A stretch of DNA of 64,000 bases from the NCBI GenBank assembly GCA_030683815.1, contig JAUXPJ010000012.1, positions 62,001 through 126,000 of the forward strand, written 5' to 3'. The notes below the pieces were generated by a model that saw only the letters and a list, made by a program, of their open reading frames with translations, was not told the DNA's origin and ran no database searches. This DNA comes from Flavobacteriaceae bacterium. Lineage in GTDB: Bacteria > Bacteroidota > Bacteroidia > Flavobacteriales > Flavobacteriaceae. Numbering within the stretch: the first letter of the stretch is position 1; each line of letters opens with the position of its first letter. Positions 1 through 64,000 of the stretch are shown here, one piece after another. Made by a program: the position numbers and the translations under genes.

Positions 1-2
1 TA

Positions 3-3000
3 ATCCAAAAACTTATGGATTTAGGCGCTGCCTCAGATACAATTGATACCCTTTTGGATGATGCTGACTTATTACAACAATGTATGCAGCTCATTTTTGT
101 TAATAATGCAAACCAAGAATCATTAAAACTATTTAAAGCTGACAGCAAAGAACATTTTCATCAATTCTTGCCAAATCTATTTACAAAACATGCTGTAGAT
201 ATTGTTAAAAATATTTTTATTGATATAACTCAAGGAAAAACAAATGGTTCTTACGAAACTACGCTTAGAATGGTTGATGGAGAATTATTTAATGCATTGG
301 TGCGTTTTTCGGTTTTGAAATACAAAAAAGATTCAGGTAAACTCATCTTCTCTGTTGAAAACATAACACTTCGAAAAAAATTATTGGAAGAAATTAACGA
401 TAAACAAGAAAATTTAAATCAAGCGCAAAAAATTGCTTTAATTGGCAGTTTTACCTTAAATCATGCTGATAACAGTATTATCAGGACAGATGAGTTTTAT
501 CGTATTTTTGAAACAACTGTTGAGAAACTACCTACACGTGAAGAATGTTTCCTTTCCTTTGTTCATCCTGAAGATTCAAAACAATTAGTAACTGCATTTC
601 GCAATTCAATCAAAAACAAAAATCCTTATGAATTGGTATATAGAATTACTACCGGAAAAGGGAATTTAAAATACATCCATGAAAAAGGAAATACCTATTA
701 TAATGAAAAAGATGAACCATTAAAAACAATCGGCACGCTACAGGATATTACCGAAAAAATCCTCTTTGAAAATGAGTTAGACAAATCTCGTAAAACACTT
801 GAGAAAACGCTGTTCAATATGACCGATGGATTTATTCACATCAATAAAAATTGGGAATATACTTTTGTCAACCCACAAGCTGCCAAATTTTTACATCAAC
901 CAATAGATGTTTTATTAGGCGCTAAAATTTGGGATGTTTTTCCTGATATAATAAATAAAGGTTTTTACAGCAACTGTAAAGAGGTCTTAGCTACTCAAAA
1001 ACCGATGGTTTATGAAGAGCATTTTAAAGAACATCAACGTTGGTTTGAAAATAGAATTTATCCATCTACAGACGGACTTTCTATTTTTTTTAATGATATC
1101 ACTGATCGCAAAAATATTGAGAAAAGAACTAAAGAGGCTCATAATGTTATTATCAATAGTAATTCAATTGCTATTGTTTGGGAAAACATACCAACTTGGC
1201 CTATCAAATATGTTTCAGAAAATATAGAACGTATTTTAGGATATTCAGCCGGTGAAATGACTGATGAAATTATTCATTTTTCAAAAATCATGCATCCTGA
1301 TGATTTAGAAATATCTAATGAGGAAGCTTTTTTATATTTGAAAGATGCTGATGCTGAACAATATAATCTTTCTCCATATAGAGTTTTTACCAAAGAAGGG
1401 AAAATACGTTGGATAGCTGAACGCACCAATATCATTAGAAATGAAAAAAATGAGATTATAGAATTACGTGGATTTATTGATGATATAACTGAACAACATC
1501 AGTTGGAAAATGCTATTAATTCAATTTTAAGTTCTGTTTCCAAAGTAACAGGAAACGAATACCTGAAAGAGATAACGATACAATTATCTAATGTATTAGG
1601 CGCTGATCATACTTTTATCGGCTTAAATGAAACAGAAAATCTATTAATTATCAACACTTTATTTAATTGTTATAAAGGAGAAATTGTCGATAATTTTTCA
1701 TACAACTTAAAGGGTACTCCTTGCGCTGATGTATTAGAACTTAGTGCCCGTAGTTTTGCTGGTAATGTAGCTAATTTATTCCCAAAAGATGTTTTGCTGG
1801 CAGAAATGGGAATTGAAGGTTATGTTGGAGTTCCATTATTAGACAGCCATAATCATCCTATCGGAATTATGGTGGCACTTTTTAAAAGTCCAATAGAAAA
1901 TATTCTTTTTGCTGAATCCATTATCCAATTATTTTCAACAAGGACAAGTGCAGAAATTGAACGTTTAAGAACAGAAGAAAAACTCAAAGAATCAGAAGCG
2001 GCATTTAACAAACAGTTACAAAAATTAAATTTAGCAATTGATTCGGTTAATGATGTTGTTTTTATGACCGATCCTGATGGTATTTTTACTTATGTTAATA
2101 AAGAATTTACCCAACTGTATGGTTATGAACTCGATGAAGTTATTGGTAAATTAACACCACGAATATTAAAAAGTGGATACTATACCACCAAATTCTACAA
2201 AAAACTATGGTCTCAACTTTTAAAAAACCATAAGTTTAATTTAAAATTCCTGAATAAGAGCAAAGATGGTACTTTAATAAATTTAGAAACATCATTAAAT
2301 GCAGTTACCAATGAACAAGGTGAAATTATTGGTTTTATTGCCATTCAGCGTGATATTACTGAGAAAATCAAACAAAATCAACTATTAGAACTATCCGAAA
2401 AAAAATACCGCGATTTATTTGAAAAATCGGAGGATGCTACACTTTTGATAAAAAACAACTTATTTGTTGATTGTAATTTAGCAACCCTTAAAATGTTGAA
2501 TTATAAAGGAGCTAAAGAAAATTTTTTAAATGTTCACCCATCCAAAATTTCTCCTTTAAAACAGCCTGACGGTAGATTTTCATCAGAAAAAGCGGATGAA
2601 ATGATGAATTTAGCGCTTGAAAAAGGTTCACATAAGTTTGAATGGCTACATCTAAAAAGTAATAATGAAGATTTTTATGCGGAAGTTACTTTAACAAAAA
2701 TAGTTTCTGATACTGATCATTTTATTCATGTAATTTGGCGAGATATTACTGAAAACAAAAAAGCTGAAGAACAACTAAAGGCCAGTGAAGCAGAAGGTTG
2801 GTCATTATTTGAAGAGGCCCCATATCCCATTTGGATTGAAGATTTTTCAAAAATTAAACAATATTTTAACAAACTAAAACAAAAAGGCATTACTGATTTG
2901 CGCAAATTCTTTGATGAGAATCCACAAAAAATTGAAGAATTGGCTCAAAAAATTGTGATTACAAAAGTAAATAGAGTGAGTCTATTATTTTATAATGTCA

Positions 3001-5270
3001 GTTCAAAAGCAGAATTAATAAGACATATAACTGATTTCTTCGTAGAAGAATCTTATCAAGTATTTAAAGAAGAATTGATTGCTCTTTTTGAAGGTAAAAC
3101 AAGTTTCCAAAGTGAAATTCCTATCAGAAAATTGGATGGTCAAATGGTTGTTTTGATTATAAACATATCTATACCAGACATTTACAAAGACACTTTAGAA
3201 AAAGTTATCATCTCATTTAATGATATAACCGAGCAAAAAAGAAATGAACAAACAAAAGAAGTTTTATTGAATATCACCAAACAAATTTCTGATGTAACCT
3301 CAATAAAGTCTTTTAGTGCTATTGTTAAAAACGAATTAGGCAACTTATTGGATACTTCCAATTTTTACATTGCGCTTTATAATCAAGAAAAAGATACCAT
3401 TTCCATTCCTTATTTTATTGACGATTTAGATGGAGAATTTGAAGATAAAGATGAATTTGAAGCAGAAGGAACCTTAACCAATTACGTAATCAAAACGAAA
3501 AAACCTTTATTGGCCACCAAAGAAGGTTTTACTAATCTGGAAGAATCAGGACATATAAAATTAGTTGGATCTGATTCTGAAATTTGGCTGGGCGTTCCTC
3601 TATTTGCCAAAAATGAAGTTATTGGTGCCATTGCGGTACAATCATATACCAATCCTGAAGCTTATACAATTCATGACCAAAAAATATTAGAAATTGTTGC
3701 TGAGCAAATTGCCATTGCCATTGAAAGAATTCAATATCAAAATGCCATCAAAGAAAATGAAGAGAAATTCAGAACAATTTTTGAGCTTTCTCCGGATATG
3801 GTTAATTTAGTTGCTATTGACGGAACTTTACTTGATTGTAATGATGCGTTTGTTAAGCAATTAGGATACAACGCCAAAGAGGAATTAATCGGTAAAAGTA
3901 TTATTCATCTTATTCAGAAAGAAAATAGAAAGGCTGCCATTGAAAAATTTTATTTTTGCCTTACAACGGGTCAAGTTCATAATCAAGAATTCAAAGTGAT
4001 TAAAAAAGACGGCTCAGAATTTTCAGTGGAAATTTCTGCAACTTTAAATTATGATGAGAATAAATTACCTAAAAACCTTATTGGAATTACACGTGATATT
4101 ACAGAACGAAAAAAATATGAAGATTTTTTAAATTTGGCCCTCGAAAAAGCCAAAGAAGCAGACCGTTTAAAATCAGCGTTTTTAGCCAATATGAGTCATG
4201 AAATCAGAACGCCAATGAACGGAATTATTGGTTTTGCAGAAATGCTTCAAAGTCAAGATCTAAACGAAGAAAAAAGAAGTTTCTACGCTAATATTATCAT
4301 GAATAGCAGCCGCCAATTATTATCTATTATTAATGATGTTTTAGATATGTCAACTATTGAAGCCGGATTGGCAGAAATTAAAAAAGCACCTGTTTCCATT
4401 AACGAAATGCTGGCAGAACTCCATGAATTTTTCCTTCAAAAGACTGATGAAAAAGGCATTAAATTAACTTGCGAATTAACGCTCATGGATGAATTATCTG
4501 TTATCAATACTGATCGAACAAAAGTTCAGCAAATATTGACCAATTTTATTTCTAACGCTATCAAATTTACTAAAAAAGGCGGTGTTGCTTTTGGATATAC
4601 ACTTAAAAATGATTTTTTAGAATTTTATGTAACTGATACTGGTATTGGTATTGACAAAAAGCTTCACCATGAAATTTTTGAAAGATTCCGCCAAGTAAAT
4701 ATGGAATATACCAGAGAAACTATCGGTAATGGATTAGGATTATCAATCTCAAAAAAATTGGTAGAATTGCTGGGCGGTGAGATTTGGCTGGAATCTGAAC
4801 CCAAAAAAGGAAGTACGTTTTATTTTACATTACCATACCAACACGATGTTTTAGAGGTTATTGAAGAAAATATTAAACAAACTACTTATATAGCTATGAA
4901 TGAACAAATTACCATCTTATTAGCAGAAGATGAAGAATACAACAGAATTTTTATTGAAGAAATTTTAGATGATAAAAACTTCATTATTTTAACTGCAGAG
5001 AACGGTGTTGAAGCTGTTGATACAGCCAAAAATCATCCGGAAATTAAATTTATTTTAATGGATATTAAAATGCCAATCATGAATGGTATTGAAGCATTAA
5101 AAGCTATTAAAATATTCAATAAAACAGTTCCAATTGTTGCTTTAACTGCTTTTTCAATGGAATCGGATAAAAATCATTTAATGAGTGAAGGTTTTGATGA
5201 TTATGCAGCAAAACCTATTGTTAAAAAAGATTTGATGAGAATTATAGAAAAATATGTGCATTCAGAATAA
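3..5270 (+). CDS. Multi-PAS/GAF hybrid histidine kinase with C-terminal receiver (5'-partial)
   Basis: A cytosolic-looking sensor kinase. Residues are counted from the first ATG in the window (base 15), but the frame is open to the window edge and starts inside a PAS fold, so the true start is upstream. Order: degenerate PAS (1-115), PAS (125-250), PAS (258-370), PAS (375-495), GAF (500-660), PAS (670-790), PAS (795-915), PAS (925-1075), GAF (1080-1235), PAS (1245-1370), HisKA with H1395 in NMSHEIRTP, HATPase_c with DTGIGI and GNGLGLSISKKL, and a receiver (1635-1751) with phospho-acceptor D1683 in LMDIKMP. PAS units end with the usual DIT(E/D) motif. No membrane segment is seen in the visible part. 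It probably integrates several small-molecule or redox cues and relays phosphate through its own receiver. The ligands cannot be predicted. Confidence 0.93.
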   Translation: MQKLMDLGAASDTIDTLLDDADLLQQCMQLIFVNNANQESLKLFKADSKEHFHQFLPNLFTKHAVDIVKNIFIDITQGKTNGSYETTLRMVDGELFNALVRFSVLKYKKDSGKLIFSVENITLRKKLLEEINDKQENLNQAQKIALIGSFTLNHADNSIIRTDEFYRIFETTVEKLPTREECFLSFVHPEDSKQLVTAFRNSIKNKNPYELVYRITTGKGNLKYIHEKGNTYYNEKDEPLKTIGTLQDITEKILFENELDKSRKTLEKTLFNMTDGFIHINKNWEYTFVNPQAAKFLHQPIDVLLGAKIWDVFPDIINKGFYSNCKEVLATQKPMVYEEHFKEHQRWFENRIYPSTDGLSIFFNDITDRKNIEKRTKEAHNVIINSNSIAIVWENIPTWPIKYVSENIERILGYSAGEMTDEIIHFSKIMHPDDLEISNEEAFLYLKDADAEQYNLSPYRVFTKEGKIRWIAERTNIIRNEKNEIIELRGFIDDITEQHQLENAINSILSSVSKVTGNEYLKEITIQLSNVLGADHTFIGLNETENLLIINTLFNCYKGEIVDNFSYNLKGTPCADVLELSARSFAGNVANLFPKDVLLAEMGIEGYVGVPLLDSHNHPIGIMVALFKSPIENILFAESIIQLFSTRTSAEIERLRTEEKLKESEAAFNKQLQKLNLAIDSVNDVVFMTDPDGIFTYVNKEFTQLYGYELDEVIGKLTPRILKSGYYTTKFYKKLWSQLLKNHKFNLKFLNKSKDGTLINLETSLNAVTNEQGEIIGFIAIQRDITEKIKQNQLLELSEKKYRDLFEKSEDATLLIKNNLFVDCNLATLKMLNYKGAKENFLNVHPSKISPLKQPDGRFSSEKADEMMNLALEKGSHKFEWLHLKSNNEDFYAEVTLTKIVSDTDHFIHVIWRDITENKKAEEQLKASEAEGWSLFEEAPYPIWIEDFSKIKQYFNKLKQKGITDLRKFFDENPQKIEELAQKIVITKVNRVSLLFYNVSSKAELIRHITDFFVEESYQVFKEELIALFEGKTSFQSEIPIRKLDGQMVVLIINISIPDIYKDTLEKVIISFNDITEQKRNEQTKEVLLNITKQISDVTSIKSFSAIVKNELGNLLDTSNFYIALYNQEKDTISIPYFIDDLDGEFEDKDEFEAEGTLTNYVIKTKKPLLATKEGFTNLEESGHIKLVGSDSEIWLGVPLFAKNEVIGAIAVQSYTNPEAYTIHDQKILEIVAEQIAIAIERIQYQNAIKENEEKFRTIFELSPDMVNLVAIDGTLLDCNDAFVKQLGYNAKEELIGKSIIHLIQKENRKAAIEKFYFCLTTGQVHNQEFKVIKKDGSEFSVEISATLNYDENKLPKNLIGITRDITERKKYEDFLNLALEKAKEADRLKSAFLANMSHEIRTPMNGIIGFAEMLQSQDLNEEKRSFYANIIMNSSRQLLSIINDVLDMSTIEAGLAEIKKAPVSINEMLAELHEFFLQKTDEKGIKLTCELTLMDELSVINTDRTKVQQILTNFISNAIKFTKKGGVAFGYTLKNDFLEFYVTDTGIGIDKKLHHEIFERFRQVNMEYTRETIGNGLGLSISKKLVELLGGEIWLESEPKKGSTFYFTLPYQHDVLEVIEENIKQTTYIAMNEQITILLAEDEEYNRIFIEEILDDKNFIILTAENGVEAVDTAKNHPEIKFILMDIKMPIMNGIEALKAIKIFNKTVPIVALTAFSMESDKNHLMSEGFDDYAAKPIVKKDLMRIIEKYVHSE

Positions 5271-5297
5271 AAAAAGGAGGATTTCCTCTTTTTTTTA
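5271..5297 (+). terminator. Rho-independent terminator after the hybrid kinase
   Basis: Directly after the stop codon an A-rich arm and GAGG pair with CCTC followed by a run of eight T. The GC core is short, but A-T pairs extend the stem. Confidence 0.6.
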
Positions 5298-5472
5298 TGA
5301 TATTTCTATCAACGATTACAACTATTTTATAACAGATTCAATAAATTTGTGAAATTCAAATAAGAACAAATAATAAACACCATCTAATAATGAAATAGCC
5401 ATATTTGAAAAAATACAATTGCGAAGCACTCACTGAACACCAAAACAAATAAAATTTATAGTGAGCACCTGT

Positions 5473-5490
5473 GCTGAGCACAGTCGAAGC
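5473..5490. repeat. Dispersed hairpin, conserved loop GAGCACAGTCGA
   Basis: Stem GCT/AGC around a 12-nt loop whose reverse complement, TCGACTGTGCTC, belongs to the loop family found at 9820, 9865, 9996, 22009, 39584, 39697 and 44174. It lies about 30 bp upstream of the S9 peptidase start. Confidence 0.6.
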
Positions 5491-5521
5491 GAAGCCGGAC
5501 TAAACAATAAACTATCTACAT

Positions 5522-7432
5522 ATGAAAAATATAATCCTTGCATTTTTGGTAATAGCAGTCATATTTCAAATCAATGCACAACAAAATTTAACTCCAGAAA
5601 CTTTATTAAGTATAGGAAGAATATCAGCAAAAGGCATCACAAAAGACAAAAAATCAGTAGTGTATAGTGTCAGACATTATGATGTTACTGAAAACAAATC
5701 AGCCAGTAAAAATTTTATTATTCCAATAAATGGCGGAATTGCCCAAGAAATCGTTGATGTAAACAGTTTACTGCATAATGACAGAATTTCTGTTGATGGG
5801 AATTTTAAAATAAGTTCAAAAGAAGTTAAAATTCACCCGGTTTTTGGTCAAGATTTTTATCCGGAACTCAACAAATCAAATGTGATGATTTACGATAATT
5901 TAAATTATCGTCATTGGGATACTTGGGAAGATGGTTTGTACGGACATATTTTTTTACATAAAAAGTTGACTGACGGATTTGATGAAGGTGTTGATATTAT
6001 GCCAAATGTAGCTTTTGATGCACCTCAAAAACCTTTTGGAGGCAATGAAGATCTTATTTTTAATCCAAATGGAAAAGAAATTTTATATGTTTCCAAAAAG
6101 AAATTTGGCATCAAATATGCCGTAAGTACTAATACTGACATTTACTCATACAACATTGAAAACCAGACTACTGCAAATTTAACAGAAGGGATGATGGGTT
6201 ATGACACCAACCCTCTATTTTCTAATTCAGGAATTTTGGCTTGGTTAAGTATGAAAACGGATGGATTTGAAGCTGATAAAAATGATATTGTTGTACTATA
6301 TAATAATGAAAAAATTAACTTAACACAACATTGGGATGAAACAGTTAAAAGTTTTCAATGGAGTGAAGACGGAAAAGCTATTTATTTCACGGCGGCAATA
6401 GACGGAACTGAGCAATTATTTTCGATTGATTTCAATCCGAAAAGCAAAAGGCTGCCGCTTATCAAACAAATCACCAAAGGGATTTTTAATATCAACAGTA
6501 TCGTTGGTCAGGTTGGCAACATCATGGTTGTTTCAAGAACAACTATGAATCGTGCAACTGAATTATACACGGTTGATTTGACCTCCGGTAATTTAAAACA
6601 ATTAACTACGGTTAATGATGAAATCTATAAAAATGTAAAAGAAAGCCGAACAGAAAGACGTTATATTACAACTACCGATGGCAAAAAAATGTTGGTTTGG
6701 GTTATTTATCCACCCGATTTTGATGCCACAAAAAAATATCCTACACTGTTATATTGTCAAGGTGGGCCACAATCTGCCCTTACTCAATTTTATTCTTTCC
6801 GTTGGAATTTTCAGTTGATGGCTGCCAATGATTATATTATTGTAGCTCCAAACCGCAGAGGAATGCCTGGTCACGGTGTAGCGTGGAATGCAGATATCAG
6901 CAAAGATTATGGCGGACAAGTGATGGATGATTATTTGTCAGCTATTGATGAAATATCTAAAGAGTCATTTGTTGATAAAGACAGACTTGGTGCCATTGGC
7001 GCCAGTTTTGGGGGTTATTCCGTTTTTCAATTAGCCGGTATTCATGAAAATAGATTTAAAACTTTTATCAGTCATGATGGAATTTTTAATTGGCAAAGTA
7101 TGTATGGAACTACAGAAGAAATGTGGTTTGTAAATTGGGATTTGGGCGGTGCTTATTGGGAAAAGAATAATGCCATTGCTCAAAAATCATATGGAGAATT
7201 CAATCCAATCAACCATGTTGATCAATGGAATACACCTATTATGATTATCCAAGGCGGAAAAGATTACCGCGTTCCAATCGGACAAGCTTTAGAAGCTTTT
7301 CAAGCAGCTCAATTAAAAGGTATTAAAAGCAGATTAATTTATTTACCTGATGAAAATCATTGGGTTTTAGGTACTCAAAATGCGATGGTTTGGCATCGTG
7401 AATTTTATAAGTGGTTGGAAGAAACTTTGTGA
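5522..7432 (+). CDS. Secreted S9 family peptidase (prolyl oligopeptidase / dipeptidyl aminopeptidase type)
   Basis: Serine peptidase of 636 residues. An N-terminal signal peptide (about 1-20, ending INAQ) indicates export to the periplasm. Residues 25-360 form the WD40-like beta-propeller typical of S9. The C-terminal alpha/beta hydrolase carries the triad S495 (GASFGGYS), D581 (GGKDYRVP) and H613 (DENHW). It would cleave short peptides, probably as a periplasmic dipeptidyl or acylaminoacyl peptidase; the substrate is not evident. It stands alone, between the kinase terminator and a long inverted repeat. Confidence 0.93.
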   Translation: MKNIILAFLVIAVIFQINAQQNLTPETLLSIGRISAKGITKDKKSVVYSVRHYDVTENKSASKNFIIPINGGIAQEIVDVNSLLHNDRISVDGNFKISSKEVKIHPVFGQDFYPELNKSNVMIYDNLNYRHWDTWEDGLYGHIFLHKKLTDGFDEGVDIMPNVAFDAPQKPFGGNEDLIFNPNGKEILYVSKKKFGIKYAVSTNTDIYSYNIENQTTANLTEGMMGYDTNPLFSNSGILAWLSMKTDGFEADKNDIVVLYNNEKINLTQHWDETVKSFQWSEDGKAIYFTAAIDGTEQLFSIDFNPKSKRLPLIKQITKGIFNINSIVGQVGNIMVVSRTTMNRATELYTVDLTSGNLKQLTTVNDEIYKNVKESRTERRYITTTDGKKMLVWVIYPPDFDATKKYPTLLYCQGGPQSALTQFYSFRWNFQLMAANDYIIVAPNRRGMPGHGVAWNADISKDYGGQVMDDYLSAIDEISKESFVDKDRLGAIGASFGGYSVFQLAGIHENRFKTFISHDGIFNWQSMYGTTEEMWFVNWDLGGAYWEKNNAIAQKSYGEFNPINHVDQWNTPIMIIQGGKDYRVPIGQALEAFQAAQLKGIKSRLIYLPDENHWVLGTQNAMVWHREFYKWLEETL

Positions 7433-7738
7433 GAAACAGAAAATAGCCAATAATTCGAAAATCAGAAAATAAAAATCCCGTAGAGATGGAATATCAAATT
7501 AATATTTGTAAAAATGATGCCATCTCTACGGGATTTAATTTTTTCAATCATCATTTTTTCTGCCAATTTTAAATCCCTGACAGGATTACAAAAATCTATA
7601 TAAATAATTTTAACCGACAGTTCATTTCTAACGAGATAATCAAAATATTTTTTTAAAATAAAGTAACCTCTTTACTAAAATCAGTACTTTTTCACACTTT
7701 TTTAACTTCTTTTTAACTGATAATCATTATTATTGTAG
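7433..7738. other. Intergenic region with long inverted repeat
   Basis: Non-coding. It holds the 17-bp inverted repeat at 7473-7536 and an AT-rich stretch before the next gene. No clear TAnnTTTG promoter was found in it. Confidence 0.6.
7473..7536. repeat. 17-bp perfect inverted repeat, 30-nt loop
   Basis: Arms at 7473-7489 and 7520-7536 are perfect reverse complements (core CCCGTAGAGATGG). The long loop and the lack of a T-run argue against a simple terminator; it looks like a dispersed Bacteroidetes palindrome that could also stop transcription. Confidence 0.75.
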
Positions 7739-8524
7739 ATGCAAAAAAATATCCTACTTATAAGTTTCTTGTTGTGTTCATTCCTTATTTTTTCTCAGGA
7801 GAAAGAAAAATTAAAACAACTTAAAGGACAAATTATCCATAGTGAAAGTAAAGCACCTTTACAAAATGCTCATATCATCAATTTGAATACAGTTACTGGA
7901 ACTATTACTGATAGCAAAGGAAATTTTGAGTTAAATACTGCTGCAAATGACACTATTTATGTTTCTTATCTTGGTTTTCAATCTATTAAATTAAAAGTGA
8001 CCAATGATTTGTTAAAAGGGAATGAAGTGGTTATCTCACTGCATGAAACAACTCAGGAAATTAAAGAAGTAGTTGTAAAATCGCATAAGTTGATTGGTGT
8101 TTTAGAAATTGATGCCAAAAATGTTCCAAAAGATCGCTACACAAGAATTCATATTGATGGAATACCTCAAACCTATGAAGTTGGAGCAGCAAGAGCAAAA
8201 TCGTATGATTCACCTGTTGCAGCCATTTTTCAACCCATCGATTTTTTTTACAATCAATTTGGGAAAAAACCTGTTCAGCTTAAAAAGTTAAGAAAATTAA
8301 AAGAAGATGATCAATTGCGATCTATCATGGAACAAAAATTTAATCGTGAAATTATGATGGAGTATTTGAATATGGATTATACAGAGCTCAATGAACTTCT
8401 TAGCAATTGTAACTATTCTGAATATTTTATCACCAAAGCCAGTGATTTACAAATTATAGAAGCCATTTTAGAATGTTATGAAAATTACAAAGCGGTGAAA
8501 AAAGGTTCAACGCTAAAGAATTGA
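7739..8524 (+). CDS. Secreted CarboxypepD_reg-like domain protein
   Basis: Protein of 261 residues with a signal peptide (1-19, ending IFSQ). Residues about 25-105 are a carboxypeptidase-regulatory-like beta-sandwich (KGQIIHSESKAPLQNAHI, then DSKGNFEL and YVSYLGFQS), as found at the N-terminus of SusC/TonB receptors. Here no receptor barrel follows: the remaining 150 residues are charged and helical. Such stand-alone proteins are common in flavobacteria and have no established role; periplasmic or outer-membrane association is inferred. Start chosen at the ATG directly before the signal sequence. Confidence 0.85.
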   Translation: MQKNILLISFLLCSFLIFSQEKEKLKQLKGQIIHSESKAPLQNAHIINLNTVTGTITDSKGNFELNTAANDTIYVSYLGFQSIKLKVTNDLLKGNEVVISLHETTQEIKEVVVKSHKLIGVLEIDAKNVPKDRYTRIHIDGIPQTYEVGAARAKSYDSPVAAIFQPIDFFYNQFGKKPVQLKKLRKLKEDDQLRSIMEQKFNREIMMEYLNMDYTELNELLSNCNYSEYFITKASDLQIIEAILECYENYKAVKKGSTLKN

Positions 8525-8634
8525 GATGAATTTTAGCTATAAAAAGAGGTTATCTAAAAAGTTGAATTTAACTCCACTTGTCTCATCAAACCCTTCGTCA
8601 AGCAGGACGGGCTAAAGCCGAGATGTCTTGTAAA

Positions 8635-8758
8635 TCAATACCTTAAAATTTCTCGACCGCGCTTGAACTTGTAAAGCTTACTTAATCCGGTAACGGATTA
8701 ATCATTTCGAGTGGTTTAAAAGAATAAAATTCTTTTAAAAGTGTATCGAGAACCCCTA
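8635..8758. repeat. Degenerate dispersed repeat cluster with hairpin
   Basis: Lies between the convergent genes ending at 8524 and 8759. It holds a degenerate copy of the TCGAC..GCT element (CTCGACCGCGCTTGAAC) and a perfect 11-bp stem with 3-nt loop at 8715-8739 (TTTAAAAGAAT/ATTCTTTTAAA). The hairpin could act as a bidirectional terminator. Confidence 0.5.
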
Positions 8759-9799
8759 TCATTCAACATCCTCCCAACTCAATTGTTTATCATTCACTAT
8801 ATCTCTTGCAGCTATTTTACCTAAAATATCTTTGAATTTTTCTGCCAAAATTTCTCCGGTTCCAGGGCGTTTCACCCAAAGATTATCCTCAGTAAAAACT
8901 TCTCCTTTTTTTATGGAAGCGATGGTACAAACTGTTGCAAATGCAAAATCGATGGTTACTTGTTCTTCAAGGGCTGGTTTTTTTTTACCACCTCGCATTT
9001 GCCAAATTTCACGTGTTCCTCTGATGAGTTCTTTACAGGCAATTTCATCCATACTGCACACAATATCTGGGCCGGTTCTTTGCATACTATCTGTAAAATG
9101 GCGTTCTAAGATTGATGCTCCCAAAGCAACTGCCGCCAAACAGGCGTTGTTATTGATGGTATGATCTGAGAGTCCGAAAACTTTATCGGGAAACGCGCTA
9201 TGCATTGCTATCATAGCTCCCAAGCGGACTAAATTTGGTGGAGTCGGATACAAATTAGTGGTGTGTAATAAAGCAATCGGTACTTGGTATTTATCAAAAA
9301 TAGACACCGCTTTTTGAACACTTTCTATCGTATTCATACCCGTACTTAGAATAATTGGCTTTCCAAAAGAAGCTATATGTTCTAACAGTGGGTAATTATT
9401 ACACTCTCCCGAACCAATTTTAAAAGCAGGCACATCAAATTTCTGTAATCGATTGGCCGCTGCTCTGGAAAAAGGGGTGGAAATAAAGATTATTCCCTTG
9501 CTTTCAACATAGTTCTTGAGTGCTAACTCATCTGCTTCATTTAAAGCACAACGCTCCATAATTTCATAGATAGAAACTTTTGCATTTCCGGGTATCACTT
9601 TTTTGGCAGCACCGCTCATTTCATCAGCTACAATATGTGTTTGATGTTTGACCATTTCTGCTCCGGCTCTATGCGCTGCATCTACCATTTCTTTGGCCAC
9701 TTGCAAAGAACCTTCGTGGTTAATTCCGAGTTCGGCAATGACTAAGGGCGGATAATCGGGGCCAATTTTTCTGCCTGCAATTGTTATGTATGGGTTCAT
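8759..9799 (-). CDS. neuB: N-acetylneuraminate (sialic acid) synthase
   Basis: Condenses ManNAc with phosphoenolpyruvate to Neu5Ac. Protein of 346 residues: NeuB TIM barrel (about 1-275) with [50 protein letters not shown] and ERHFTDS, all family hallmarks, then a C-terminal SAF/antifreeze-like domain (about 285-345). The motif pattern is closest to true NeuB; legionaminate (LegI) or pseudaminate (PseI) synthase is possible. It is the last gene of the polysaccharide locus, 61 bp after neuA, and the spacer contains a copy of the hairpin element. Confidence 0.93.
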
Positions 9800-9819
9800 A
9801 AAATGAGTTATGAGTTATG

Positions 9820-9839
9820 CCTCTCGACTGCGCTCGAGG
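9820..9839. repeat. Dispersed hairpin, loop TCGACTGCGCTC
   Basis: Stem CCTC/GAGG around the conserved loop, in the neuA-neuB spacer. The 22 bp at 9822-9843 are an exact reverse complement of 9996-10017 inside neuA. Confidence 0.75.
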
Positions 9840-9860
9840 TGACAAATAAGTTAGACTTTG

Positions 9861-10559
9861 TCAGGTCGAGCGCAGTCGAGACACTTTGTTAAATAGATAT
9901 TCCGCATACTCTAAATCTTCCTGAGTGTCAATATCAACTTCAGCAAAAACAGAATCGACCTCAAAAGGATAAGCACTTTCTGAAATAATCTTGCTGTCAC
10001 CTCGAGCGCAGTCGAGAAGCAAAATTAATTTAGCTTTGGTAATATATAACAATCCATTTTCAAAATAAAGGGGTTCTAAATCCTGACTTCTTTGTCCGAT
10101 TTTATAATTGAAAGGTAAAAACTTATCATCAATAATTTTACCCAGTTTTTGCTGATTTCTTGAAACGGTGAACAAACTATCACATTGTTGTTTTTGATAG
10201 ATTTTAAAGCACTCTTTCAATAAATTTTCGGGGCGTAACGGATTGGTGGGTTGCAGTAAAACAACATTTTCAACATTCATTTCTATCGATTTTAAAACGT
10301 GTTTTAGGGCAGTAACGGCAGGTTCATCATCAGCTGACAAATTTTTTGGTCGGTCAATTACTTTTGCTCCGTATTCTAAAGCAACTTTTTTTATTTCAGC
10401 ATCATCTGTAGAAACATAGATATCCTCAATGATGGAATTATTTTTTTTGGCGTATAAAATACTATGGGCAATCAACGGAATTCCATTTAACAACAAAATA
10501 TTTTTGTTAGGCAGTCGTTTGGAACCACCCCGTGCCGGTATAACTGCTATTGTTTTCAT
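9861..10559 (-). CDS. neuA: Acylneuraminate (CMP-sialic acid) cytidylyltransferase
   Basis: Activates sialic acid with CTP to CMP-sialate. Protein of 232 residues with the nucleotidyltransferase signature IPARGGSKRLPNKN (7-20), LQPTNPLR (102-109) and the conserved tail FEVDSVFAEVDIDTQED. Two parts are made from copies of a dispersed hairpin: residues about 181-189 (LLDCARGDS) interrupt the conserved block between ENGLLYITKA and KIISE, and the last residues (VSRLRST) read through another copy at 9865-9882. It is co-transcribed with neuB and abuts the upstream ATPase gene, whose stop codon directly precedes this ATG. Whether the insertion harms activity cannot be told from sequence. Confidence 0.92.
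   Translation of the reverse strand: MKTIAVIPARGGSKRLPNKNILLLNGIPLIAHSILYAKKNNSIIEDIYVSTDDAEIKKVALEYGAKVIDRPKNLSADDEPAVTALKHVLKSIEMNVENVVLLQPTNPLRPENLLKECFKIYQKQQCDSLFTVSRNQQKLGKIIDDKFLPFNYKIGQRSQDLEPLYFENGLLYITKAKLILLLDCARGDSKIISESAYPFEVDSVFAEVDIDTQEDLEYAEYLFNKVSRLRST
9865..9882. repeat. Dispersed hairpin at the 3' end of neuA
   Basis: Stem GTC/GAC around loop GAGCGCAGTCGA. It overlaps the last codons of neuA and supplies its C-terminal residues. Confidence 0.65.
9996..10017. repeat. Dispersed hairpin element inside neuA
   Basis: Exact 22-bp reverse complement of 9822-9843, lying in frame within neuA and encoding LLDCARGDS-like residues. Confidence 0.8.
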
Positions 10560-11720
10560 CTAAAATTCAATATTTAAAAAATCTTCCAATCCACAAACCA
10601 CAACTTCCTTGGTTAGGTCATAAGAGCCAGAAATTGGAGTTATGACAAAGGATTTTTGTGGTTGTACTACAGCTAAAGCACGCCAAAAACCTTTGGTTAA
10701 TTTTGGTGTCATAGATGCTTTGCATTCTATTACTATTCGTTGATTTCCTTTTTCCAATATCAAATCCAATTCGTCTCCAGAGGCAGTTCTGTAAAAATAA
10801 TAATTCCAGTCTGGCATATTCACGATAACATTTTCGATCACCACGCCTTCCCAAGACGACCCAAAAATAGGATTTCCCAGTAATGAATTATAATCTGGGA
10901 TAGCCAATAATTGATGTAATAATCCTGAATCCCGAACAAACACTTTGGGTGATTTGACCAATCTTTTCCTGACATTTACTTCAAAAGGAAGCACGGTTCT
11001 CAAAATAAAAGTTTGCTCTAACAAATCAATATAGCGTTTAATCGTAGGATGTGTCAATCCCAAAGACTCGCCTAATTTTGAATAATTGAGCAACTGTCCT
11101 TGGTTGTGGGCACACATCATCAAGAGGCGTTTGAGTTGCAAGGCAGGAATTTGAAAACCCAGTTGCGGAATGTCTCTTTCTATAAATGTTTTGATAAAAT
11201 TATCTCTCCAAATGCTACTAAAAGCATCATTTTCGGACAAATAGCTGTCTGGAAAACCACCTCTTAACCAGAAGGTATTCAAGTTAAAACCTTCTAAAAG
11301 GTTAAGTTCATTGAGTGTAAAGGGCGATAAATAAATCATCCCTATTCTTCCCGCTAAACTCTCGGAAGTTTGCTGAATTAAATCTCTTGAGGCAGATCCT
11401 AAAAGGATAAATTTTCCGTTTTGCCTGTTTTTATCTACAACACTTCTCAAAACGGAAAACAAATCTGGGGCCAATTGAATTTCGTCCAGACAAATTATTT
11501 TATCGGCATTGGATTCAAAAAAAAGGATTGGTTGGTTTAGTTTACTTAAATCGGCATCGTTTTGTAAATCAAGATATAAGGAATCACTCCAATTTTTAGT
11601 CAATGATTTGACCAAAGTAGATTTTCCGCATTGTCTTGGTCCTAAAACCGCAACAACGGGAAATATTTTAAGATACTGACAAACAATATCTTCTGCTTTT
11701 CTTTTTATAAAGTCATGCAT
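10560..11720 (-). CDS. AAA_14 / DUF4143 ATPase (cargo gene 1)
   Basis: ATPase of 386 residues, a family very common in Bacteroidetes and without a settled function. Walker A GPRQCGKST (27-35), Walker B IICLDEIQ, sensor-like LLGSASRDL, then a winged-helix stretch (about 190-245) and a C-terminal DUF4143 region with DELDLIL...VIECKA, which matches a PD-(D/E)XK nuclease-like core. It has no evident role in sugar synthesis yet lies inside the polysaccharide operon: its stop codon abuts the neuA start with no gap, and 247 AT-rich bp separate it from the upstream methyltransferase. ATG start. A toxin-antitoxin, defence or selfish role is conceivable but unproven. Confidence 0.88.
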   Translation of the reverse strand: MHDFIKRKAEDIVCQYLKIFPVVAVLGPRQCGKSTLVKSLTKNWSDSLYLDLQNDADLSKLNQPILFFESNADKIICLDEIQLAPDLFSVLRSVVDKNRQNGKFILLGSASRDLIQQTSESLAGRIGMIYLSPFTLNELNLLEGFNLNTFWLRGGFPDSYLSENDAFSSIWRDNFIKTFIERDIPQLGFQIPALQLKRLLMMCAHNQGQLLNYSKLGESLGLTHPTIKRYIDLLEQTFILRTVLPFEVNVRKRLVKSPKVFVRDSGLLHQLLAIPDYNSLLGNPIFGSSWEGVVIENVIVNMPDWNYYFYRTASGDELDLILEKGNQRIVIECKASMTPKLTKGFWRALAVVQPQKSFVITPISGSYDLTKEVVVCGLEDFLNIEF

Positions 11721-11894
11721 ATTGTAAATATGATTTTCAATTTGCAGTAAAATTACTAAAAATCAATACAAAAAACACCATTTATTGATTTAATTTTAAT
11801 AAAACTACTTGTTTTACAAAAAATAACAATAAAAAATTACAATTTAAACTATTGTTAATCAATGATATATGTTGCATTTTAATATAAATCATGC

Positions 11895-11919
11895 AAATTG
11901 AAAATAGGATTTTCAATTT
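11895..11919. repeat. 10-bp stem hairpin upstream of ATPase 1
   Basis: AAATTGAAAA and TTTTCAATTT flank a 5-nt loop (TAGGA). The half-site GATTTTCAATTT recurs at 11731-11742 next to the ATPase start, so this could be an operator for that gene or a mobile-element remnant. Confidence 0.45.
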
Positions 11920-11967
11920 ACGCTATTTTATTAAAAATCATTAATTTTCTTAAAATAATTCTACAAC

Positions 11968-12615
11968 TTATAACTTTTTGGCTACCAAACCATAACTCAT
12001 CCCTTTTGCTTTCGGGTCAAATTTCTCTATGATTCGCTCCAGAAAATACTTTATTTTTCCTTTGATACTTTTGGGTTTATCATTCAAATAATACGTATCC
12101 ACTATAGCATATTCTACAATTTCAAAACCGGCTTGTTCTAAAAAGTATTTTACAATATGTTCCCAAGGTGTAAATACATGATATTCTGCCAGGTGTTTTT
12201 CTTGAAAAGCGTACAAGGTTCCCTTCATCAATAAATTGATGCGATTTTTACTCGATTGCGGATTGGGTACGGTTAAAATCAGAATACCTCCTTTTTCTGT
12301 ATGGTTTGCAATATGTTGAATTCCCAATAACGGATTTCCCAAATGCTCCAGCACTTCTAAAAAAATGACCATACCTGCTTTTGAAACATTTATTGGGGCT
12401 TGTTCATTCAAGTCCCATATTATGCTGAAATCCATTTTTTTAACATAATCAAAGGGCTGCCAAATGGCTCCTACTGAAATTATTTTATGTTCCATATATC
12501 CGAAACCGGCTCCAATATCACTGATGATATGATTGGGTGAATTTTTAAAATATTTATCAATCATTTGCTCGGCAAATACAGTTCTGTTTAAAAATAAAGG
12601 TATTTTATTTTTCAT
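11968..12615 (-). CDS. Class I SAM-dependent methyltransferase
   Basis: Protein of 215 residues of the Methyltransf_11/23 type: motif I DIGAGFGYME (about 36-45), acidic strand end, FLEVLEHL (motif II region) and GGILILTVPN (motif III). It lies 24 bp after a glycosyltransferase and probably methylates a sugar or glycan end group of the surface polysaccharide, judged from context only. No membrane segment. Confidence 0.82.
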   Translation of the reverse strand: MKNKIPLFLNRTVFAEQMIDKYFKNSPNHIISDIGAGFGYMEHKIISVGAIWQPFDYVKKMDFSIIWDLNEQAPINVSKAGMVIFLEVLEHLGNPLLGIQHIANHTEKGGILILTVPNPQSSKNRINLLMKGTLYAFQEKHLAEYHVFTPWEHIVKYFLEQAGFEIVEYAIVDTYYLNDKPKSIKGKIKYFLERIIEKFDPKAKGMSYGLVAKKL

Positions 12616-12639
12616 ACATTTTTAACTTTTCATTATTCA

Positions 12640-13554
12640 TTATTCATTTTCCGATTCCCAATAGAGTTTTGTTTCCGCCAGTTTTTGATATTCTTGAAAT
12701 TCTTTCCTGCTCAAACGGTTGCTTTGTTTTAAAAGTCGTGGTAAATTGATGATAACATCTCCTATGGACTGAAGAATAGCAATTCCTGCTTTCCAATCGC
12801 CTTTTAAAACTTTGTTTTTTAGTTGTATCCAAAAGGTGTAAGCCAATTTTCGTGGGATTATTTTCCATGGATAAAACAACAAATACAAATACCAGCCAGA
12901 GCGCAACGAGCGCCGTAAACGCAGGCGATAATCCTTTTCATTTTTTCTGGTCTTTATACCTACGCGATGATGCACCAACACCTCGGGAAAATAGTGAATC
13001 TCCCATCCCTTTTTAAAGAGTTGAAAAGCCGCAAAATCTTCTTCGCCATAAAATACAAACCAAGCGGGATAATTGGGAATAGCCCTCCATGCATTCATAT
13101 TCCAAACATGGGCACAACCGACAAAACCTTTTACAATATGACTTTCTTGTTTTAAAATCGTATTTTCCGGATGATTCAAACCCCAAAAAATACGCAAAGC
13201 CATTACACCGCAATGTTGATTTTCTGCAAAATAATTTTCTATTTTATCTAAAATGTTTTCCGTTATTATATGAGCGTCGTCATCTAATGAAATAGCAAAA
13301 TCTGTTTGAACTAAATTTAACAAGTTATTTCTGCTATATATCAATCCTTTGCTTTTTGGATTAGCAATTAATCGTATATTGGGATAATTGATTTTTATAA
13401 ATTCAGCGGTTCCATCTGTAGAACCATCATCACAAATGATACATTCAATATCATTTCTATCAACCAAATTTTTCAATTTTTCCAACGTAAAAGCCAAATC
13501 GGTTTTACGGTTTTTGGTGGTGATAAGGATGGAAAACAGCTTGGTTTTTGACAT
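12640..13554 (-). CDS. Family 2 glycosyltransferase
   Basis: GT-A fold enzyme of 304 residues. N-terminal FSILITTKNR, then CDDGSTDGT (about 41-49) and the metal-binding SLDDDAHI motif (about 93); WFVFYGEEDFAAF is the usual acceptor-site block. It transfers a sugar from an NDP donor to a lipid-linked or growing glycan. The C-terminus has no long membrane segment. It lies 9 bp after the next upstream glycosyltransferase, so it is in the same operon. Donor and acceptor unknown. Confidence 0.88.
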   Translation of the reverse strand: MSKTKLFSILITTKNRKTDLAFTLEKLKNLVDRNDIECIICDDGSTDGTAEFIKINYPNIRLIANPKSKGLIYSRNNLLNLVQTDFAISLDDDAHIITENILDKIENYFAENQHCGVMALRIFWGLNHPENTILKQESHIVKGFVGCAHVWNMNAWRAIPNYPAWFVFYGEEDFAAFQLFKKGWEIHYFPEVLVHHRVGIKTRKNEKDYRLRLRRSLRSGWYLYLLFYPWKIIPRKLAYTFWIQLKNKVLKGDWKAGIAILQSIGDVIINLPRLLKQSNRLSRKEFQEYQKLAETKLYWESENE

Positions 13555-13563
13555 TATTGTTTT

Positions 13564-14583
13564 CTAATAGTTTACAATCATTTCTTTTGGCAATCCTTTG
13601 TATTTATAAAAAAGTTTCCTGAAATACTTATTTGAAAACACTTTTACAAAAAGTCGGTTTTTTATAAAATAGTTAAATTTTGTTTCTTTATTGACTTTTG
13701 AAAAAGATATTAATTGACAATTTTTCAATTCTGTTTTTTGCATACTATTTAATTCTTCTTCCATCCATGGTTCAGCCAAATTTCCCAAATGATATGCAAA
13801 ATTATCTTGTGTGGTTAAACGCCACAATCCCTTTTTAAGGGGTGCTTCATCTAGGTAGCTCTCAGAATTGGCGCCTAATTTAGCATTTATATAAGTGATT
13901 ATTTCATCAAATAATATGCTTTTATAGGTAGCTGCAAAGTGTCCAGACCCCACAATAGCGGTACATAAATGGGTTGTTATTGTTAAATTTTTTAAAAGAC
14001 AGTTTTTATTGTAATTGGGTTCCCATCCAATACTTTCATAAAACCTGATTAATGCTTTTGAATTTAAAACATCAGTAAATTTCAAATTTTCAGAACATAA
14101 ATTTTCAAAAATAAGATTTCCACAGCGGTTTTCAAATTGTTTAAATTGCGGGACAAGTCCAACCACACCTGCTTTTGGAAAATTATTAAAAATGTTAATA
14201 GTTGCAGATTGCCAATTATTTAAAAACATAACATCGGCATCAGCAATGGTTATAAGCGGAAAATTATGACCTGTAATTCCTTTTAGGATGGCATTGAGTT
14301 TTCCTATATTTTCGGTATGAATCAGTTCATGAATTTGATTTTGTTCATATAAATCATTTAAGTAATTTTTTACGAACTCACAACTCCCATTGTTTACAAT
14401 TGTTATAAAAGTTTTGCTATGGCATGTAGCCCACAAGGACTGTAAACAAAACTTTAAAATTTGCAAACTCTCTTTAAAATATGCTTCTTGATGGGGAATA
14501 TAAACAGGAATGACAATCTGATGATTGTATTCAGAATGATCTTGTTGCTTGTCTTTATTGGGATTAAATCCTACTCGCATCAA
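13564..14583 (-). CDS. Glycosyltransferase, GT-A / family 2-like
   Basis: Protein of 339 residues with a divergent GT2 N-terminus: HQIVIPVYIPHQEAYF, ITIVNNGSC, ENIGKLNAILKG and a DADVMF metal-binding motif (about 118). The C-terminal half is unlike well-known families. A second ATG one codon in is an equally good start. It sits 31 bp after the preceding gene in the glycosyltransferase run. Acceptor and donor unknown. Confidence 0.8.
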   Translation of the reverse strand: MMRVGFNPNKDKQQDHSEYNHQIVIPVYIPHQEAYFKESLQILKFCLQSLWATCHSKTFITIVNNGSCEFVKNYLNDLYEQNQIHELIHTENIGKLNAILKGITGHNFPLITIADADVMFLNNWQSATINIFNNFPKAGVVGLVPQFKQFENRCGNLIFENLCSENLKFTDVLNSKALIRFYESIGWEPNYNKNCLLKNLTITTHLCTAIVGSGHFAATYKSILFDEIITYINAKLGANSESYLDEAPLKKGLWRLTTQDNFAYHLGNLAEPWMEEELNSMQKTELKNCQLISFSKVNKETKFNYFIKNRLFVKVFSNKYFRKLFYKYKGLPKEMIVNY

Positions 14584-14614
14584 TAACTATAATTTGAATA
14601 AAAAACATATTTTA

Positions 14615-15400
14615 TTACTTGAATTGTCCTGGTTTATTAATCAAAAATTTCAACATAAAAAAGAATTTTTTCGCTAAATAATACAAATCAACAAAATAAT
14701 TTATTGTCAATTTATAAGAAGAATGAAGCAGATTTTTTATGGTTTTCACCAATGTATATTCGGTATGATGAAGTTGATAACTCCCTATTACTTCATTTTT
14801 GGTTCTAAAAAAAAGCTGTTTTTTGTTTCTTTTTATATCATAACAAAAAATGGAAGGTACAAATTCGATTTTATAACCCTTTTCAATCACTCTTTTAGAC
14901 CATTCTTTATCTTCAAATGTGTGAATATCTTTTTTGAATGGATATTTTTCCCATATTTTTTTATTAAAAGCTGATCCAGCAAATATCAAACCTGCTTTGT
15001 TATAATCTGCAACACTTGATAAATTATTGATATAATCTGAATAATCATTAATGTTGTGCAGACATCGCAAACCTGCTAATTCGTTTTCTCTCCCTTTAAA
15101 CTTATCTTTAATTAATTTAAAAAAATCATGACTTACCGGAAAAGAATGTGCACTAAATATAACTACAATATCATAAGAAGATTCTTTAGCACCAATATTA
15201 GCACTTTCTCCATAACTGAATTTTTCAATTGTAACGAATTTAGTTTTGTAAAGTTCTGACACTTTTTTACTTCCATCAGCAGATAAATTATCCAAAACAA
15301 TTATTTCATCAATATCATCAGCATACCGTTCTCTGAGATTTTTTAATAAAAACGTTAAATCCTTTTCTTGATTCTTATTTCTTATTACAACTGATAGCAT
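14615..15400 (-). CDS. Family 2 glycosyltransferase
   Basis: Protein of 261 residues: MLSVVIRNKNQEKDL, then IDEIIVLDNLSADGS (about 34-48) and VVIFSAHSFPVSHDF, the block where GT2 enzymes hold DxD (here SAH, so the metal motif is altered), followed by AGLRCLHN and HTFEDKEW, which match the ED catalytic-base region. It resembles rhamnosyltransferase-like GT2 members in layout. It lies directly after the broken glycosyltransferase at 15408-15919. Confidence 0.83.
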   Translation of the reverse strand: MLSVVIRNKNQEKDLTFLLKNLRERYADDIDEIIVLDNLSADGSKKVSELYKTKFVTIEKFSYGESANIGAKESSYDIVVIFSAHSFPVSHDFFKLIKDKFKGRENELAGLRCLHNINDYSDYINNLSSVADYNKAGLIFAGSAFNKKIWEKYPFKKDIHTFEDKEWSKRVIEKGYKIEFVPSIFCYDIKRNKKQLFFRTKNEVIGSYQLHHTEYTLVKTIKNLLHSSYKLTINYFVDLYYLAKKFFFMLKFLINKPGQFK

Positions 15401-15407
15401 AATTCAT

Positions 15408-15919
15408 TTATTTTAATAAAACATCTAAAAAAGATAGATTGAATTTTCCTTTTTTAAACCAATACAACAATACTTTTTTCTTTTGAATAAAAGTATATCC
15501 TTTTAATTTAGAATTCAATTTAAAATCAAAGTATTTTTTTAATTCTATTACTCTTTCGTTATTATAAGTTTTAGCGCTTAAATAAAAACAATATCATAAC
15601 TTTCAAAAGCAATATTTTTTATTATTTTTTTGTATTTATTCTGGATGTATTTTTCTTTAAGAGATTGATGAAATACTCGCCAATATATTTTATTAATCCA
15701 TTTTAATATAAATGGAATCTCACGATTCATTAAATATTCATCTAATGAATTTATAGGAAGAATCTTAATTTGTTGGTCATTAACATCACTTTTAAAATAG
15801 TGCACATCAATAATAGCATCTTGAAAACATTCTCGCAATTTACCAATAAAAGAGCGTGAAACAATGCCTTCACTTGTCCCTGAAATACGCAAATCCTGTA
15901 CAATGATCAAAAACTTCAT
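15408..15919 (-). pseudogene. Broken glycosyltransferase gene (internal deletion or fusion)
   Basis: The 5' part (15578-15919) encodes 113 residues starting MKFLIIVQDLRISGTSEGIV, the start of a GT4-like protein, and stops after ESYDIVFI. Such proteins normally run to 350-400 residues. Immediately after the stop, in another frame, 15408 to about 15575 encodes a glycosyltransferase-like tail (TYNNERVIELKKYFDF ... SFLDVLLK) with its own stop. So about 200 codons are missing between head and tail, or two different genes were fused by recombination. The product is presumably inactive. Confidence 0.75.
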
Positions 15920-16828
15920 CTAATATCTTCTTTTTAAAACAGATTTATAAACTTTCTTCAAAAAAACAAAATACCTCCTAAATTCATAATTTACAAAATA
16001 TAATCGAGTTAATTTAATCCAATAATTTCCGTTTTTTTTATTATCTAAGAAACTTTTTTCCAATGCATCATATAAAATAATCTTCTGATAAAAATCAAAG
16101 TAAGTTAATTTATTACTTATCAAATAATAATAATACTTAAATGTTGCCAAGTTTTTTAAAATTAAATTGTCTAATCTACTTGAAATATTGATTCCACTGG
16201 AGCGGACAAATACAAATGATTCATTAATCGAATAAATAGAACAAAAGTTGGAAAACTCTAATATTGCTAAAACATCAGAATGCCAAGCCAATGGAAAATC
16301 TTTAAATCGAATATGCTGCATTGTTTCTTTTCTAAATACAAACTCACTTAAAGAGCTTCTTGTACCACCATTTAATTTTCTAAACAAAAAATCGATAGAT
16401 TTTTCTATTTTTGGATTAAAATATGGAGCTGAAACTGTCTTATCCACCTCATTAATTTTTGTAGTAGCATATCTAATTACATTAAGTTTTAACGCTTCAA
16501 TTTCTTTTAAATTTTCATAAAAAGCTGCCACACAATTATTTTCCAACACATCATCATCTCCTAAAATCATTATCCATTCTTCATTACCTGTTATAGCAAT
16601 ACATCGTTCCCATTGTTTCACCAAAGATGTTCCACCTAAATTGGTTTCAAATCTATGGTAATGAAAGTCAAATTTAGCCTGGTACTTTTCCAATAAACCA
16701 GAAGGATTTTCCGGACTTGCATCATCGCCAATATACACTTTAAATTGCTGATTTGTTTGATTAGCCAAGGATTGCAATGTGGCTTCAAAAAAAGTAAGAT
16801 TGTAATATGGAATGACGATGGCGAGCAT
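15920..16828 (-). CDS. Family 2 glycosyltransferase (MLAIVIPYY type)
   Basis: Protein of 302 residues starting MLAIVIPYYNLTFFEATL, with GDDASPENP (34-42) and WIMILGDDDVLENN (metal-binding DDD, about 95). It is the only intact member of a set whose 5' ends recur as relics at 18191-18259, 19558-19655 and 26387-26420. A run of seven T at codons 12-14 could slip. The C-terminus is basic. It starts one base upstream of the broken glycosyltransferase. Donor and acceptor unknown. Confidence 0.88.
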   Translation of the reverse strand: MLAIVIPYYNLTFFEATLQSLANQTNQQFKVYIGDDASPENPSGLLEKYQAKFDFHYHRFETNLGGTSLVKQWERCIAITGNEEWIMILGDDDVLENNCVAAFYENLKEIEALKLNVIRYATTKINEVDKTVSAPYFNPKIEKSIDFLFRKLNGGTRSSLSEFVFRKETMQHIRFKDFPLAWHSDVLAILEFSNFCSIYSINESFVFVRSSGINISSRLDNLILKNLATFKYYYYLISNKLTYFDFYQKIILYDALEKSFLDNKKNGNYWIKLTRLYFVNYEFRRYFVFLKKVYKSVLKRRY

Positions 16829-16922
16829 TGATTTTTATTTTTTAAACTAACTCATTCTACCTGAATACTATTTGTTATTGCAATGTTACAATGATCAAAT
16901 AAAGTCTTTCTTTAAACATTTT

Positions 16923-18113
16923 CTAATACAAAAACCCAAACAGCCACAAGGGAATATTTACAGCTGTTCCTATTTCTATATCGTCTTTTACAAGATAAGA
17001 ATTCTTATAATTTTTGATTTGTTGTTGCTTTTTGTTTTTCCCACCCAATTCAAAATAATAAGTATCATCTACTTTAAAATCAACAGGTTGTGCGGCATAA
17101 ACGGCACTTACTTGGCTGAGTTGATTGAGAAAGAAAGTTTCTCCTATTGAACCTATTTCTGCATCCTTACCGAGATTAAACATCAAATTTGGGTTATTTA
17201 AAAATATTTTTTCGGGTTTACCCAAACTATTAATCCCTTTATCTTCAACATATAATAAATTTAAAAGCTGGGCATCATTCAAAAGTTTTAAATAATTTTT
17301 CATGGTGTTTAAACTGATTCCTGTACGTTCGCTGATTGAATTCATATTGGGTTTAAAAGGTACAGAATTACTGATAACCGACAATAATTTTTTGAGCATT
17401 ACAATATTTGCGGTTTGAATAAGCGCATACTGCGGTATGTCAACTTCTAATATGGTAAGCAAAACTTCGCTTAATTTTTGATGAAATGATTTTTTGTTTT
17501 CCAGATAAAACGGATAATAACCGTGATGTAAATAGTCTGTAAAATATTGCAATGGTTTTACTTTTTGGGTAATTTCAATACTGATGGCTATATGATTTTC
17601 AACAATTTCTTTGACCGAATAGCTGTTGAAATTTATGTTGGTTTCAAATTGTATAAACTCCCTGAATGATAATCCCGGCATATCATATAATACAACACGT
17701 CTGCTTAAATCTGCCTTTGCTTGATGGATGTGCAACAATGATGAGCTTGTAAAAACAATTTTTAAATGAGGCATATCATCATAAATATTTTTGATTTCTG
17801 AGTCCCAATTGGGGTATTTGTGTACTTCGTCTATGGCAATAAATTGACCTCCTTTTTTATAAAAATCATACACCAAATCATATAAATTGTTTTCGAGAAA
17901 ATACAAATGATCCAAGCTAATGTATAAAACACTTTTATCAGGTTTATAATTTAACCGAATATATTGCAACAAAAGCGTTGTTTTCCCTACTCCTCTACTT
18001 CCTTTTATGCCAATAAACCGATTGTCCCAATCAATGGTTTTTATAAAATTTCTTATATGATTGGTCTGTACAAGTGCATACTTTTCATAAAATTGACTGT
18101 ATAATTTTTGCAT
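16923..18113 (-). CDS. AAA_14 / DUF4143 ATPase (cargo gene 2)
   Basis: ATPase of 396 residues. Walker A GSRGVGKTT (38-46), Walker B FIAIDEVHKYP, sensor VFTSSSLL, a SRRVVLYDM loop and a middle winged-helix region (ERTGISLNTMKNYLKLL). The C-terminal DUF4143-like part has VDFKV...YYFELGGK, where the usual ExK is E-L-G-G-K. It lies 94 bp upstream of the intact glycosyltransferase at 15920, with a truncated copy of that gene's start on its other side (18191-18259). It differs clearly from the other three ATPases in the locus, so it is not a recent duplicate. Function unknown. Confidence 0.87.
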   Translation of the reverse strand: MQKLYSQFYEKYALVQTNHIRNFIKTIDWDNRFIGIKGSRGVGKTTLLLQYIRLNYKPDKSVLYISLDHLYFLENNLYDLVYDFYKKGGQFIAIDEVHKYPNWDSEIKNIYDDMPHLKIVFTSSSLLHIHQAKADLSRRVVLYDMPGLSFREFIQFETNINFNSYSVKEIVENHIAISIEITQKVKPLQYFTDYLHHGYYPFYLENKKSFHQKLSEVLLTILEVDIPQYALIQTANIVMLKKLLSVISNSVPFKPNMNSISERTGISLNTMKNYLKLLNDAQLLNLLYVEDKGINSLGKPEKIFLNNPNLMFNLGKDAEIGSIGETFFLNQLSQVSAVYAAQPVDFKVDDTYYFELGGKNKKQQQIKNYKNSYLVKDDIEIGTAVNIPLWLFGFLY

Positions 18114-18190
18114 AAAATCTTTTTAGCTAAGGTATAGAATATATCAATACGTTGATACTTTTTTTATGTTTTTATATCAATCTATTAATA

Positions 18191-18259
18191 TATATTAAAA
18201 TGATTGCAACGTAGCTCAAAAAAAGTGAGTTTATAATATGGGATGATGATGGCGAGCAT
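18191..18259 (-). pseudogene. Relic of a glycosyltransferase 5' end
   Basis: Reads MLAIIIPYYKLTFFE, the same start as the intact gene at 15920-16828, then loses frame by a single-base deletion (GAGCTACGTTGCAATC against GAAGCCACATTGCAATCC) and stops. It begins two bases after the stop codon of ATPase 3. Confidence 0.85.
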
Positions 18260-18261
18260 AA

Positions 18262-19473
18262 TTAAATTTTAGATAAAAGAAAACTTCGCAAATCTACAGT
18301 TGCAATTCCTTCATAAGTGTTTCCTGTAAAAACATCCATCGTAATCACGGTTTTGGGGTAATTGTCGTTAATATTTTTAAGATTGCCAAACTCCCGTTCC
18401 AAAGTTTTTGTGTCATTGATACTCAACGCAACTTGAATATATAGTTTTTCGCCTTCTTTTTCTGCGATAAAATCTATTCCACGAACGCCCATAGTACCTA
18501 CAACTACTTTATATCCCATATAGCGTAAATGATTATACACTACATTTTCTGCTATTTTACCTCTATCTTCCAAACGATATCCCCATAAAGCATTGCGAAT
18601 ACCCAAGTTTTCGAAATAAAATTTTTCTCCAATTTCAAAAATCCTTTTTCCAATCATATCATATCTAACTACTTTACTTATTAAAAAAGCATTCACCAAA
18701 TATTGAGTATATATTTGCACTTGATTAGACGGCATTTTGATATGTTGTGATTTTAGAAAATCACTGATTTTTTTAGCAGAAAAAACACTTCCAATATGAG
18801 CTGCCAAAAACAATACCAATTGTTCTAAAAAAGGCACATTACGAACCGAATATCTATTGATGATATCTCTATAAACAATGGTGTTGTATATATTTTTTAG
18901 GTATTCAAATACAATGGAATCCTCTAATGGCAGATGTTTAAGATAGGGCAATCCGCCAAATTTTAAATATTTTTCTAAACTTTTTTGATGGTCTTCTAAT
19001 TGATGAAATTCCAAAAATTCGATATAGGATAAACTATATACTATTATTTCAATATACCTTCCACTTAAATAACCGGCAATATCACCCGATAATAAATTGG
19101 CATTGCTCCCTGTGCAATATATATCCAACTCCTGATGCAATAACAAAGAACGTAAAGCGGTTTCAAAATTGATAATATCCTGTATTTCATCAATAAAAAC
19201 ATAGGTTTTTTTATGAGTGGCTTTGTTTTTAAGAACATAATCTTGTAAATCCTGCGCTGTTTTAAGAAAAGAAAAAGCCAAATCTTCTTTGTTGATGTAT
19301 AAAATATGGGCATTTTTTTCTTGATGCTGTATCAATTGGATGAGTTGAAACAGCAAAAAACTTTTTCCCACACGCCTTTGTCCTGTAAATACTTTGATTA
19401 TATTTTTTCCCACAAAAGGTTGTACCCTATCAATATAGGATAAGCGAGTGATGATATTTTCAGGAATTTGCAA
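18262..19473 (-). CDS. AAA_14 / DUF4143 ATPase (cargo gene 3)
   Basis: ATPase of 403 residues. Walker A GQRRVGKS (31-38), Walker B YVFIDEIQDI, sensor IYCTGSNANLL, then the DUF4143 region (about 200-400) with GIDFIAEKEGEKLYIQVA, where the usual ExK is replaced by QVA, so a nuclease-type site is probably lost. The start is a TTG; no in-frame ATG lies near, and an upstream TAG limits the frame. Relics of glycosyltransferase starts lie on both sides (19558-19655 upstream, 18191-18259 downstream). Function unknown. Confidence 0.85.
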   Translation of the reverse strand: MQIPENIITRLSYIDRVQPFVGKNIIKVFTGQRRVGKSFLLFQLIQLIQHQEKNAHILYINKEDLAFSFLKTAQDLQDYVLKNKATHKKTYVFIDEIQDIINFETALRSLLLHQELDIYCTGSNANLLSGDIAGYLSGRYIEIIVYSLSYIEFLEFHQLEDHQKSLEKYLKFGGLPYLKHLPLEDSIVFEYLKNIYNTIVYRDIINRYSVRNVPFLEQLVLFLAAHIGSVFSAKKISDFLKSQHIKMPSNQVQIYTQYLVNAFLISKVVRYDMIGKRIFEIGEKFYFENLGIRNALWGYRLEDRGKIAENVVYNHLRYMGYKVVVGTMGVRGIDFIAEKEGEKLYIQVALSINDTKTLEREFGNLKNINDNYPKTVITMDVFTGNTYEGIATVDLRSFLLSKI

Positions 19474-19557
19474 GGCAGAAGTTTTAGATATATTTATAAC
19501 TTTGCGTAAATATATAAAATGTTTTAGATATGGCTACAACTTTTTATCAAATTATTG

Positions 19558-19655
19558 CTATACTTTTTAAATTATTTATCAGTTTGATTAGCTAACGATT
19601 GTAAAGTTGCTTCAAAAAAATTGAGTTTGAAGTATGGAATGACGATGGCGAGCAT
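19558..19655 (-). pseudogene. Relic of a glycosyltransferase 5' end with T-tract frameshift
   Basis: Reads MLAIVIPYFKLNFF, then a run of eight T shifts the frame; with seven T it continues EATLQSLANQTDK. The first 23 bases are identical to the start of the intact gene at 15920-16828, and weak similarity continues for about 95 bp. It begins four bases after the glycosyltransferase ending at 19660. Confidence 0.88.
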
Positions 19656-19659
19656 TTAT

Positions 19660-20574
19660 TTATTTTCTAAATTTAGTAATTACTTTTTTTAAAATTTTAT
19701 TTGGGTTTTTATAATTGGTTTGAATATATTTTATTTTTCTAAAAAAAATATGATTCAAAATAAAATAACCATTACATTGATTGGATAGAAGATTTGTTAA
19801 GCGATTAACTGTTTGCAATTGTCTATTTAATATAATTTTTTTTATTTCTTCATTTTTAAGATAAAAACCTAAACAAGTAAATAATTTTAGGTTACTATTG
19901 ACTTTTTCTAAGCTTGAATTTCCTGAAAAGAAACCATCACCATATCTATACACCCCCATATTTACTCCCAAATATTTCAATTTACCTTTTTCTGCAAGCA
20001 TCATATATAAAAAATAATCTCCAATTGGTGTATGTTTAAATTCAAATGGGAATTCTTTAATAATATTTCTAAAAACTACAGACGGTGTATGAATGTAATT
20101 ACCTAAACGCGCCAGTGTTTCTATTGTTTCATAATTTTCTGGTACTTTTGTGATAAAATCTGACACAATTTCACCGTTTGTTTTTAAAATATTAACCTGA
20201 TGAAAACATAACACATAATCCAGATTCCCCTCCAAAAAATCCACTTGTTTTTGCAGTTTAAGCGGATTGGTCCAATAATCGTCACCTTCGCAAAGTGCAA
20301 TATATTTTCCTTTGCATTGTTGCATCGCCCAAATAAAATTGGGCATCATTCCTTTATTTTGGGGGTGATTGGTGTATTTTATCCATGAGCGATTTGGATG
20401 ATTTTGAATAATTTCTTGTATAACTGCATCGGTTTTATCGGTAGAGCAATCATTGGCTAAAATGAGTTCTACTTCAAAATTGCATACTTGCATCAAAACG
20501 CCGTTTATAGCTTCTGCTATATACTTTTCATGATTGTAGGTAATCATGCAAACGCTTAGGGTTGGTTTATTCAT
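19660..20574 (-). CDS. Family 2 glycosyltransferase
   Basis: GT2 enzyme starting MNKPTLSVCMITYNHEKYI, with ANDCSTDKTD (about 40-49), ALCEGDDYWTNP (metal site, about 92) and the block HTPSVVFRN; about 304 residues. The ATG at 20574 is preferred over an upstream TTG, since MNKPTLSVCMITYN is the family start. The start overlaps the end of ATPase 4 by 8 bp (ATGAATAA). A second, truncated copy of this gene's start lies at 22209-22250. It probably adds a sugar to the surface glycan; specificity unknown. Confidence 0.88.
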   Translation of the reverse strand: MNKPTLSVCMITYNHEKYIAEAINGVLMQVCNFEVELILANDCSTDKTDAVIQEIIQNHPNRSWIKYTNHPQNKGMMPNFIWAMQQCKGKYIALCEGDDYWTNPLKLQKQVDFLEGNLDYVLCFHQVNILKTNGEIVSDFITKVPENYETIETLARLGNYIHTPSVVFRNIIKEFPFEFKHTPIGDYFLYMMLAEKGKLKYLGVNMGVYRYGDGFFSGNSSLEKVNSNLKLFTCLGFYLKNEEIKKIILNRQLQTVNRLTNLLSNQCNGYFILNHIFFRKIKYIQTNYKNPNKILKKVITKFRK

Positions 20575-21901
20575 TTTTAAAATCAATTAAATCAATAAGT
20601 TCTTTGGTATAATCTGCCATAAAGTGTGGGATATTTAACAATCCGTCTTGATAAGACAGGTTTTTCAAAGAATATTTAATTCGAAGTGCAGGTTGATGCT
20701 TTTTGGCATAAAAGGTTAAACTTCGGCTTCTGACATTTTCATCGGCTTTTACTTCTATGGGGATGATTTCATTTTTAGATTGAATGATAAAATCAACCTC
20801 TGCTTCATTTCCAGATGTCCAATAGCGTGGCATTACTTCAAATTGCGGAATTAAACTTTGCAAAATATAGTTTTCCAAAAGTGCTCCTTTAAATTCTACA
20901 AAAAGCCGGTTACCTTCTGTAAAAGCAATGGCATCTAATTTTGACATTTTACGCAATATGCCTACATCAAAAACATAAATTTTATAAGCACTTAAATCAT
21001 CGTAGCCCGATAAGGGCAGTTTTGGTGTTTTACACAACGAAATTCTATATACCAAACCTGCTTGTTCTAACCAACGTAAGGCATCTTCATATTCTCTTGC
21101 CCTTGCGCCTGGTTTTACCAATTGATAAACAAATTTTTTGTTTTCCCTTCCTAATTGTGAAGGGAGCGAATGCCATACATAACCAATTTTAGCGATATCT
21201 TTCATGATTGGATGTTTGGCAAAATCGAGTTCATAAGAACGAATTAAATCATTCAAAACTTCATCTGCTCTGAAAAAATCTTTGGTTTCCAAAAAAGTTT
21301 GCGCAACTGCTGGCAAGCCACCCGTAATTAAGTATTTTTTAAAATTTTCTTTAATTGATGAAAAAAAGAGGTCTGGAATAGGTTCAATTTTATTGATTTT
21401 ATGGAGGTAATTTGCTAATTTTGAATCGCATTGGGCTAAAAATTCGGTAAAACTAAGCGGATAAAGATTTAAAAATTGCACCTTGCCTACTGGAAATGAT
21501 TGGGCTTGACCCAATGTAATTCCTAATAAAGAACCTGCACTAATGATATATAATTGAGGGAAGTTTTCATAAAAATATTTAAGTGCATTAAGTGCCTGAT
21601 AGCATTCTTGAATTTCGTCAAGAATAACTAAGGTATCGGTATCTATTAGTGCACCATGAACAATAGATAAGTTTTCTAAGATGCTGTGAACGTCTTTGGT
21701 GTTTTCAAAAAATTGTGCAAGTTCTGGCCTTTCATCAAAATTAAAATACGCAAATTTCTTAAAATGCTGCGTTCCTAACCATTTCATTAAATAGGTTTTT
21801 CCTACCTGACGAGCACCATTTAACAGTAGCGGTTTATGATTTGGTGACGCTGTCCAGCGGATTAAATCAGTTTCTAAAGTTCTTTTAAATAGATAACTCA
21901 C
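20567..21901 (-). CDS. AAA_14 / DUF4143 ATPase (cargo gene 4)
   Basis: ATPase of 444 residues with a GTG start. Walker A GARQVGKT (29-36), Walker B LVILDEIQECYQ, sensor IISAGSLLG, a helical middle and C-terminal DUF4143 with EAEVDFII...IPIEVKA, a well-kept PD-(D/E)XK-like core. This is the subfamily closest to the common Bacteroidetes ATP-binding proteins. Its last codons overlap the start of the glycosyltransferase at 19660-20574. A relic of a similar glycosyltransferase start lies 300 bp upstream, so the ATPase is bracketed by related sequences. Function unknown. Confidence 0.88.
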   Translation of the reverse strand: MSYLFKRTLETDLIRWTASPNHKPLLLNGARQVGKTYLMKWLGTQHFKKFAYFNFDERPELAQFFENTKDVHSILENLSIVHGALIDTDTLVILDEIQECYQALNALKYFYENFPQLYIISAGSLLGITLGQAQSFPVGKVQFLNLYPLSFTEFLAQCDSKLANYLHKINKIEPIPDLFFSSIKENFKKYLITGGLPAVAQTFLETKDFFRADEVLNDLIRSYELDFAKHPIMKDIAKIGYVWHSLPSQLGRENKKFVYQLVKPGARAREYEDALRWLEQAGLVYRISLCKTPKLPLSGYDDLSAYKIYVFDVGILRKMSKLDAIAFTEGNRLFVEFKGALLENYILQSLIPQFEVMPRYWTSGNEAEVDFIIQSKNEIIPIEVKADENVRSRSLTFYAKKHQPALRIKYSLKNLSYQDGLLNIPHFMADYTKELIDLIDFKNE

Positions 21902-21982
21902 GAGTTTAATGCCGTTTATGTGTTATTTATCACAAATATAGTATTAATTATGTGATTATTAGTTTTTTTTTTAATTCTATAC

Positions 21983-22151
21983 ACTTTACATAAATACCGT
22001 CTTTGCGAGTCTTTCGACTGTCGCTCAAGACAGACTAAAGCGAAGCAAACTCATTCTAAGATTCACCGTGCAAAATGAAGTAACAGATTGCTTCATTTCA
22101 CTTCGTTTCATTCGCAAAGACTTATCAAACTTTACATAAATACCGTCTTTG
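21983..22151. repeat. Composite dispersed repeat between 23-bp direct repeats
   Basis: Identical 23-bp direct repeats lie at 21983-22005 and 22129-22151 (core TTTACATAAATACCGTCTTTG). Between them is an inverted pair (GTCTTTGCGA at 21999-22008, TCGCAAAGAC at 22112-22121), GATTGCTTC-type sequence and one copy of the TCGAC..GCTC hairpin (22009-22031). Confidence 0.75.
22009..22031. repeat. Dispersed hairpin, loop TCGACTGTCGCTC
   Basis: Stem GTCTT/AAGAC around a 13-nt version of the conserved loop; part of the composite repeat. Confidence 0.7.
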
Positions 22152-22208
22152 TGGTTTTTGTAGCTTCATGGTGTATTTTGTGTTATAGCAGTTACACAAA
22201 GAAATAGT

Positions 22209-22250
22209 TTAATAGGTAATCATGCAAACGCTAACTTTGGGATTATTCAT
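22209..22250 (-). pseudogene. Relic of a glycosyltransferase 5' end
   Basis: Reads MNNPKVSVCMITY then a stop, matching the start of the intact gene at 19660-20574 (MNKPTLSVCMITYNH). It begins one base after the stop codon of the acetyltransferase gene, at the place where a full glycosyltransferase gene would be expected. Confidence 0.87.
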
Positions 22251-22251
22251 T

Positions 22252-22899
22252 TTAAAAGGATAAGGGTTCCAAATTTTTGATTATTTTGGCCGGAATCCCA
22301 ACTGCCACACAATTATCCGGCAAATCTTTTGTAACAACGGAACCTGCACCAATAATAACGTTTACACCAATTTTAACATCTGGCAAAACAGTAGCATTAG
22401 CTCCAATTTGCGAAAAAGAACCAATCTCACATCTTCCCAATAAAGTAACACAAGGAGAAATTTCTACAAAATCTCCAATTTTACAATCATGTGTAATAAT
22501 TGAATTGTAATAAATAATACATCCTTTACCAATAATTAAACTATTTGATAAAATAGCACCTGTGAGTATATTAGTTCCTATTCTAATTTGATTTCCATAA
22601 TGACCAATAGTTGCCAACGGACTGATGGTGGAAGTAAACGCTCCACCTAAAGCGGTAAATTTATCATATAATTGTTTTCTTAAAACCGGATTTCCAATCC
22701 CAATAGTAAATTGGTTATCGATGGTTTTAAAATAGGTTGTTGCTTCTTGAGCGGTTCTTAAAACAGGAAACTGACCAAATAATTTTTCTGGCACATCGTC
22801 ATTTACATCGTCATAAAAAACCAAGTTTTTCAATTGATTTAATTGGTGTACTACCTCTAAAACTTCTTTGGCAAAACCCTTGGCTCCAATAATTAGCAT
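22252..22899 (-). CDS. NeuD/PglD-like sugar O- or N-acetyltransferase
   Basis: Protein of 215 residues: an N-terminal Rossmann-like PglD_N domain (MLIIGAKGFAKEVLEV, 1-80), then a left-handed beta-helix of hexapeptide repeats (about 85-205) with the catalytic-type His in SIITHDCKIGD and the end GSVVTKDLPDNCVAVGIPAKII. It uses acetyl-CoA to acetylate a sugar. With neuA and neuB nearby it may be NeuD, the sialate O-acetyltransferase; a PglD-type role on a 4-amino sugar is equally possible because an aminotransferase gene (now broken) lies upstream. It starts three bases after the AlbA_2 gene. Confidence 0.86.
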   Translation of the reverse strand: MLIIGAKGFAKEVLEVVHQLNQLKNLVFYDDVNDDVPEKLFGQFPVLRTAQEATTYFKTIDNQFTIGIGNPVLRKQLYDKFTALGGAFTSTISPLATIGHYGNQIRIGTNILTGAILSNSLIIGKGCIIYYNSIITHDCKIGDFVEISPCVTLLGRCEIGSFSQIGANATVLPDVKIGVNVIIGAGSVVTKDLPDNCVAVGIPAKIIKNLEPLSF

Positions 22900-22902
22900 A
22901 AT

Positions 22903-24396
22903 TTATTTTTTTGTGTCATTTAAGATTTCCCAATAGCCACCTTTGGCAGCTCCCACTCTTGTTAAAATCATCATTTTAATTAATTTCCTAATGTTTTCTT
23001 GTGTTTTTCTTTGAGAGATACCGACTTTCAAAGCTAATTCTCTTGATGAGATATACTGATTTTGGCTCATCAATAATAAAATATGCTTTTGATTATTGCT
23101 TAATTTATCTACGACCTTTTCTGCGACCTTATCTGCGACCTTTTCTACGACCTTATCTACGACCTTATCTACGACATTATCTACGACATCGGTGACATTA
23201 TCGGTGACATCGGTGACATTATCTACGACATTTTTCACGACATCTTTCACGACATCAGTATTTATTAGTTTTTCTTTGAATAATAGGATTCTAAATCCAT
23301 TGAATACTTCTTCTATCTTGGGTCGAATAATTCCGTATTCTTCACATATATTCAGTATTCTTCGAATTCCAGATCCATAACGTTCAATCATGCCCACTTC
23401 TTTGAACGCTTTGGCAATTAGCTTATTTCGAGCTTGGGACGTATAATTATTGGACAATAAATTTTCTATGGTTATGCCTCCAATTAATTTGCCGGGATTA
23501 TAAAATTCAATTCGGTCATCAAATATTTTAATAATAGACGCCGAGCTGTCTCTGTAATCTCTATGCACTATCATATTGATCACTATTTCGCGAATGGCGT
23601 CGAGCGGATAATCAAATCGTTCTATATGTTGCGGTTCGCCTGTAATGATATATTCTACCATTAAATGCTTTTTTATAAAGGCAATAATGGCATCGGTTTC
23701 GGTAAATAAATCGGTGCTTAAAGTGAGACTGTCAATGATTGTAATGTCACTTTTAAAACGCCCAATTTGAACATCGCTTATAGAACAATATTCTTTTGCA
23801 AATAAAAGATACGCTCCAAAAGTGAGTTGGTTATTTCTTATCATTTCCAATTTTGATAAAAAATCTAACGGAGGCAATTCTATCGTGTTTTGTGTCCTCT
23901 GTTCTATCTTATGGATAAAACTCTTTATTTTTTCAACAGAAATAGTTTCAATGCTATGAGAGGTGTCAGGGTAGAAATCCCAACTGCTATTGATGGTTTT
24001 AAGATGTTCGTTGCTAATTTCTTCAACATTTAACAAATGATTGGAATTGGCAGTACGCTTGAAGTATTTGTTTTTGTATGAAACGGGTTTTATGGGATAT
24101 TCTATAATTTTAAAAACAACAATCGTTTTTTGATCTAATTCAAAAAGTTCAACATCGGGAATTATTTGGGGAACGGTATTTTGTTTAATTTCGTTTATCC
24201 AATTAGCAATGCTTTCATCCGATATGTTTACGCCTACAATTTTTTTGCTGTCATTTACCCCAATAAGGACAATGCCGCCTTTGGTATTTGAAAAAGCTAC
24301 AAGACTCTCTATTACTTCTTTTGAAAATGAAGTTTTAAATTCTGCTTGTTCGTTTTCGCCCTGATTGATACTATTTTGTATGTCTTGTTTATTCAT
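22903..24396 (-). CDS. AlbA_2 (Schlafen-like) / HATPase_c_4 regulator-like protein with valine-rich repeat
   Basis: Protein of 497 residues of the COG2865 type. N-terminal AlbA_2 domain (about 10-130; EQAEFKTSF, LVAFSNTKGGIVLIGV), a HATPase_c_4 ATP-binding domain (about 245-375; IREIVINMIVHRDYRD, ERYGSGIRRI), then a 52-residue tract (381-432) with a four-residue period of the type VVDK, and a C-terminal winged helix (about 433-490; SSRELALKVGISQRKTQENIRKLI). The family is usually described as putative transcriptional or RNA-linked regulators. It has no sugar role and looks like cargo in the polysaccharide locus. Its start overlaps the aminotransferase relic upstream by 8 bp. Confidence 0.86.
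   Translation of the reverse strand: MNKQDIQNSINQGENEQAEFKTSFSKEVIESLVAFSNTKGGIVLIGVNDSKKIVGVNISDESIANWINEIKQNTVPQIIPDVELFELDQKTIVVFKIIEYPIKPVSYKNKYFKRTANSNHLLNVEEISNEHLKTINSSWDFYPDTSHSIETISVEKIKSFIHKIEQRTQNTIELPPLDFLSKLEMIRNNQLTFGAYLLFAKEYCSISDVQIGRFKSDITIIDSLTLSTDLFTETDAIIAFIKKHLMVEYIITGEPQHIERFDYPLDAIREIVINMIVHRDYRDSSASIIKIFDDRIEFYNPGKLIGGITIENLLSNNYTSQARNKLIAKAFKEVGMIERYGSGIRRILNICEEYGIIRPKIEEVFNGFRILLFKEKLINTDVVKDVVKNVVDNVTDVTDNVTDVVDNVVDKVVDKVVEKVADKVAEKVVDKLSNNQKHILLLMSQNQYISSRELALKVGISQRKTQENIRKLIKMMILTRVGAAKGGYWEILNDTKK
23101..23256. repeat. 12-bp tandem repeat encoding the V-x-x-(K/N/D) tract
   Basis: On the coding strand the unit is close to GTCGTAGATAAG, repeated about 13 times with drift. 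It encodes residues 381-432 of the AlbA_2 protein. The repeat stays in frame with any whole-unit gain or loss. Confidence 0.85.
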
Positions 24397-24505
24397 TAAT
24401 AATAGGCACTATTTTTTGAACATTTTCTATTGTTAATTCTGCATATAAAGGTAAACATAAAATTCTTGCAGCAATACTTTCTGAAATTGGCATTGTATTA
24501 GTCAT
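24389..24505 (-). pseudogene. Relic: 3' end of a DegT aminotransferase gene
   Basis: Reads MTNTMPISESIAARILCLPL then YAELTIENVQKIVPIINE and a stop. It aligns without gaps over 35 codons to the end of the truncated aminotransferase at 25428-25532 (about 21 of 34 residues identical). It sits between the BRO-N gene and the AlbA_2 gene. Confidence 0.88.
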
Positions 24506-25337
24506 TTAAATTTTTCTTATTCTGAATTACTGAAAGTTGTAAGAAGTTTTGACTGCTTACTATTTTTTTGCCTGATTTTTGTTCTAAATCTTTTCGGGCT
24601 TTACCTGCAACGCTTCCTCCTGCTTTGGCAGCTTTATGATTCTCGACAAAGCCTTTGGAGTTTTTATTCTTGGCGATTTCAGTGGTTGATGCTTCGCCCA
24701 ACATAGTAAAAATGAGTTCCAAGTCGGTCATGTGGTCTCGGAGATTTTCAGATGCTTTTGTTAATCCCTTTAGTTTTTTATAATCGCTTGGTATTATGCC
24801 AAATGTTGCTTTGCTAATTTCTGCAGTCAAAATAGCATATTCTTTACCTTCTTTAACGCCTCTTTGTTTCCATTCGCTGGTTAATTCATCACGTACAAAA
24901 ATGCCACGAATGCGCTTTTCTATCCATTCATCGCTATATCCTTTGGCTTTGTAAGTGGCTCTAATACGGGCTTGTGCCAACTCTGGATTTTCAATTTCAG
25001 CAATTCTATCGGCTCCCACTTGTGCTAACCATTGCTTGAATGGTTCTGCTTTTGGAGATGGAATGGATTGGATAATTCGCAACAATCCTTGTTTGGTAGC
25101 ACAATCAGTAGCATATTTTTTACCATCACTGGACACTAATTTCAGTTGTCGACAAATTGTCGATAACTCAAACCCTGAAACTTTTTCACGCTTTTTCATT
25201 CTGTACCAATAGTCTTTTGGATCGCTGCTATCTGTTAAAACGGCTACTACATCTACCACCGCAAAATACCATTCTTGCTCTTCTTCGTTCCAATCGGAAC
25301 GAATTTGTTGGTTTTCAAATAATTTTAAATTGGTCAT
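24498..25337 (-). CDS. BRO-N domain (phage antirepressor-like) protein
   Basis: Protein of 279 residues. N-terminal BRO-N domain (about 1-105; QIRSDWNEEEQEWYFAVVDV, DPKDYWYRMKKRE, CATKQGLLRIIQSIPSPKA), then a helical part (about 115-230) with LELIFTMLGEASTTEIAK and a basic tail (HKAAKAGGSVAGKARKDLE). BRO-N proteins are DNA-binding and occur in phages and as single chromosomal genes in Bacteroidetes. Inside the sugar locus it is clearly foreign: related copies of an aminotransferase 3' end flank it, 90 bp upstream and within five bases downstream. Its start context is 90 bp of AT-rich DNA. Confidence 0.86.
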   Translation of the reverse strand: MTNLKLFENQQIRSDWNEEEQEWYFAVVDVVAVLTDSSDPKDYWYRMKKREKVSGFELSTICRQLKLVSSDGKKYATDCATKQGLLRIIQSIPSPKAEPFKQWLAQVGADRIAEIENPELAQARIRATYKAKGYSDEWIEKRIRGIFVRDELTSEWKQRGVKEGKEYAILTAEISKATFGIIPSDYKKLKGLTKASENLRDHMTDLELIFTMLGEASTTEIAKNKNSKGFVENHKAAKAGGSVAGKARKDLEQKSGKKIVSSQNFLQLSVIQNKKNLND

Positions 25338-25427
25338 ATATTATTTGGTTTCTATTTTTTACATTCTTATTACAAAAAAATTCTCAAATTCTAGAACTCA
25401 GTTTAGGTGATGTAATTTTTAGTCTTT

Positions 25428-26141
25428 TTACGTATTTATAACACTTACAATCTTATTTAAATCCTCATTTGATAATCCCACATATAAAGGTAAACATAAA
25501 ATGCTTGAGGCAACACTTTCAGAAATAGGCATCACTTTTCCTTTGGTATATTCAATGGTGTTTAATGACGGATAAAAATAGCGACGCGGAAGAATCTCAT
25601 TTTCTTTCAAGGCTTTTTCTACTCTAAGAAGTTGGGCTTCGTTTTCAAAAATGATGGGATAGTAACTGTAATTCCACACTGTATTTTTTCTGATTTTGAT
25701 GCTTTTAAGTTTTGAAAAATCTAACTGTTGATTGTAATAATCGACCACTTTTTTTCTTTCGACCAGTATGTCTTTCATATAAGGCAAAACTGCCAAACCC
25801 ATAGCTGCCTGCAATTCAGACATTTTTCCGTTAATTCCCAATCCATAAAAAGCCAATGGGCCGTTGTGTCCAAAATTATGGCTGTAAAACAATTGCTGTT
25901 GCAAATCAGCATTATTTGTAAACATGGCGCCGCCTTCGGCAGTATGAAAAAGTTTTGTTGCGTGAAAACTACAAGTACTTATATCACCATTATTAAAAAT
26001 AGATTTTCCTTTGTAATTTACCCAAAAACTATGTGCCGCATCATAAATTACTTTTAATTGGTGCTTTTTTGCTATGGTTTCAATAGCTTCCACATGACAC
26101 AATGCCAAAACCAATCTGATAAAAAAACAGCTCTTACACAA
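25428..26141 (-). pseudogene. 5'-truncated DegT/DnrJ/EryC1 sugar aminotransferase
   Basis: The reading frame encodes 237 residues, but only the C-terminal two thirds of a roughly 370-residue PLP-dependent sugar aminotransferase is present, beginning near VEAIETIAKKHQLKVIYDAAH. The PLP lysine block SCSFHATKLFHTAEGG-like is kept, as is the complete 3' end. The first 13 residues (MCKSCFFIRLVLA) are not aminotransferase; they read through the RAYT transposase relic. The usual AAHAFGV motif is changed to AAHSFWV, which also suggests decay. The intact enzyme would make a 4-amino-4,6-dideoxy sugar, a natural partner for the acetyltransferase at 22252. Confidence 0.82.
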
Positions 26142-26275
26142 AGAAATAGTTTGGTCATTATTTCCATAATTTCTCGCACTACTGTATTTCCAATCTATTG
26201 ATTCTTGATCAACGAGCTAGAAGCTCGCGCTAGCGGGGGGGTATAGTACTATCAATTACTTTATATTTCTCCGAC
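26103..26275 (-). mobile_element. Degenerate RAYT (REP-associated tyrosine transposase) with REP-like palindrome
   Basis: On the minus strand MSEKYKVIDSTI, resembling the start of Bacteroidetes RAYT proteins, is followed by a GC-rich REP-like palindrome (26213-26238, GAGCT/AGCTC and CGCTAGCG) and then by DQESIDWKYSSARNYG, resembling the RAYT C-terminus. The HUH catalytic core is missing. The remnant joins the truncated aminotransferase. Assignment rests on remembered family motifs. Confidence 0.6.
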
Positions 26276-26386
26276 ATTTTTTATAAAAAATAATTTATTT
26301 TTGATTTGTCGCGTTTCAAACGCTCTATTTATTTTATCATTGTAGTAGGATCTCGATGCAACCGAGCACCAGAGAGGGGGAACAAA

Positions 26387-26420
26387 TATATTTGTAATAT
26401 GGAATGATGATGGCGAGCAT
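26387..26420 (-). pseudogene. Relic of a glycosyltransferase 5' end
   Basis: Reads MLAIIIPYYK and then diverges. Its ATG overlaps the stop codon of the upstream glycosyltransferase (TAATG). Downstream it runs into the REP/RAYT remnant, so the original gene was destroyed there. Confidence 0.82.
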
Positions 26421-27277
26421 TATTTAACAATTTTATTAATCAACGCTTTAAGCATTGTTTTTAATTTAATCGGAGTTAATGTTTGTTTATTATTTTGTGA
26501 GTACTTCAATATAAAATCTTCGACCGAATCTGAAGAAATAAAATTTAACTTATTCCAAGCCTTCGGTGAAATTGGGTGGATATCCTTATAATTTTTATAA
26601 TTAATGATATTTAAATTTTTCCAAAATTCAAAATAACTTTGTGTATCAAAATCATCACGATGACCCCAATTATCTATTTTCATTTTGATTTCTTCTTCGG
26701 TACGAGCCCAAGATTGATGAATGACATTAATATTTGAATAATGATTTCTAACTTTATTATTATTTCTGGTAAAAGTATAATTCGATTGATTGGTAATAAA
26801 TGAAAACCGTTCATTGTTTTCAATATATAAGTAACCTTCAGGAAGTTGCCGATACAATGTAACCAATTTACCTCTAAAAACAATGGGGGTTAATTTTGGG
26901 AAAAGAGTTAAATACCAATATTTCTTTAAATATTTTGCTACTTTTTTAAAATCATAAATATATTCATCTACATCTAATTGAATTTTCCAACCTCTTCCCA
27001 TTTTATTTAATAACAAATTCCGTTCTCTTGTCTCGCATTCAATAGGTGATAAATCGGAAACATAAAAAGTATCAAAATAAAATTCAATCTTATTTTTTAT
27101 GTCATATTGCTTTACTTCATCAAAAAAGGAAGCCGGTATTTCGAATTTATTACCACTCCAAGTTTTTCTTTCTTTATCAATTGCAACAAATATTTTATTT
27201 ACATAATTGTAAAGCTGTTTTACAGAAGTTAAAAACATTGAATAATCATATGAAACTAAATATCCAACTTTAATCAT
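26420..27277 (-). CDS. Glycosyltransferase-like protein (GT-A, DVDEY type)
   Basis: Protein of 285 residues starting MIKVGYLVSYDYSMFLTSVK. It has GWKIQLDVDEYIYD (about 95-108), the acidic motif used for metal binding in GT2-related enzymes, and a VIHQSWARTEEEI block typical of these families. No membrane segment. It overlaps the upstream gene by four bases (ATGA), so the two are translationally coupled. Donor and acceptor unknown. Confidence 0.75.
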   Translation of the reverse strand: MIKVGYLVSYDYSMFLTSVKQLYNYVNKIFVAIDKERKTWSGNKFEIPASFFDEVKQYDIKNKIEFYFDTFYVSDLSPIECETRERNLLLNKMGRGWKIQLDVDEYIYDFKKVAKYLKKYWYLTLFPKLTPIVFRGKLVTLYRQLPEGYLYIENNERFSFITNQSNYTFTRNNNKVRNHYSNINVIHQSWARTEEEIKMKIDNWGHRDDFDTQSYFEFWKNLNIINYKNYKDIHPISPKAWNKLNFISSDSVEDFILKYSQNNKQTLTPIKLKTMLKALINKIVK

Positions 27278-28065
27278 TTTAATAATTTTAATCTTTTAAA
27301 AGCAATAAACCCGAAATATAATTTATCAAATAACTTAATATTTTTTTTTGGAAAATTTTTATGTACATAACTAATTTCTTTACTCGTAATTCTTAACTTT
27401 TTATAATTTCTCATAAAGCTATCTATTCTTTTTTCAAATAATTCACCTCCATATGTTGGATATCTATCTGAATCAATATTTTTTTCGTTATAGATTTGAT
27501 TTTTAAATATATCCATTCTAATTAAATAACATTGATCAGAAAATCCATAACCGACATAGAAGTCTTCAATTATACCTATTGATTCATTATTAGCTTCATT
27601 GTATGCAAAATTCCAAACAGGATTAGCAACAATTACATCCTCATTTTCTTTAAAAATATTTATGGCTTTATCAATCCAATTTACCTTTTTACTTTCTAAA
27701 AAAGAATCACTAGAAAAATGCAATAAATAGTCAGTTTTACATAGGTAAATTCCGACAAGTTCAGCTATTGAATAATAATAACCATCATTAAAAGAATTCT
27801 TCTCAATATTAAAATAGTTAAGAGCATTATTTGAATATTCATCAACAACAAAATACTGATTAATTATTCCCTTATTAATTTTTTTTTCAGCGTATTTTTT
27901 AACCTCTTCAACATCATCAACATTATTAATCAACAAAATTTTATAATTAAAACTATAATTACATCTAGCAATTATTTTATCTAAATAATCACCTGTCAAA
28001 ATAAATTTCCAATCGTTCTCGTATACTTTTATTTCGAATGTTACACTATTTTCATTAAATTTCAT
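27274..28065 (-). CDS. Probable GT-A glycosyltransferase
   Basis: Protein of about 263 residues from the ATG at 28065 (MKFNENSVTFEIKVYENDW); an upstream TTG would add 13 residues and overlap the previous gene. It has a GT-A-like core: YKILLINNVDDVEEV, a YYYSIAELVGIYLCKTDYLLHFSSDSFLES block in which SSDS occupies the DxD position, and a C-terminal basic amphipathic stretch. It resembles small GT2-like enzymes of O-antigen loci, but the family assignment is weak. It is coupled to the following gene by an ATGA overlap. Confidence 0.68.
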   Translation of the reverse strand: MKFNENSVTFEIKVYENDWKFILTGDYLDKIIARCNYSFNYKILLINNVDDVEEVKKYAEKKINKGIINQYFVVDEYSNNALNYFNIEKNSFNDGYYYSIAELVGIYLCKTDYLLHFSSDSFLESKKVNWIDKAINIFKENEDVIVANPVWNFAYNEANNESIGIIEDFYVGYGFSDQCYLIRMDIFKNQIYNEKNIDSDRYPTYGGELFEKRIDSFMRNYKKLRITSKEISYVHKNFPKKNIKLFDKLYFGFIAFKRLKLLK

Positions 28066-28090
28066 TGATAAAACTTTAGTAATTAAAATT

Positions 28091-29608
28091 CTATTTATAA
28101 GCAAAAATATTTATTGCCATATCAAATTTTTCATTTACAATATTCTGATAATCTAAAAATGGTTTTTGTCTTGAAAATGATTGTTTTAAATGATACCTGT
28201 ACCCTTGTCTTTTTAGAATATTTAAAATATCATCTAAATGCTGTTCTTCATTATAAATACTATGGTATTCAATAAAAATTTTATCAACATTAAAAAGCAA
28301 CTTTTCACAATCTTTTAATACTTCATACTCTGCACCTTCAATATCAATTTTAAGAAAATCTATTGATCTATGTAAAAAATCTTTCAGTCGCACAGTTTTA
28401 ACTTCAGTTGGTATTTTTTCACCATATTCCATCTCTAGTCTGCCACCTAATCCACTATCAGTATAGAATCGCAAATCAGTTTCTGATGTCCAAACCGCTT
28501 TTTTAATCAACTCAACATTTTTTATATTTTGAGATTGAATATTTTTTTCTAAAAAAGGTAATACTGTTTCATCAGGTTCAAAAGCAATAATTTCAGCATT
28601 AGGATATTTTTTAGAAAAAAACAATATACTTAAACCCATATTTGCTCCGCAATCAAGAATAATTGGGTTAGGATTATTTGTTTTAAACTCATAGATATTA
28701 TTTAAAAATAATTCTTTATAGGTATCATAAAACGCCAAACCATGATGATAATAAAACTTCTTTTCAAAAAGAGTAATTACCCCTCCATTTTTACTATTTT
28801 TTGCATCTAAAATGCTTTTTTGCAATTGTGTGTAAAACACTTTTTGATAAACTGTTTTTAATATTTTAATTAATCTTTTTCTTAAAATTTTGACCATACT
28901 AGGTGAAGTATTTTTAATTGGGTTTATATTAGGTGAAGGAAAAGTCTCAATAGGAATTATAATTTCACCTTTCATCACCGAAACAGGAGGTTTTATTAAT
29001 TTCTTTTCCACAACTAAAATACTATCATAATAATGCAACGCATAGGCACTTTTTGTAAATTCATTTATTTTTAAAAGTGAGTCTCTTGAATGCCAAGCAT
29101 TGATTGAATCGATTAAATTTTTACTGTATTCTATAAAACTTTTTGGATTTTTATATCCTCCACCATAGTTATCCCAATATGATGTATGTAGATCTTCACA
29201 TAAATACAATCCATCATCATTTATGTGCTCGTATAATTCTTCAAATGAAACAATTTGTTGATTCATAGTATGCCCTCCATCATCTATTAAGATGTCAATT
29301 TTAGGAATTTGAGATTTTAAATATTTTAAAAATTCTTTGTCCTCTTGAGAACCTATGAATATTTTTGTATTAGTTGTTTCAAATTGTTTACACAATGGAT
29401 TTATATCAATAGCAAATATTTTAGCATCTTCTCCGAAGTAATCACGCCACATTTTTAAAGAACCTCCTTGAAAAACCCCAATTTCCAATATGACCAAGGT
29501 TTTGTTTTTATATTTTCTAAACCAAAAATCATATATATCAAAGTAATGTACCCACTTATGAATTGCATTAGCTTTATTATTTTCAAAATATTTTTGAAAT
29601 TGAGTCAT
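28091..29608 (-). CDS. Fused double methyltransferase (CmcI/Methyltransf_24-like + FkbM)
   Basis: Protein of 505 residues. The N-terminal half (about 1-215) is a class I methyltransferase of the cephalosporin-hydroxylase/Methyltransf_24 type: VILEIGVFQGGSLKMW (38-54), FAIDINP, DILIDDGGHTMNQQ. After a basic linker (about 235-275) the C-terminal half (about 290-490) is an FkbM methyltransferase: PIILDCGANMGLSILFF, IAFEPDETVL, DFLKIDIEGAEYEVLKD. Both would use SAM, probably to O-methylate sugars, possibly capping the chain exported by the adjacent ABC system. It abuts the ABC ATPase gene, whose stop directly precedes this ATG. Confidence 0.85.
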   Translation of the reverse strand: MTQFQKYFENNKANAIHKWVHYFDIYDFWFRKYKNKTLVILEIGVFQGGSLKMWRDYFGEDAKIFAIDINPLCKQFETTNTKIFIGSQEDKEFLKYLKSQIPKIDILIDDGGHTMNQQIVSFEELYEHINDDGLYLCEDLHTSYWDNYGGGYKNPKSFIEYSKNLIDSINAWHSRDSLLKINEFTKSAYALHYYDSILVVEKKLIKPPVSVMKGEIIIPIETFPSPNINPIKNTSPSMVKILRKRLIKILKTVYQKVFYTQLQKSILDAKNSKNGGVITLFEKKFYYHHGLAFYDTYKELFLNNIYEFKTNNPNPIILDCGANMGLSILFFSKKYPNAEIIAFEPDETVLPFLEKNIQSQNIKNVELIKKAVWTSETDLRFYTDSGLGGRLEMEYGEKIPTEVKTVRLKDFLHRSIDFLKIDIEGAEYEVLKDCEKLLFNVDKIFIEYHSIYNEEQHLDDILNILKRQGYRYHLKQSFSRQKPFLDYQNIVNEKFDMAINIFAYK

Positions 29609-30883
29609 TTATTTTATTTTTTTAATGTAATTAAACCAATTGGGTCTGACAATTGAATTTAAAAATGGATTATTTTGAGTATAAAATCTATTACCGAAAG
29701 AATTATTTGCACTTACTGTAAATGTAAGATTTGATTTTTCTGTTGTAAATTTTTTAACATAAGGTATTGATAAATTAAATTCCATTTCATATTCACCTGT
29801 CGCTAAACTGTATGGAGGAATCGTAAAAGAAACTTCATAAATACCTGGAGAAATTTCATTATAATTATTATAGTCGTTGTATAAAAGTCCTATAAGCGGG
29901 TTTCCGTTAGAAGAACATATGTTTACACCAATTACAATATCATTAAATTTTTCTCCTAATTTAAACTTTGAAACAATATGTAACTGGTCATTATTACTAA
30001 ATATTTCATCATTATTTTTATTGTAGATTTCAACTTTTAATAATCTCATACTTTCATCACCATCTTCACCTACCCAATAATTTATTCTATTATTGGATTT
30101 TAAATAAAAATTTACAATCTTATTTATATCCCCTTCTAAAACCATAGTTCCATTCTCCAACAATATCCCTCGGGTGCACAAACTTTTGACCGCTGCCATA
30201 TTATGGCTTACAAACAGCACCGTTCTGCCTTCACCTCTGGAGATTTCCTGCATTTTACCAATGGCTTTTTTCTGGAACTCAGCATCGCCCACCGCTAAAA
30301 CTTCATCAATCACCAAGATATCGGGTTCTAAAAAGGCTGCTACGGCAAAAGCCAAACGCACGGTCATACCGCTGCTGTAACGTTTCACTGGGGTGTCAAT
30401 ATAACGTTCACAACCCGAGAACTCTATTATTTCGTCTAGTTTAGCGGTAATTTCTGCTTTGGTCATCCCTAAAATGGCACCGTTTAAAAAGATGTTTTCA
30501 CGCCCGGTCATTTCACCATGAAAGCCCGTTCCTACTTCTAACAAGGAAGCTATACGCCCTCTAGATTTTACACTTCCAGTAGTAGGTGCTGTAATTTTAG
30601 ATAAGATTTTTAACAAAGTAGATTTTCCCGCTCCATTTTTACCAATTATTCCTAAAACTTCGCCTTGTTGTACTTCAAAATTGATATCACGTAAAGCCCA
30701 AATATAATCAGAGTTTCCTTTGGTGGAGCGGTCATTTACATCACCCACTTTTAAATACGGATCTTCTTTTCCGCGCACACTCGCCCACCAACGGTTAAGG
30801 TCGTGGCTGAGGGTACCGGTGCCCACCAAACCGAGACGGTATTGTTTTGATAAATTTTCAACTTTTAATATTATATTATCCAT
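29609..30883 (-). CDS. Polysaccharide ABC exporter ATP-binding protein (Wzt/TagH type)
   Basis: Protein of 424 residues. ABC domain (about 1-250): Walker A GKNGAGKSTLLK, signature YSSGMTVRLA, Walker B ILVIDEVLAVGD, and switch His in LFVSHNM. The insert RWWASVRGKEDPY near residue 35 is typical of flavobacterial Wzt proteins. The C-terminal 150 residues form a Wzt-C-like beta-sandwich that in characterised systems binds the modified end of the O-polysaccharide. This places it as the energy unit for export of the glycan made here. No Wzm permease gene is adjacent, which is unusual. Confidence 0.9.
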   Translation of the reverse strand: MDNIILKVENLSKQYRLGLVGTGTLSHDLNRWWASVRGKEDPYLKVGDVNDRSTKGNSDYIWALRDINFEVQQGEVLGIIGKNGAGKSTLLKILSKITAPTTGSVKSRGRIASLLEVGTGFHGEMTGRENIFLNGAILGMTKAEITAKLDEIIEFSGCERYIDTPVKRYSSGMTVRLAFAVAAFLEPDILVIDEVLAVGDAEFQKKAIGKMQEISRGEGRTVLFVSHNMAAVKSLCTRGILLENGTMVLEGDINKIVNFYLKSNNRINYWVGEDGDESMRLLKVEIYNKNNDEIFSNNDQLHIVSKFKLGEKFNDIVIGVNICSSNGNPLIGLLYNDYNNYNEISPGIYEVSFTIPPYSLATGEYEMEFNLSIPYVKKFTTEKSNLTFTVSANNSFGNRFYTQNNPFLNSIVRPNWFNYIKKIK

Positions 30884-31008
30884 TTTTTCTAATTTAGAAT
30901 TTAGAATTTTTCATTTAGTTATTTATCTGCTTTACTTCGACATTCCAGGCGTTAAATTTAAAATTATTTTTAACTTTCTACTTTTAAACTTTAAAACTTT
31001 AAACATTT

Positions 31009-32481
<1,473 letters not shown>

Positions 32482-32499
32482 TTAAAAATTAATTGCAAG

Positions 32500-32507
32500 C
32501 AAATTTA
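32500..32507 (-). promoter_or_regulatory. Bacteroidetes -7 element for guaB
   Basis: TAAATTTG (TAnnTTTG consensus) on the minus strand, 30 bp before the guaB ATG. No clear -33 TTG at the right spacing. Confidence 0.5.
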
Positions 32508-32514
32508 CAATTAT

Positions 32515-33033
32515 TTATTCTTTTAAACCTTTATTATTTTCAAAAGATTTTGGAACAACTAACTGATAAAATATGATAATTGATGAAACTATAAAAGTTA
32601 TTGTCATCAAACTGCCAGAAAAAATAATGATATATTTAAACCATGTGATTCCTTTCCATAAAAAATAAATGCCTCCAAACGTCAGTAAAATTGATAAAAA
32701 TGGTTCGAGCATTAAAAATAATTTGAGTTTTTGCGGCATTTTAGTGAGTGAAACAAAAATACCCATCAGAAAAAACAAAAAAGACATTGTTAAAATATGA
32801 GAATGAATGATTCCTAACACTTGATTTTCAGATTTTTGAAATTTCATTTCTACGGCATTTTCATCTGCTTCATTTCCAAGATAATTTTCCTGTATTCCGG
32901 TCGTATTCATGGATGTTGTATTCTCAACCATCAATAAGGCAGAAAAAAATCCAATATTAATAAGCACAAGAAATACTGCAATTAACAGTTTTAATTCTTT
33001 TGGAAAGATGTAAAGTAAGCCGTTTAATTGCAT
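32515..33033 (-). CDS. Four-TM membrane protein of the porin/FMN operon
   Basis: Hydrophobic protein of 172 residues with membrane segments near 14-35, 73-97, 105-126 and 131-156. An exposed loop lies at about 37-70. GIIHSHILTMS at the start of the second segment has two histidines that could bind heme or metal; this is inference. Its ATG overlaps the stop of the FMN-binding gene by one base (TAATG), so the two are co-translated. I do not recognise the family. Context suggests an inner-membrane electron-transfer or metal partner of the FMN protein. Confidence 0.75.
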   Translation of the reverse strand: MQLNGLLYIFPKELKLLIAVFLVLINIGFFSALLMVENTTSMNTTGIQENYLGNEADENAVEMKFQKSENQVLGIIHSHILTMSFLFFLMGIFVSLTKMPQKLKLFLMLEPFLSILLTFGGIYFLWKGITWFKYIIIFSGSLMTITFIVSSIIIFYQLVVPKSFENNKGLKE

Positions 33034-33575
33034 TATAATTGTTTTAGTTGATAAAGTATGTCCATTGTTTTCAGTACATTATTGACACTATTTGTTAATG
33101 AAGCGGCAGAAATAGTGGCTCCGGAAATTCCGGCTATATCTTTTTTATAAATGATATTTTGATTTTTTTCAAAGCCCAAAAACTGTTTTAACCATCGTTT
33201 ACTGGCAATTTCACCACCGTGATCTTCGCGGTAAATGAGCACTTTAACTTGGGTAATAATTAAATTTTTATCAAAAATAACCACATAATCAAATAAAGCA
33301 ACTTTACTTTTTGCTTTTCCTAAATACGCATAACCGATTGAATTTGATTTTTTATCCTTTATTCTAAATATTAAATCATCGGCATGATTTAGTTTTGATT
33401 CCTGTAAAGCTTCTTTTGATAAGTTAATTGGTTCTTTAATATCGTAAAAACCGTTGAAATATTCAATTAAAACTTTATCTAACTTTTCTTCTAAATTCTT
33501 GGGAATTACGGTATTAGAAATAGAAAAACTGTAATTAAACGATAAAAGAAAAAAAATAAATCCGAATTTAAACAT
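33033..33575 (-). CDS. Exported FMN-binding domain protein
   Basis: Protein of 180 residues with an N-terminal signal sequence or anchor (1-19). FMN_bind domain (about 80-170) with the flavinylation motif SGAT (151-154), where ApbE attaches FMN to T154 in NqrC/RnfG relatives. KVLIYREDHGGEIASKRWLKQF is the conserved block before it. It would carry electrons on the periplasmic side of the inner membrane. It lies between a porin gene and a small membrane-protein gene in one operon behind Fur-like palindromes, suggesting a part in iron reduction or uptake. Confidence 0.87.
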   Translation of the reverse strand: MFKFGFIFFLLSFNYSFSISNTVIPKNLEEKLDKVLIEYFNGFYDIKEPINLSKEALQESKLNHADDLIFRIKDKKSNSIGYAYLGKAKSKVALFDYVVIFDKNLIITQVKVLIYREDHGGEIASKRWLKQFLGFEKNQNIIYKKDIAGISGATISAASLTNSVNNVLKTMDILYQLKQL

Positions 33576-33657
33576 AATATAATTTTAAAAAATAAATTGA
33601 AAATAGGCACTAACAGCAACAATCCGTAAGTGCTTACTGCTATAGTATTTATGGCTA

Positions 33658-34770
33658 TTAAAACACTACTCCAATTCCCAAATTGAATTGATTTTTTACA
33701 TCATTAACCGCAGCGTCATCTTTTATTTGATAATCAGCTTTTACTACAGCTCCTTTTGCCACATGATAGCTTAAACCAAATGTTAAATCATCTCTATCAA
33801 ATGCTTTATTTTTTCCCAATGGATCTTCTACTTTTGCATGCGTATCATACATTTCATATCGAGTAAATGCATGTAATTCCTGTTCTTTATCAGTTGGTAA
33901 CAAATTATAAGAAGCTTCTAAATACCAGCCTTCCATTGCAGAACCTAATTTCATATCAGTTAACGCATTATAAGCAGCGGCATCAGAAATATCAGTATAA
34001 ATATATTGACCACGTGCATTAAAACGGTTGTAGTTATAACGTGCGTCTAATCCAACCATTGCAATTCCAACATCTGCTCCATCTAACATATCTACATTAT
34101 CTGTAGCTTGTGTTCTTCCAAAATAACCGGCCAATCCTAATTTCAAACCTTGAATTCCGTAATAATCAACTTTAGCTGAAAGATTTGGTTTATTGATTGT
34201 AGAGCTTATTCCTCTTTGACGCCCACCTCTTAATCCGCTACTTCCGCCAATATAACCTTTACTGCCATCATACGATTTGAAACCGTTAAAAATATAAGCT
34301 TGATACCCTAAAGACATTTCATCTGATTTACCGGAAACCCCCACTCCAATTTCTCTCCAAGTTGTTGGAACAATATTTCCATCTACGCTCGGTCTATTCA
34401 CCCCGTTAAAAAAAGTAGGTTCATGATACTCATTTACGATACCCATAGGTACCAACATTAAACCACCTTTAACATTAAAATTGTCAGTAAGTTTATAGTT
34501 TAAATAAAACTGTTCTACATACACTTCATTAACATGCTCGTACTCAATTTCTGTCAATAAACCTACTTTATCACTAAATTTGTAACCCATTAAAACAACC
34601 AACCGTTGTACATCTAATTTGCCGTTTAAACCCTCCGGCTGATTGTAAATTATTTCGCCATAACCACCAAATGTTAAGTTGTTGGATTTATAAAAATCTT
34701 CTGCCCGACGTTGTGCAAAAATTCCGGTTGTAATTCCTATAAATAGGAATGATAATAATAATTTCTTCAT
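33658..34770 (-). CDS. Outer-membrane porin-like beta-barrel protein
   Basis: Protein of 370 residues with a signal peptide (1-19, ending IFAQ) and alternating amphipathic strands ending in aromatic F (GIGVVF), the usual outer-membrane barrel signature. FGGYGEIIYNQPEG at the N-terminus and LTEIEYEHVNEVYVEQFYLNY resemble the phosphate-porin-like (OprP/OprO-type) families annotated in Bacteroidetes. It heads an operon with an FMN-binding protein and a membrane protein. Two Fur-like palindromes lie upstream, so it probably carries an iron-related solute across the outer membrane. Confidence 0.85.
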   Translation of the reverse strand: MKKLLLSFLFIGITTGIFAQRRAEDFYKSNNLTFGGYGEIIYNQPEGLNGKLDVQRLVVLMGYKFSDKVGLLTEIEYEHVNEVYVEQFYLNYKLTDNFNVKGGLMLVPMGIVNEYHEPTFFNGVNRPSVDGNIVPTTWREIGVGVSGKSDEMSLGYQAYIFNGFKSYDGSKGYIGGSSGLRGGRQRGISSTINKPNLSAKVDYYGIQGLKLGLAGYFGRTQATDNVDMLDGADVGIAMVGLDARYNYNRFNARGQYIYTDISDAAAYNALTDMKLGSAMEGWYLEASYNLLPTDKEQELHAFTRYEMYDTHAKVEDPLGKNKAFDRDDLTFGLSYHVAKGAVVKADYQIKDDAAVNDVKNQFNLGIGVVF

Positions 34771-34778
34771 ATTATGTT

Positions 34779-34800
34779 AATTTAGAATGATTATAAATAA
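34779..34800 (-). promoter_or_regulatory. Second, imperfect Fur-like box
   Basis: TTTAGAAT-G-ATTATAAA, a near copy of the perfect palindrome at 34845 with one mismatch, 10 bp before the porin ATG. Confidence 0.5.
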
Positions 34801-34844
34801 TAATTTCAGGCAAATGTATATAAGAAAATAATTACTGCCAAATA

Positions 34845-34867
34845 TTATTTAGAATTATTCTAAATAA
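34845..34867 (-). promoter_or_regulatory. Fur/DtxR-like operator, perfect 11-1-11 palindrome
   Basis: Core TTTAGAAT-T-ATTCTAAA, extended by three A-T pairs on each side. It matches the AT-rich 7-1-7 layout of ferric-uptake-regulator boxes and lies 75 bp upstream of the porin start. It lies beyond the 3' end of the HMG-CoA lyase gene, so the porin operon is the target. Confidence 0.7.
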
Positions 34868-34906
34868 GCTGATTTTTATCATGTTTAAAAAAAATAATAC
34901 TTGATT

Positions 34907-35767
34907 TTAAGGAAGTTGAAAAATCTTTAAAGCTTCATTATAAGCCGCTTCAAATGACGTAGCACTGAGATTAGTGTTCGTTTTTTGAGAATTAAAATAG
35001 GAAAGCAATTTTTCGGTAGGCATATTTCCGGTTAAATCATCTTTGGCCATGGGGCATCCGCCATATCCTTTGATAGCTCCATCAAATCGGTTACAACCGG
35101 CTTTAAATGCAGCATCTGCTTTTTCATGCCAAGTAGTTGGAGTTGTATGTAAATGTGCTCCGAATTCAATTTTGGGATATTGATGAATTAAATGTGAGAA
35201 TAAATAAGTAATGATTTCTCCGTTGGAGCTTCCAATAGTATCTGAAAGTGACAATATTTTAACACCCATTTCTGACAAACGATTGGTCCAATTTGCAACA
35301 ATTTCAGCGTTCCAAGGGTCTCCATAAGGATTTCCGAATCCCATAGATAAGTACGCCACTACTCCTTTATTGCTTTTATCAGCTAAAGATAGAATTGCCT
35401 CTAATGTTTTGATAGATTCAGCTATCGTTTGTCCGGTATTTCGCATTTGAAAATTTTCAGAGATAGAAAAAGGATAACCCAAATAGTTAATTTCTTCAAA
35501 TTGAACGGCATCTTCTGCTCCACGAACGTTGGCAGCAATGGCTAATAATTTACTCCTTATTTTGGATAAATCTAATTTAGAAAGCACTTCGGCAGTATCG
35601 CGCATTTGCGGAATCGCTTTTGGAGACACAAAACTGCCAAAGTCAATAGTGTCAAATCCTACTTTTAATAAGGCGTTGATGTATTGCACTTTTGCATCGG
35701 TCGGAATAAAGGTCTTTATTCCCTGCATTGCATCACGTGGACATTCAATAATTTTGACTTGATTCAT
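34907..35767 (-). CDS. Hydroxymethylglutaryl-CoA lyase
   Basis: Splits HMG-CoA into acetyl-CoA and acetoacetate in leucine breakdown. HMGL-like TIM barrel of about 286 residues: ECPRDAMQG (substrate/metal region near the N-terminus), FVSPKAIPQM, SDTIGSS, AHLHTTP (metal-binding His) and the catalytic loop GYGGCPMAKDDLTGN with the active-site Cys. The start is placed at the ATG at 35767; an earlier TTG adds three residues. It stands alone, with non-coding DNA on both sides. Confidence 0.93.
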   Translation of the reverse strand: MNQVKIIECPRDAMQGIKTFIPTDAKVQYINALLKVGFDTIDFGSFVSPKAIPQMRDTAEVLSKLDLSKIRSKLLAIAANVRGAEDAVQFEEINYLGYPFSISENFQMRNTGQTIAESIKTLEAILSLADKSNKGVVAYLSMGFGNPYGDPWNAEIVANWTNRLSEMGVKILSLSDTIGSSNGEIITYLFSHLIHQYPKIEFGAHLHTTPTTWHEKADAAFKAGCNRFDGAIKGYGGCPMAKDDLTGNMPTEKLLSYFNSQKTNTNLSATSFEAAYNEALKIFQLP

Positions 35768-35970
35768 AGTTTTCAAATATACAAACTTGAAATAAATATT
35801 TTACCATAAAATAGCTATCCGAAATTTATCAGAAATCAATATTTATTTTATAATTTTCGGCTGTCAACATACCGCCCCAACGGAGCTGATTATAAATAAA
35901 TTTGGTATTAAAAGCTCAGTTAAGGGCTATATATTGATAGAAATAGAGTAAATGTAGATATTTTATAATA

Positions 35971-36036
35971 CGCTATTTTGAAAAGATTTTCAAAGATTTA
36001 TATTTTTATATCGAACAAGAATATTTTAAAATAGCG
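35971..36036. repeat. 9-bp inverted repeat past pyrD
   Basis: CGCTATTTT at 35971-35979 and AAAATAGCG at 36028-36036, just past the pyrD stop. A GC-rich fragment (CCGCCCCAACGGAGC, about 35872) nearby resembles other dispersed repeats. It might act as a terminator. Confidence 0.4.
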
Positions 36037-36039
36037 AAA

Positions 36040-37065
36040 TCAACTATTTTTTAAAAGTGCTTTGTTGATTTTTTTAATAAGCAACGGACCTTCAAAAATA
36101 AAACCGGTATATAATTGAATTAAATCGGCACCTGCATTTAATTTTTCTAAGGCATCCTTTTCAGCATGGATTCCTCCTACGCCAATGATAGCGAATGATT
36201 TATCAGAATTTTCTGCTAAAAAGCGAATGATTTCTGTAGATCTGTTTTTTAAAGGTTTTCCACTAAGACCACCATCTTGATTTTTTAACTCTTTTTTTGC
36301 TTTTAAATTTTTGCGTTCTAAAGTGGTATTGGTTGCAATTACACCATCAATTTTTGTGCATAGAACAATATCGATAATATCGATAAGTTGGTCATCGTTC
36401 AAATCGGGTGCAATTTTCAACAAGATTGGTTTCGGTTTTTCTTTTTTCTGATTGCTTTTTTGAAGTGCAACCAATAAGTTGGTCAATGGTTCTTTTTCTT
36501 GCAACAATCTTAAATCCGGTGTGTTGGGTGAACTGACATTCACCGTAAAATAATCCACATAATCAAACAAAGATTCAAAGCAAAAAAGATAATCATCTAT
36601 AGCGTTTTCATTGGGTGTTGTTTTGTTTTTTCCGATATTTCCTCCAATGATGACTCTTTTATTTTTTTTTAATTGATTAATTACTTTGACTGCTCCATCA
36701 TTATTAAATCCCATTCTATTGATAATAGCTTCGTCTGAAACCAATCTGAATATGCGCTTTTCAGGATTCCCATATTGTGGTTTTGGAGTAAGGGTTCCTA
36801 TTTCAATAAAGCTAAAACCAAAATCTGATAATTCATTATAGAGTTCAGCATTTTTATCAAAACCGGCTGCCAATCCAACCGGATTTTTAAAATGAATTCC
36901 GAAAACAGTTCGTTCTAATTTAGGATGTTCTACCGTAAATATGGCTCTTATCAACCAAGAAAAACCGGGTATTATATGTAATAACTTTAAGGCGGCAAAA
37001 GTAAAATGATGTACTTTTTCAGGATCAAATAAAAATAAAACCGGTCTGATAAATAACTTGTACAT
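36040..37065 (-). CDS. pyrD: Dihydroorotate dehydrogenase (quinone), class 2
   Basis: Oxidises dihydroorotate to orotate and passes electrons to the quinone pool; inner-membrane associated. About 341 residues from [11 protein letters not shown] at 37065; two earlier in-frame ATGs (37074, 37083) add three or six residues. The N-terminal helical membrane-docking segment marks class 2. Hallmarks: [50 protein letters not shown] (catalytic Ser), [19 protein letters not shown]. It follows the pheT terminator, so it has separate transcription. Confidence 0.95.
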
Positions 37066-37083
37066 CGAAATCATTTTAAACAA

Positions 37084-37120
37084 AAATAAAAAAAAAGCCC
37101 TTAGAAAACTAAAGGGCTTA
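37084..37120 (-). terminator. Rho-independent terminator of pheT
   Basis: Read on the minus strand, AAGCCCTT/AAGGGCTT (arms 37112-37119 and 37095-37102) form an 8-bp stem followed by a T-rich run. It lies 13 bp after the pheT stop codon. Confidence 0.88.
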
Positions 37121-37132
37121 TGAATTATTAAT

Positions 37133-39562
37133 TTATTGTCTCAGAGAAGCCCCCAATTCTTCTTCAAAAGTTTGAAGAAGTTTACTCATGGTTTTTTCTA
37201 TTTGTAAATCTGTTAAAGTTTTAGTTTCATCTTGTAAAAGGAAACTAACAGCATACGATTTTTTGTTTTCCGGGAGATTTTTTCCTTGATAAACATCAAA
37301 TAAATTAACTTCTTTCAACAAATTTCTTTCTGATTGATACGCCAATTGATAAATTTCATCAAAAGTTACAGTAGCATCCAACAACAATGCCAAATCTCTT
37401 TTTACCGATGGAAACTTTGGTAAGTTTTTAACTTTAACTGTTTGATTTTGTGATAATTCCAATAAAACATCCCAGTTAATATCAGCAAATAAAACTTCTT
37501 GCTTGATGTCAAAATATTTTAAAGTTACCGGATTTACAACACCAAATTCTACTATTTTTTTCTTTTGCGAACTAAAAATAATGGCTTCGGTAAAAATATC
37601 ACTTTTAGCAGTTGACGTTTTGATATTGTCAATCCCCAATCTGTTTAAAATACTTTTAATGATTCCTTTTAAAAAGAAAAAATCGGATAATTTTGACCCT
37701 ATTAACCAACTTTCCGGCATTCTTGAGCCGGTAATTATCAATGAAAAATGTTTTTGTTCATGATATCCGCTATCAAATTTGTGATAGGTTTTACCAAATT
37801 CGAAAAATTTAAGTGTGTTATTTTTTCGGTTGATGTTATAAGCAATCGATTCCAATCCGCTGTACAATAGTGATTGACGCATCACACCCAAATCTGCACT
37901 TAACGGATTGATTATTGTTACGTTATGAGCTTCATTTAAAGAATCAGTTAAAGAAATATATTCAGGTTTTGTCAATGAATTACTCATAATTTCGTTAAAT
38001 CCTTGCGCGGTTAATTGACTTGCAATAATATTCTCAACTTTCAATTCATCAAACTCAGAGAAAGAAAGTGACATATTTAATTTATCAGAAAACTCAATAT
38101 TGTTATAACCATAGACACGAATAATTTCTTCAATTACATCTGCTTCTCTTTGAACATCAACACGATATGGAGGAACCATCAAACCTAAGCCAACTTCATT
38201 TTCGTTTAATATTTTTATTTCTAAAGAAGCTATAATATTTTTAATCGTTTCTTTAGGCAGTTTCTGTCCGATAAGTTTATTGGCGTTTTCATAATTAAGG
38301 AAAACTTGAAAATCTGCTGCTTTTTGTGGGTGAAACTCGACTATTTCAGATGAAATTTTTCCACCGCAAATCTCTTTAATCAAAATAGACGCTCTTTTAA
38401 GCGCATATTTAGTAATACTTGGATCTATACCGCGTTCAAATCGGAAAGAAGCATCGGTATTTAAAGCGTGTCTTTTAGCAGTTTTTCTGATAGCAATTGG
38501 ATTAAAATAAGCGCTTTCCAAGAAAATCGAAGTGGTATTTTCTGAAACGCCGGATCCCATTCCTCCAAAAACACCTCCAATACAAAGCGGATTTTCCTCT
38601 CCATCACAAATCATGATATCCTCGGCATGTAATTTGCGTTCAATACCATCTAAAGTAATAAAAGGCGTATCCGATTTTAAGGTTTTAACAATAATTTTGT
38701 TTCCTTTAATTTTAGCGGCATCGAAAGCATGAAGCGGTTGACCTAATTCATGAAGAATATAATTGGTGATATCAACAATATTGTTTTTAGGTGATAAACC
38801 AATGGCTTTAAGACGATCCTGCAACCATTTTGGTGAAGTTTCAACCTTGATATTGTCAATAGTAACGCCACAATAACGCGGAATTAATTCTTTATCATCT
38901 ACCTGTAAATCTATTTTTAAAGTACGTTCATCTACTTGAAAATTACTAACGGACGGTGTTTTAAACTCCAATTTTAAGCCTTCTTGCATCAAACCGGCAC
39001 GCAAATCACGCGCAACACCCATATGACTCATGGCATCGGCTCTGTTAGGTGTCAATCCTATTTCAAAAACCTGATCAGAAGATATATTAAACACTTTAGA
39101 AGCCAGAGTACCCACCTCAAATTTATTGTCTAAAACTAAAATTCCGTCGTGATCTTTTCCTAAACCCAATTCATCTTCGGCACAAATCATCCCAAAACTG
39201 TCTTCGCCTCTTATTTTTCCTTTTTTGATTTGCAATGACTCCCCATTTTCCATATATAATGTTGTGTCAATTGTTGCAACCAAAACGGTTTGGCCGACGG
39301 CTACATTGGGGGCTCCGCAAACTATTTGGAGTATTGCTGCAGCGCCAATATCAACAGTTGTAACCTTTAATCGATCTGCATTAGGATGCTGTTCACAAGT
39401 TAATACTTTGCCAACTATAACTCCTTCTAAATTTCCTTTTATCGATTCAAAAGTTTGGATTCCTTCTACTTCCAAGCCTAAATTTGTCAATAATTCGGCT
39501 GTTTTTTCTGCTTCCCAATCTAATTGCAAAAACTGTTTTAACCAGTTATAAGATATTTTCAT
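37133..39562 (-). CDS. pheT: Phenylalanine--tRNA ligase beta subunit
   Basis: Beta chain of the PheRS heterotetramer, which charges tRNA-Phe. 809 residues, normal length. Domains: N-terminal [18 protein letters not shown] tRNA-binding (about 40-150; [19 protein letters not shown]); B3/B4 editing (about 205-395; [21 protein letters not shown]); B5 (about 405-480); catalytic-like core (about 500-690); and C-terminal anticodon-binding FDX-ACB (about 715-808; [16 protein letters not shown]). A terminator follows. Its likely promoter is at 39739-39768, with hairpin repeats in the long leader. The alpha subunit pheS is not nearby, common in this group. Confidence 0.97.
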
Positions 39563-39583
39563 ATAGTTATTATTAAAAAATTG

Positions 39584-39605
39584 ACCCTTCGACTCCGCTC
39601 AGGGT
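39584..39605. repeat. Dispersed hairpin, loop TCGACTCCGCTC
   Basis: Stem ACCCT/AGGGT around the conserved 12-nt loop. The loop is identical to the copy inside purL, whose stem is GCCTT/AAGGC. Confidence 0.8.
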
Positions 39606-39696
39606 ACTCATTAAAAGATTGAAAGATTAAACTTTTCAACTCTTGTAGTGAGCTTTCCGAACCATTATAACTTTAAACCTTAAACTTTAAACATTT

Positions 39697-39717
39697 ATAG
39701 TGAGCTTGTCGAACTAT
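39697..39717. repeat. Dispersed hairpin, loop GAGCTTGTCGA
   Basis: Stem ATAGT/ACTAT around an 11-nt member of the loop family (reverse complement TCGACAAGCTC). A degenerate relative, GTGAGCTTTCCGAAC, lies at about 39648-39662. Confidence 0.7.
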
Positions 39718-39738
39718 TAAACTTCCATTTTCAATGCG

Positions 39739-39768
39739 CAAAGATAATAAACATTGAACAATGCACAA
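39739..39768 (-). promoter_or_regulatory. Promoter probably serving pheT
   Basis: Minus strand: -33 TTG (39766-39768), 19-bp spacer, -7 TATCTTTG (39739-39746). The leader to the pheT ATG is about 175 bp and contains two hairpin repeats. Confidence 0.6.
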
Positions 39769-39780
39769 TTTTAAATAATT

Positions 39781-41886
39781 TTAACTGATGTTAGCCCAAA
39801 CGGCCGTTTTCTGACTGATTTCTTTAAAAATAGTTAAAATAGCTTCATTTTCCGGCTGAGCTAAGTTGGCATCTTTTTGCAGAGTTTCAAAAGCAACAGA
39901 GCGAGCTAATTTTAAGATTTGTGAATCCTTTACAATATCGGCAATTTTGAGATTTAAAACGCCGCTTTGTTGTTTTCCAAGAAGATTTCCGGGACCACGT
40001 AATTTTAAATCAACATCAGCAATTTCAAACCCGTTATTGGTACTTACCATTGTTTTTATACGGGTTCCGGCATCTTCAGAAAGTTTATCACCGATCATCA
40101 AAATACAATAACTTTGCTCTGCTCCTCTTCCCACTCTTCCTCTTAATTGATGTAATTGTGAAAGTCCGAAACGTTCAGCACTTTCAATCACCATCACACT
40201 CGCATTGGGAATATTAACTCCCACTTCAATCACGGTTGTAGCAACCATTATATCGGTTTCTCTCTTTAAAAATCGTTGCATTTCAAGTTCTTTTTCTTCT
40301 CCTTTCAGCTTACCGTGTACCATACTGATACTGTATTTCGGAAGCGGAAATGCCCGAGAAATACCTTCAAATCCATCTATTAAATCTTTATAATCCAACG
40401 CTTCAGATTCTTGAATTAAAGGATAAACCACATAAATTTGTCGTCCTTTTTCAATTTCATCTTTTAAAAATTTAAAAACGGATAAGCGGTTTTTATCATA
40501 GCGATGTACAGTTTTGATGTCTTTTCTTCCCGGAGGCAATTCATCAATAATAGACATATCTAAATCGCCGTAAACACTCATGGCTAAAGTGCGCGGGATT
40601 GGCGTAGCCGACATGATTAAAATATGTGGCGGAATGTTGTTTTTCTTCCACATTTTAGAGCGTTGCTCCACTCCGAAACGATGTTGTTCATCAATAATGG
40701 CTAATCCTAAATTTTTGAATTGCACTTTTTCTTCAAATAAAGCATGTGTTCCTATTAAAATTTGAAGATTCCCATTTTCTAATTCCTCATGAATTTCTCT
40801 TCTTTCTTTTGTTTTTACAGAACCAGTTAAGAGTTTAATATTCACTTTCATCGGTTTTAACAATGCCGAAAAAGTTTGAAAATGCTGATTGGCCAAAATT
40901 TCAGTCGGCGCCAGCAAAGCCGTTTGAAATCCGTTATCCAAGGCAATTAACATGCTCAATAAAGCGACGATTGTTTTTCCAGAGCCCACATCTCCTTGCA
41001 ATAAACGGTTCATTTGTGCATTAGAACCCATGTCTTTTCTGATTTCTTTGAGCACTCTTTTCTGTGCATCGGTCAAATCAAATTCTAAATGATTTTGATA
41101 AAATTCGTTGAAAAATTTACCAACCACTTCAAATTTATGGCCTTTTATTTTAGATTTTCTCAGTATGTTTTTTCGGATTAGTTGTAATTGAATAAAATAT
41201 AATTCCTCAAATTTTAAGCGAAATTCGGCTTTGGTCAATAATTCTTGATTCTTAGGAAAATGTATGTTTCTGTAAGCTTCACTGCGAGAAATTAATTTGT
41301 ATTGTTCAATGATGGGGATTGATAAAGATTCTTTTAAAGGTGGATTAATTTCTGTTAACAATTGTTCAACAATAGAAATCATCGCTCTATTGGAAAATCC
41401 TTTTTTGGTTAATTTTTCAGTCGATGGATAAACCGGCTGCATGGCAGAATGCATGCTTTTATTGAAATCATCCAACAAATCCATTTCGGGATGCGGCATA
41501 TTATAAACGCCGTTAAAAAGTGTTACTCTTCCAAAAATGACATAAGGAGTATTCATTTTCAGATTGCCCTTTATCCACTTAACGGCCTTAAACCAAACCA
41601 ATTCCATCGTATCATTTCCATCAGAAAAAGTAGCCACTAACCTACTTCCCATTTTCTGTTCAATCGTTCTTAAATGGGTAATTTTTCCAATTAGCTGAAC
41701 TTCAGAACTATTGCCTTCCAGTTGATTGATTTTGTAAAATTGGGTTCTGTCAATATATCGATTGGGAAAAAAATTCAATAAATCTTGTAAGGTAAAAATA
41801 GACAATTCTGATTTCAAAAGTTCGGCACGCGCCGGTCCAACACCCTTTAAATAAGCTATTGAAGTATGTAAATTTATTGGTTGCAT
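39781..41886 (-). CDS. recG: ATP-dependent DNA helicase RecG
   Basis: Branch-migrating helicase that remodels stalled forks and recombination intermediates. 701 residues, full length. N-terminal wedge/OB domain (about 1-240; YLKGVGPARAELL, DLLNFFPNRYIDRT), helicase core with Walker A LLQGDVGSGKTIVALL, DEQHRFG (DExH), SATPIPRTLAM, VYPLIQESEALD, QLRGRVGRG and the C-terminal FEIADVDLKLRGPG. It is divergent from the rRNA methyltransferase gene across a 70-bp spacer. Confidence 0.97.
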   Translation of the reverse strand: MQPINLHTSIAYLKGVGPARAELLKSELSIFTLQDLLNFFPNRYIDRTQFYKINQLEGNSSEVQLIGKITHLRTIEQKMGSRLVATFSDGNDTMELVWFKAVKWIKGNLKMNTPYVIFGRVTLFNGVYNMPHPEMDLLDDFNKSMHSAMQPVYPSTEKLTKKGFSNRAMISIVEQLLTEINPPLKESLSIPIIEQYKLISRSEAYRNIHFPKNQELLTKAEFRLKFEELYFIQLQLIRKNILRKSKIKGHKFEVVGKFFNEFYQNHLEFDLTDAQKRVLKEIRKDMGSNAQMNRLLQGDVGSGKTIVALLSMLIALDNGFQTALLAPTEILANQHFQTFSALLKPMKVNIKLLTGSVKTKERREIHEELENGNLQILIGTHALFEEKVQFKNLGLAIIDEQHRFGVEQRSKMWKKNNIPPHILIMSATPIPRTLAMSVYGDLDMSIIDELPPGRKDIKTVHRYDKNRLSVFKFLKDEIEKGRQIYVVYPLIQESEALDYKDLIDGFEGISRAFPLPKYSISMVHGKLKGEEKELEMQRFLKRETDIMVATTVIEVGVNIPNASVMVIESAERFGLSQLHQLRGRVGRGAEQSYCILMIGDKLSEDAGTRIKTMVSTNNGFEIADVDLKLRGPGNLLGKQQSGVLNLKIADIVKDSQILKLARSVAFETLQKDANLAQPENEAILTIFKEISQKTAVWANIS

Positions 41887-41931
41887 AGGTTAATTAACAG
41901 CTACGAAGATAAGAAATGCAGTAAACTTTTA

Positions 41932-41939
41932 TATCTTTG
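41932..41939 (+). promoter_or_regulatory. Bacteroidetes -7 element for the rRNA methyltransferase gene
   Basis: TATCTTTG (TAnnTTTG consensus) 17 bp before the ATG at 41957, within the divergent recG spacer. No clear -33 TTG at the right spacing. Confidence 0.6.
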
Positions 41940-41956
41940 CACCTCAATTTTATACA

Positions 41957-43174
41957 ATGCGATTACACAGAAATTTAATCCTTACCGTTATTGATGCTTT
42001 AAATGAAATTTTTAACGATAATTTATACGCTGATAAGGTGGTTGAAAAATCATTAAAACGAGATAAACGCTGGGGTGCCAGAGATCGTAAATTTGTAGCT
42101 GAAACTATTTATGATATTGTTCGTTGGAAACGATTGTACAATGAAATTGCCGGCACCAAAGAACATTATACCCGTCCGAATCTTTGGAAAATATTTACTG
42201 TTTGGGCAGTTTTGCACGAGATTAAACTCCCTGATTGGCATCAATTTGAGGGAACACCTGAACGAAGAATCCGCGGTATGTTTAATGATCTTCAAAAAGA
42301 TCGTCGTTTTAGAGAATCTATTCCGGATTGGATGGATGAGTTAGGCGAAAAAGAATTGGGTGATGTTTGGGAAGAAGAATTAAAAGCGTTGAACATCAAA
42401 GCTGATGTTATTTTGCGTGTAAACACCTTAAAAACCAGCAAATTTGAGCTTCAAAAATTGCTGGAACAAGAAGAAATTGAAACTGAATTTCTTCCTGACT
42501 ATGACAGTGCTTTAAAATTAGTCGAACGCAAAAATGTTTTTATTACCGAGGCATTTCAAAACGGATTGTTTGAAGTGCAAGACGCTTCATCACAATTAGT
42601 GGCAGAATTTATGCAGGTAGAACCCGGAATGCGTGTGATAGACACTTGCGCCGGTGCCGGTGGAAAAACATTGCACATTGCTACTTTGATGAAAAATAAA
42701 GGACAAATTATTGCAATGGATTTATACGATGGCAAATTAAATGAACTGAAAAAACGTGCCAGACGAAATGAAATTTTTAACATCGAAACGCGTGTAATTG
42801 ATTCCAGTAAAGTCATTAAAAAATTAAAAGAAACCGCCGATAGAGTTTTAATTGACGCACCTTGCAGCGGATTGGGAGTTTTAAGAAGAAATCCGGATGC
42901 AAAATGGAAATTACAACCCGAGTTTATTGAAAATATCAAAAAAACACAAGCCGAAATTTTAGATCAATATGCCTCCATGGTGAAAAAAGGAGGAAAATTA
43001 GTCTATGCTACTTGCTCCATTTTACCGTCTGAAAATCAAAATCAAGTGCAACAGTTTCTAAATAATCATAAAGATTTTAGCTTTGTTAAAGAAAATATTG
43101 TTTCACCATCAAAATCTGGTTATGACGGATTTTATATGGCTTTACTGGAAAGAAAAAAAACAGAAGAACTATAA
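41957..43174 (+). CDS. RsmB-like 16S rRNA (cytosine-C5)-methyltransferase
   Basis: RsmB/NOP-family enzyme of 405 residues that methylates a cytosine of rRNA using SAM. N-terminal NusB-like RNA-binding helices (about 1-130; DRKFVAETIYDIVRWKRL), then the Rossmann methyltransferase: DTCAGAGGKTLHIA (motif I), DLYDGKLNELKKRA, DAPCSGLGVLRRNPDAKWK (motif IV Cys) and YATCSILPSENQNQV (motif VI with catalytic TCS). The target is most likely 16S C967, by family. A terminator follows. Confidence 0.92.
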   Translation: MRLHRNLILTVIDALNEIFNDNLYADKVVEKSLKRDKRWGARDRKFVAETIYDIVRWKRLYNEIAGTKEHYTRPNLWKIFTVWAVLHEIKLPDWHQFEGTPERRIRGMFNDLQKDRRFRESIPDWMDELGEKELGDVWEEELKALNIKADVILRVNTLKTSKFELQKLLEQEEIETEFLPDYDSALKLVERKNVFITEAFQNGLFEVQDASSQLVAEFMQVEPGMRVIDTCAGAGGKTLHIATLMKNKGQIIAMDLYDGKLNELKKRARRNEIFNIETRVIDSSKVIKKLKETADRVLIDAPCSGLGVLRRNPDAKWKLQPEFIENIKKTQAEILDQYASMVKKGGKLVYATCSILPSENQNQVQQFLNNHKDFSFVKENIVSPSKSGYDGFYMALLERKKTEEL

Positions 43175-43186
43175 TTTGTTGAAATC

Positions 43187-43212
43187 AGCGGCTTTGCGCC
43201 GCTTTTTTTATA
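43187..43212 (+). terminator. Rho-independent terminator
   Basis: AGCGGC/GCCGCT 6-bp stem (43187-43192 and 43198-43203) with 5-nt loop followed by a run of T, 13 bp after the rRNA methyltransferase stop codon. Confidence 0.9.
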
Positions 43213-43256
43213 CCATTATTTAGACTCTTTAAAATATCAAATCAATAAAAGAATTT

Positions 43257-43264
43257 TAAATTTG
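43257..43264 (+). promoter_or_regulatory. Bacteroidetes -7 element for purL
   Basis: TAAATTTG matches TAnnTTTG and lies 16 bp before the purL ATG. No good -33 TTG is evident. Confidence 0.5.
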
Positions 43265-43280
43265 TAAAAAAACACTCAGT

Positions 43281-46200
43281 ATGATTTCTTTTTTTCAAAC
43301 AAGTACCCAAAATATTTTTGCGGTTCAATCTGCAAGAATTTTAGAACACGATAATATCCAGAAACTTAGTTGGTTATTTGGGAATAGTCAATATCTCAAC
43401 ACTGATAATATTCATGGAAATTTTATCGGTCCCAGAAAAGAAATGATTACGCCCTGGAGTACCAATGCGGTTGAAATTACCCAGAATATGGGTATTGATG
43501 GAATAATCAGAATTGAATCTTTTCAAAAAATTGATACTGTTGAAGTTCATTTTGACAAAATGCTTCAACTACATTACACTGAATTGCATCAAGAACTTTT
43601 TACGGTGAATACCTTAGCTCAACCAATTATTGAAATTGATTCGATTAGTCAGTTCAATCAACAAGAAGGATTGGCTTTAAATGAAGAAGAAATTGAATAT
43701 TTAGAAAATCTGGCTAAAAAATTAAATCGAAAACTCACTGATTCTGAAGTTTTTGGATTTTCACAAATCAACTCAGAACATTGCAGGCATAAAATTTTTA
43801 ACGGAACATTTATCATTGATGGCGAAGAAAAAAAAGATTCTTTATTTAAGATGATTCGAAAAACATCTGATAAAAATTCAAATTCTATTATTTCGGCTTA
43901 CAAAGATAATGTGGCTTTTATTGATGGACCAACCATTCAAAATTTCGCTCCAAAATCACCTGAAAAACCTGATTTTTATGAATCAAATGAATTTAATTCA
44001 GTGATTTCATTGAAAGCAGAAACACATAATTTTCCAACTACTGTTGAACCATTCAACGGTGCCGCAACCGGCTCTGGCGGTGAAATCCGTGACCGGATGG
44101 CGGGCGGAAAAGGATCTATTCCGTTGGCAGGCACAGCTGTTTATATGACGCCTTATGCGCGATTAGAAGTTATGCCTTTCGACTCCGCTCAAGGCAAGCC
44201 ATGGGAGAAAGTAGAAAAACGCAATTGGTTGTATCAAACTCCGCTTGAAATTTTAATCAAAGCATCCAACGGAGCATCCGATTTTGGCAATAAATTTGGG
44301 CAACCATTAATTGCCGGCTCCGTTTTCACTTTTGAACATCAAGAAAATAATCAAATTTTAGGATTTGATAAAGTGATTATGTTAGCCGGAGGAGTCGGTT
44401 TTGGAAAAAAAGAAGACAGCCTGAAAGATAAACCAAAATTAGGCGATTTGATCGTTATTCTAGGAGGCGATAATTACAGAATCGGTATGGGTGGAGCTTC
44501 CGTTTCCTCTACGGATACAGGCGCAATGAGTAACCAAATCGAATTAAATGCCGTTCAACGATCCAATCCGGAAATGCAAAAAAGGGTGAGTAATGTGGTA
44601 AGAGCTTTGGTTGAAAGCGGATTAAATCCGATTGTTTCTATTCACGATCACGGGGCTGGCGGACATTTAAATTGTTTATCAGAATTGGTTGAAGAAACCG
44701 GTGGAAAAATCAATATTGACAAACTTCCAATGGGCGATTCTACCCTATCTTATAAAGAAATACTTGGAAATGAGTCACAAGAAAGGATGGGATTGATTGT
44801 TCCTAAAGAATCTATTGAATTTGTAAAGAAAATTGCAGAGCGGGAGAGAGCTCCAATGTATATTGTTGGCGAAGTTACCAACGATCATATTTTTCAATTT
44901 TACAGTGAAAAGACAGGAGAAAAACCTTTGAATCTATCTTTATTTGATATGTTTGGCAGTTCTCCGAAAACTATATTAGACGACCAAACAATTTTGACTC
45001 AATTTGAGGAGATTACTTATGATAAATCATCTATATATGAATATGTAAATCAAGTTTTACAATTAGAATCAGTGGCTTGTAAAGATTGGCTCACCAACAA
45101 AGTCGATAGATGTGTCACAGGTAGAGTTGCCAAACAGCAAACTTGCGGAGAACTTCAATTGCCGTTAAACAATGTTGGCGTAGCAGCATTAGATTACAAC
45201 GGAAAAGAAGGAATTGCTACCAGTATTGGTCATGCACCTCTGAGTGCATTAATCGACGAAAAAGCAGGTTCTAAAAATGCTATTGCAGAAGCCTTGACTA
45301 ATATTATTTGGGCTCCTTTAAAAGATAGTTTAAAATCCGTTTCCTTATCTGCCAACTGGATGTGGGCTTGTAAAAATGAAGGGGAAGATGCCAGATTGTA
45401 CAAGGCCGTAGAAGCAGCAGCACAATTTGCTGTTGATTTAGGAATTAACATTCCGACAGGAAAAGATTCATTGTCAATGAAGCAGAAATATCCAAATCAG
45501 GAAGTAAAAGCTCCGGGAACCGTTATCATTTCTGCAGCAGCTCATTGTAATGAGATTTCAAAAGTGGTTGAACCTGTTTTAACGTTAGGAGCAAATAACA
45601 CCATTTTCTATATCAATTTATCAGAAGATGATTATCATTTGGGAGGTTCTGGTTTTGCACAAATCCTGAGAAAAATTGGAACTTCTACTCCAACGATTCA
45701 ACATCCGCAGCATTTCAAAACTTCATTTAACACTATTCAAAATTTGATCAAAGAAGAAAAAATAACTGCCGGTCACGATATTTCTTCGGGTGGATTAATT
45801 ACAACTTTGCTGGAAATGTGTTTCTCACAAATAAATATCGGAGCAGAAATTGATTTGAGTTCTATTCCTGAAAATGACATCATAAAACTTTTATTTGCTG
45901 AAAATAACGGAATTGTATTTCAAACCAACGATCCATCTTATATTGAATCTGAATTAAATAATAATAATATTGATTACCATAATATCGGTAAGGCTGTAAA
46001 ATCTGATATATTGTCTATTGTAAAAGATAATGACTCCTATCAATTTGATATTGCTCAACACCGTGATATCTGGTATAAAACTTCCTATTTGTTTGACCAA
46101 CATCAATCTGGAAAAATAAAAGCAAAGGAACGTTTTGATAATTATAAAAATCAGCCGCTTAATTATGTCTTTCCTGAAAAATATATCCAAAAAAGAAAAG

Positions 46201-46973
46201 ATTTAAAAAATACGGAACCTAAAATTAAAGCAGCTATTATTCGTGAAAAAGGATCCAACAGCGAGCGCGAAATGGCTTACGCCATGTATTTAGCCGGATT
46301 TGAGGTAAAAGATGTTCACATGACTGACTTAATTTCGGGAAGAGAAAACCTAAAAGACATTCAATTTTTAGCAGCTGTGGGTGGATTTTCCAATTCTGAT
46401 GTGTTGGGCTCTGCTAAAGGTTGGGCGGGTTCTTTTTTGTACAACGAAAAAGCCAAGAAAGCTTTAACTGACTTTTTTAACAGAAAAGACACTATTTCTT
46501 TGGGAGTTTGTAACGGTTGCCAGTTGTTTATCGAATTAGGATTGATTCATCCAACGCATCAAGAAAAACCCAAGATGCTGCACAACGATTCCCATAAATT
46601 TGAATGTCAGTTTACTTCAGTAGAAATACTTGAGAACAACTCGATATTATTCAAATCATTGTCTGGAAGCAAATTAGGGATCTGGTCTGCCCACGGCGAA
46701 GGAAAATTCAGTTTTCCGTATGATGAAAATCAGTACCAAATAATTGGAAAATATGGCTATGATGCCTATCCTTCTAATCCAAATGGCTCTGATTTTAACA
46801 CCGCAATGGTAACATCTGATTGTGGAAGACATACGGTAATGATGCCACATTTAGAGCGTTCTATTTTTCCGTGGAATTGGGCTTTTTATCCTGAAAATAC
46901 TGCTGATGAAATTTCTCCTTGGTTAACTGCGTTTATCAGTGCGAATCAATGGTTTTTAACAAATAATCGATAA
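43281..46973 (+). CDS. purL: Phosphoribosylformylglycinamidine synthase (large type)
   Basis: Converts FGAR plus glutamine to FGAM in purine synthesis. 1230 residues, the single-chain form. Order: N-terminal domain and linker, two AIRS-type synthetase halves (EINSEHCRHK-type SQINSEHCRHKIF, KAETHNFPTTVEPFNGAATG, later GKDSLSMKQK) and a C-terminal glutamine amidotransferase with nucleophile C1077 (GVCNGCQLF) and PHLERSIFPW. Residues about 298-306 (MPFDSAQGK) interrupt the conserved YARLE...PWEK block; they are encoded by a dispersed hairpin element. The enzyme is essential for purine prototrophy and otherwise intact, so the insertion is presumably tolerated. Confidence 0.97.
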   Translation: MISFFQTSTQNIFAVQSARILEHDNIQKLSWLFGNSQYLNTDNIHGNFIGPRKEMITPWSTNAVEITQNMGIDGIIRIESFQKIDTVEVHFDKMLQLHYTELHQELFTVNTLAQPIIEIDSISQFNQQEGLALNEEEIEYLENLAKKLNRKLTDSEVFGFSQINSEHCRHKIFNGTFIIDGEEKKDSLFKMIRKTSDKNSNSIISAYKDNVAFIDGPTIQNFAPKSPEKPDFYESNEFNSVISLKAETHNFPTTVEPFNGAATGSGGEIRDRMAGGKGSIPLAGTAVYMTPYARLEVMPFDSAQGKPWEKVEKRNWLYQTPLEILIKASNGASDFGNKFGQPLIAGSVFTFEHQENNQILGFDKVIMLAGGVGFGKKEDSLKDKPKLGDLIVILGGDNYRIGMGGASVSSTDTGAMSNQIELNAVQRSNPEMQKRVSNVVRALVESGLNPIVSIHDHGAGGHLNCLSELVEETGGKINIDKLPMGDSTLSYKEILGNESQERMGLIVPKESIEFVKKIAERERAPMYIVGEVTNDHIFQFYSEKTGEKPLNLSLFDMFGSSPKTILDDQTILTQFEEITYDKSSIYEYVNQVLQLESVACKDWLTNKVDRCVTGRVAKQQTCGELQLPLNNVGVAALDYNGKEGIATSIGHAPLSALIDEKAGSKNAIAEALTNIIWAPLKDSLKSVSLSANWMWACKNEGEDARLYKAVEAAAQFAVDLGINIPTGKDSLSMKQKYPNQEVKAPGTVIISAAAHCNEISKVVEPVLTLGANNTIFYINLSEDDYHLGGSGFAQILRKIGTSTPTIQHPQHFKTSFNTIQNLIKEEKITAGHDISSGGLITTLLEMCFSQINIGAEIDLSSIPENDIIKLLFAENNGIVFQTNDPSYIESELNNNNIDYHNIGKAVKSDILSIVKDNDSYQFDIAQHRDIWYKTSYLFDQHQSGKIKAKERFDNYKNQPLNYVFPEKYIQKRKDLKNTEPKIKAAIIREKGSNSEREMAYAMYLAGFEVKDVHMTDLISGRENLKDIQFLAAVGGFSNSDVLGSAKGWAGSFLYNEKAKKALTDFFNRKDTISLGVCNGCQLFIELGLIHPTHQEKPKMLHNDSHKFECQFTSVEILENNSILFKSLSGSKLGIWSAHGEGKFSFPYDENQYQIIGKYGYDAYPSNPNGSDFNTAMVTSDCGRHTVMMPHLERSIFPWNWAFYPENTADEISPWLTAFISANQWFLTNNR
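44174..44195. repeat. Dispersed hairpin element inside purL
   Basis: Stem GCCTT/AAGGC around loop TCGACTCCGCTC, in frame, encoding FDSAQGK-type residues. Confidence 0.85.
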
Positions 46974-46985
46974 TGAATTCGTAAA

Positions 46986-47014
46986 TTGTCTGATAATTTT
47001 TCAACATAACTTTG
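46986..47014 (+). promoter_or_regulatory. Promoter of the acyl-CoA synthetase gene
   Basis: -33 TTG (46986-46988), 18-bp spacer, -7 TAACTTTG (47007-47014); 70-bp leader to the ATG. Good match to the Bacteroidetes consensus. Confidence 0.7.
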
Positions 47015-47084
47015 CAATTCATTTTTTATTCGCTATTTTTCGCGTAAACAACTAACAAAAACAAACTTTAACTACAACTTACTT

Positions 47085-48863
47085 ATGAAAATTACGCGTC
47101 TTTTCGATTTTCCATACTATCAAATGGAAAAATTCAACTTAGAAAAAGCATTCAATACTAAATCTAACGGTGTTTGGGTAGCTACTTCTACCCGTGAATT
47201 TCTAATAAAAGGAAATGCAATTAGTAGAGGATTATTACGATTAGGTATTAAACCTAATGATAAAATTGCGGTAATTTCTACCGTCAACCGTACAGAATGG
47301 AATATCATGGATCTTGGGATTTTACAAATTGGAGCACAAAATGTTCCCCTTTATCCCACTATTTCGTCTGATGAATACGAGTATATTTTTAATCATGCAG
47401 AAATTACTCATTGTTTCCTTTCAGATAAAGGCTTATTTGATAAAGTAACAATTATAAAAGATAAGGTTCCAACCCTTAAAGAAATTTATTCTTTTGATGA
47501 AATTGAAGATTGTTTAAACTGGAAAGAAGTTTTAGCATTAGGAAAAGATGAAAGCAATCAGCCGGAAGTAGAGAAAATTAAAGAAGGAGTAAAACCGGAA
47601 GATTTAGCTACCATTATTTATACATCAGGAACAACTGGAACTCCGAAAGGCGTTATGTTATCACACAACAATATGGTATCTAATACTTTGGCAAGTCTTT
47701 CGAGAGTTCCCGTAGTTTATGGAAAATATAAAGTACTGAGTTTTTTGCCGGTTTGTCACAGTTTTGAACGCATACTTCAGTATTTATATATGTATTCTGG
47801 AGGTGAAATTTATTTTGCAGAAAGCATCGAAAAAATAAAGGATAATTTAAATGAAGTACATCCTCATATCATGTCCGTAGTTCCCCGTTTGTTAGAGAAA
47901 ATTTATGATGGAATCATCGCCAAAGGAACTGAACTTACCGGAATCAAAAAAGTATTATTTTTCTGGGCAGTTGGGTTGGGTTTACAATGGAAACCTTATG
48001 GTGAAAATGGTTGGTGGTACGAATTCAAACTAAAAATTGCCCGTAAACTCATTTTCAGCAAATGGAAAGCAGCTTTAGGAGGCGAATTAAATACTTTAGT
48101 ATCCGGAAGTGCCGCCTTACAACCAAGATTAACCAAAGTATTTTGTGCCGCCGGATTAAGCATTATGGAAGGTTATGGTTTAACCGAAACCTCTCCGGTT
48201 GCTACTGTTAATATGTTCAAAGGAAATCTTTTTAGAATTGGTACTGTTGGAAAAGCTATTGCAGATGTTGAAATTAAAATTGCAGAAGATGGCGAAATTT
48301 TAATCAAAGGTCCCAATGTAATGCTTGGATACTACAAAGAACCTGAAAAAACAGCCGAAGTTATTAAAAACGGATATTTCCATACCGGCGATAAAGGTGA
48401 ACTTGACGCTGATGGTTTTTTAAAAATTACCGGTCGTAAAAAAGAAATCTTTAAAACATCCGGCGGAAAATATATTTCTCCTGTATTATTAGAAAATACC
48501 ATGAAACAATCTCGTTTTATTGAGCAAATTATGGTTGTTGGAGATGGTGAAAAAATGCCGGCAGCTATTATTCAACCTGCTTTTGATTTCATTAGAGAGT
48601 GGGCAAAACGTCATGATTTTGTTTTAAGCGGTTCAAATACTGAATTAATTGCTGATCATCGTGTTATTGATCGTATTCAAGAAGATGTTGATAAGAAAAA
48701 TCGCAAATTTGGTGATTGGGAAAAAATTAAACGTTTTGAATTAACTCCTGATGTTTGGGGAATTGACAATAACCTGTTAACTCCCACAATGAAACCAAAA
48801 CGAGATATTATTAAAGCGAAGTACATTGATTTATATAATAAAATTTATGAGTATCAATCGTAA
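47085..48863 (+). CDS. Long-chain fatty acid--CoA ligase
   Basis: AMP-forming acyl-CoA synthetase of 592 residues; activates fatty acids with ATP and CoA for lipid synthesis or beta-oxidation. P-loop TIIYTSGTTGTPKGVMLSHN (about 179-198), FLPVCHSFERI, VSGSAALQPRL, GYGLTETSPV, HTGDKGELDADGFLKITGRKKEIFKTSGGK-type motifs are all present. The class with AMP-binding and DLGILQIGAQNVPLYPT is the usual flavobacterial FadD-like form. No membrane segment, but such proteins associate with the inner membrane. Own promoter and terminator. Confidence 0.93.
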   Translation: MKITRLFDFPYYQMEKFNLEKAFNTKSNGVWVATSTREFLIKGNAISRGLLRLGIKPNDKIAVISTVNRTEWNIMDLGILQIGAQNVPLYPTISSDEYEYIFNHAEITHCFLSDKGLFDKVTIIKDKVPTLKEIYSFDEIEDCLNWKEVLALGKDESNQPEVEKIKEGVKPEDLATIIYTSGTTGTPKGVMLSHNNMVSNTLASLSRVPVVYGKYKVLSFLPVCHSFERILQYLYMYSGGEIYFAESIEKIKDNLNEVHPHIMSVVPRLLEKIYDGIIAKGTELTGIKKVLFFWAVGLGLQWKPYGENGWWYEFKLKIARKLIFSKWKAALGGELNTLVSGSAALQPRLTKVFCAAGLSIMEGYGLTETSPVATVNMFKGNLFRIGTVGKAIADVEIKIAEDGEILIKGPNVMLGYYKEPEKTAEVIKNGYFHTGDKGELDADGFLKITGRKKEIFKTSGGKYISPVLLENTMKQSRFIEQIMVVGDGEKMPAAIIQPAFDFIREWAKRHDFVLSGSNTELIADHRVIDRIQEDVDKKNRKFGDWEKIKRFELTPDVWGIDNNLLTPTMKPKRDIIKAKYIDLYNKIYEYQS

Positions 48864-48886
48864 ATAACAGCATATTAAAATTACTG

Positions 48887-48920
48887 AAAACCTAACAAAA
48901 ATTTGTTGGTTTTTTTTTGT
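48887..48920 (+). terminator. Rho-independent terminator of the acyl-CoA synthetase gene
   Basis: AAAACC-T-AACAAA pairs with TTTGTTGGTTTT with a one-base bulge, followed by a T-run. Confidence 0.8.
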
Positions 48921-49513
48921 GAATACCAGCTTAATGATTAGTAAATAGTATTAAATATGAATCTCTAAAACAAAGAAATTTCTTCTTTAAGTAAGATTCC
49001 CTCCTGTTCTAACCTATTTACATCTCCATATTAATTAAACATTAAGCAAACAACAATTAACCAATACAAAGCAGTTTTAGTAAAATGACCTCTTTTCATT
49101 TCTGTAACAAAACAAGCATTTTTGCAGCGGCTGGCAGTGGAGCGTTCCATAGTGCAACGAATTGGAAGGCGCATGATAAAAAAATGTGACCGTTTTGAAG
49201 GAAATTAAAAGCAGTCTTGAACTTTTGGTTCTTTCAGTTCAAGCTAAAAGAACAGTCAGTAACTGATTATTTATTGCACTTTTTTGCTTAGCCTGTCCCG
49301 TTTGCAACGGGATCCAAAAAAGTTCCAAAAAATGACGCCGCTTCTTATGCATTGCGCTGGCGCGCACCGCTTGTAAAACTTCGCCAAAAGAAGCTGCACT
49401 TCTTTCGATTTCCACCGAAGCTTTTTAGAAGCTATGCTGCAAAGCGGAGTTCTAACCAACTATATTCAATCTAAATTCTAAATTCTTTATTCTAAAATCT
49501 AACTTTATTTTTC

Positions 49514-49521
49514 TATTTTTG
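49514..49521 (+). promoter_or_regulatory. Bacteroidetes -7 element for dnaX
   Basis: TATTTTTG (TAnnTTTG), 19 bp before the dnaX ATG. Confidence 0.5.
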
Positions 49522-49540
49522 TTAACACAAGAAAATCAAC

Positions 49541-51283
49541 ATGGAGCATTTTATAGTATCGGCAAGAAAATACAGACCACAAATTTTTGAAGATGTAATT
49601 GGACAAGAAACCATCACCAATACACTTGAAAATGCTATAAAAAACAACCATTTAGCACAGGCTTTACTTTTTACGGGACCTCGCGGGGTCGGAAAAACGA
49701 CTTGTGCAAGAATCTTGGCAAAACGCATCAACCAAGAAAGCATGCAAAATGTCAGCGAAGATGAAGACTTTGCTTTTAATATTTTTGAATTGGATGCCGC
49801 TTCCAATAACTCAGTTGATGATATCAGAAGTTTAACCGATCAGGTTAGGATTCCGCCGCAAGTAGGTAAATACAAAGTTTATATCATCGATGAGGTTCAT
49901 ATGCTTTCACAATCTGCTTTCAATGCTTTTTTGAAAACTCTGGAAGAACCGCCGGCTCATGCCATTTTTATTTTAGCCACTACTGAAAAACACAAAATAA
50001 TACCCACCATTTTATCTCGTTGTCAAATATTTGATTTTAAACGAATTACAGTCAACGATATCAAAAATTACCTAAAGAAAATTGCCAAAGAAGAACAAAT
50101 TTCTGCAGAAGATGATGCTCTTCATATCATCGCTCAAAAAGCGGACGGTGCATTACGCGATGCACTTTCTATTTATGACCGTGTAGTCAGTTTTTGCGGA
50201 AAAGAATTAACCCGACAGGCAGTTGCCGAAAACTTAAATGTATTAGATTATGAAGTTTATTTTAGGGTTACTGATTTAATCTTAGAAAATAAAATTCCTG
50301 ATTTATTACTCGAATTTAACTCAATTTTAAGTAAAGGATTTGATGCTCATCATTTTATAATCGGTTTAGCATCTCATTTTAGAGATTTGTTGGTTGCTAA
50401 AACTCCAAATACAGTTTCCTTACTCGAAGTTGGCGAAAACACGCAGAAAACCTATATAGATCAGGCTAAAAAAAGTTCAGATAATTTCTTGTTAAAAGCC
50501 ATTGAAATTGCGAATACAGGCGATTTAAGGTATAAAGAAAGTAAGAATCAGCGACTTTTAATTGAATTAATTTTAATGCAATTAAGCTCTATCACTTTTG
50601 ATGGAGAAAAAAAAAATGACAATCAGTTCATAATTCCGGCTCATCATTTTAAAAAATCAACTGCCGCTCAATTGGCTATTGATAAAGAAACATCAATAAT
50701 TCCTGTTACTTCTTCAGAAGATACATCATATACATCTGAGAAAGAAGAACTTACTTCTAATACCAAAAATGTTATTGAAGAACCTCAACAGCCGGAAATC
50801 CAAAAACCAAATTTAAAGTTAGAACCTCGAAGAATCTCTGCCCTCTCTATTTCTAATATTGATAATCAGCAAGAATCCATCAGTAAAAAGCTGGATTTTG
50901 TCGATGAAAGTTTATTGCCAAAAGATGAATTTACTTCTGAACAGCTTGTGAAATTATGGGATGAATTTTCTCATCAGCAGCTTCAATCCGGGAAAAAATT
51001 AAAAAATGCAGTTTTAACATCGGCTGAGCCAAGTTGTAATGGAAATGAAATTTTATATCAGGTTTCCAGTAAAAATATGAAAGAGCAATTTTTAAGTATC
51101 GCGCCTTACTTACTCAAATTCTTAAAAGAAAAACTCAATAATTATTCCATTTTTATCACTGTTGAGATTTTAGAAACCATTCAAAAAAAGTATGCTCATA
51201 CACCGAAAGAAAAATATGAATTGCTTTCAAAAAAAAATATTGAACTGGATTTGCTTCGAGAGCGATTTAAATTAGAGCTATAA
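49541..51283 (+). CDS. dnaX: DNA polymerase III subunits gamma/tau
   Basis: Clamp-loader ATPase of 580 residues. AAA+ domain: VSARKYRPQIFEDVIGQE, Walker A TGPRGVGKTTCARIL (about 45-59), DEVHMLSQSAFNAFLKTLEE (Walker B), ATTEKHKIIPTILSRC (sensor 1 and SRC arginine finger). The four-cysteine zinc module of the E. coli protein between Walker A and B is missing; instead there is a short acidic linker, as usual for this group. Domain III follows, then a low-complexity region (about 370-460) and a tau-like C-terminal part. No slippery A-run with clear frameshift signals was identified. Confidence 0.95.
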   Translation: MEHFIVSARKYRPQIFEDVIGQETITNTLENAIKNNHLAQALLFTGPRGVGKTTCARILAKRINQESMQNVSEDEDFAFNIFELDAASNNSVDDIRSLTDQVRIPPQVGKYKVYIIDEVHMLSQSAFNAFLKTLEEPPAHAIFILATTEKHKIIPTILSRCQIFDFKRITVNDIKNYLKKIAKEEQISAEDDALHIIAQKADGALRDALSIYDRVVSFCGKELTRQAVAENLNVLDYEVYFRVTDLILENKIPDLLLEFNSILSKGFDAHHFIIGLASHFRDLLVAKTPNTVSLLEVGENTQKTYIDQAKKSSDNFLLKAIEIANTGDLRYKESKNQRLLIELILMQLSSITFDGEKKNDNQFIIPAHHFKKSTAAQLAIDKETSIIPVTSSEDTSYTSEKEELTSNTKNVIEEPQQPEIQKPNLKLEPRRISALSISNIDNQQESISKKLDFVDESLLPKDEFTSEQLVKLWDEFSHQQLQSGKKLKNAVLTSAEPSCNGNEILYQVSSKNMKEQFLSIAPYLLKFLKEKLNNYSIFITVEILETIQKKYAHTPKEKYELLSKKNIELDLLRERFKLEL

Positions 51284-51305
51284 AACTGACACTTTTGGCA
51301 TTGAT

Positions 51306-52751
51306 TTGCATAAAATCATTTCACATTCCGTAATTTTACCAAAAATAACCGAATTGAATTCACTTTACAACGATACCATCATTGCCATTGCAAGTCCGCC
51401 CGGAATTGGAGCCATTGCTGTTATTCGACTTTCCGGTCCTGAGGCTATTACCATTTGTAATTCTTTTTTTAAATCGGTTAAAGGTACCAAAGATTTATCA
51501 ACCCAAAAATCGCATACGCTTCATTTTGGTTATATAAAAGAAGGAGAACGTTTAATTGATGAAGTTTTGGTTTCTTTATTTCATGGACCCAATTCTTACA
51601 CAGGAGAAAATACCATTGAGATTTCTTGTCACGGTTCTTCCTATATCCAACAGGAAATAGTTCAACTTTTTTTGAGAAATCAAGTCAGATTAGCCACTCC
51701 GGGTGAATTTACCTTACGCGCTTTTTTAAACGGGAAATTGGATTTATCACAGGCTGAAGCGGTTGCAGATTTGATTGAATCCAATTCAGCGGCCTCACAT
51801 CAAGTGGCTATGCAACAAATGCGAGGTGGATATTCTAAAGATATCGAAGATTTGCGACAGGAATTATTGAATTTTGCCTCGTTAATGGAATTGGAATTAG
51901 ATTTTTCTGAAGAAGATGTTGAATTTGCCGATAGAAATGAATTTAAGATGTTGGTAGATAAAATCAGCCGTGTTTTACAGCAGTTGATTGATTCTTTTGC
52001 GTTGGGAAATGTACTCAAAAACGGAATTCCAATTGCCATAGTAGGAGAACCCAATGTTGGAAAATCGACCTTGTTAAATGCACTTTTAAAGGAAGAAAAA
52101 GCGATTGTTTCTGAAATTCCGGGAACCACACGCGATGCCATTGAAGATGAGATCGTTATCAACGGAATTGTATATCGATTTATTGATACCGCCGGAATTA
52201 GAGAAACTAAAGATGTGATTGAAACTATTGGTATTCAAAAAACTTTTGAGAAAATACAACAAGCGCATGTAATAATTTATTTATTGGATGCCGGCACTTT
52301 AAATCAAGAAAAATCAAGATTATTACAGATAGAAATTGCTAAAATTCAAGAGCAATTCCCTTCAAAATTATTAATAATAATTGCCAATAAGATTGATTTA
52401 ACAGATGTTAAAAGAGTTAAACAATTACTTCCTTTTCAAAATGTTCATTTCATCTCTGCAAAAAACAGGGAAGGAATTCATGAATTAACGCTGAAATTAA
52501 CTTCATTGGTACAAACCGGAAAACTTTCCTCCAACAATATTATCCTCAGCAATAGCAGACATTACGAAGCTTTTTCAAATGCTTTAAAAGCTTTAAATGA
52601 AGTTAAAGAAGGAATCAACAATGAAATACCAACCGATTTATTGGCGATTGACATCCGACAAGCGCTCTATCATTTAGGAGAAGTTACCGGTCAAATCTCT
52701 ACCGATGATTTATTGGGAAATATTTTTGCCAATTTCTGTATCGGGAAGTAA
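51306..52751 (+). CDS. mnmE: tRNA modification GTPase MnmE (TrmE)
   Basis: With MnmG makes the cmnm5 modification of wobble uridine in tRNA. N-terminal TrmE domain (NDTIIAIASPPGIGAIAVIRLSG, formate/folate-binding fold), central GTPase with G1 GEPNVGKSTLLNALL, G2/G3 GTTRD and DTAGI, G4 NKID, and the C-terminal FCIGK with the conserved Cys. There is no ATG near the expected N-terminus: possible starts are TTG at 51306 and TTG at 51354; the latter gives MNSLYNDTI and fits the usual length better. It starts about 20 bp after dnaX and is probably in its operon. Confidence 0.95.
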   Translation: MHKIISHSVILPKITELNSLYNDTIIAIASPPGIGAIAVIRLSGPEAITICNSFFKSVKGTKDLSTQKSHTLHFGYIKEGERLIDEVLVSLFHGPNSYTGENTIEISCHGSSYIQQEIVQLFLRNQVRLATPGEFTLRAFLNGKLDLSQAEAVADLIESNSAASHQVAMQQMRGGYSKDIEDLRQELLNFASLMELELDFSEEDVEFADRNEFKMLVDKISRVLQQLIDSFALGNVLKNGIPIAIVGEPNVGKSTLLNALLKEEKAIVSEIPGTTRDAIEDEIVINGIVYRFIDTAGIRETKDVIETIGIQKTFEKIQQAHVIIYLLDAGTLNQEKSRLLQIEIAKIQEQFPSKLLIIIANKIDLTDVKRVKQLLPFQNVHFISAKNREGIHELTLKLTSLVQTGKLSSNNIILSNSRHYEAFSNALKALNEVKEGINNEIPTDLLAIDIRQALYHLGEVTGQISTDDLLGNIFANFCIGK

Positions 52752-52808
52752 CATTTTTATCTTTTAAAAAGTTAAATCATTTTAGATTTACCTGTTTAAT
52801 CTATCTTA

Positions 52809-53183
52809 TTACAACAAGTATTTCTCAATCATTTTTAGAAGTTTCTCTTTTAGAATAGGTTTAGAAATAAAATCGTTACAGCCGGATTCTATTGCTTTTG
52901 CTTCATCTTTAGGGAATGCATAAGCCGTTTGGGCAATAATGATTACTTTCTTATTGAACTCACGTATTTTCTTCGTGGCATCTAAACCATTCATTTTAGG
53001 CAACTTGAGATCCATTAAAATTAGGTTTAAATCCGGATTTTTAAGAGCCGTTTTAATAGCTTCTATCCCATCTTTTACAACTAAAATTTCATTACAACAA
53101 TCCCCTAACCCTTCAGTTAGCAACGTAACAGATGTTGGTTCATCTTCTACAATCAATATTTTGAGGTTTAGTAATTTGCTCAT
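52809..53183 (-). CDS. Stand-alone response regulator receiver (CheY-like)
   Basis: Receiver domain only, 124 residues: acidic pair E13/D14, phospho-acceptor D58 in LILMDLKLP, T86 and K108 in SKP. No output domain, so it acts by protein-protein contact or in a phosphorelay. Upstream (53198-53426) lies a decayed histidine kinase ATPase domain, so this gene was probably the C-terminal receiver or partner of that kinase and may now serve another kinase or be an orphan. Confidence 0.9.
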   Translation of the reverse strand: MSKLLNLKILIVEDEPTSVTLLTEGLGDCCNEILVVKDGIEAIKTALKNPDLNLILMDLKLPKMNGLDATKKIREFNKKVIIIAQTAYAFPKDEAKAIESGCNDFISKPILKEKLLKMIEKYLL

Positions 53184-53197
53184 GGCATTAGTTAAAA

Positions 53198-53426
53198 TTA
53201 ACTGTATTTATTTTTAAGATCCTCTTTATTTGCATCTTTATAAGGAATTATAAAATAGAAAACCACTTCCTTATTGAAAATTTAAAACCAAATCTTTCAC
53301 ACACTTGTCTTTCTTCAATATCAGCTTGAACAAATATTTCGAGAATAGCTTTTTGTCTGTCTTCTACAATCCTAATTCCTGTATTTTTTACATAGAATTG
53401 AAGAAAATTATCAATTTTCTCTTAAA
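53198..53426 (-). pseudogene. Relic of a histidine kinase HATPase domain
   Basis: One frame reads EKIDNFLQFYVKNTGIRIVE then DRQKAILEIFVQADIEERQV, matching the N/G1-box region of kinases (usually DTGIGIP...RFVQAD). After a deletion and frameshift, FYFIIPYKDANKEDLKNKYS and a stop match the usual STFYFTIPY end. The N box and G2 box are gone. It is adjacent to the orphan receiver. Confidence 0.8.
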
Positions 53427-53465
53427 GATAAACCTTTTATTTTGATGATGTAAAATTTATATTAA

Positions 53466-54386
53466 TTATATGAAGAATAAAACAATACCACTCAACGCAA
53501 TAAAAGCTCCAATAACTTCTTTTACGGTTACTTTTTCTTTATACAATAAAATGGCCGGCGGAATAATCAGTACAGGGATAATTGCCATAATGGTTGAAGC
53601 AATTCCGATGGTCGTATATTTGATGGCCAACAATGAAGCGTAAACACCTAAAAATGGACCAAATATAGAGCCAATCATAATGAATTTCATGGATTTTGAA
53701 TCGGTTACAGCCTGTTTTACTTTTGACCATCGTTTGATGGAAGTAACAAGAATTACAAATCCGATAGTTCCTGCAATAATTCGTATTTGAGTAGCTGCAA
53801 AAACGTTATAATCGCGCATTCCATATTTACTCAACACTAAACCCGTAGCTTGACCGATAGTTCCTAAAAAAGCAAATATCAATCCTTTAGTTGAAAATGA
53901 AAATTGTATTTTTCCAGATTTCTTTCCTAAATTTTCTTCGGATGCCATTTTCTTTTCAGTAATGACTAAAGTTATCCCAAAAATGGTGATAAACATGGCC
54001 AATAAGGATAAAGCATTCATCGTTTCTCCCAATACCAGCCAACTGATAAAAGAGGCTAAAGGAGCACTTAACGACATAATTAACATGGTAATTCTGGCAC
54101 TGATAAACTCATACGATTTTAACAAAAAATAATCACCAAAAACAAAACCGACTATGCCGGAAACCGACATCCAAATCCATTGATGCGATGTGGCATCAAA
54201 AGGCAAAAACATGCCCCTTGAAAATGAAGAGATTACTGCATAAATAACCAAAGCAATCATTAGCCGAATAACATTTACAGAGATAGAACCCGCTCTTCGG
54301 GTTGCTTGCTGAAATGCCAAACTGGTGATTGTCCAGAAAACGGCTGTTAATAAGGCGATGAATTCTCCTAAATGGCTTGTCAACAT
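53466..54386 (-). CDS. EamA/DMT-superfamily transporter
   Basis: Protein of 306 residues with about ten membrane helices in two EamA repeats (about 5-140 and 165-305), split by a basic loop (EKKMASEENLGKKSGK). GETMNALSLLAMFITIFGI and KEKVTVKEVIGAFIALSGI end the two repeats, the usual motif. It probably exports a metabolite or amino acid; substrate unknown. Solitary gene. Confidence 0.9.
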   Translation of the reverse strand: MLTSHLGEFIALLTAVFWTITSLAFQQATRRAGSISVNVIRLMIALVIYAVISSFSRGMFLPFDATSHQWIWMSVSGIVGFVFGDYFLLKSYEFISARITMLIMSLSAPLASFISWLVLGETMNALSLLAMFITIFGITLVITEKKMASEENLGKKSGKIQFSFSTKGLIFAFLGTIGQATGLVLSKYGMRDYNVFAATQIRIIAGTIGFVILVTSIKRWSKVKQAVTDSKSMKFIMIGSIFGPFLGVYASLLAIKYTTIGIASTIMAIIPVLIIPPAILLYKEKVTVKEVIGAFIALSGIVLFFI

Positions 54387-54528
54387 TGAATGTTTAATTT
54401 AAAGCGATGCAAAAGTAACTTAATTAATTAAACCTCATTAAGAATCCATTGTTTTTTTTAATTCATCAAAATTTTTACTTAGCACACGGGTTATATCAGA
54501 CTCTATTTTTATAATAAATAGCTCCATG

Positions 54529-54557
54529 AATACCAGATACCAGATACCAGATACCAT
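54529..54557. repeat. 7-bp tandem repeat
   Basis: AGATACC-type unit repeated about four times between the EamA and serine hydrolase genes. It encodes nothing evident. Confidence 0.6.
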
Positions 54558-56099
54558 CTACTCAATTTTCACCGGTTTTAACTCTTCAAAAAAGATATCA
54601 TCGTTTGGAACATCAAAATCGATTCCTAAAATCTCCAAATTATTATCAAAATTAAATTTCACCATACCAAAATCTAACCAGGCATGTGGAGTATCCCACT
54701 CTATTTTCCATACATCATAATGCCAATGCGATAAACTGGCAGATAAATTGGGAGAATGTTCAAAATTTAATCTAAGCGTATTTTGCTCGTTTGAAATAAT
54801 GATTTTTCCATAAATGGCAGATTTAAAAGTCCCCACATATTTTTCAATCGGTAAAGATGGTTGCGTGTTTAAAACACGTTTTTTAATTCGGTCTGCCACT
54901 CTTGTATCTTTAGCTTCATTACTATCATTCAGTTTCAACAATTCTTTACTCCAATCTTTCACTTTGATTCCTAAATAAGTATCCAATGCGTAATTTGTAG
55001 CAGCTGTAATCGGACTTTTCATCCCATTAGTCAACACAACAACTCCTAAATTTTGATCTGGAACCATGGTAACTGCCGTTATCATTCCATCATATCCGCC
55101 GGTATGTCCCATTCTTAAATTTCCGTGATAATCACTCAGACTCCATCCTAAACCATAAGCGCTGAAATGGCGATTGAAATCATTTTTCTTGGTTTGATCC
55201 ACTCTAAAATTGTTATGGGGTGTCCAAATATTGTTAATCGTTTTAGCCGTTAATAAAGTATCTTTTCCATGGATTCCTTTATTCAGATTAAAAATCATCC
55301 ATTTTGACACATCATTTACGCTAGAAATAAGTCCTCCCATTGCACCAATTTCTTCCCAATTTTCCCATTCGATAGGGAAATTAGCCGATTCTTTTCTACC
55401 ATGTGGAGTGGCAAAGTTTCCTTTTTCTTCAAGTTGATTTGGATTTGTAATGGTGCGATTCATGTCCAACGGAATTAAAATTCGCTCTTGAACAACTTCA
55501 CTCCACGGCTTGCCTGTTACTTTTTTAATCACTTCTCCGGCAGCAATATACATTACATTAGAATAGCCGTAACCCGCTCTAAAATCAAATGATTTTGATA
55601 AATATTTGGTGCCTTTAACAATTGCTGAAGCGCTCAAATTTGACTTATACCAAATGACATCGCCGCTAAAAGTACCCAATCCAACGCGATGACTCAGCAA
55701 ATCACGAATCGTAATTTCCTTACTCACCCATGGGTCATAAACTTCAAAATAAGGCAAATAATCTTTGACTTTATCATCCCAAGAAAGTTTACCTTCTTGT
55801 ACCAACATTCCGATAATTGCTGATGTAAAAGCTTTTGAATTGGAGGCAATTGCATATAAAGTATTGGCATCAGGTTTTTCACTTTTGCCAATTTCTAAAT
55901 GGCCGTAACTTTTGGCAAAAACCAATTTGCCATCTTTTACAATACCGATAGACATACTCGGGATATCCCAATCAGCAGCCATTTGAGCAAAGTAAGTATC
56001 TAACTTTTTAGGGTCAATAGTTGATTGCTTTTTTTGAGAAAAAACTACGGTTGTTGAAACTGTAACAATGAGGATGAAAAGAAAGAATTTTAATTTCAT
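54558..56099 (-). CDS. Secreted serine hydrolase (beta-lactamase/DD-peptidase family) with C-terminal DUF3471-like domain
   Basis: Protein of 513 residues with a signal peptide (1-21, ending VFSQ). Class C beta-lactamase-like fold (about 30-370): S86-x-x-K89 (IASNSKAF), Tyr motif YGYSNVM, and HTGGYDG in place of KTG. Residues about 415-510 form a beta-rich DUF3471-like domain. These proteins are peptidases or esterases of uncertain substrate, rarely real beta-lactamases. It lies 30 bp after the PBP1A gene on the same strand, which may hint at a cell-wall role. Confidence 0.9.
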   Translation of the reverse strand: MKLKFFLFILIVTVSTTVVFSQKKQSTIDPKKLDTYFAQMAADWDIPSMSIGIVKDGKLVFAKSYGHLEIGKSEKPDANTLYAIASNSKAFTSAIIGMLVQEGKLSWDDKVKDYLPYFEVYDPWVSKEITIRDLLSHRVGLGTFSGDVIWYKSNLSASAIVKGTKYLSKSFDFRAGYGYSNVMYIAAGEVIKKVTGKPWSEVVQERILIPLDMNRTITNPNQLEEKGNFATPHGRKESANFPIEWENWEEIGAMGGLISSVNDVSKWMIFNLNKGIHGKDTLLTAKTINNIWTPHNNFRVDQTKKNDFNRHFSAYGLGWSLSDYHGNLRMGHTGGYDGMITAVTMVPDQNLGVVVLTNGMKSPITAATNYALDTYLGIKVKDWSKELLKLNDSNEAKDTRVADRIKKRVLNTQPSLPIEKYVGTFKSAIYGKIIISNEQNTLRLNFEHSPNLSASLSHWHYDVWKIEWDTPHAWLDFGMVKFNFDNNLEILGIDFDVPNDDIFFEELKPVKIE

Positions 56100-56130
56100 T
56101 TTGCTGATTTTAAATAATTAAACTGTTGAT

Positions 56131-58431
56131 TTACTTTAAACTGTCTTTTTTAACAATCGGTAATAATGAATCTATTTTGACAGTATTATTAATGGTGTCT
56201 CTTTCTCGTCTTGGTACATTTTTACGTGATAAACATTGATACATTGCCTGAACTTCTTTAGATGGAGTTCTAAAAGTGCCTTCTAAATAATATTTAAATG
56301 ATGGATTTGATTTTAACATCCTCATAAACTCGCCATTGACAGGAAGTGTAGAATAAGATGCTTGTCCGTATTGCATATTTTTAAAATGAATCGACGGATT
56401 TTCAGCACCTACCCAAGCGGCAGTCACCAGATTGGAAGAAAAACCAATAAACCAGCCATCAGCATGATTTTGTGAAGTTCCTGTTTTCCCTCCTAAATCA
56501 TAAAAAAGCTGAAAGTCATATCGAAATGGCGCCGCAATTCCGTTATTCACCACTTTACGCAACATTTCTACCATAATTTCAGCTGTTTTTGGCGAATAAA
56601 CTTCTTTTTTGACTTTCACGGGAAAAGTATTGAGTGCATTTCCTTCTCGATCAATAATTTTTAAAACAGAAACTTCTTGGGTTGGAATTCCATAATTTGG
56701 AAAAGTACCGTAAGCTCTGGTCATTTCAAGCAAAGAAAGTTCTGCGGTTCCCAATGCCAATGACGGAACTTTGGGCAATTCTGTTTTAATTCCCATGGCA
56801 TATGCCAACTTGATGATATTATCCAAACCTGCTTTTTCCATTAATTGCACTGTAACCGTATTTACAGATGCTGCCAAAGCACCCCAAACGCTGAACTCAC
56901 CTCCATAAATATAATCAGAGTTTTTAGGCTCCCAATCTTCATATTGCGGATATTTTATCAATTCATTAGGATACATATCACATGGTTGAACGCCTTTTTC
57001 AATGGCAGCGGCAAAAACAAAAGGTTTAAAAGTACTGCCCACTTGGCGTTTGGTGGTAACATGATCATAATGAAAATAGCGTTCATCTATTCCTCCAACA
57101 TACGCTTTTATATTTCCGGATTTTGGTTCTATCGCAATAAAACTGGCGTGTAAATGTTTTAAATAATGTTTTACAGAATCTAGCGGAGTCATGGTCACAT
57201 TTTTATCACCATCCCAAGTAAAGATTTTCATTTTGACAGGAGTGTTAAAAGCATCCTTTATTTTTGATGCTGATGCGCCGGATGCTGCCATCAATTGATA
57301 CCTGCGAGAACTTTTAATGGCATTTTCCAGTACGATAGGAATTTCACTCCAAGGTTCTTCTCCTCTCCATTGATAATCAAACTCTCGCTGTAAATGTTTT
57401 ATTCGTTTTGCAACCGACTTTTCAGCATATTGTTGCATTTCATAATTTAGGGTGGTGTATATTTTTAAGCCATCTTTATATAAATCATATTCTTTTCCGC
57501 TTGGTTTGAAGTTTGTTTTACGCCATTCCTGCATTTGCATCCTCACATATTCAGTAAAATAACGCGCTTTACCAATATGACGTTTCAGCTGTTTCTTTTT
57601 TGTTATTAAAGGAATACCCGCAATTGAATCTAATTGATCTTGAGAAATAAAATCATTTTCCTGCATCAATAAAAGCACCACATTTCTTCTGCTTCTGGAA
57701 ACTTCGGGGTTTTTAAGCGGATTATAAGTGTAGGATGCCTTGAGCATTCCGATTATAACGGCACCTTCTTCAATGGTTAATTTTGAAGATGATTTACTGA
57801 AAAAGCGTTGTGCAGCACTTTCTAAACCAAAAGCGGTATCGCCAAAAGGAACTGTGTTGAAATAAAATTCGATGAGTTGTTCTTTACTGAAATGTTGCTC
57901 TAATTTATAGGCAGCAACCATTTCTTCCAGTTTACTGATAGGTGTTGATAAAAACCAATATGATTTTCGTGGAAAATAATTCTTCACCAATTGTTGGGTA
58001 ATGGTACTTCCGCCCCCGGAACTTCTATCTCCCATCAGAATTGTTTTAACCAAAACTCTTCCCATACTTTGAATATCTACGCCATTGTGTTCGTAAAATC
58101 GAATATCTTCTGTAGCTACCAAAGCTTGAACTAAATGAATTGGAATTGAATCAAAAGGAACATTGATCCGGTTTTCTTTATCAAATCTGAAAAGCAGCAC
58201 ATTATCAGCAGAATAAACTTCAGAAGCTTCCATGTTTCTAAATAACTTTACTTCTTTATAGGTGGGTACCCGACCAAAAAATCCGAAATAAATGGATAAC
58301 AAGAAAATAACAGAAAACACCATTCCGCCTGCAAAACTGTATCTGATAATTTTTATAAAATTTTTCTTAGTAAAATTTTTAGATTCAAATTTTGAAAAAA
58401 TTTGCTTCCTAAGGTTGTTGAAATATTGCAT
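56131..58431 (-). CDS. Penicillin-binding protein 1A (bifunctional transglycosylase/transpeptidase)
   Basis: Class A PBP of 766 residues that polymerises and cross-links peptidoglycan. N-terminal membrane anchor (about 30-52), GT51 transglycosylase (about 85-270; ATEDIRFYEHNGVD, GGSTITQQLVKNYFPRK), linker, then transpeptidase with SxxK in GSTFKPFVFA, SVN in AASVNTVTVQL and KTG in GGKTGTSQNHADGWFIGF. The C-terminus is a basic low-complexity tail. It is followed by the serine hydrolase and preceded by the DUF4403 lipoprotein gene. Confidence 0.95.
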   Translation of the reverse strand: MQYFNNLRKQIFSKFESKNFTKKNFIKIIRYSFAGGMVFSVIFLLSIYFGFFGRVPTYKEVKLFRNMEASEVYSADNVLLFRFDKENRINVPFDSIPIHLVQALVATEDIRFYEHNGVDIQSMGRVLVKTILMGDRSSGGGSTITQQLVKNYFPRKSYWFLSTPISKLEEMVAAYKLEQHFSKEQLIEFYFNTVPFGDTAFGLESAAQRFFSKSSSKLTIEEGAVIIGMLKASYTYNPLKNPEVSRSRRNVVLLLMQENDFISQDQLDSIAGIPLITKKKQLKRHIGKARYFTEYVRMQMQEWRKTNFKPSGKEYDLYKDGLKIYTTLNYEMQQYAEKSVAKRIKHLQREFDYQWRGEEPWSEIPIVLENAIKSSRRYQLMAASGASASKIKDAFNTPVKMKIFTWDGDKNVTMTPLDSVKHYLKHLHASFIAIEPKSGNIKAYVGGIDERYFHYDHVTTKRQVGSTFKPFVFAAAIEKGVQPCDMYPNELIKYPQYEDWEPKNSDYIYGGEFSVWGALAASVNTVTVQLMEKAGLDNIIKLAYAMGIKTELPKVPSLALGTAELSLLEMTRAYGTFPNYGIPTQEVSVLKIIDREGNALNTFPVKVKKEVYSPKTAEIMVEMLRKVVNNGIAAPFRYDFQLFYDLGGKTGTSQNHADGWFIGFSSNLVTAAWVGAENPSIHFKNMQYGQASYSTLPVNGEFMRMLKSNPSFKYYLEGTFRTPSKEVQAMYQCLSRKNVPRRERDTINNTVKIDSLLPIVKKDSLK

Positions 58432-58470
58432 ATTTATTTTTAAATCTATACCCGGATTAATTTACGGAAA

Positions 58471-59868
58471 TTACTTTAATCCATCTATAGTTACATTAAT
58501 TTTTCCAACTGTTTTTACGGTTGCCACGATGGCTTGATTAGTTAATTGAATCTTGTCTAAGGTAATTCCGTCCACTTTTCCGTTGATAAATACACCCGAA
58601 GCTGGTGAAAAATTACTCAAATATGTTGACATTTGTTTTTGAGCATTTTGTATATCAGTTTTAATAGAATATTTAGTATTTTCTTTGATTTTTTTGAGAA
58701 TGATTCCTTGTGCTAACCAATTGGCAGTTTTCATCAAGGCGTTTTTGGTATCGAGAATGTAATCTAAATTGGCAAAATAAATTTCCGATTTTTGTTCATC
58801 AAACATTGGAATTCCGGTTAAATAAACCGTTCCGTTAACACTTCCCAAAAGATCCAAGGCAATAATCATTTTACCGTTTTTGTGCCATAAATCAACTTTT
58901 TTTACAACCACTTTTTTATTGCCCGATACAAATTCTTGACCTTCAAAATTTTTAGTGATTATTTGAGATATTTGTAAATAAGGTGAAACAACCATCAAAG
59001 AAGCCGAAAATTGATCAGTTGCTTTTGGTGCATGTTTTAATGTAATTTTTTCTTTCTGAAAAGTTTTTTGGGTTTTTGTTCCAACAAAAGTTTCCATATA
59101 ACTTTCCAACCCAACATCCATCAAAATAGATTCATTTTTAATTTTTGCTTCTGTAACATTTAATGACAACGGTACAATTTTAAACCAAGTTTCATATTGT
59201 TGATTGACCAAAGTTGGAACACTTATTTTATCTAAAGCATCCAATACAAAGGGCTGAAAATTCAATGATTTTTTGATGGCATCGTCTATACTCTTCTCAA
59301 TGCTTGGTTTAAAATAATTCATGGCCGGATTGACTAAAAAAGTGACGGGCACCACTTTACCGGCAATAGTTATAGATGGATTTTCTTTCCAATCAATAGA
59401 TTTTATAGTTGTTTTAGTTTGCAATTGCCAATTATTGAGTGTTACATCACTCAATAAAGTAACCGTTCCGTTAAAATTAAGCTCACGCGTATCAGAAATA
59501 TTCATTCCCAAAACTTGGGTTCCGTAACGAACTTTAGTCCAAACTTTTAAGGGTAAAACTATTCTAATTTTTCCTGATTCTTCGTTGATTAATATCGGTG
59601 ATTCTTTCCAAACTTTGAGGACAATATTATCATCTTCTAACTGATTATCTTCATAAATCAATCCGTCTAAACTTTTGTTAGTCTGATTTGCAATATCTTT
59701 TAATTTGATTGAAATGGGAATATTGATGTTGGAAATTTCTTTTTCATACACCAAAGGAGCGGCTAAATCGGCATCGGGTTTTAAGGTATTAATGACGTTT
59801 GAAGTACCGCAAGATGCCATCAGAAAGACCATCAATAGTACTGTAAAGAAATAAAATAGTTGTTGCAT
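58471..59868 (-). CDS. DUF4403 family lipoprotein
   Basis: Protein of 465 residues with a lipobox signal (about 1-20; LMASC, acylated Cys at about 20). The body matches DUF4403, a family with tubular lipid-binding-like folds: LNWQLQTKTTIKSIDW-type strands, NPAMNYFKPSIEKSIDDAI and a C-terminal FINGKVDGITLDKIQLT. Function is unknown; lipid binding or transport at the envelope is suggested by the fold. It has a TATTTTTG promoter just upstream and lies 39 bp before the PBP1A gene, so the two may be co-transcribed. Confidence 0.87.
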   Translation of the reverse strand: MQQLFYFFTVLLMVFLMASCGTSNVINTLKPDADLAAPLVYEKEISNINIPISIKLKDIANQTNKSLDGLIYEDNQLEDDNIVLKVWKESPILINEESGKIRIVLPLKVWTKVRYGTQVLGMNISDTRELNFNGTVTLLSDVTLNNWQLQTKTTIKSIDWKENPSITIAGKVVPVTFLVNPAMNYFKPSIEKSIDDAIKKSLNFQPFVLDALDKISVPTLVNQQYETWFKIVPLSLNVTEAKIKNESILMDVGLESYMETFVGTKTQKTFQKEKITLKHAPKATDQFSASLMVVSPYLQISQIITKNFEGQEFVSGNKKVVVKKVDLWHKNGKMIIALDLLGSVNGTVYLTGIPMFDEQKSEIYFANLDYILDTKNALMKTANWLAQGIILKKIKENTKYSIKTDIQNAQKQMSTYLSNFSPASGVFINGKVDGITLDKIQLTNQAIVATVKTVGKINVTIDGLK

Positions 59869-59885
59869 AAAGCTTATTTTTACCG

Positions 59886-59893
59886 CAAAAATA
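59886..59893 (-). promoter_or_regulatory. Bacteroidetes -7 element upstream of the DUF4403 gene
   Basis: TATTTTTG on the minus strand, 18 bp before the start codon. Confidence 0.5.
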
Positions 59894-59923
59894 CAGAAAT
59901 TGTTCCTCTTTTTTACAAGTAAA

Positions 59924-61060
59924 TTAAGAAGTCATAATCGATTTTAAAATCGAAATGGTATAGTCAATTTCTGCTTTGGTATTTTGATAAGAGAACGAAA
60001 AACGAACCGATGCTTTATTTCTTTCTTTTTTATGTAAAAGTTCTCCTAAAACATGTGAACCTTTTTGGGTACCACTCTGACAAGCGCTTCCGCCGGAAAC
60101 TGCAATTCCTTTTAAGTCTAAATTAAACAGCAGTAAATCAGTTTCAACAGGAAAACGAACATTTAAAATAAGATAACTGCTTTGGGTTTCATCGGCTGAT
60201 AATCCGTTAAATTGTACTCCGGGAATTTCTTTGAGTCGATGGATAAAATAGGTTTTCAGATTTTGAATATACGTTTGTTCTTCAATCAAATTGGTTAATG
60301 AAATAGTCATTGCTTTTTCCATTCCTGCAATACTGTGGATATTTTCGGTTCCGGCACGCAAACCTTTTTCTTGTTCGCCGCCAATTAACACCGGTTTCAT
60401 TACAATTCCTTTTTTTACATATAAAAATCCAACGCCTTTGGGTCCGTGAAATTTATGAGCGCTGGCGGTAATGAAATCTATCGGTGTTTTTTGTAAATCA
60501 ATGTTGAAATGTCCGATTCCCTGAACGGTATCAGAATGAAATAAAGCATTATGAACTTTACACAACACACTTACTTTGCTAATATCCAATATATTGCCAA
60601 TTTCATTATTGATATACATCAGGGAAACCAAGGTTTTTTTGGATGAATTTTGTAATAGATTTGATAGATGTTCAAAATCTACCAGTCCAAAATTATCTAA
60701 TTTGACATAACAAATTTCGAAATCGTAATTTTCTTTTAAAGCCGGTATTTTATGTAAAACCGCGTGATGCTCTGTTTTAGAAGTGATGATGCGTTTCACT
60801 CCTAAATGAGCTACTGCATTCCATAAAATTAAGTTGTTGGCTTCACTCCCACCGGCGGTAAAATAGATTTCAGAAGCCGACACATTTAAATGTTTGGCGA
60901 TATTTTTACGGGCCGTTTCTACCAAGGATTTGGCGCTTCTTCCAAATTGATGAACAGAAGACGGATTACCATAAACTGATTTCATGGAATCGGTAATTGC
61001 TTCAATAATCTCAGGTCTGATAGCTGTTGTTGCGGCATTATCAAAGTATATTTTGTTCAT
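59924..61060 (-). CDS. Cysteine desulfurase (NifS/IscS type)
   Basis: PLP enzyme of 378 residues that takes sulfur from cysteine for Fe-S clusters or tRNA thiolation. YFDNAATT at the N-terminus, GNPSSVHQFGR, SEHHA-type TKTEHHAVL, PLP Lys K203 in SAHKFHGPKG, and the active-site Cys C327 in SGGSACQSG. The short loop around the Cys and overall length fit group I desulfurases. It starts 8 bp after the Smr gene, so they form an operon. Partner scaffold genes are absent here. Confidence 0.93.
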   Translation of the reverse strand: MNKIYFDNAATTAIRPEIIEAITDSMKSVYGNPSSVHQFGRSAKSLVETARKNIAKHLNVSASEIYFTAGGSEANNLILWNAVAHLGVKRIITSKTEHHAVLHKIPALKENYDFEICYVKLDNFGLVDFEHLSNLLQNSSKKTLVSLMYINNEIGNILDISKVSVLCKVHNALFHSDTVQGIGHFNIDLQKTPIDFITASAHKFHGPKGVGFLYVKKGIVMKPVLIGGEQEKGLRAGTENIHSIAGMEKAMTISLTNLIEEQTYIQNLKTYFIHRLKEIPGVQFNGLSADETQSSYLILNVRFPVETDLLLFNLDLKGIAVSGGSACQSGTQKGSHVLGELLHKKERNKASVRFSFSYQNTKAEIDYTISILKSIMTS

Positions 61061-61068
61061 TTTTAAAC

Positions 61069-61626
61069 CTAATCTTTAGCATTTTGATAAATATAAATTT
61101 CTGTGGCGCCCATTCCGTATTTTTGAAAAGGGGCCGCATAAAAATCTACCTGATATTTTTGAAACAAATCGGTTAAAGCTTGTTGTAAAACGCCTTCTCC
61201 AACTCCGTGAATAAAAACAACCCGCTGTATTTTTTTTGATTTGGCAAACTGTATTTTTCGTTCTGCTTCCTCTAATTGCAGTGATAGAATTTCGTAATTA
61301 CTCATTCCTCTGGTAGATGAAATTAAGTGATGAATATGCAAATCGACTTCCATTGCCGGCAATTTATCAATTTTGGGTGATTTTTTGAACGTTCTTTTAG
61401 TAGATTCAATTTGTTTTTCTTTCAACATTTGTTGCATATGAATATCGCTAAACTTTGACAATTCTTGCTGTTCGTTCACAATTTTCACCAATTCTTTAGG
61501 TGTAAAATCCATAGAAAATCCGTCTTCTGTATTTATAATAATTTGATTATCAGAAACTTTTAAAACTGTTCCTTTCATATCTGCATCTAAAACCGCTACT
61601 TTATCTCCTATTGCAAATGTTTTCAT
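61069..61626 (-). CDS. Smr domain protein (DUF2027-like N-terminus)
   Basis: Protein of 185 residues. The N-terminal small beta-barrel (about 1-50; FAIGDKVAVLDADMKGTVL) resembles the KOW/tudor-like start of DUF2027/MutS2-associated proteins. The C-terminal Smr domain (about 93-182) has VDLHIHHL and VVFIHGVGEGVL, the two motifs of the family, and ends YGMGATEIYI. Smr domains are nickases or RNA-cleaving modules linked to MutS2 and ribosome rescue. Co-operonic with the cysteine desulfurase. Confidence 0.85.
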   Translation of the reverse strand: MKTFAIGDKVAVLDADMKGTVLKVSDNQIIINTEDGFSMDFTPKELVKIVNEQQELSKFSDIHMQQMLKEKQIESTKRTFKKSPKIDKLPAMEVDLHIHHLISSTRGMSNYEILSLQLEEAERKIQFAKSKKIQRVVFIHGVGEGVLQQALTDLFQKYQVDFYAAPFQKYGMGATEIYIYQNAKD

Positions 61627-61790
61627 CTGTTTATATTTATTTGTTTTTTAATGGTCAGATGGAACGCCCTAATAATCATCCCTTTGTGTGTTTAATATTT
61701 AATCATGGGCGTTTCATTCTTAATAATTTATTAACCTGAATATAACCATCAATTGGCACATCCATTGTATTTTTATACAAAAATAACAGG

Positions 61791-62429
61791 ATGTTTCATA
61801 CCAACTCTACAAAATCGGTTGTTTTCTTTGAAAATACCTTAAAAGAATTGAATTTAACGGTTGAAAGAAAATTACTTTTGACGGCAATTGCTGCATTTAT
61901 TGTTGCTGAATTGAAATCAGATAAAACAGTAAATCTGAATTTTGTTTGCACTCATAATTCAAGAAGAAGCCAATTGGCACAGGTTTGGGCACATTTTGCT
62001 ATTGATTATTTTCAATTAAAAAACATCTTTAGTTTTTCCGGCGGAACAGAAGCAACTGCTTTTTTTAGCAATACCGTCAAAACTTTGCAAGAAGTTGGAT
62101 TTGAATTTCATCTCAAAGATTTTTCACATCAAAATCCTGTTTATGAAATTTCTACTAAAAAAATGAAAAATAATATCATCGGATTTTCAAAGTTATACAA
62201 TCATCAAATCAATCAGAAACCATTTATTGCGATTACTACTTGTTCTGATGCGGAAGAAAATTGCCCGTTTATTCCGGATACCATTCGACGATTTCAGCTT
62301 CCATTTAATGATCCAAAAACTGCCGATAATACTCCAAACAGTCTGGAAACTTACAAAAAAACAAGCCGATTAATTGCCGGTGAAATTGGTTTTATACTTG
62401 AAAATGTGAGAAATAGTATCCCGTCCTAA
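61791..62429 (+). CDS. Low-molecular-weight phosphatase / arsenate-reductase-like protein
   Basis: Protein of 212 residues. The P-loop CX5R is C53-THNSRR59, followed by SQLAQVWAHFAI, which matches LMWPTP/ArsC. A second conserved block is ITTCSDAEENCPFIPDTIRRFQ (Cys pair) and PFNDPKTADNTP with the Asp-Pro general-acid loop. The three cysteines would suit a thiol-linked arsenate reductase; dephosphorylation of protein tyrosine is the alternative. It is flanked by an inverted repeat at the 3' side and has no ars partners nearby. Confidence 0.87.
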   Translation: MFHTNSTKSVVFFENTLKELNLTVERKLLLTAIAAFIVAELKSDKTVNLNFVCTHNSRRSQLAQVWAHFAIDYFQLKNIFSFSGGTEATAFFSNTVKTLQEVGFEFHLKDFSHQNPVYEISTKKMKNNIIGFSKLYNHQINQKPFIAITTCSDAEENCPFIPDTIRRFQLPFNDPKTADNTPNSLETYKKTSRLIAGEIGFILENVRNSIPS

Positions 62430-62430
62430 A

Positions 62431-62476
62431 TCCTTCCCACAGGAGCGACAGCGAACTGGCGAAGCAAAGGGAAGGA
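62431..62476. repeat. 8-bp inverted repeat between convergent genes
   Basis: TCCTTCCC (62431-62438) and GGGAAGGA (62469-62476) around a 30-nt loop. Probably a dispersed palindromic element serving as bidirectional terminator. Confidence 0.6.
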
Positions 62477-62503
62477 CTTATCTTTATTCTTTTATCTAAG
62501 CAA

Positions 62504-63292
62504 CTAAACTTTCCTTTTTCTATCATAAGGAATATTGTCTAAAATATGTTGTATTGATTGTAATCTGGCCGAAATTTTTTTATCTGCATCAATTGTCTTC
62601 CACGGTGCAATTTTAGTATTTGTTTTTTCAAACATTTTAGTTTTGTACTGTGAATAAACATCCCAAAGTTCTTGAGCTCGTTCATCAACCGGAGACATTT
62701 TCCATTGTTTTAACGGATCGCTCTTGATTTCTGTAAACCGATGTTCCTGTTCTTCTTTAGATATTGACATATAAATTTTCGCCAAACGAATACCCGATTC
62801 TGTAATCATCCGTTCAAAATCATTGACCTGATTCATAAAAATATGATATTCATCGATGGTGCAAAAACCGTTAACCGGCTCTACAACAGCTCTGTTATAC
62901 CAACTTCTGTCAAAAAAAACAATTTCACCGGCTTTCGGAAACTGTAAAACATAGCGTTGAAAATACCATTGCGTTCGTTCTTCATCGGTTGGTTTTGGGA
63001 GCGCTACAATTCTGAAATGTCTCGGATTGATACGCTCTGTAATACGTCTGATGGCTCCACCTTTACCGGCCGCATCTCTTCCTTCAAAAATGACAATTAT
63101 CCTTTCATTGTTATCAATAGCCCAAAATTGTAATTTTATCAGTTCTTCTTGAAGTTTTCTTAATTTACTTTCGTAATTATAATACCTCAGTGATTTTTTA
63201 ACATTATACGGTTCTTCTGTAAGCAACGCCATTAAACCGCGTTTTGTGTTTAATTTTTTTAAATCTTTAGGTGATAATTGTACTTTTTGCAT
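62504..63292 (-). CDS. Polyphosphate kinase 2 family protein
   Basis: PPK2 enzyme of 262 residues that transfers phosphate between polyphosphate and nucleotides. Walker A FEGRDAAGKGGAIRRITE (about 69-86; P-loop GRDAAGKG 71-78), RNPRHFR-type INPRHFRIVALPKP (lid), Walker B EIVFFDRSWYNRAVVEPV, and QHRFTEIKSDPLKQWKMSP. Full family length. It lies two bases after a second PPK2 gene, so both are in one operon. Whether it prefers NDP or NMP substrates cannot be told from motifs alone. Confidence 0.93.
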   Translation of the reverse strand: MQKVQLSPKDLKKLNTKRGLMALLTEEPYNVKKSLRYYNYESKLRKLQEELIKLQFWAIDNNERIIVIFEGRDAAGKGGAIRRITERINPRHFRIVALPKPTDEERTQWYFQRYVLQFPKAGEIVFFDRSWYNRAVVEPVNGFCTIDEYHIFMNQVNDFERMITESGIRLAKIYMSISKEEQEHRFTEIKSDPLKQWKMSPVDERAQELWDVYSQYKTKMFEKTNTKIAPWKTIDADKKISARLQSIQHILDNIPYDRKRKV

Positions 63293-63294
63293 GG

Positions 63295-64000
63295 CTAATC
63301 AGTTAAATTGGATGAACGGTAATAGCGCATTACAATATTAGGATCCGGAAACAAATTAGTGGAGGTTTCATTTTTTCCATCATAATCAAATAAAGATAAA
63401 ACATATCGCATACTTTCTAGTTTTGCTCTTCGTCTATCGTTTGTTTTCACAATAATCCACGGACTGTAACTTGTATGAGTTCTGGTAAACATTTGGTCTT
63501 TGTACAATGTATAACGATTCCAAAATTCTTGTCCTTTTTGATCGACTGAACTAAATTTCCACCTTTTTAAGGGATTCATCTGGCGTGATTTAAATCTTTT
63601 TAATTGTTCTTCTTTTGAAATTGAAAGCCAAAACTTGATGATGATAATTCCATCTTCATACAACATATGTTCAAATTCTGGTACTTGAGCCATAAATTTG
63701 TCGTATTGATTTTCAGTACAAAATCCCATGACTGGCTCTACCACCGCTCTATTGTACCAACTTCTATCGCAAAAAACAATTTCTCCCGGATTTGGAAAAT
63801 GTTTGATATATCGACGGAAATACCATTGCCCTTTTTCTACATCTGTTGGGATTCCAAGAGCCATTACCCGCATACTTCTTGGGTTTAAATGTTCTGTAAA
63901 TCTGCGAATGCTTCCACCTTTTCCGGCTGCGTCTCTGCCTTCAAAAATGATACAAACTCTTTTTTTGTTTTTATGAACCCATTGTTGAAACTTAACAAGT
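63295..64000 (-). CDS. Polyphosphate kinase 2 family protein (5'-partial, cut by window)
   Basis: Second PPK2. The frame continues past the first ATG (63873) to the window edge, with CIIFEGRDAAGKGGSIRRF and HLNPRSMRVMALGIP visible, so the gene is cut at its 5' end. It then shows EIVFCDRSWYNRAVVEPVMG and KQMNPLKRWKFS-like blocks. It is a diverged paralog of the gene at 62504 (similar motifs, different flanks). The C-terminus is about 30 residues longer. Two adjacent PPK2 genes could differ in direction or nucleotide preference. Confidence 0.92.
   Translation of the reverse strand, partial: LVKFQQWVHKNKKRVCIIFEGRDAAGKGGSIRRFTEHLNPRSMRVMALGIPTDVEKGQWYFRRYIKHFPNPGEIVFCDRSWYNRAVVEPVMGFCTENQYDKFMAQVPEFEHMLYEDGIIIIKFWLSISKEEQLKRFKSRQMNPLKRWKFSSVDQKGQEFWNRYTLYKDQMFTRTHTSYSPWIIVKTNDRRRAKLESMRYVLSLFDYDGKNETSTNLFPDPNIVMRYYRSSNLTD

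Follow-up and report, generated by a model that had tools for sequence, protein, structure and literature searches.

Diverged copies of host gene ends flank some ATPase and Bro-N genes in Bacteroidota: possible single-gene mobile units

The window, a stretch of 64,000 nucleotides from a Flavobacteriaceae bacterium, carries on its minus strand ATPase genes and a Bro-N gene (hereafter cargos) among glycosyltransferase (GT) genes and partial copies of gene ends (relics). In reading direction, these features are:

26376..26420 (ATG at 26420), minus strand: relic D, a fourth copy of the start of the MLAIVIPYY glycosyltransferase (33/35 nt matching GT C)
26144..26204, minus strand: 61-bp remnant of the C-terminal end of a Y1_Tnp (RAYT) gene (3 mismatches in 61 aligned nt)
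25428..26141, minus strand: DegT aminotransferase ORF without its N-terminal part (Pfam DegT_DnrJ_EryC1, 3.3e-44, profile positions 125-359 of 360)
24498..25337, minus strand: Bro-N gene, cargo (Pfam Bro-N, 3.8e-12; PADLOC PDC-S13, 1.4e-125)
24382..24493, minus strand: DegT 3'-end relic, a diverged direct copy with the stop codon included (score 80, shuffle best 37)
22212..22257, minus strand: relic E, start of the glycosyltransferase beyond ATPase 1, reading MNNPKVSVCMITY and then a stop (38/45 nt)
20567..21901, minus strand: ATPase 1, AAA_14 + DUF4143 (PDC-S01), cargo (Pfam, PADLOC)
19660..20574, minus strand: intact family-2 glycosyltransferase; relic E duplicates its start (Pfam Glycos_transf_2)
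19556..19667 (ATG at 19655), minus strand: relic A, MLAIVIPYY glycosyltransferase start with one in-frame stop (alignment to GT C)
18262..19473, minus strand: ATPase 3, AAA_14 + DUF4143 (PDC-S01), cargo (Pfam, PADLOC)
18198..18259 (ATG at 18259), minus strand: relic B, MLAIVIPYY glycosyltransferase start with a 1-bp deletion (53/62 nt)
16923..18113, minus strand: ATPase 2, AAA_14 (PDC-S01), cargo (Pfam, PADLOC)
16829..16922, minus strand: leader of GT C, of which ~50 bp recur, by eye, before a related GT in congener G002 (L014)
15920..16828, minus strand: GT C, intact family-2 glycosyltransferase MLAIVIPYYNLTFFE (Pfam Glycos_transf_2, 9.5e-12)

The layout is serial, running relic E-ATPase 1, relic A-ATPase 3, relic B-ATPase 2-GT C, with relic B directly behind ATPase 3. 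Relic D scores 58 against GT C, where 300 shuffles gave at most 35, and it overlaps the preceding gene (26420-27277) at the stop codon. The 3' end of the DegT gene (25420-25532) is the counterpart of the relic beyond Bro-N. At the place equivalent to the Y1_Tnp remnant, congener G002 (L014) has the gene itself, with a Pfam match to Y1_Tnp.

The AAA_14 P-loop domain was above the Pfam cut-off in 4/4 window ATPases and the C-terminal, PD-(D/E)XK-like DUF4143 in three of them, ATPase 2 reaching 21.4 against a cut-off of 28.1. PADLOC PDC-S01 models match all four (best E-values 5.6e-28 to 6.4e-164), NCBIfam gave no match for them, and a PDB sequence search with the ATPases returned mainly P-loop proteins. 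The predicted structure of ATPase 2 (pLDDT 90.6) is nearest to Cdc6/Orc1 and the archaeal Walker-type ATPases 2qen and 2fna, with TM-scores of 0.32-0.53. One source describes PDC-S01 as combining an ATPase with a PD-(D/E)XK-superfamily domain, ranks it fourth in frequency among prokaryotic defences and counts it among the guilt-by-embedding candidates, which are mostly unvalidated (PMC12988326). PDC-S01 and PDC-S13 are putative defence candidates nominated by their embedding in defence systems (PMC12988326, PMC13356809). Our literature search, which left bioRxiv and most subscription journals outside, found nothing linking the AAA_14, DUF4143 or PDC-S01 families with mobility; the DUF4143 literature that it found concerned Argonaute in Thermus.

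The first-pass annotation had described ATPases 2 and 3 as bracketed by diverged direct copies of a GT start, and this was confirmed by local alignment scores far above those of shuffled sequences. Relic A scored 124 against the GT start at ATG 16828 (best of 500 base shuffles 34) and is 81% identical to GT C over 108 nt without gaps, while relic B scored 77 (shuffle best 31). The pattern is wider than first noticed. ATPase 1 is likewise bracketed, its relic MNNPKVSVCMITY at 22250 scoring 55 against the GT start at 20574 (shuffle best 32), and the Bro-N gene lies between two copies of the DegT aminotransferase 3' end. Chance repeats are ruled out by the shuffles together with the control ORFs described below. 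The annotation had also excluded tandem amplification on the ground that the ATPases are strongly different; blastp clustering of 34 ATPases places ATPases 2 and 3 in different subfamilies, and tandem amplification is therefore rejected. ATPase 4 (10560-11720) was considered as a further gene-end case and rejected, since local alignment against shuffles gave no repeat shared with its neighbour gene; its own start region is present twice, at about 11743 and 11917.

Related genomes contain the same junctions empty or with other cargo, in support of the annotation's reading. In congener L013 the GT follows directly after the preceding gene, and L014 holds a different cargo, the Y1_Tnp (RAYT) gene mentioned above. 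GT C and its counterpart in L014 are more alike over the first ~90 codons than over the body. Likewise, two genes inferred to be argE and argH stand side by side in congener G377 and have different cargos between them in G130 and G139. Cargo at one and the same junction varies further, with a 23S_rRNA_IVP gene in L261 and a further gene in L189. L314 has a relative of the L001 ATPase 16 bp upstream of that same gene's ATG; no repeat was found there, which is the form expected of a donor. Locus L018, in the window's own genome, has a chimaeric ORF at a GT junction.

For the survey across Bacteroidota, a flanking direct repeat was counted at a score of at least 44, and controls were other ORFs of at least 150 aa from the same loci plus ORFs of loci fetched for single-gene comparisons. 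The weak AAA_14 loci L008-L011, ORFs with less than 150 bp of flank and duplicate proteins were left out before counting, and the L229 ORF, which covers the AAA_14 match itself, was not kept as a control. Any flanking direct repeat was present at 30/159 ATPases and 7/29 Bro-N genes, against 1/355 other ORFs of those loci and 1/72 ORFs of the single-gene comparison loci; it was absent at 129 of the 159 ATPases. Without the window's own genome the ATPase count was 26/152 (p = 1e-13). Many of the 30 repeat-flanked ATPases are not gene ends: the automatic rule assigned nine to that class, the others being palindromic, dispersed or unclassified. Dispersed flanks (L042, L053, L087, both L106 genes, L128, L201, L313, L343, L347, L349 and the Bro-N locus L180) and palindromic flanks (L068, L120, L213, L335) stand inside the repeat counts and outside the gene-end counts; L180 is dispersed (4 copies) by the automatic rule and a gene-start case by manual reading. 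Gene-end copies were thus assigned to 9/159 ATPases, 2/29 Bro-N genes and 0/427 controls (both cargos pooled against controls, p = 2e-6), and to 6/152 ATPases without the window's own genome (p = 3e-4).

This excess in other genomes upholds the proposed tie between ATPases and gene-end junctions, but not its restriction to gene starts, polysaccharide loci and ATPases. Among the further targets are 3' ends, such as those of queG and a response regulator gene, a tRNA end, and gene starts, namely those of argH (a lyase) and of a pseudouridine synthase; a sugar transferase is hit as well. Bro-N genes show the same gene-end pattern. An intact gene end on one side and a displaced end on the other were seen at queG, argH, GT and tRNA. 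The repeats flanking the units measure about 45-240 bp and share about 74-99% of their positions, near-identical ones being those of the pseudouridine synthase in L082 (72/73), argH in L189 (51/53) and L025 (87/90).

The spread of targets bears on the idea that tandem paralogous glycosyltransferases lost their bodies in place and that the ATPases came independently. Several GT-start copies do lie within one locus, and chimaeric and truncated genes are close by (L018; window 15578-15919). However, queG, argH, pseudouridine synthase and tRNA show the same anatomy, and none of the six GT relatives fetched had full GTs between ATPases, the arrangement that the first-pass annotation had named as contrary to its proposal. 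Because the housekeeping-gene cases share the anatomy, decay in place is already inconsistent with the data, and we give it hardly any credence.

A scan of ATPase subfamily I (80 loci) found repeats at 18/78 ATPases versus 9/189 controls, the controls being raised too; its clear gene ends are L300 and a terminator copy in L336 (by hand), and the automatic call at L277 is weak. Repeats were present at 2/29 IVP and 7/25 RAYT cargos, both thin samples. None of the repeats at these 29 + 25 genes was readable as a gene end; they were REP-like or simple sequence, and RAYT and IVP were rejected as gene-end cargos on that ground. The RAYT of congener G002 does occupy a gene-end junction. Gene-end copies at 11/188 ATPase and Bro-N genes against 0/54 IVP and RAYT genes give p = 0.13, and therefore cargo specificity is not proven.

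Flanking repeats could also stem from a transposition that duplicated a long target site (50-240 bp), one copy decaying later. The near-identical repeats at L082, L189 and L025 point that way, and those at argH and pseudouridine synthase would fit local duplication as well. In addition, homology begins 0-5 nt from the ATG in 7/10 5' cases, as if at a fixed site (the exceptions are relic A, ATPase 1 and L197). Against this stands the polarity of the differences between relics and intact ends. Four relics were scored, the L001 set using 11/16 loci. At 54 scorable differing sites, outgroups agreed with the relic at 32 and with the intact copy at 22, whereas decay of a copy would lead one to expect at least 75% intact (P = 1e-7); outside the window the ratio was 15:15 (P = 0.003 against 75%). 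By itself the 32:22 polarity is no preference for the relic (two-sided p = 0.22). The relic:intact ratio was 11:9 for queG and 4:6 for L001, and 46/70 relic/intact differences fall at third codon positions. The queG relic is closer than the intact end to two of three congeners (87.5% against 81-83%), the third being nearer to the intact end (86.7% for the relic, 88.4% for the intact end). Judged by sequence comparison, these data show the four scored relics to be independent alleles and not decayed copies, in keeping with the earlier statement that the copies are not fresh target duplications. The unit also contains no transposase, and no terminal inverted repeat was seen by eye in the related cargos L032/L093. 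We therefore regard target-site duplication as improbable.

Edges of the unit are given for chosen pairs of related cargos, each aligned under three settings. L032 and L093 are 96% identical in amino acids and 1525/1605 in nucleotides (95% over 1.6 kb) with different neighbours, and their genomes belong, one to the window's family, the other only to its class. Their similarity spans -133/-125 to +23 under all three settings; of the L032 repeats, one stops at -138 and the other starts at +18. Similarity of L027 and L345 starts at -44, which is the end of the L027 relic, again under all three settings. For ATPase 2 and L270 it starts at -85, the edge of relic B, in two of three settings and ends at the stop codon in two of three. 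In some pairs edge agreement is setting-dependent or absent. L025 and L026 are alike over -109 to -1, yet the repeats of L025 are found at -298 and +161; for ATPase 1 and for L085 the relic stops about 300 bp upstream; L027/L311 are alike only from -20 and ATPase 2/L271 only from -37; and the similarity of ATPase 3 and L042 begins at -72, at -229 or within the ORF, according to the settings used. The unit content is a leader and one ATPase ORF. In L025 and L032 the repeats enclose no sizeable ORF besides the cargo, and there is no site-specific integrase.

We propose that the ATPases and Bro-N genes are integrase-less single-gene mobile units which insert by recombination and supply a substitute for the gene end, a reading to which we assign a probability of roughly 0.55. 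The mobile unit would run from a short leader through an ORF to its stop codon or close to it, and would arrive in a new genome with adjoining DNA, the end of a host gene. Recombination within the gene end would fuse the resident gene's body to the incoming end and so make the gene whole again. The resident's own end would stay beyond the unit as a relic, and therefore repeats of ~45-240 bp would flank the unit; excision between them would give back the empty site. In the window, such events would have been serial, with three ATPase insertions and Bro-N at the aminotransferase 3' end. As the entry route we infer recombination, homologous or homeologous, within the gene end, which fits the allele pattern and the unit edges. 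A circular or linear intermediate and reversibility of the insertion are presumed as well; neither an intermediate nor a donor-recipient pair was seen among the loci compared.

Alternatively, the pattern may be a general footprint of horizontal acquisition by homology-facilitated illegitimate recombination, in which the cargo is passive and ATPases and Bro-N genes are merely common late arrivals. Incoming DNA, a cargo gene with its own version of the neighbour, might then be joined through the shared gene on one side and illegitimately on the other, and the resident end would stay in place. This accounts for relics as alleles and for serial layers, and a similar idea was put forward for serial T6SS effector displacement in Vibrio, in the accessible part of that source (PMC5361080). 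The variable cargo at the junctions (Y1_Tnp in L014, 23S_rRNA_IVP in L261, the further gene in L189), the IVP and RAYT samples, which are not significantly different, and the chimaeric ORF of L018 also agree with it. On the other hand, illegitimate ends should be arbitrary, but in L032/L093 and L027/L345 the edges coincide with the repeats (in L025/L026 they do not). The 5'-type relics are short (45-147 bp), although under this reading any length up to that of the gene would serve, and ordinary ORFs had repeats in one of 355 cases. On balance, we consider such a footprint, and this manner of joining, possible and rather doubtful.

The proposal of single-gene mobile units can be taken further, more speculatively. 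PDC-S01 ATPases and Bro-N genes might be self-promoting elements that use gene ends as portable attachment sites, with nuclease-like or recombination-modulating proteins stimulating homeologous recombination, traceless entry and exit through host repeats, and embedding in operons as a product of mobility. If the ATPases embed themselves at varied gene ends, embedding is weak evidence for defence, and the mobility of PDC-S01 and PDC-S13 genes could confound the nomination of defence candidates by embedding. An abundant class of integrase-less mobile units would then be filed under another name. The proposal also offers a mechanism by which single genes become scattered through operons without breaking them.

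Integrative elements that replace the end of a host gene include prophage e14 in icd and islands at tRNA 3' ends. Like these, the units described here would bring their own version of the end, with the displaced end on the far side and the host gene functional. Those elements carry an integrase and several genes, whereas here there is one ATPase or Bro-N gene, no integrase and widely varied targets. The available parts of the accounts of PDC-S01 and PDC-S13 speak of frequent transfer and mention neither single-gene units nor gene-end copies (PMC12988326, PMC13356809); in the loci compared here these genes are placed within operons for polysaccharides or housekeeping functions. T-even phages have free-standing homing endonucleases which, according to one account, are single genes beside their target that spread by recombination with co-conversion of the flanks (PMC2988022). 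The present units resemble them as single genes adjoining a target gene, but the accessible part of that account mentions no duplicated gene end (PMC2988022). Lastly, as in the available description of T6SS effector displacement, successive incoming modules leave earlier remnants in order; there the remnant is an immunity gene, and here it is a gene end of 45-240 bp (PMC5361080).

All genes of interest in the array lie on the minus strand of the window, and read from right to left they alternate with relics, short displaced copies of a host gene end, in the following order:

26420-27277 (-), rightmost gene of the array
26376-26420 (-), relic D, a fourth copy of the start of the MLAIVIPYY glycosyltransferase, with its ATG at 26420, overlapping the stop codon of the preceding gene
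26144-26204 (-), 61-bp remnant of a Y1_Tnp (RAYT) gene
25428-26141 (-), DegT ORF, N-terminally incomplete
(-), Bro-N gene, between the DegT ORF and a diverged copy of the DegT 3' end
(-), AlbA_2 gene and then an acetyltransferase-like gene, between the DegT 3'-end copy and relic E
(-), relic E, ATPase 1 (AAA_14) and the intact glycosyltransferase whose start relic E copies
(-), relic A, ATPase 3, relic B, ATPase 2, a 94-bp leader and the intact MLAIVIPYY glycosyltransferase, GT C

In local alignments the tested relics outscored every shuffled sequence. Two further features were seen in the window. A 113-aa ORF (15578-15919) resembles the N-terminal remnant of another glycosyltransferase, broken off ahead of the next one, and has no adjoining cargo gene. 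Upstream of ATPase 4 lie two copies (~11743 and ~11917) of an imperfect palindrome that includes the ATPase 4 start, perhaps its operator or the trace of an earlier copy.

Direct repeats flank these cargo genes in other genomes as well. AAA_14 ATPases were sampled from the window's own genome, from 100 genomes in its family and from 90 in its class, with a subset of matches fetched, and Bro-N genes as the best 30 loci among 149 class genomes; many of the named genomes are metagenome-assembled. Comparison of 450 bp on each side of the ORF (direct-repeat score >= 44) found flanking direct repeats at 30/159 ATPases and 1/355 other ORFs of the same loci (p = 1.5e-15), after one ORF covering an AAA_14 match was moved from the controls (29/158 and 2/356 before), and at 7/29 Bro-N genes (p = 5e-8). 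Leaving out the own genome gave 26/152 ATPases (p = 1e-13). Inverted repeats at the same threshold, used as a control and counted before the reassignment, occurred at 7/158 ATPases and 0/356 control ORFs. Some AAA_14 genes (L120, L213, L128, L053, L068) have alike palindromes of ~40-60 bp at both ends, which may be operators, terminators or the unit ends of another ATPase group.

An automatic rule for gene-end cases (one copy within a neighbouring ORF at its near end, its partner outside ORFs, <=3 copies, non-palindromic) recovered 9/159 ATPases and 2/29 Bro-N genes, against 0/355 and 0/72 in two sets of control ORFs. Reading by hand added the ATPases at L082, L004 (ATPase 3 between two relics) and L025, and the Bro-N genes at L180, labelled dispersed by the rule, and L192. 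Among the sampled loci of two other single-gene cargo families, IVP (n=29) and RAYT (n=25), no gene-end case could be read, a difference from the 11/188 in ATPases and Bro-N that falls short of significance (p = 0.13). When subfamily I of the ATPases was scanned more widely (564 relatives, of which 80 loci were retained), repeats turned up at 18/78, but also at 9/189 controls, and few gene ends were clear.

Gene ends copied around cargo genes; fractions compare the two copies. Families were assigned for named genes and the remaining targets identified by reading the sequence.
5' start, L027, sugar transferase, 136/147
5' start, L001, gene without Pfam match, 113/127
5' start, L082, pseudouridine synthase, 72/73
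5' start, L189, lyase read as argH, 51/53, beginning exactly at the ATG
5' start, window, glycosyltransferases
5' start, L197, glycosyltransferase, 92/124
3' end, L236, queG, 101/121
3' end, L024, response regulator, 39/44
3' end, L043, 45/58
3' end, L085, 52/62
3' end, L300, AAA_28 gene, 186/213
3' end, window, DegT ORF
tRNA end and the sequence after it, L025, 87/90

In 7/10 of the 5' cases homology sets in 0-5 nt before the ATG; it begins further upstream for relic A and ATPase 1, and inside the gene at L197. The first-pass annotation had proposed entry of ATPase cassettes at conserved gene starts in surface-polysaccharide loci. Starts of glycosyltransferases and a sugar transferase are indeed used, but this description is too narrow, as 3' ends (queG, response regulator), a tRNA end, argH and pseudouridine synthase are targets too and Bro-N is also cargo. 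The argE-argH junction (L189, L260, L261) is empty in one genome; others have Bro-N and an additional gene there, or 23S_rRNA_IVP. At L180, two copies of one gene's start flank Bro-N, which lies downstream of an apparent DNA methylase and is followed by an apparent KilA-N gene: serial cargos like those of the window, here perhaps within a restriction operon.

Between close ATPases at unrelated sites the likeness spans leader and ORF. L032 and L093 come from two genomes, of which one belongs to the window's family and the other shares only its class; 1525/1605 of their positions are identical. The shared segment spans -133/-125 to +23 in all three alignment settings, and the repeats flanking L032 stop at -138 on one side and start at +18 on the other. 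Likeness of L027 to L345 starts at -44, the L027 relic edge, in all three settings, and that of ATPase 2 to L270 at -85, the edge of relic B, in two of three. Some pairs break this pattern: the repeats at L025 fall outside the stretch that it shares with L026, the ATPase 3/L042 edge varies with alignment settings, and L027/L311 and ATPase 2/L271 share shorter leaders. In diverged pairs, an apparent edge could simply mark where similarity fades beyond a conserved promoter, an objection to which L032/L093 is immune.

The four relics tested read as separate alleles of their host genes. The queG relic is 87.5% identical to congeners L238 and L239, to which the intact end is only 81.0 and 82.6% identical; congener L240 matches the relic at 86.7% and the intact end at 88.4%. 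Sites differing between copies, which are few and non-independent, were scored by outgroup state, giving relic:intact ratios of 11:9 for queG, 4:6 for L001 (11/16 orthologues usable), 11:6 for relic A and 6:1 for relic B. Because the pooled ratio is 32:22 (P = 1e-7 against 75%), this comparison of sequences rejects the relic as a decayed copy of the present intact end, and bears out the earlier view that the differing copies are no fresh target duplications. It does not support the relic as the more ancestral copy (two-sided p = 0.22). Differences between relic and intact copy number 15, 9 and 46 by codon position, and therefore both copies probably diverged while coding.

Congeners show the same junction in other states. 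An uninterrupted allele, as predicted from the window, is present in G001 (L013), where the glycosyltransferase directly follows its preceding gene. Other ATPases had been expected at this junction; G002 (L014) does hold different cargo, but it is a RAYT gene and not an ATPase. The order there is a relative of gene 26420-27277, a glycosyltransferase-start relic, the RAYT gene, intact at the place of the 61-bp remnant, the leader and a related glycosyltransferase; the window has ~9 kb extra between RAYT remnant and leader. The glycosyltransferase start seems to have moved separately from the body, since GT C (15920-16828) resembles L014 in the first three 30-codon blocks (83, 78 and 76%) and the remainder of L014 is nearest L013. 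On contig 23 of the own genome, a chimaeric ORF (L018:1118-1501) immediately before a glycosyltransferase of the same family fuses an apparent ABC permease start with the middle portion of a gene related to 26420-27277.

In the simplest reading, a molecule carrying the unit of leader and cargo ORF together with the adjoining gene end would recombine, in a new host, with the gene to which that end corresponds; this would make the host gene whole again and leave its old end stranded. Homologous recombination between the two gene-end copies would free the same molecule again. At L314, a relative of the L001 ATPase lies 16 bp ahead of the same gene as at L001 and no flanking repeat was found around it, the arrangement expected of a donor.

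The structure model of ATPase 2 is confident and nearest to Cdc6/Orc1 and archaeal Walker-type ATPases, with modest TM-scores. PMC12988326 describes the family as an ATPase with PD-(D/E)XK; the DUF4143 score of ATPase 2 is under the cut-off. PADLOC matches all four window ATPases to the putative defence candidate PDC-S01 and the Bro-N gene to PDC-S13. According to that paper, these candidates were nominated by a guilt-by-embedding screen, and S01 ranks fourth in abundance among the defences of prokaryotes. Our results suggest that insertion, driven by the genes themselves or by the host, brings such genes into many kinds of operon, so that embedding counts for less as evidence of a defence function, though they may have one.
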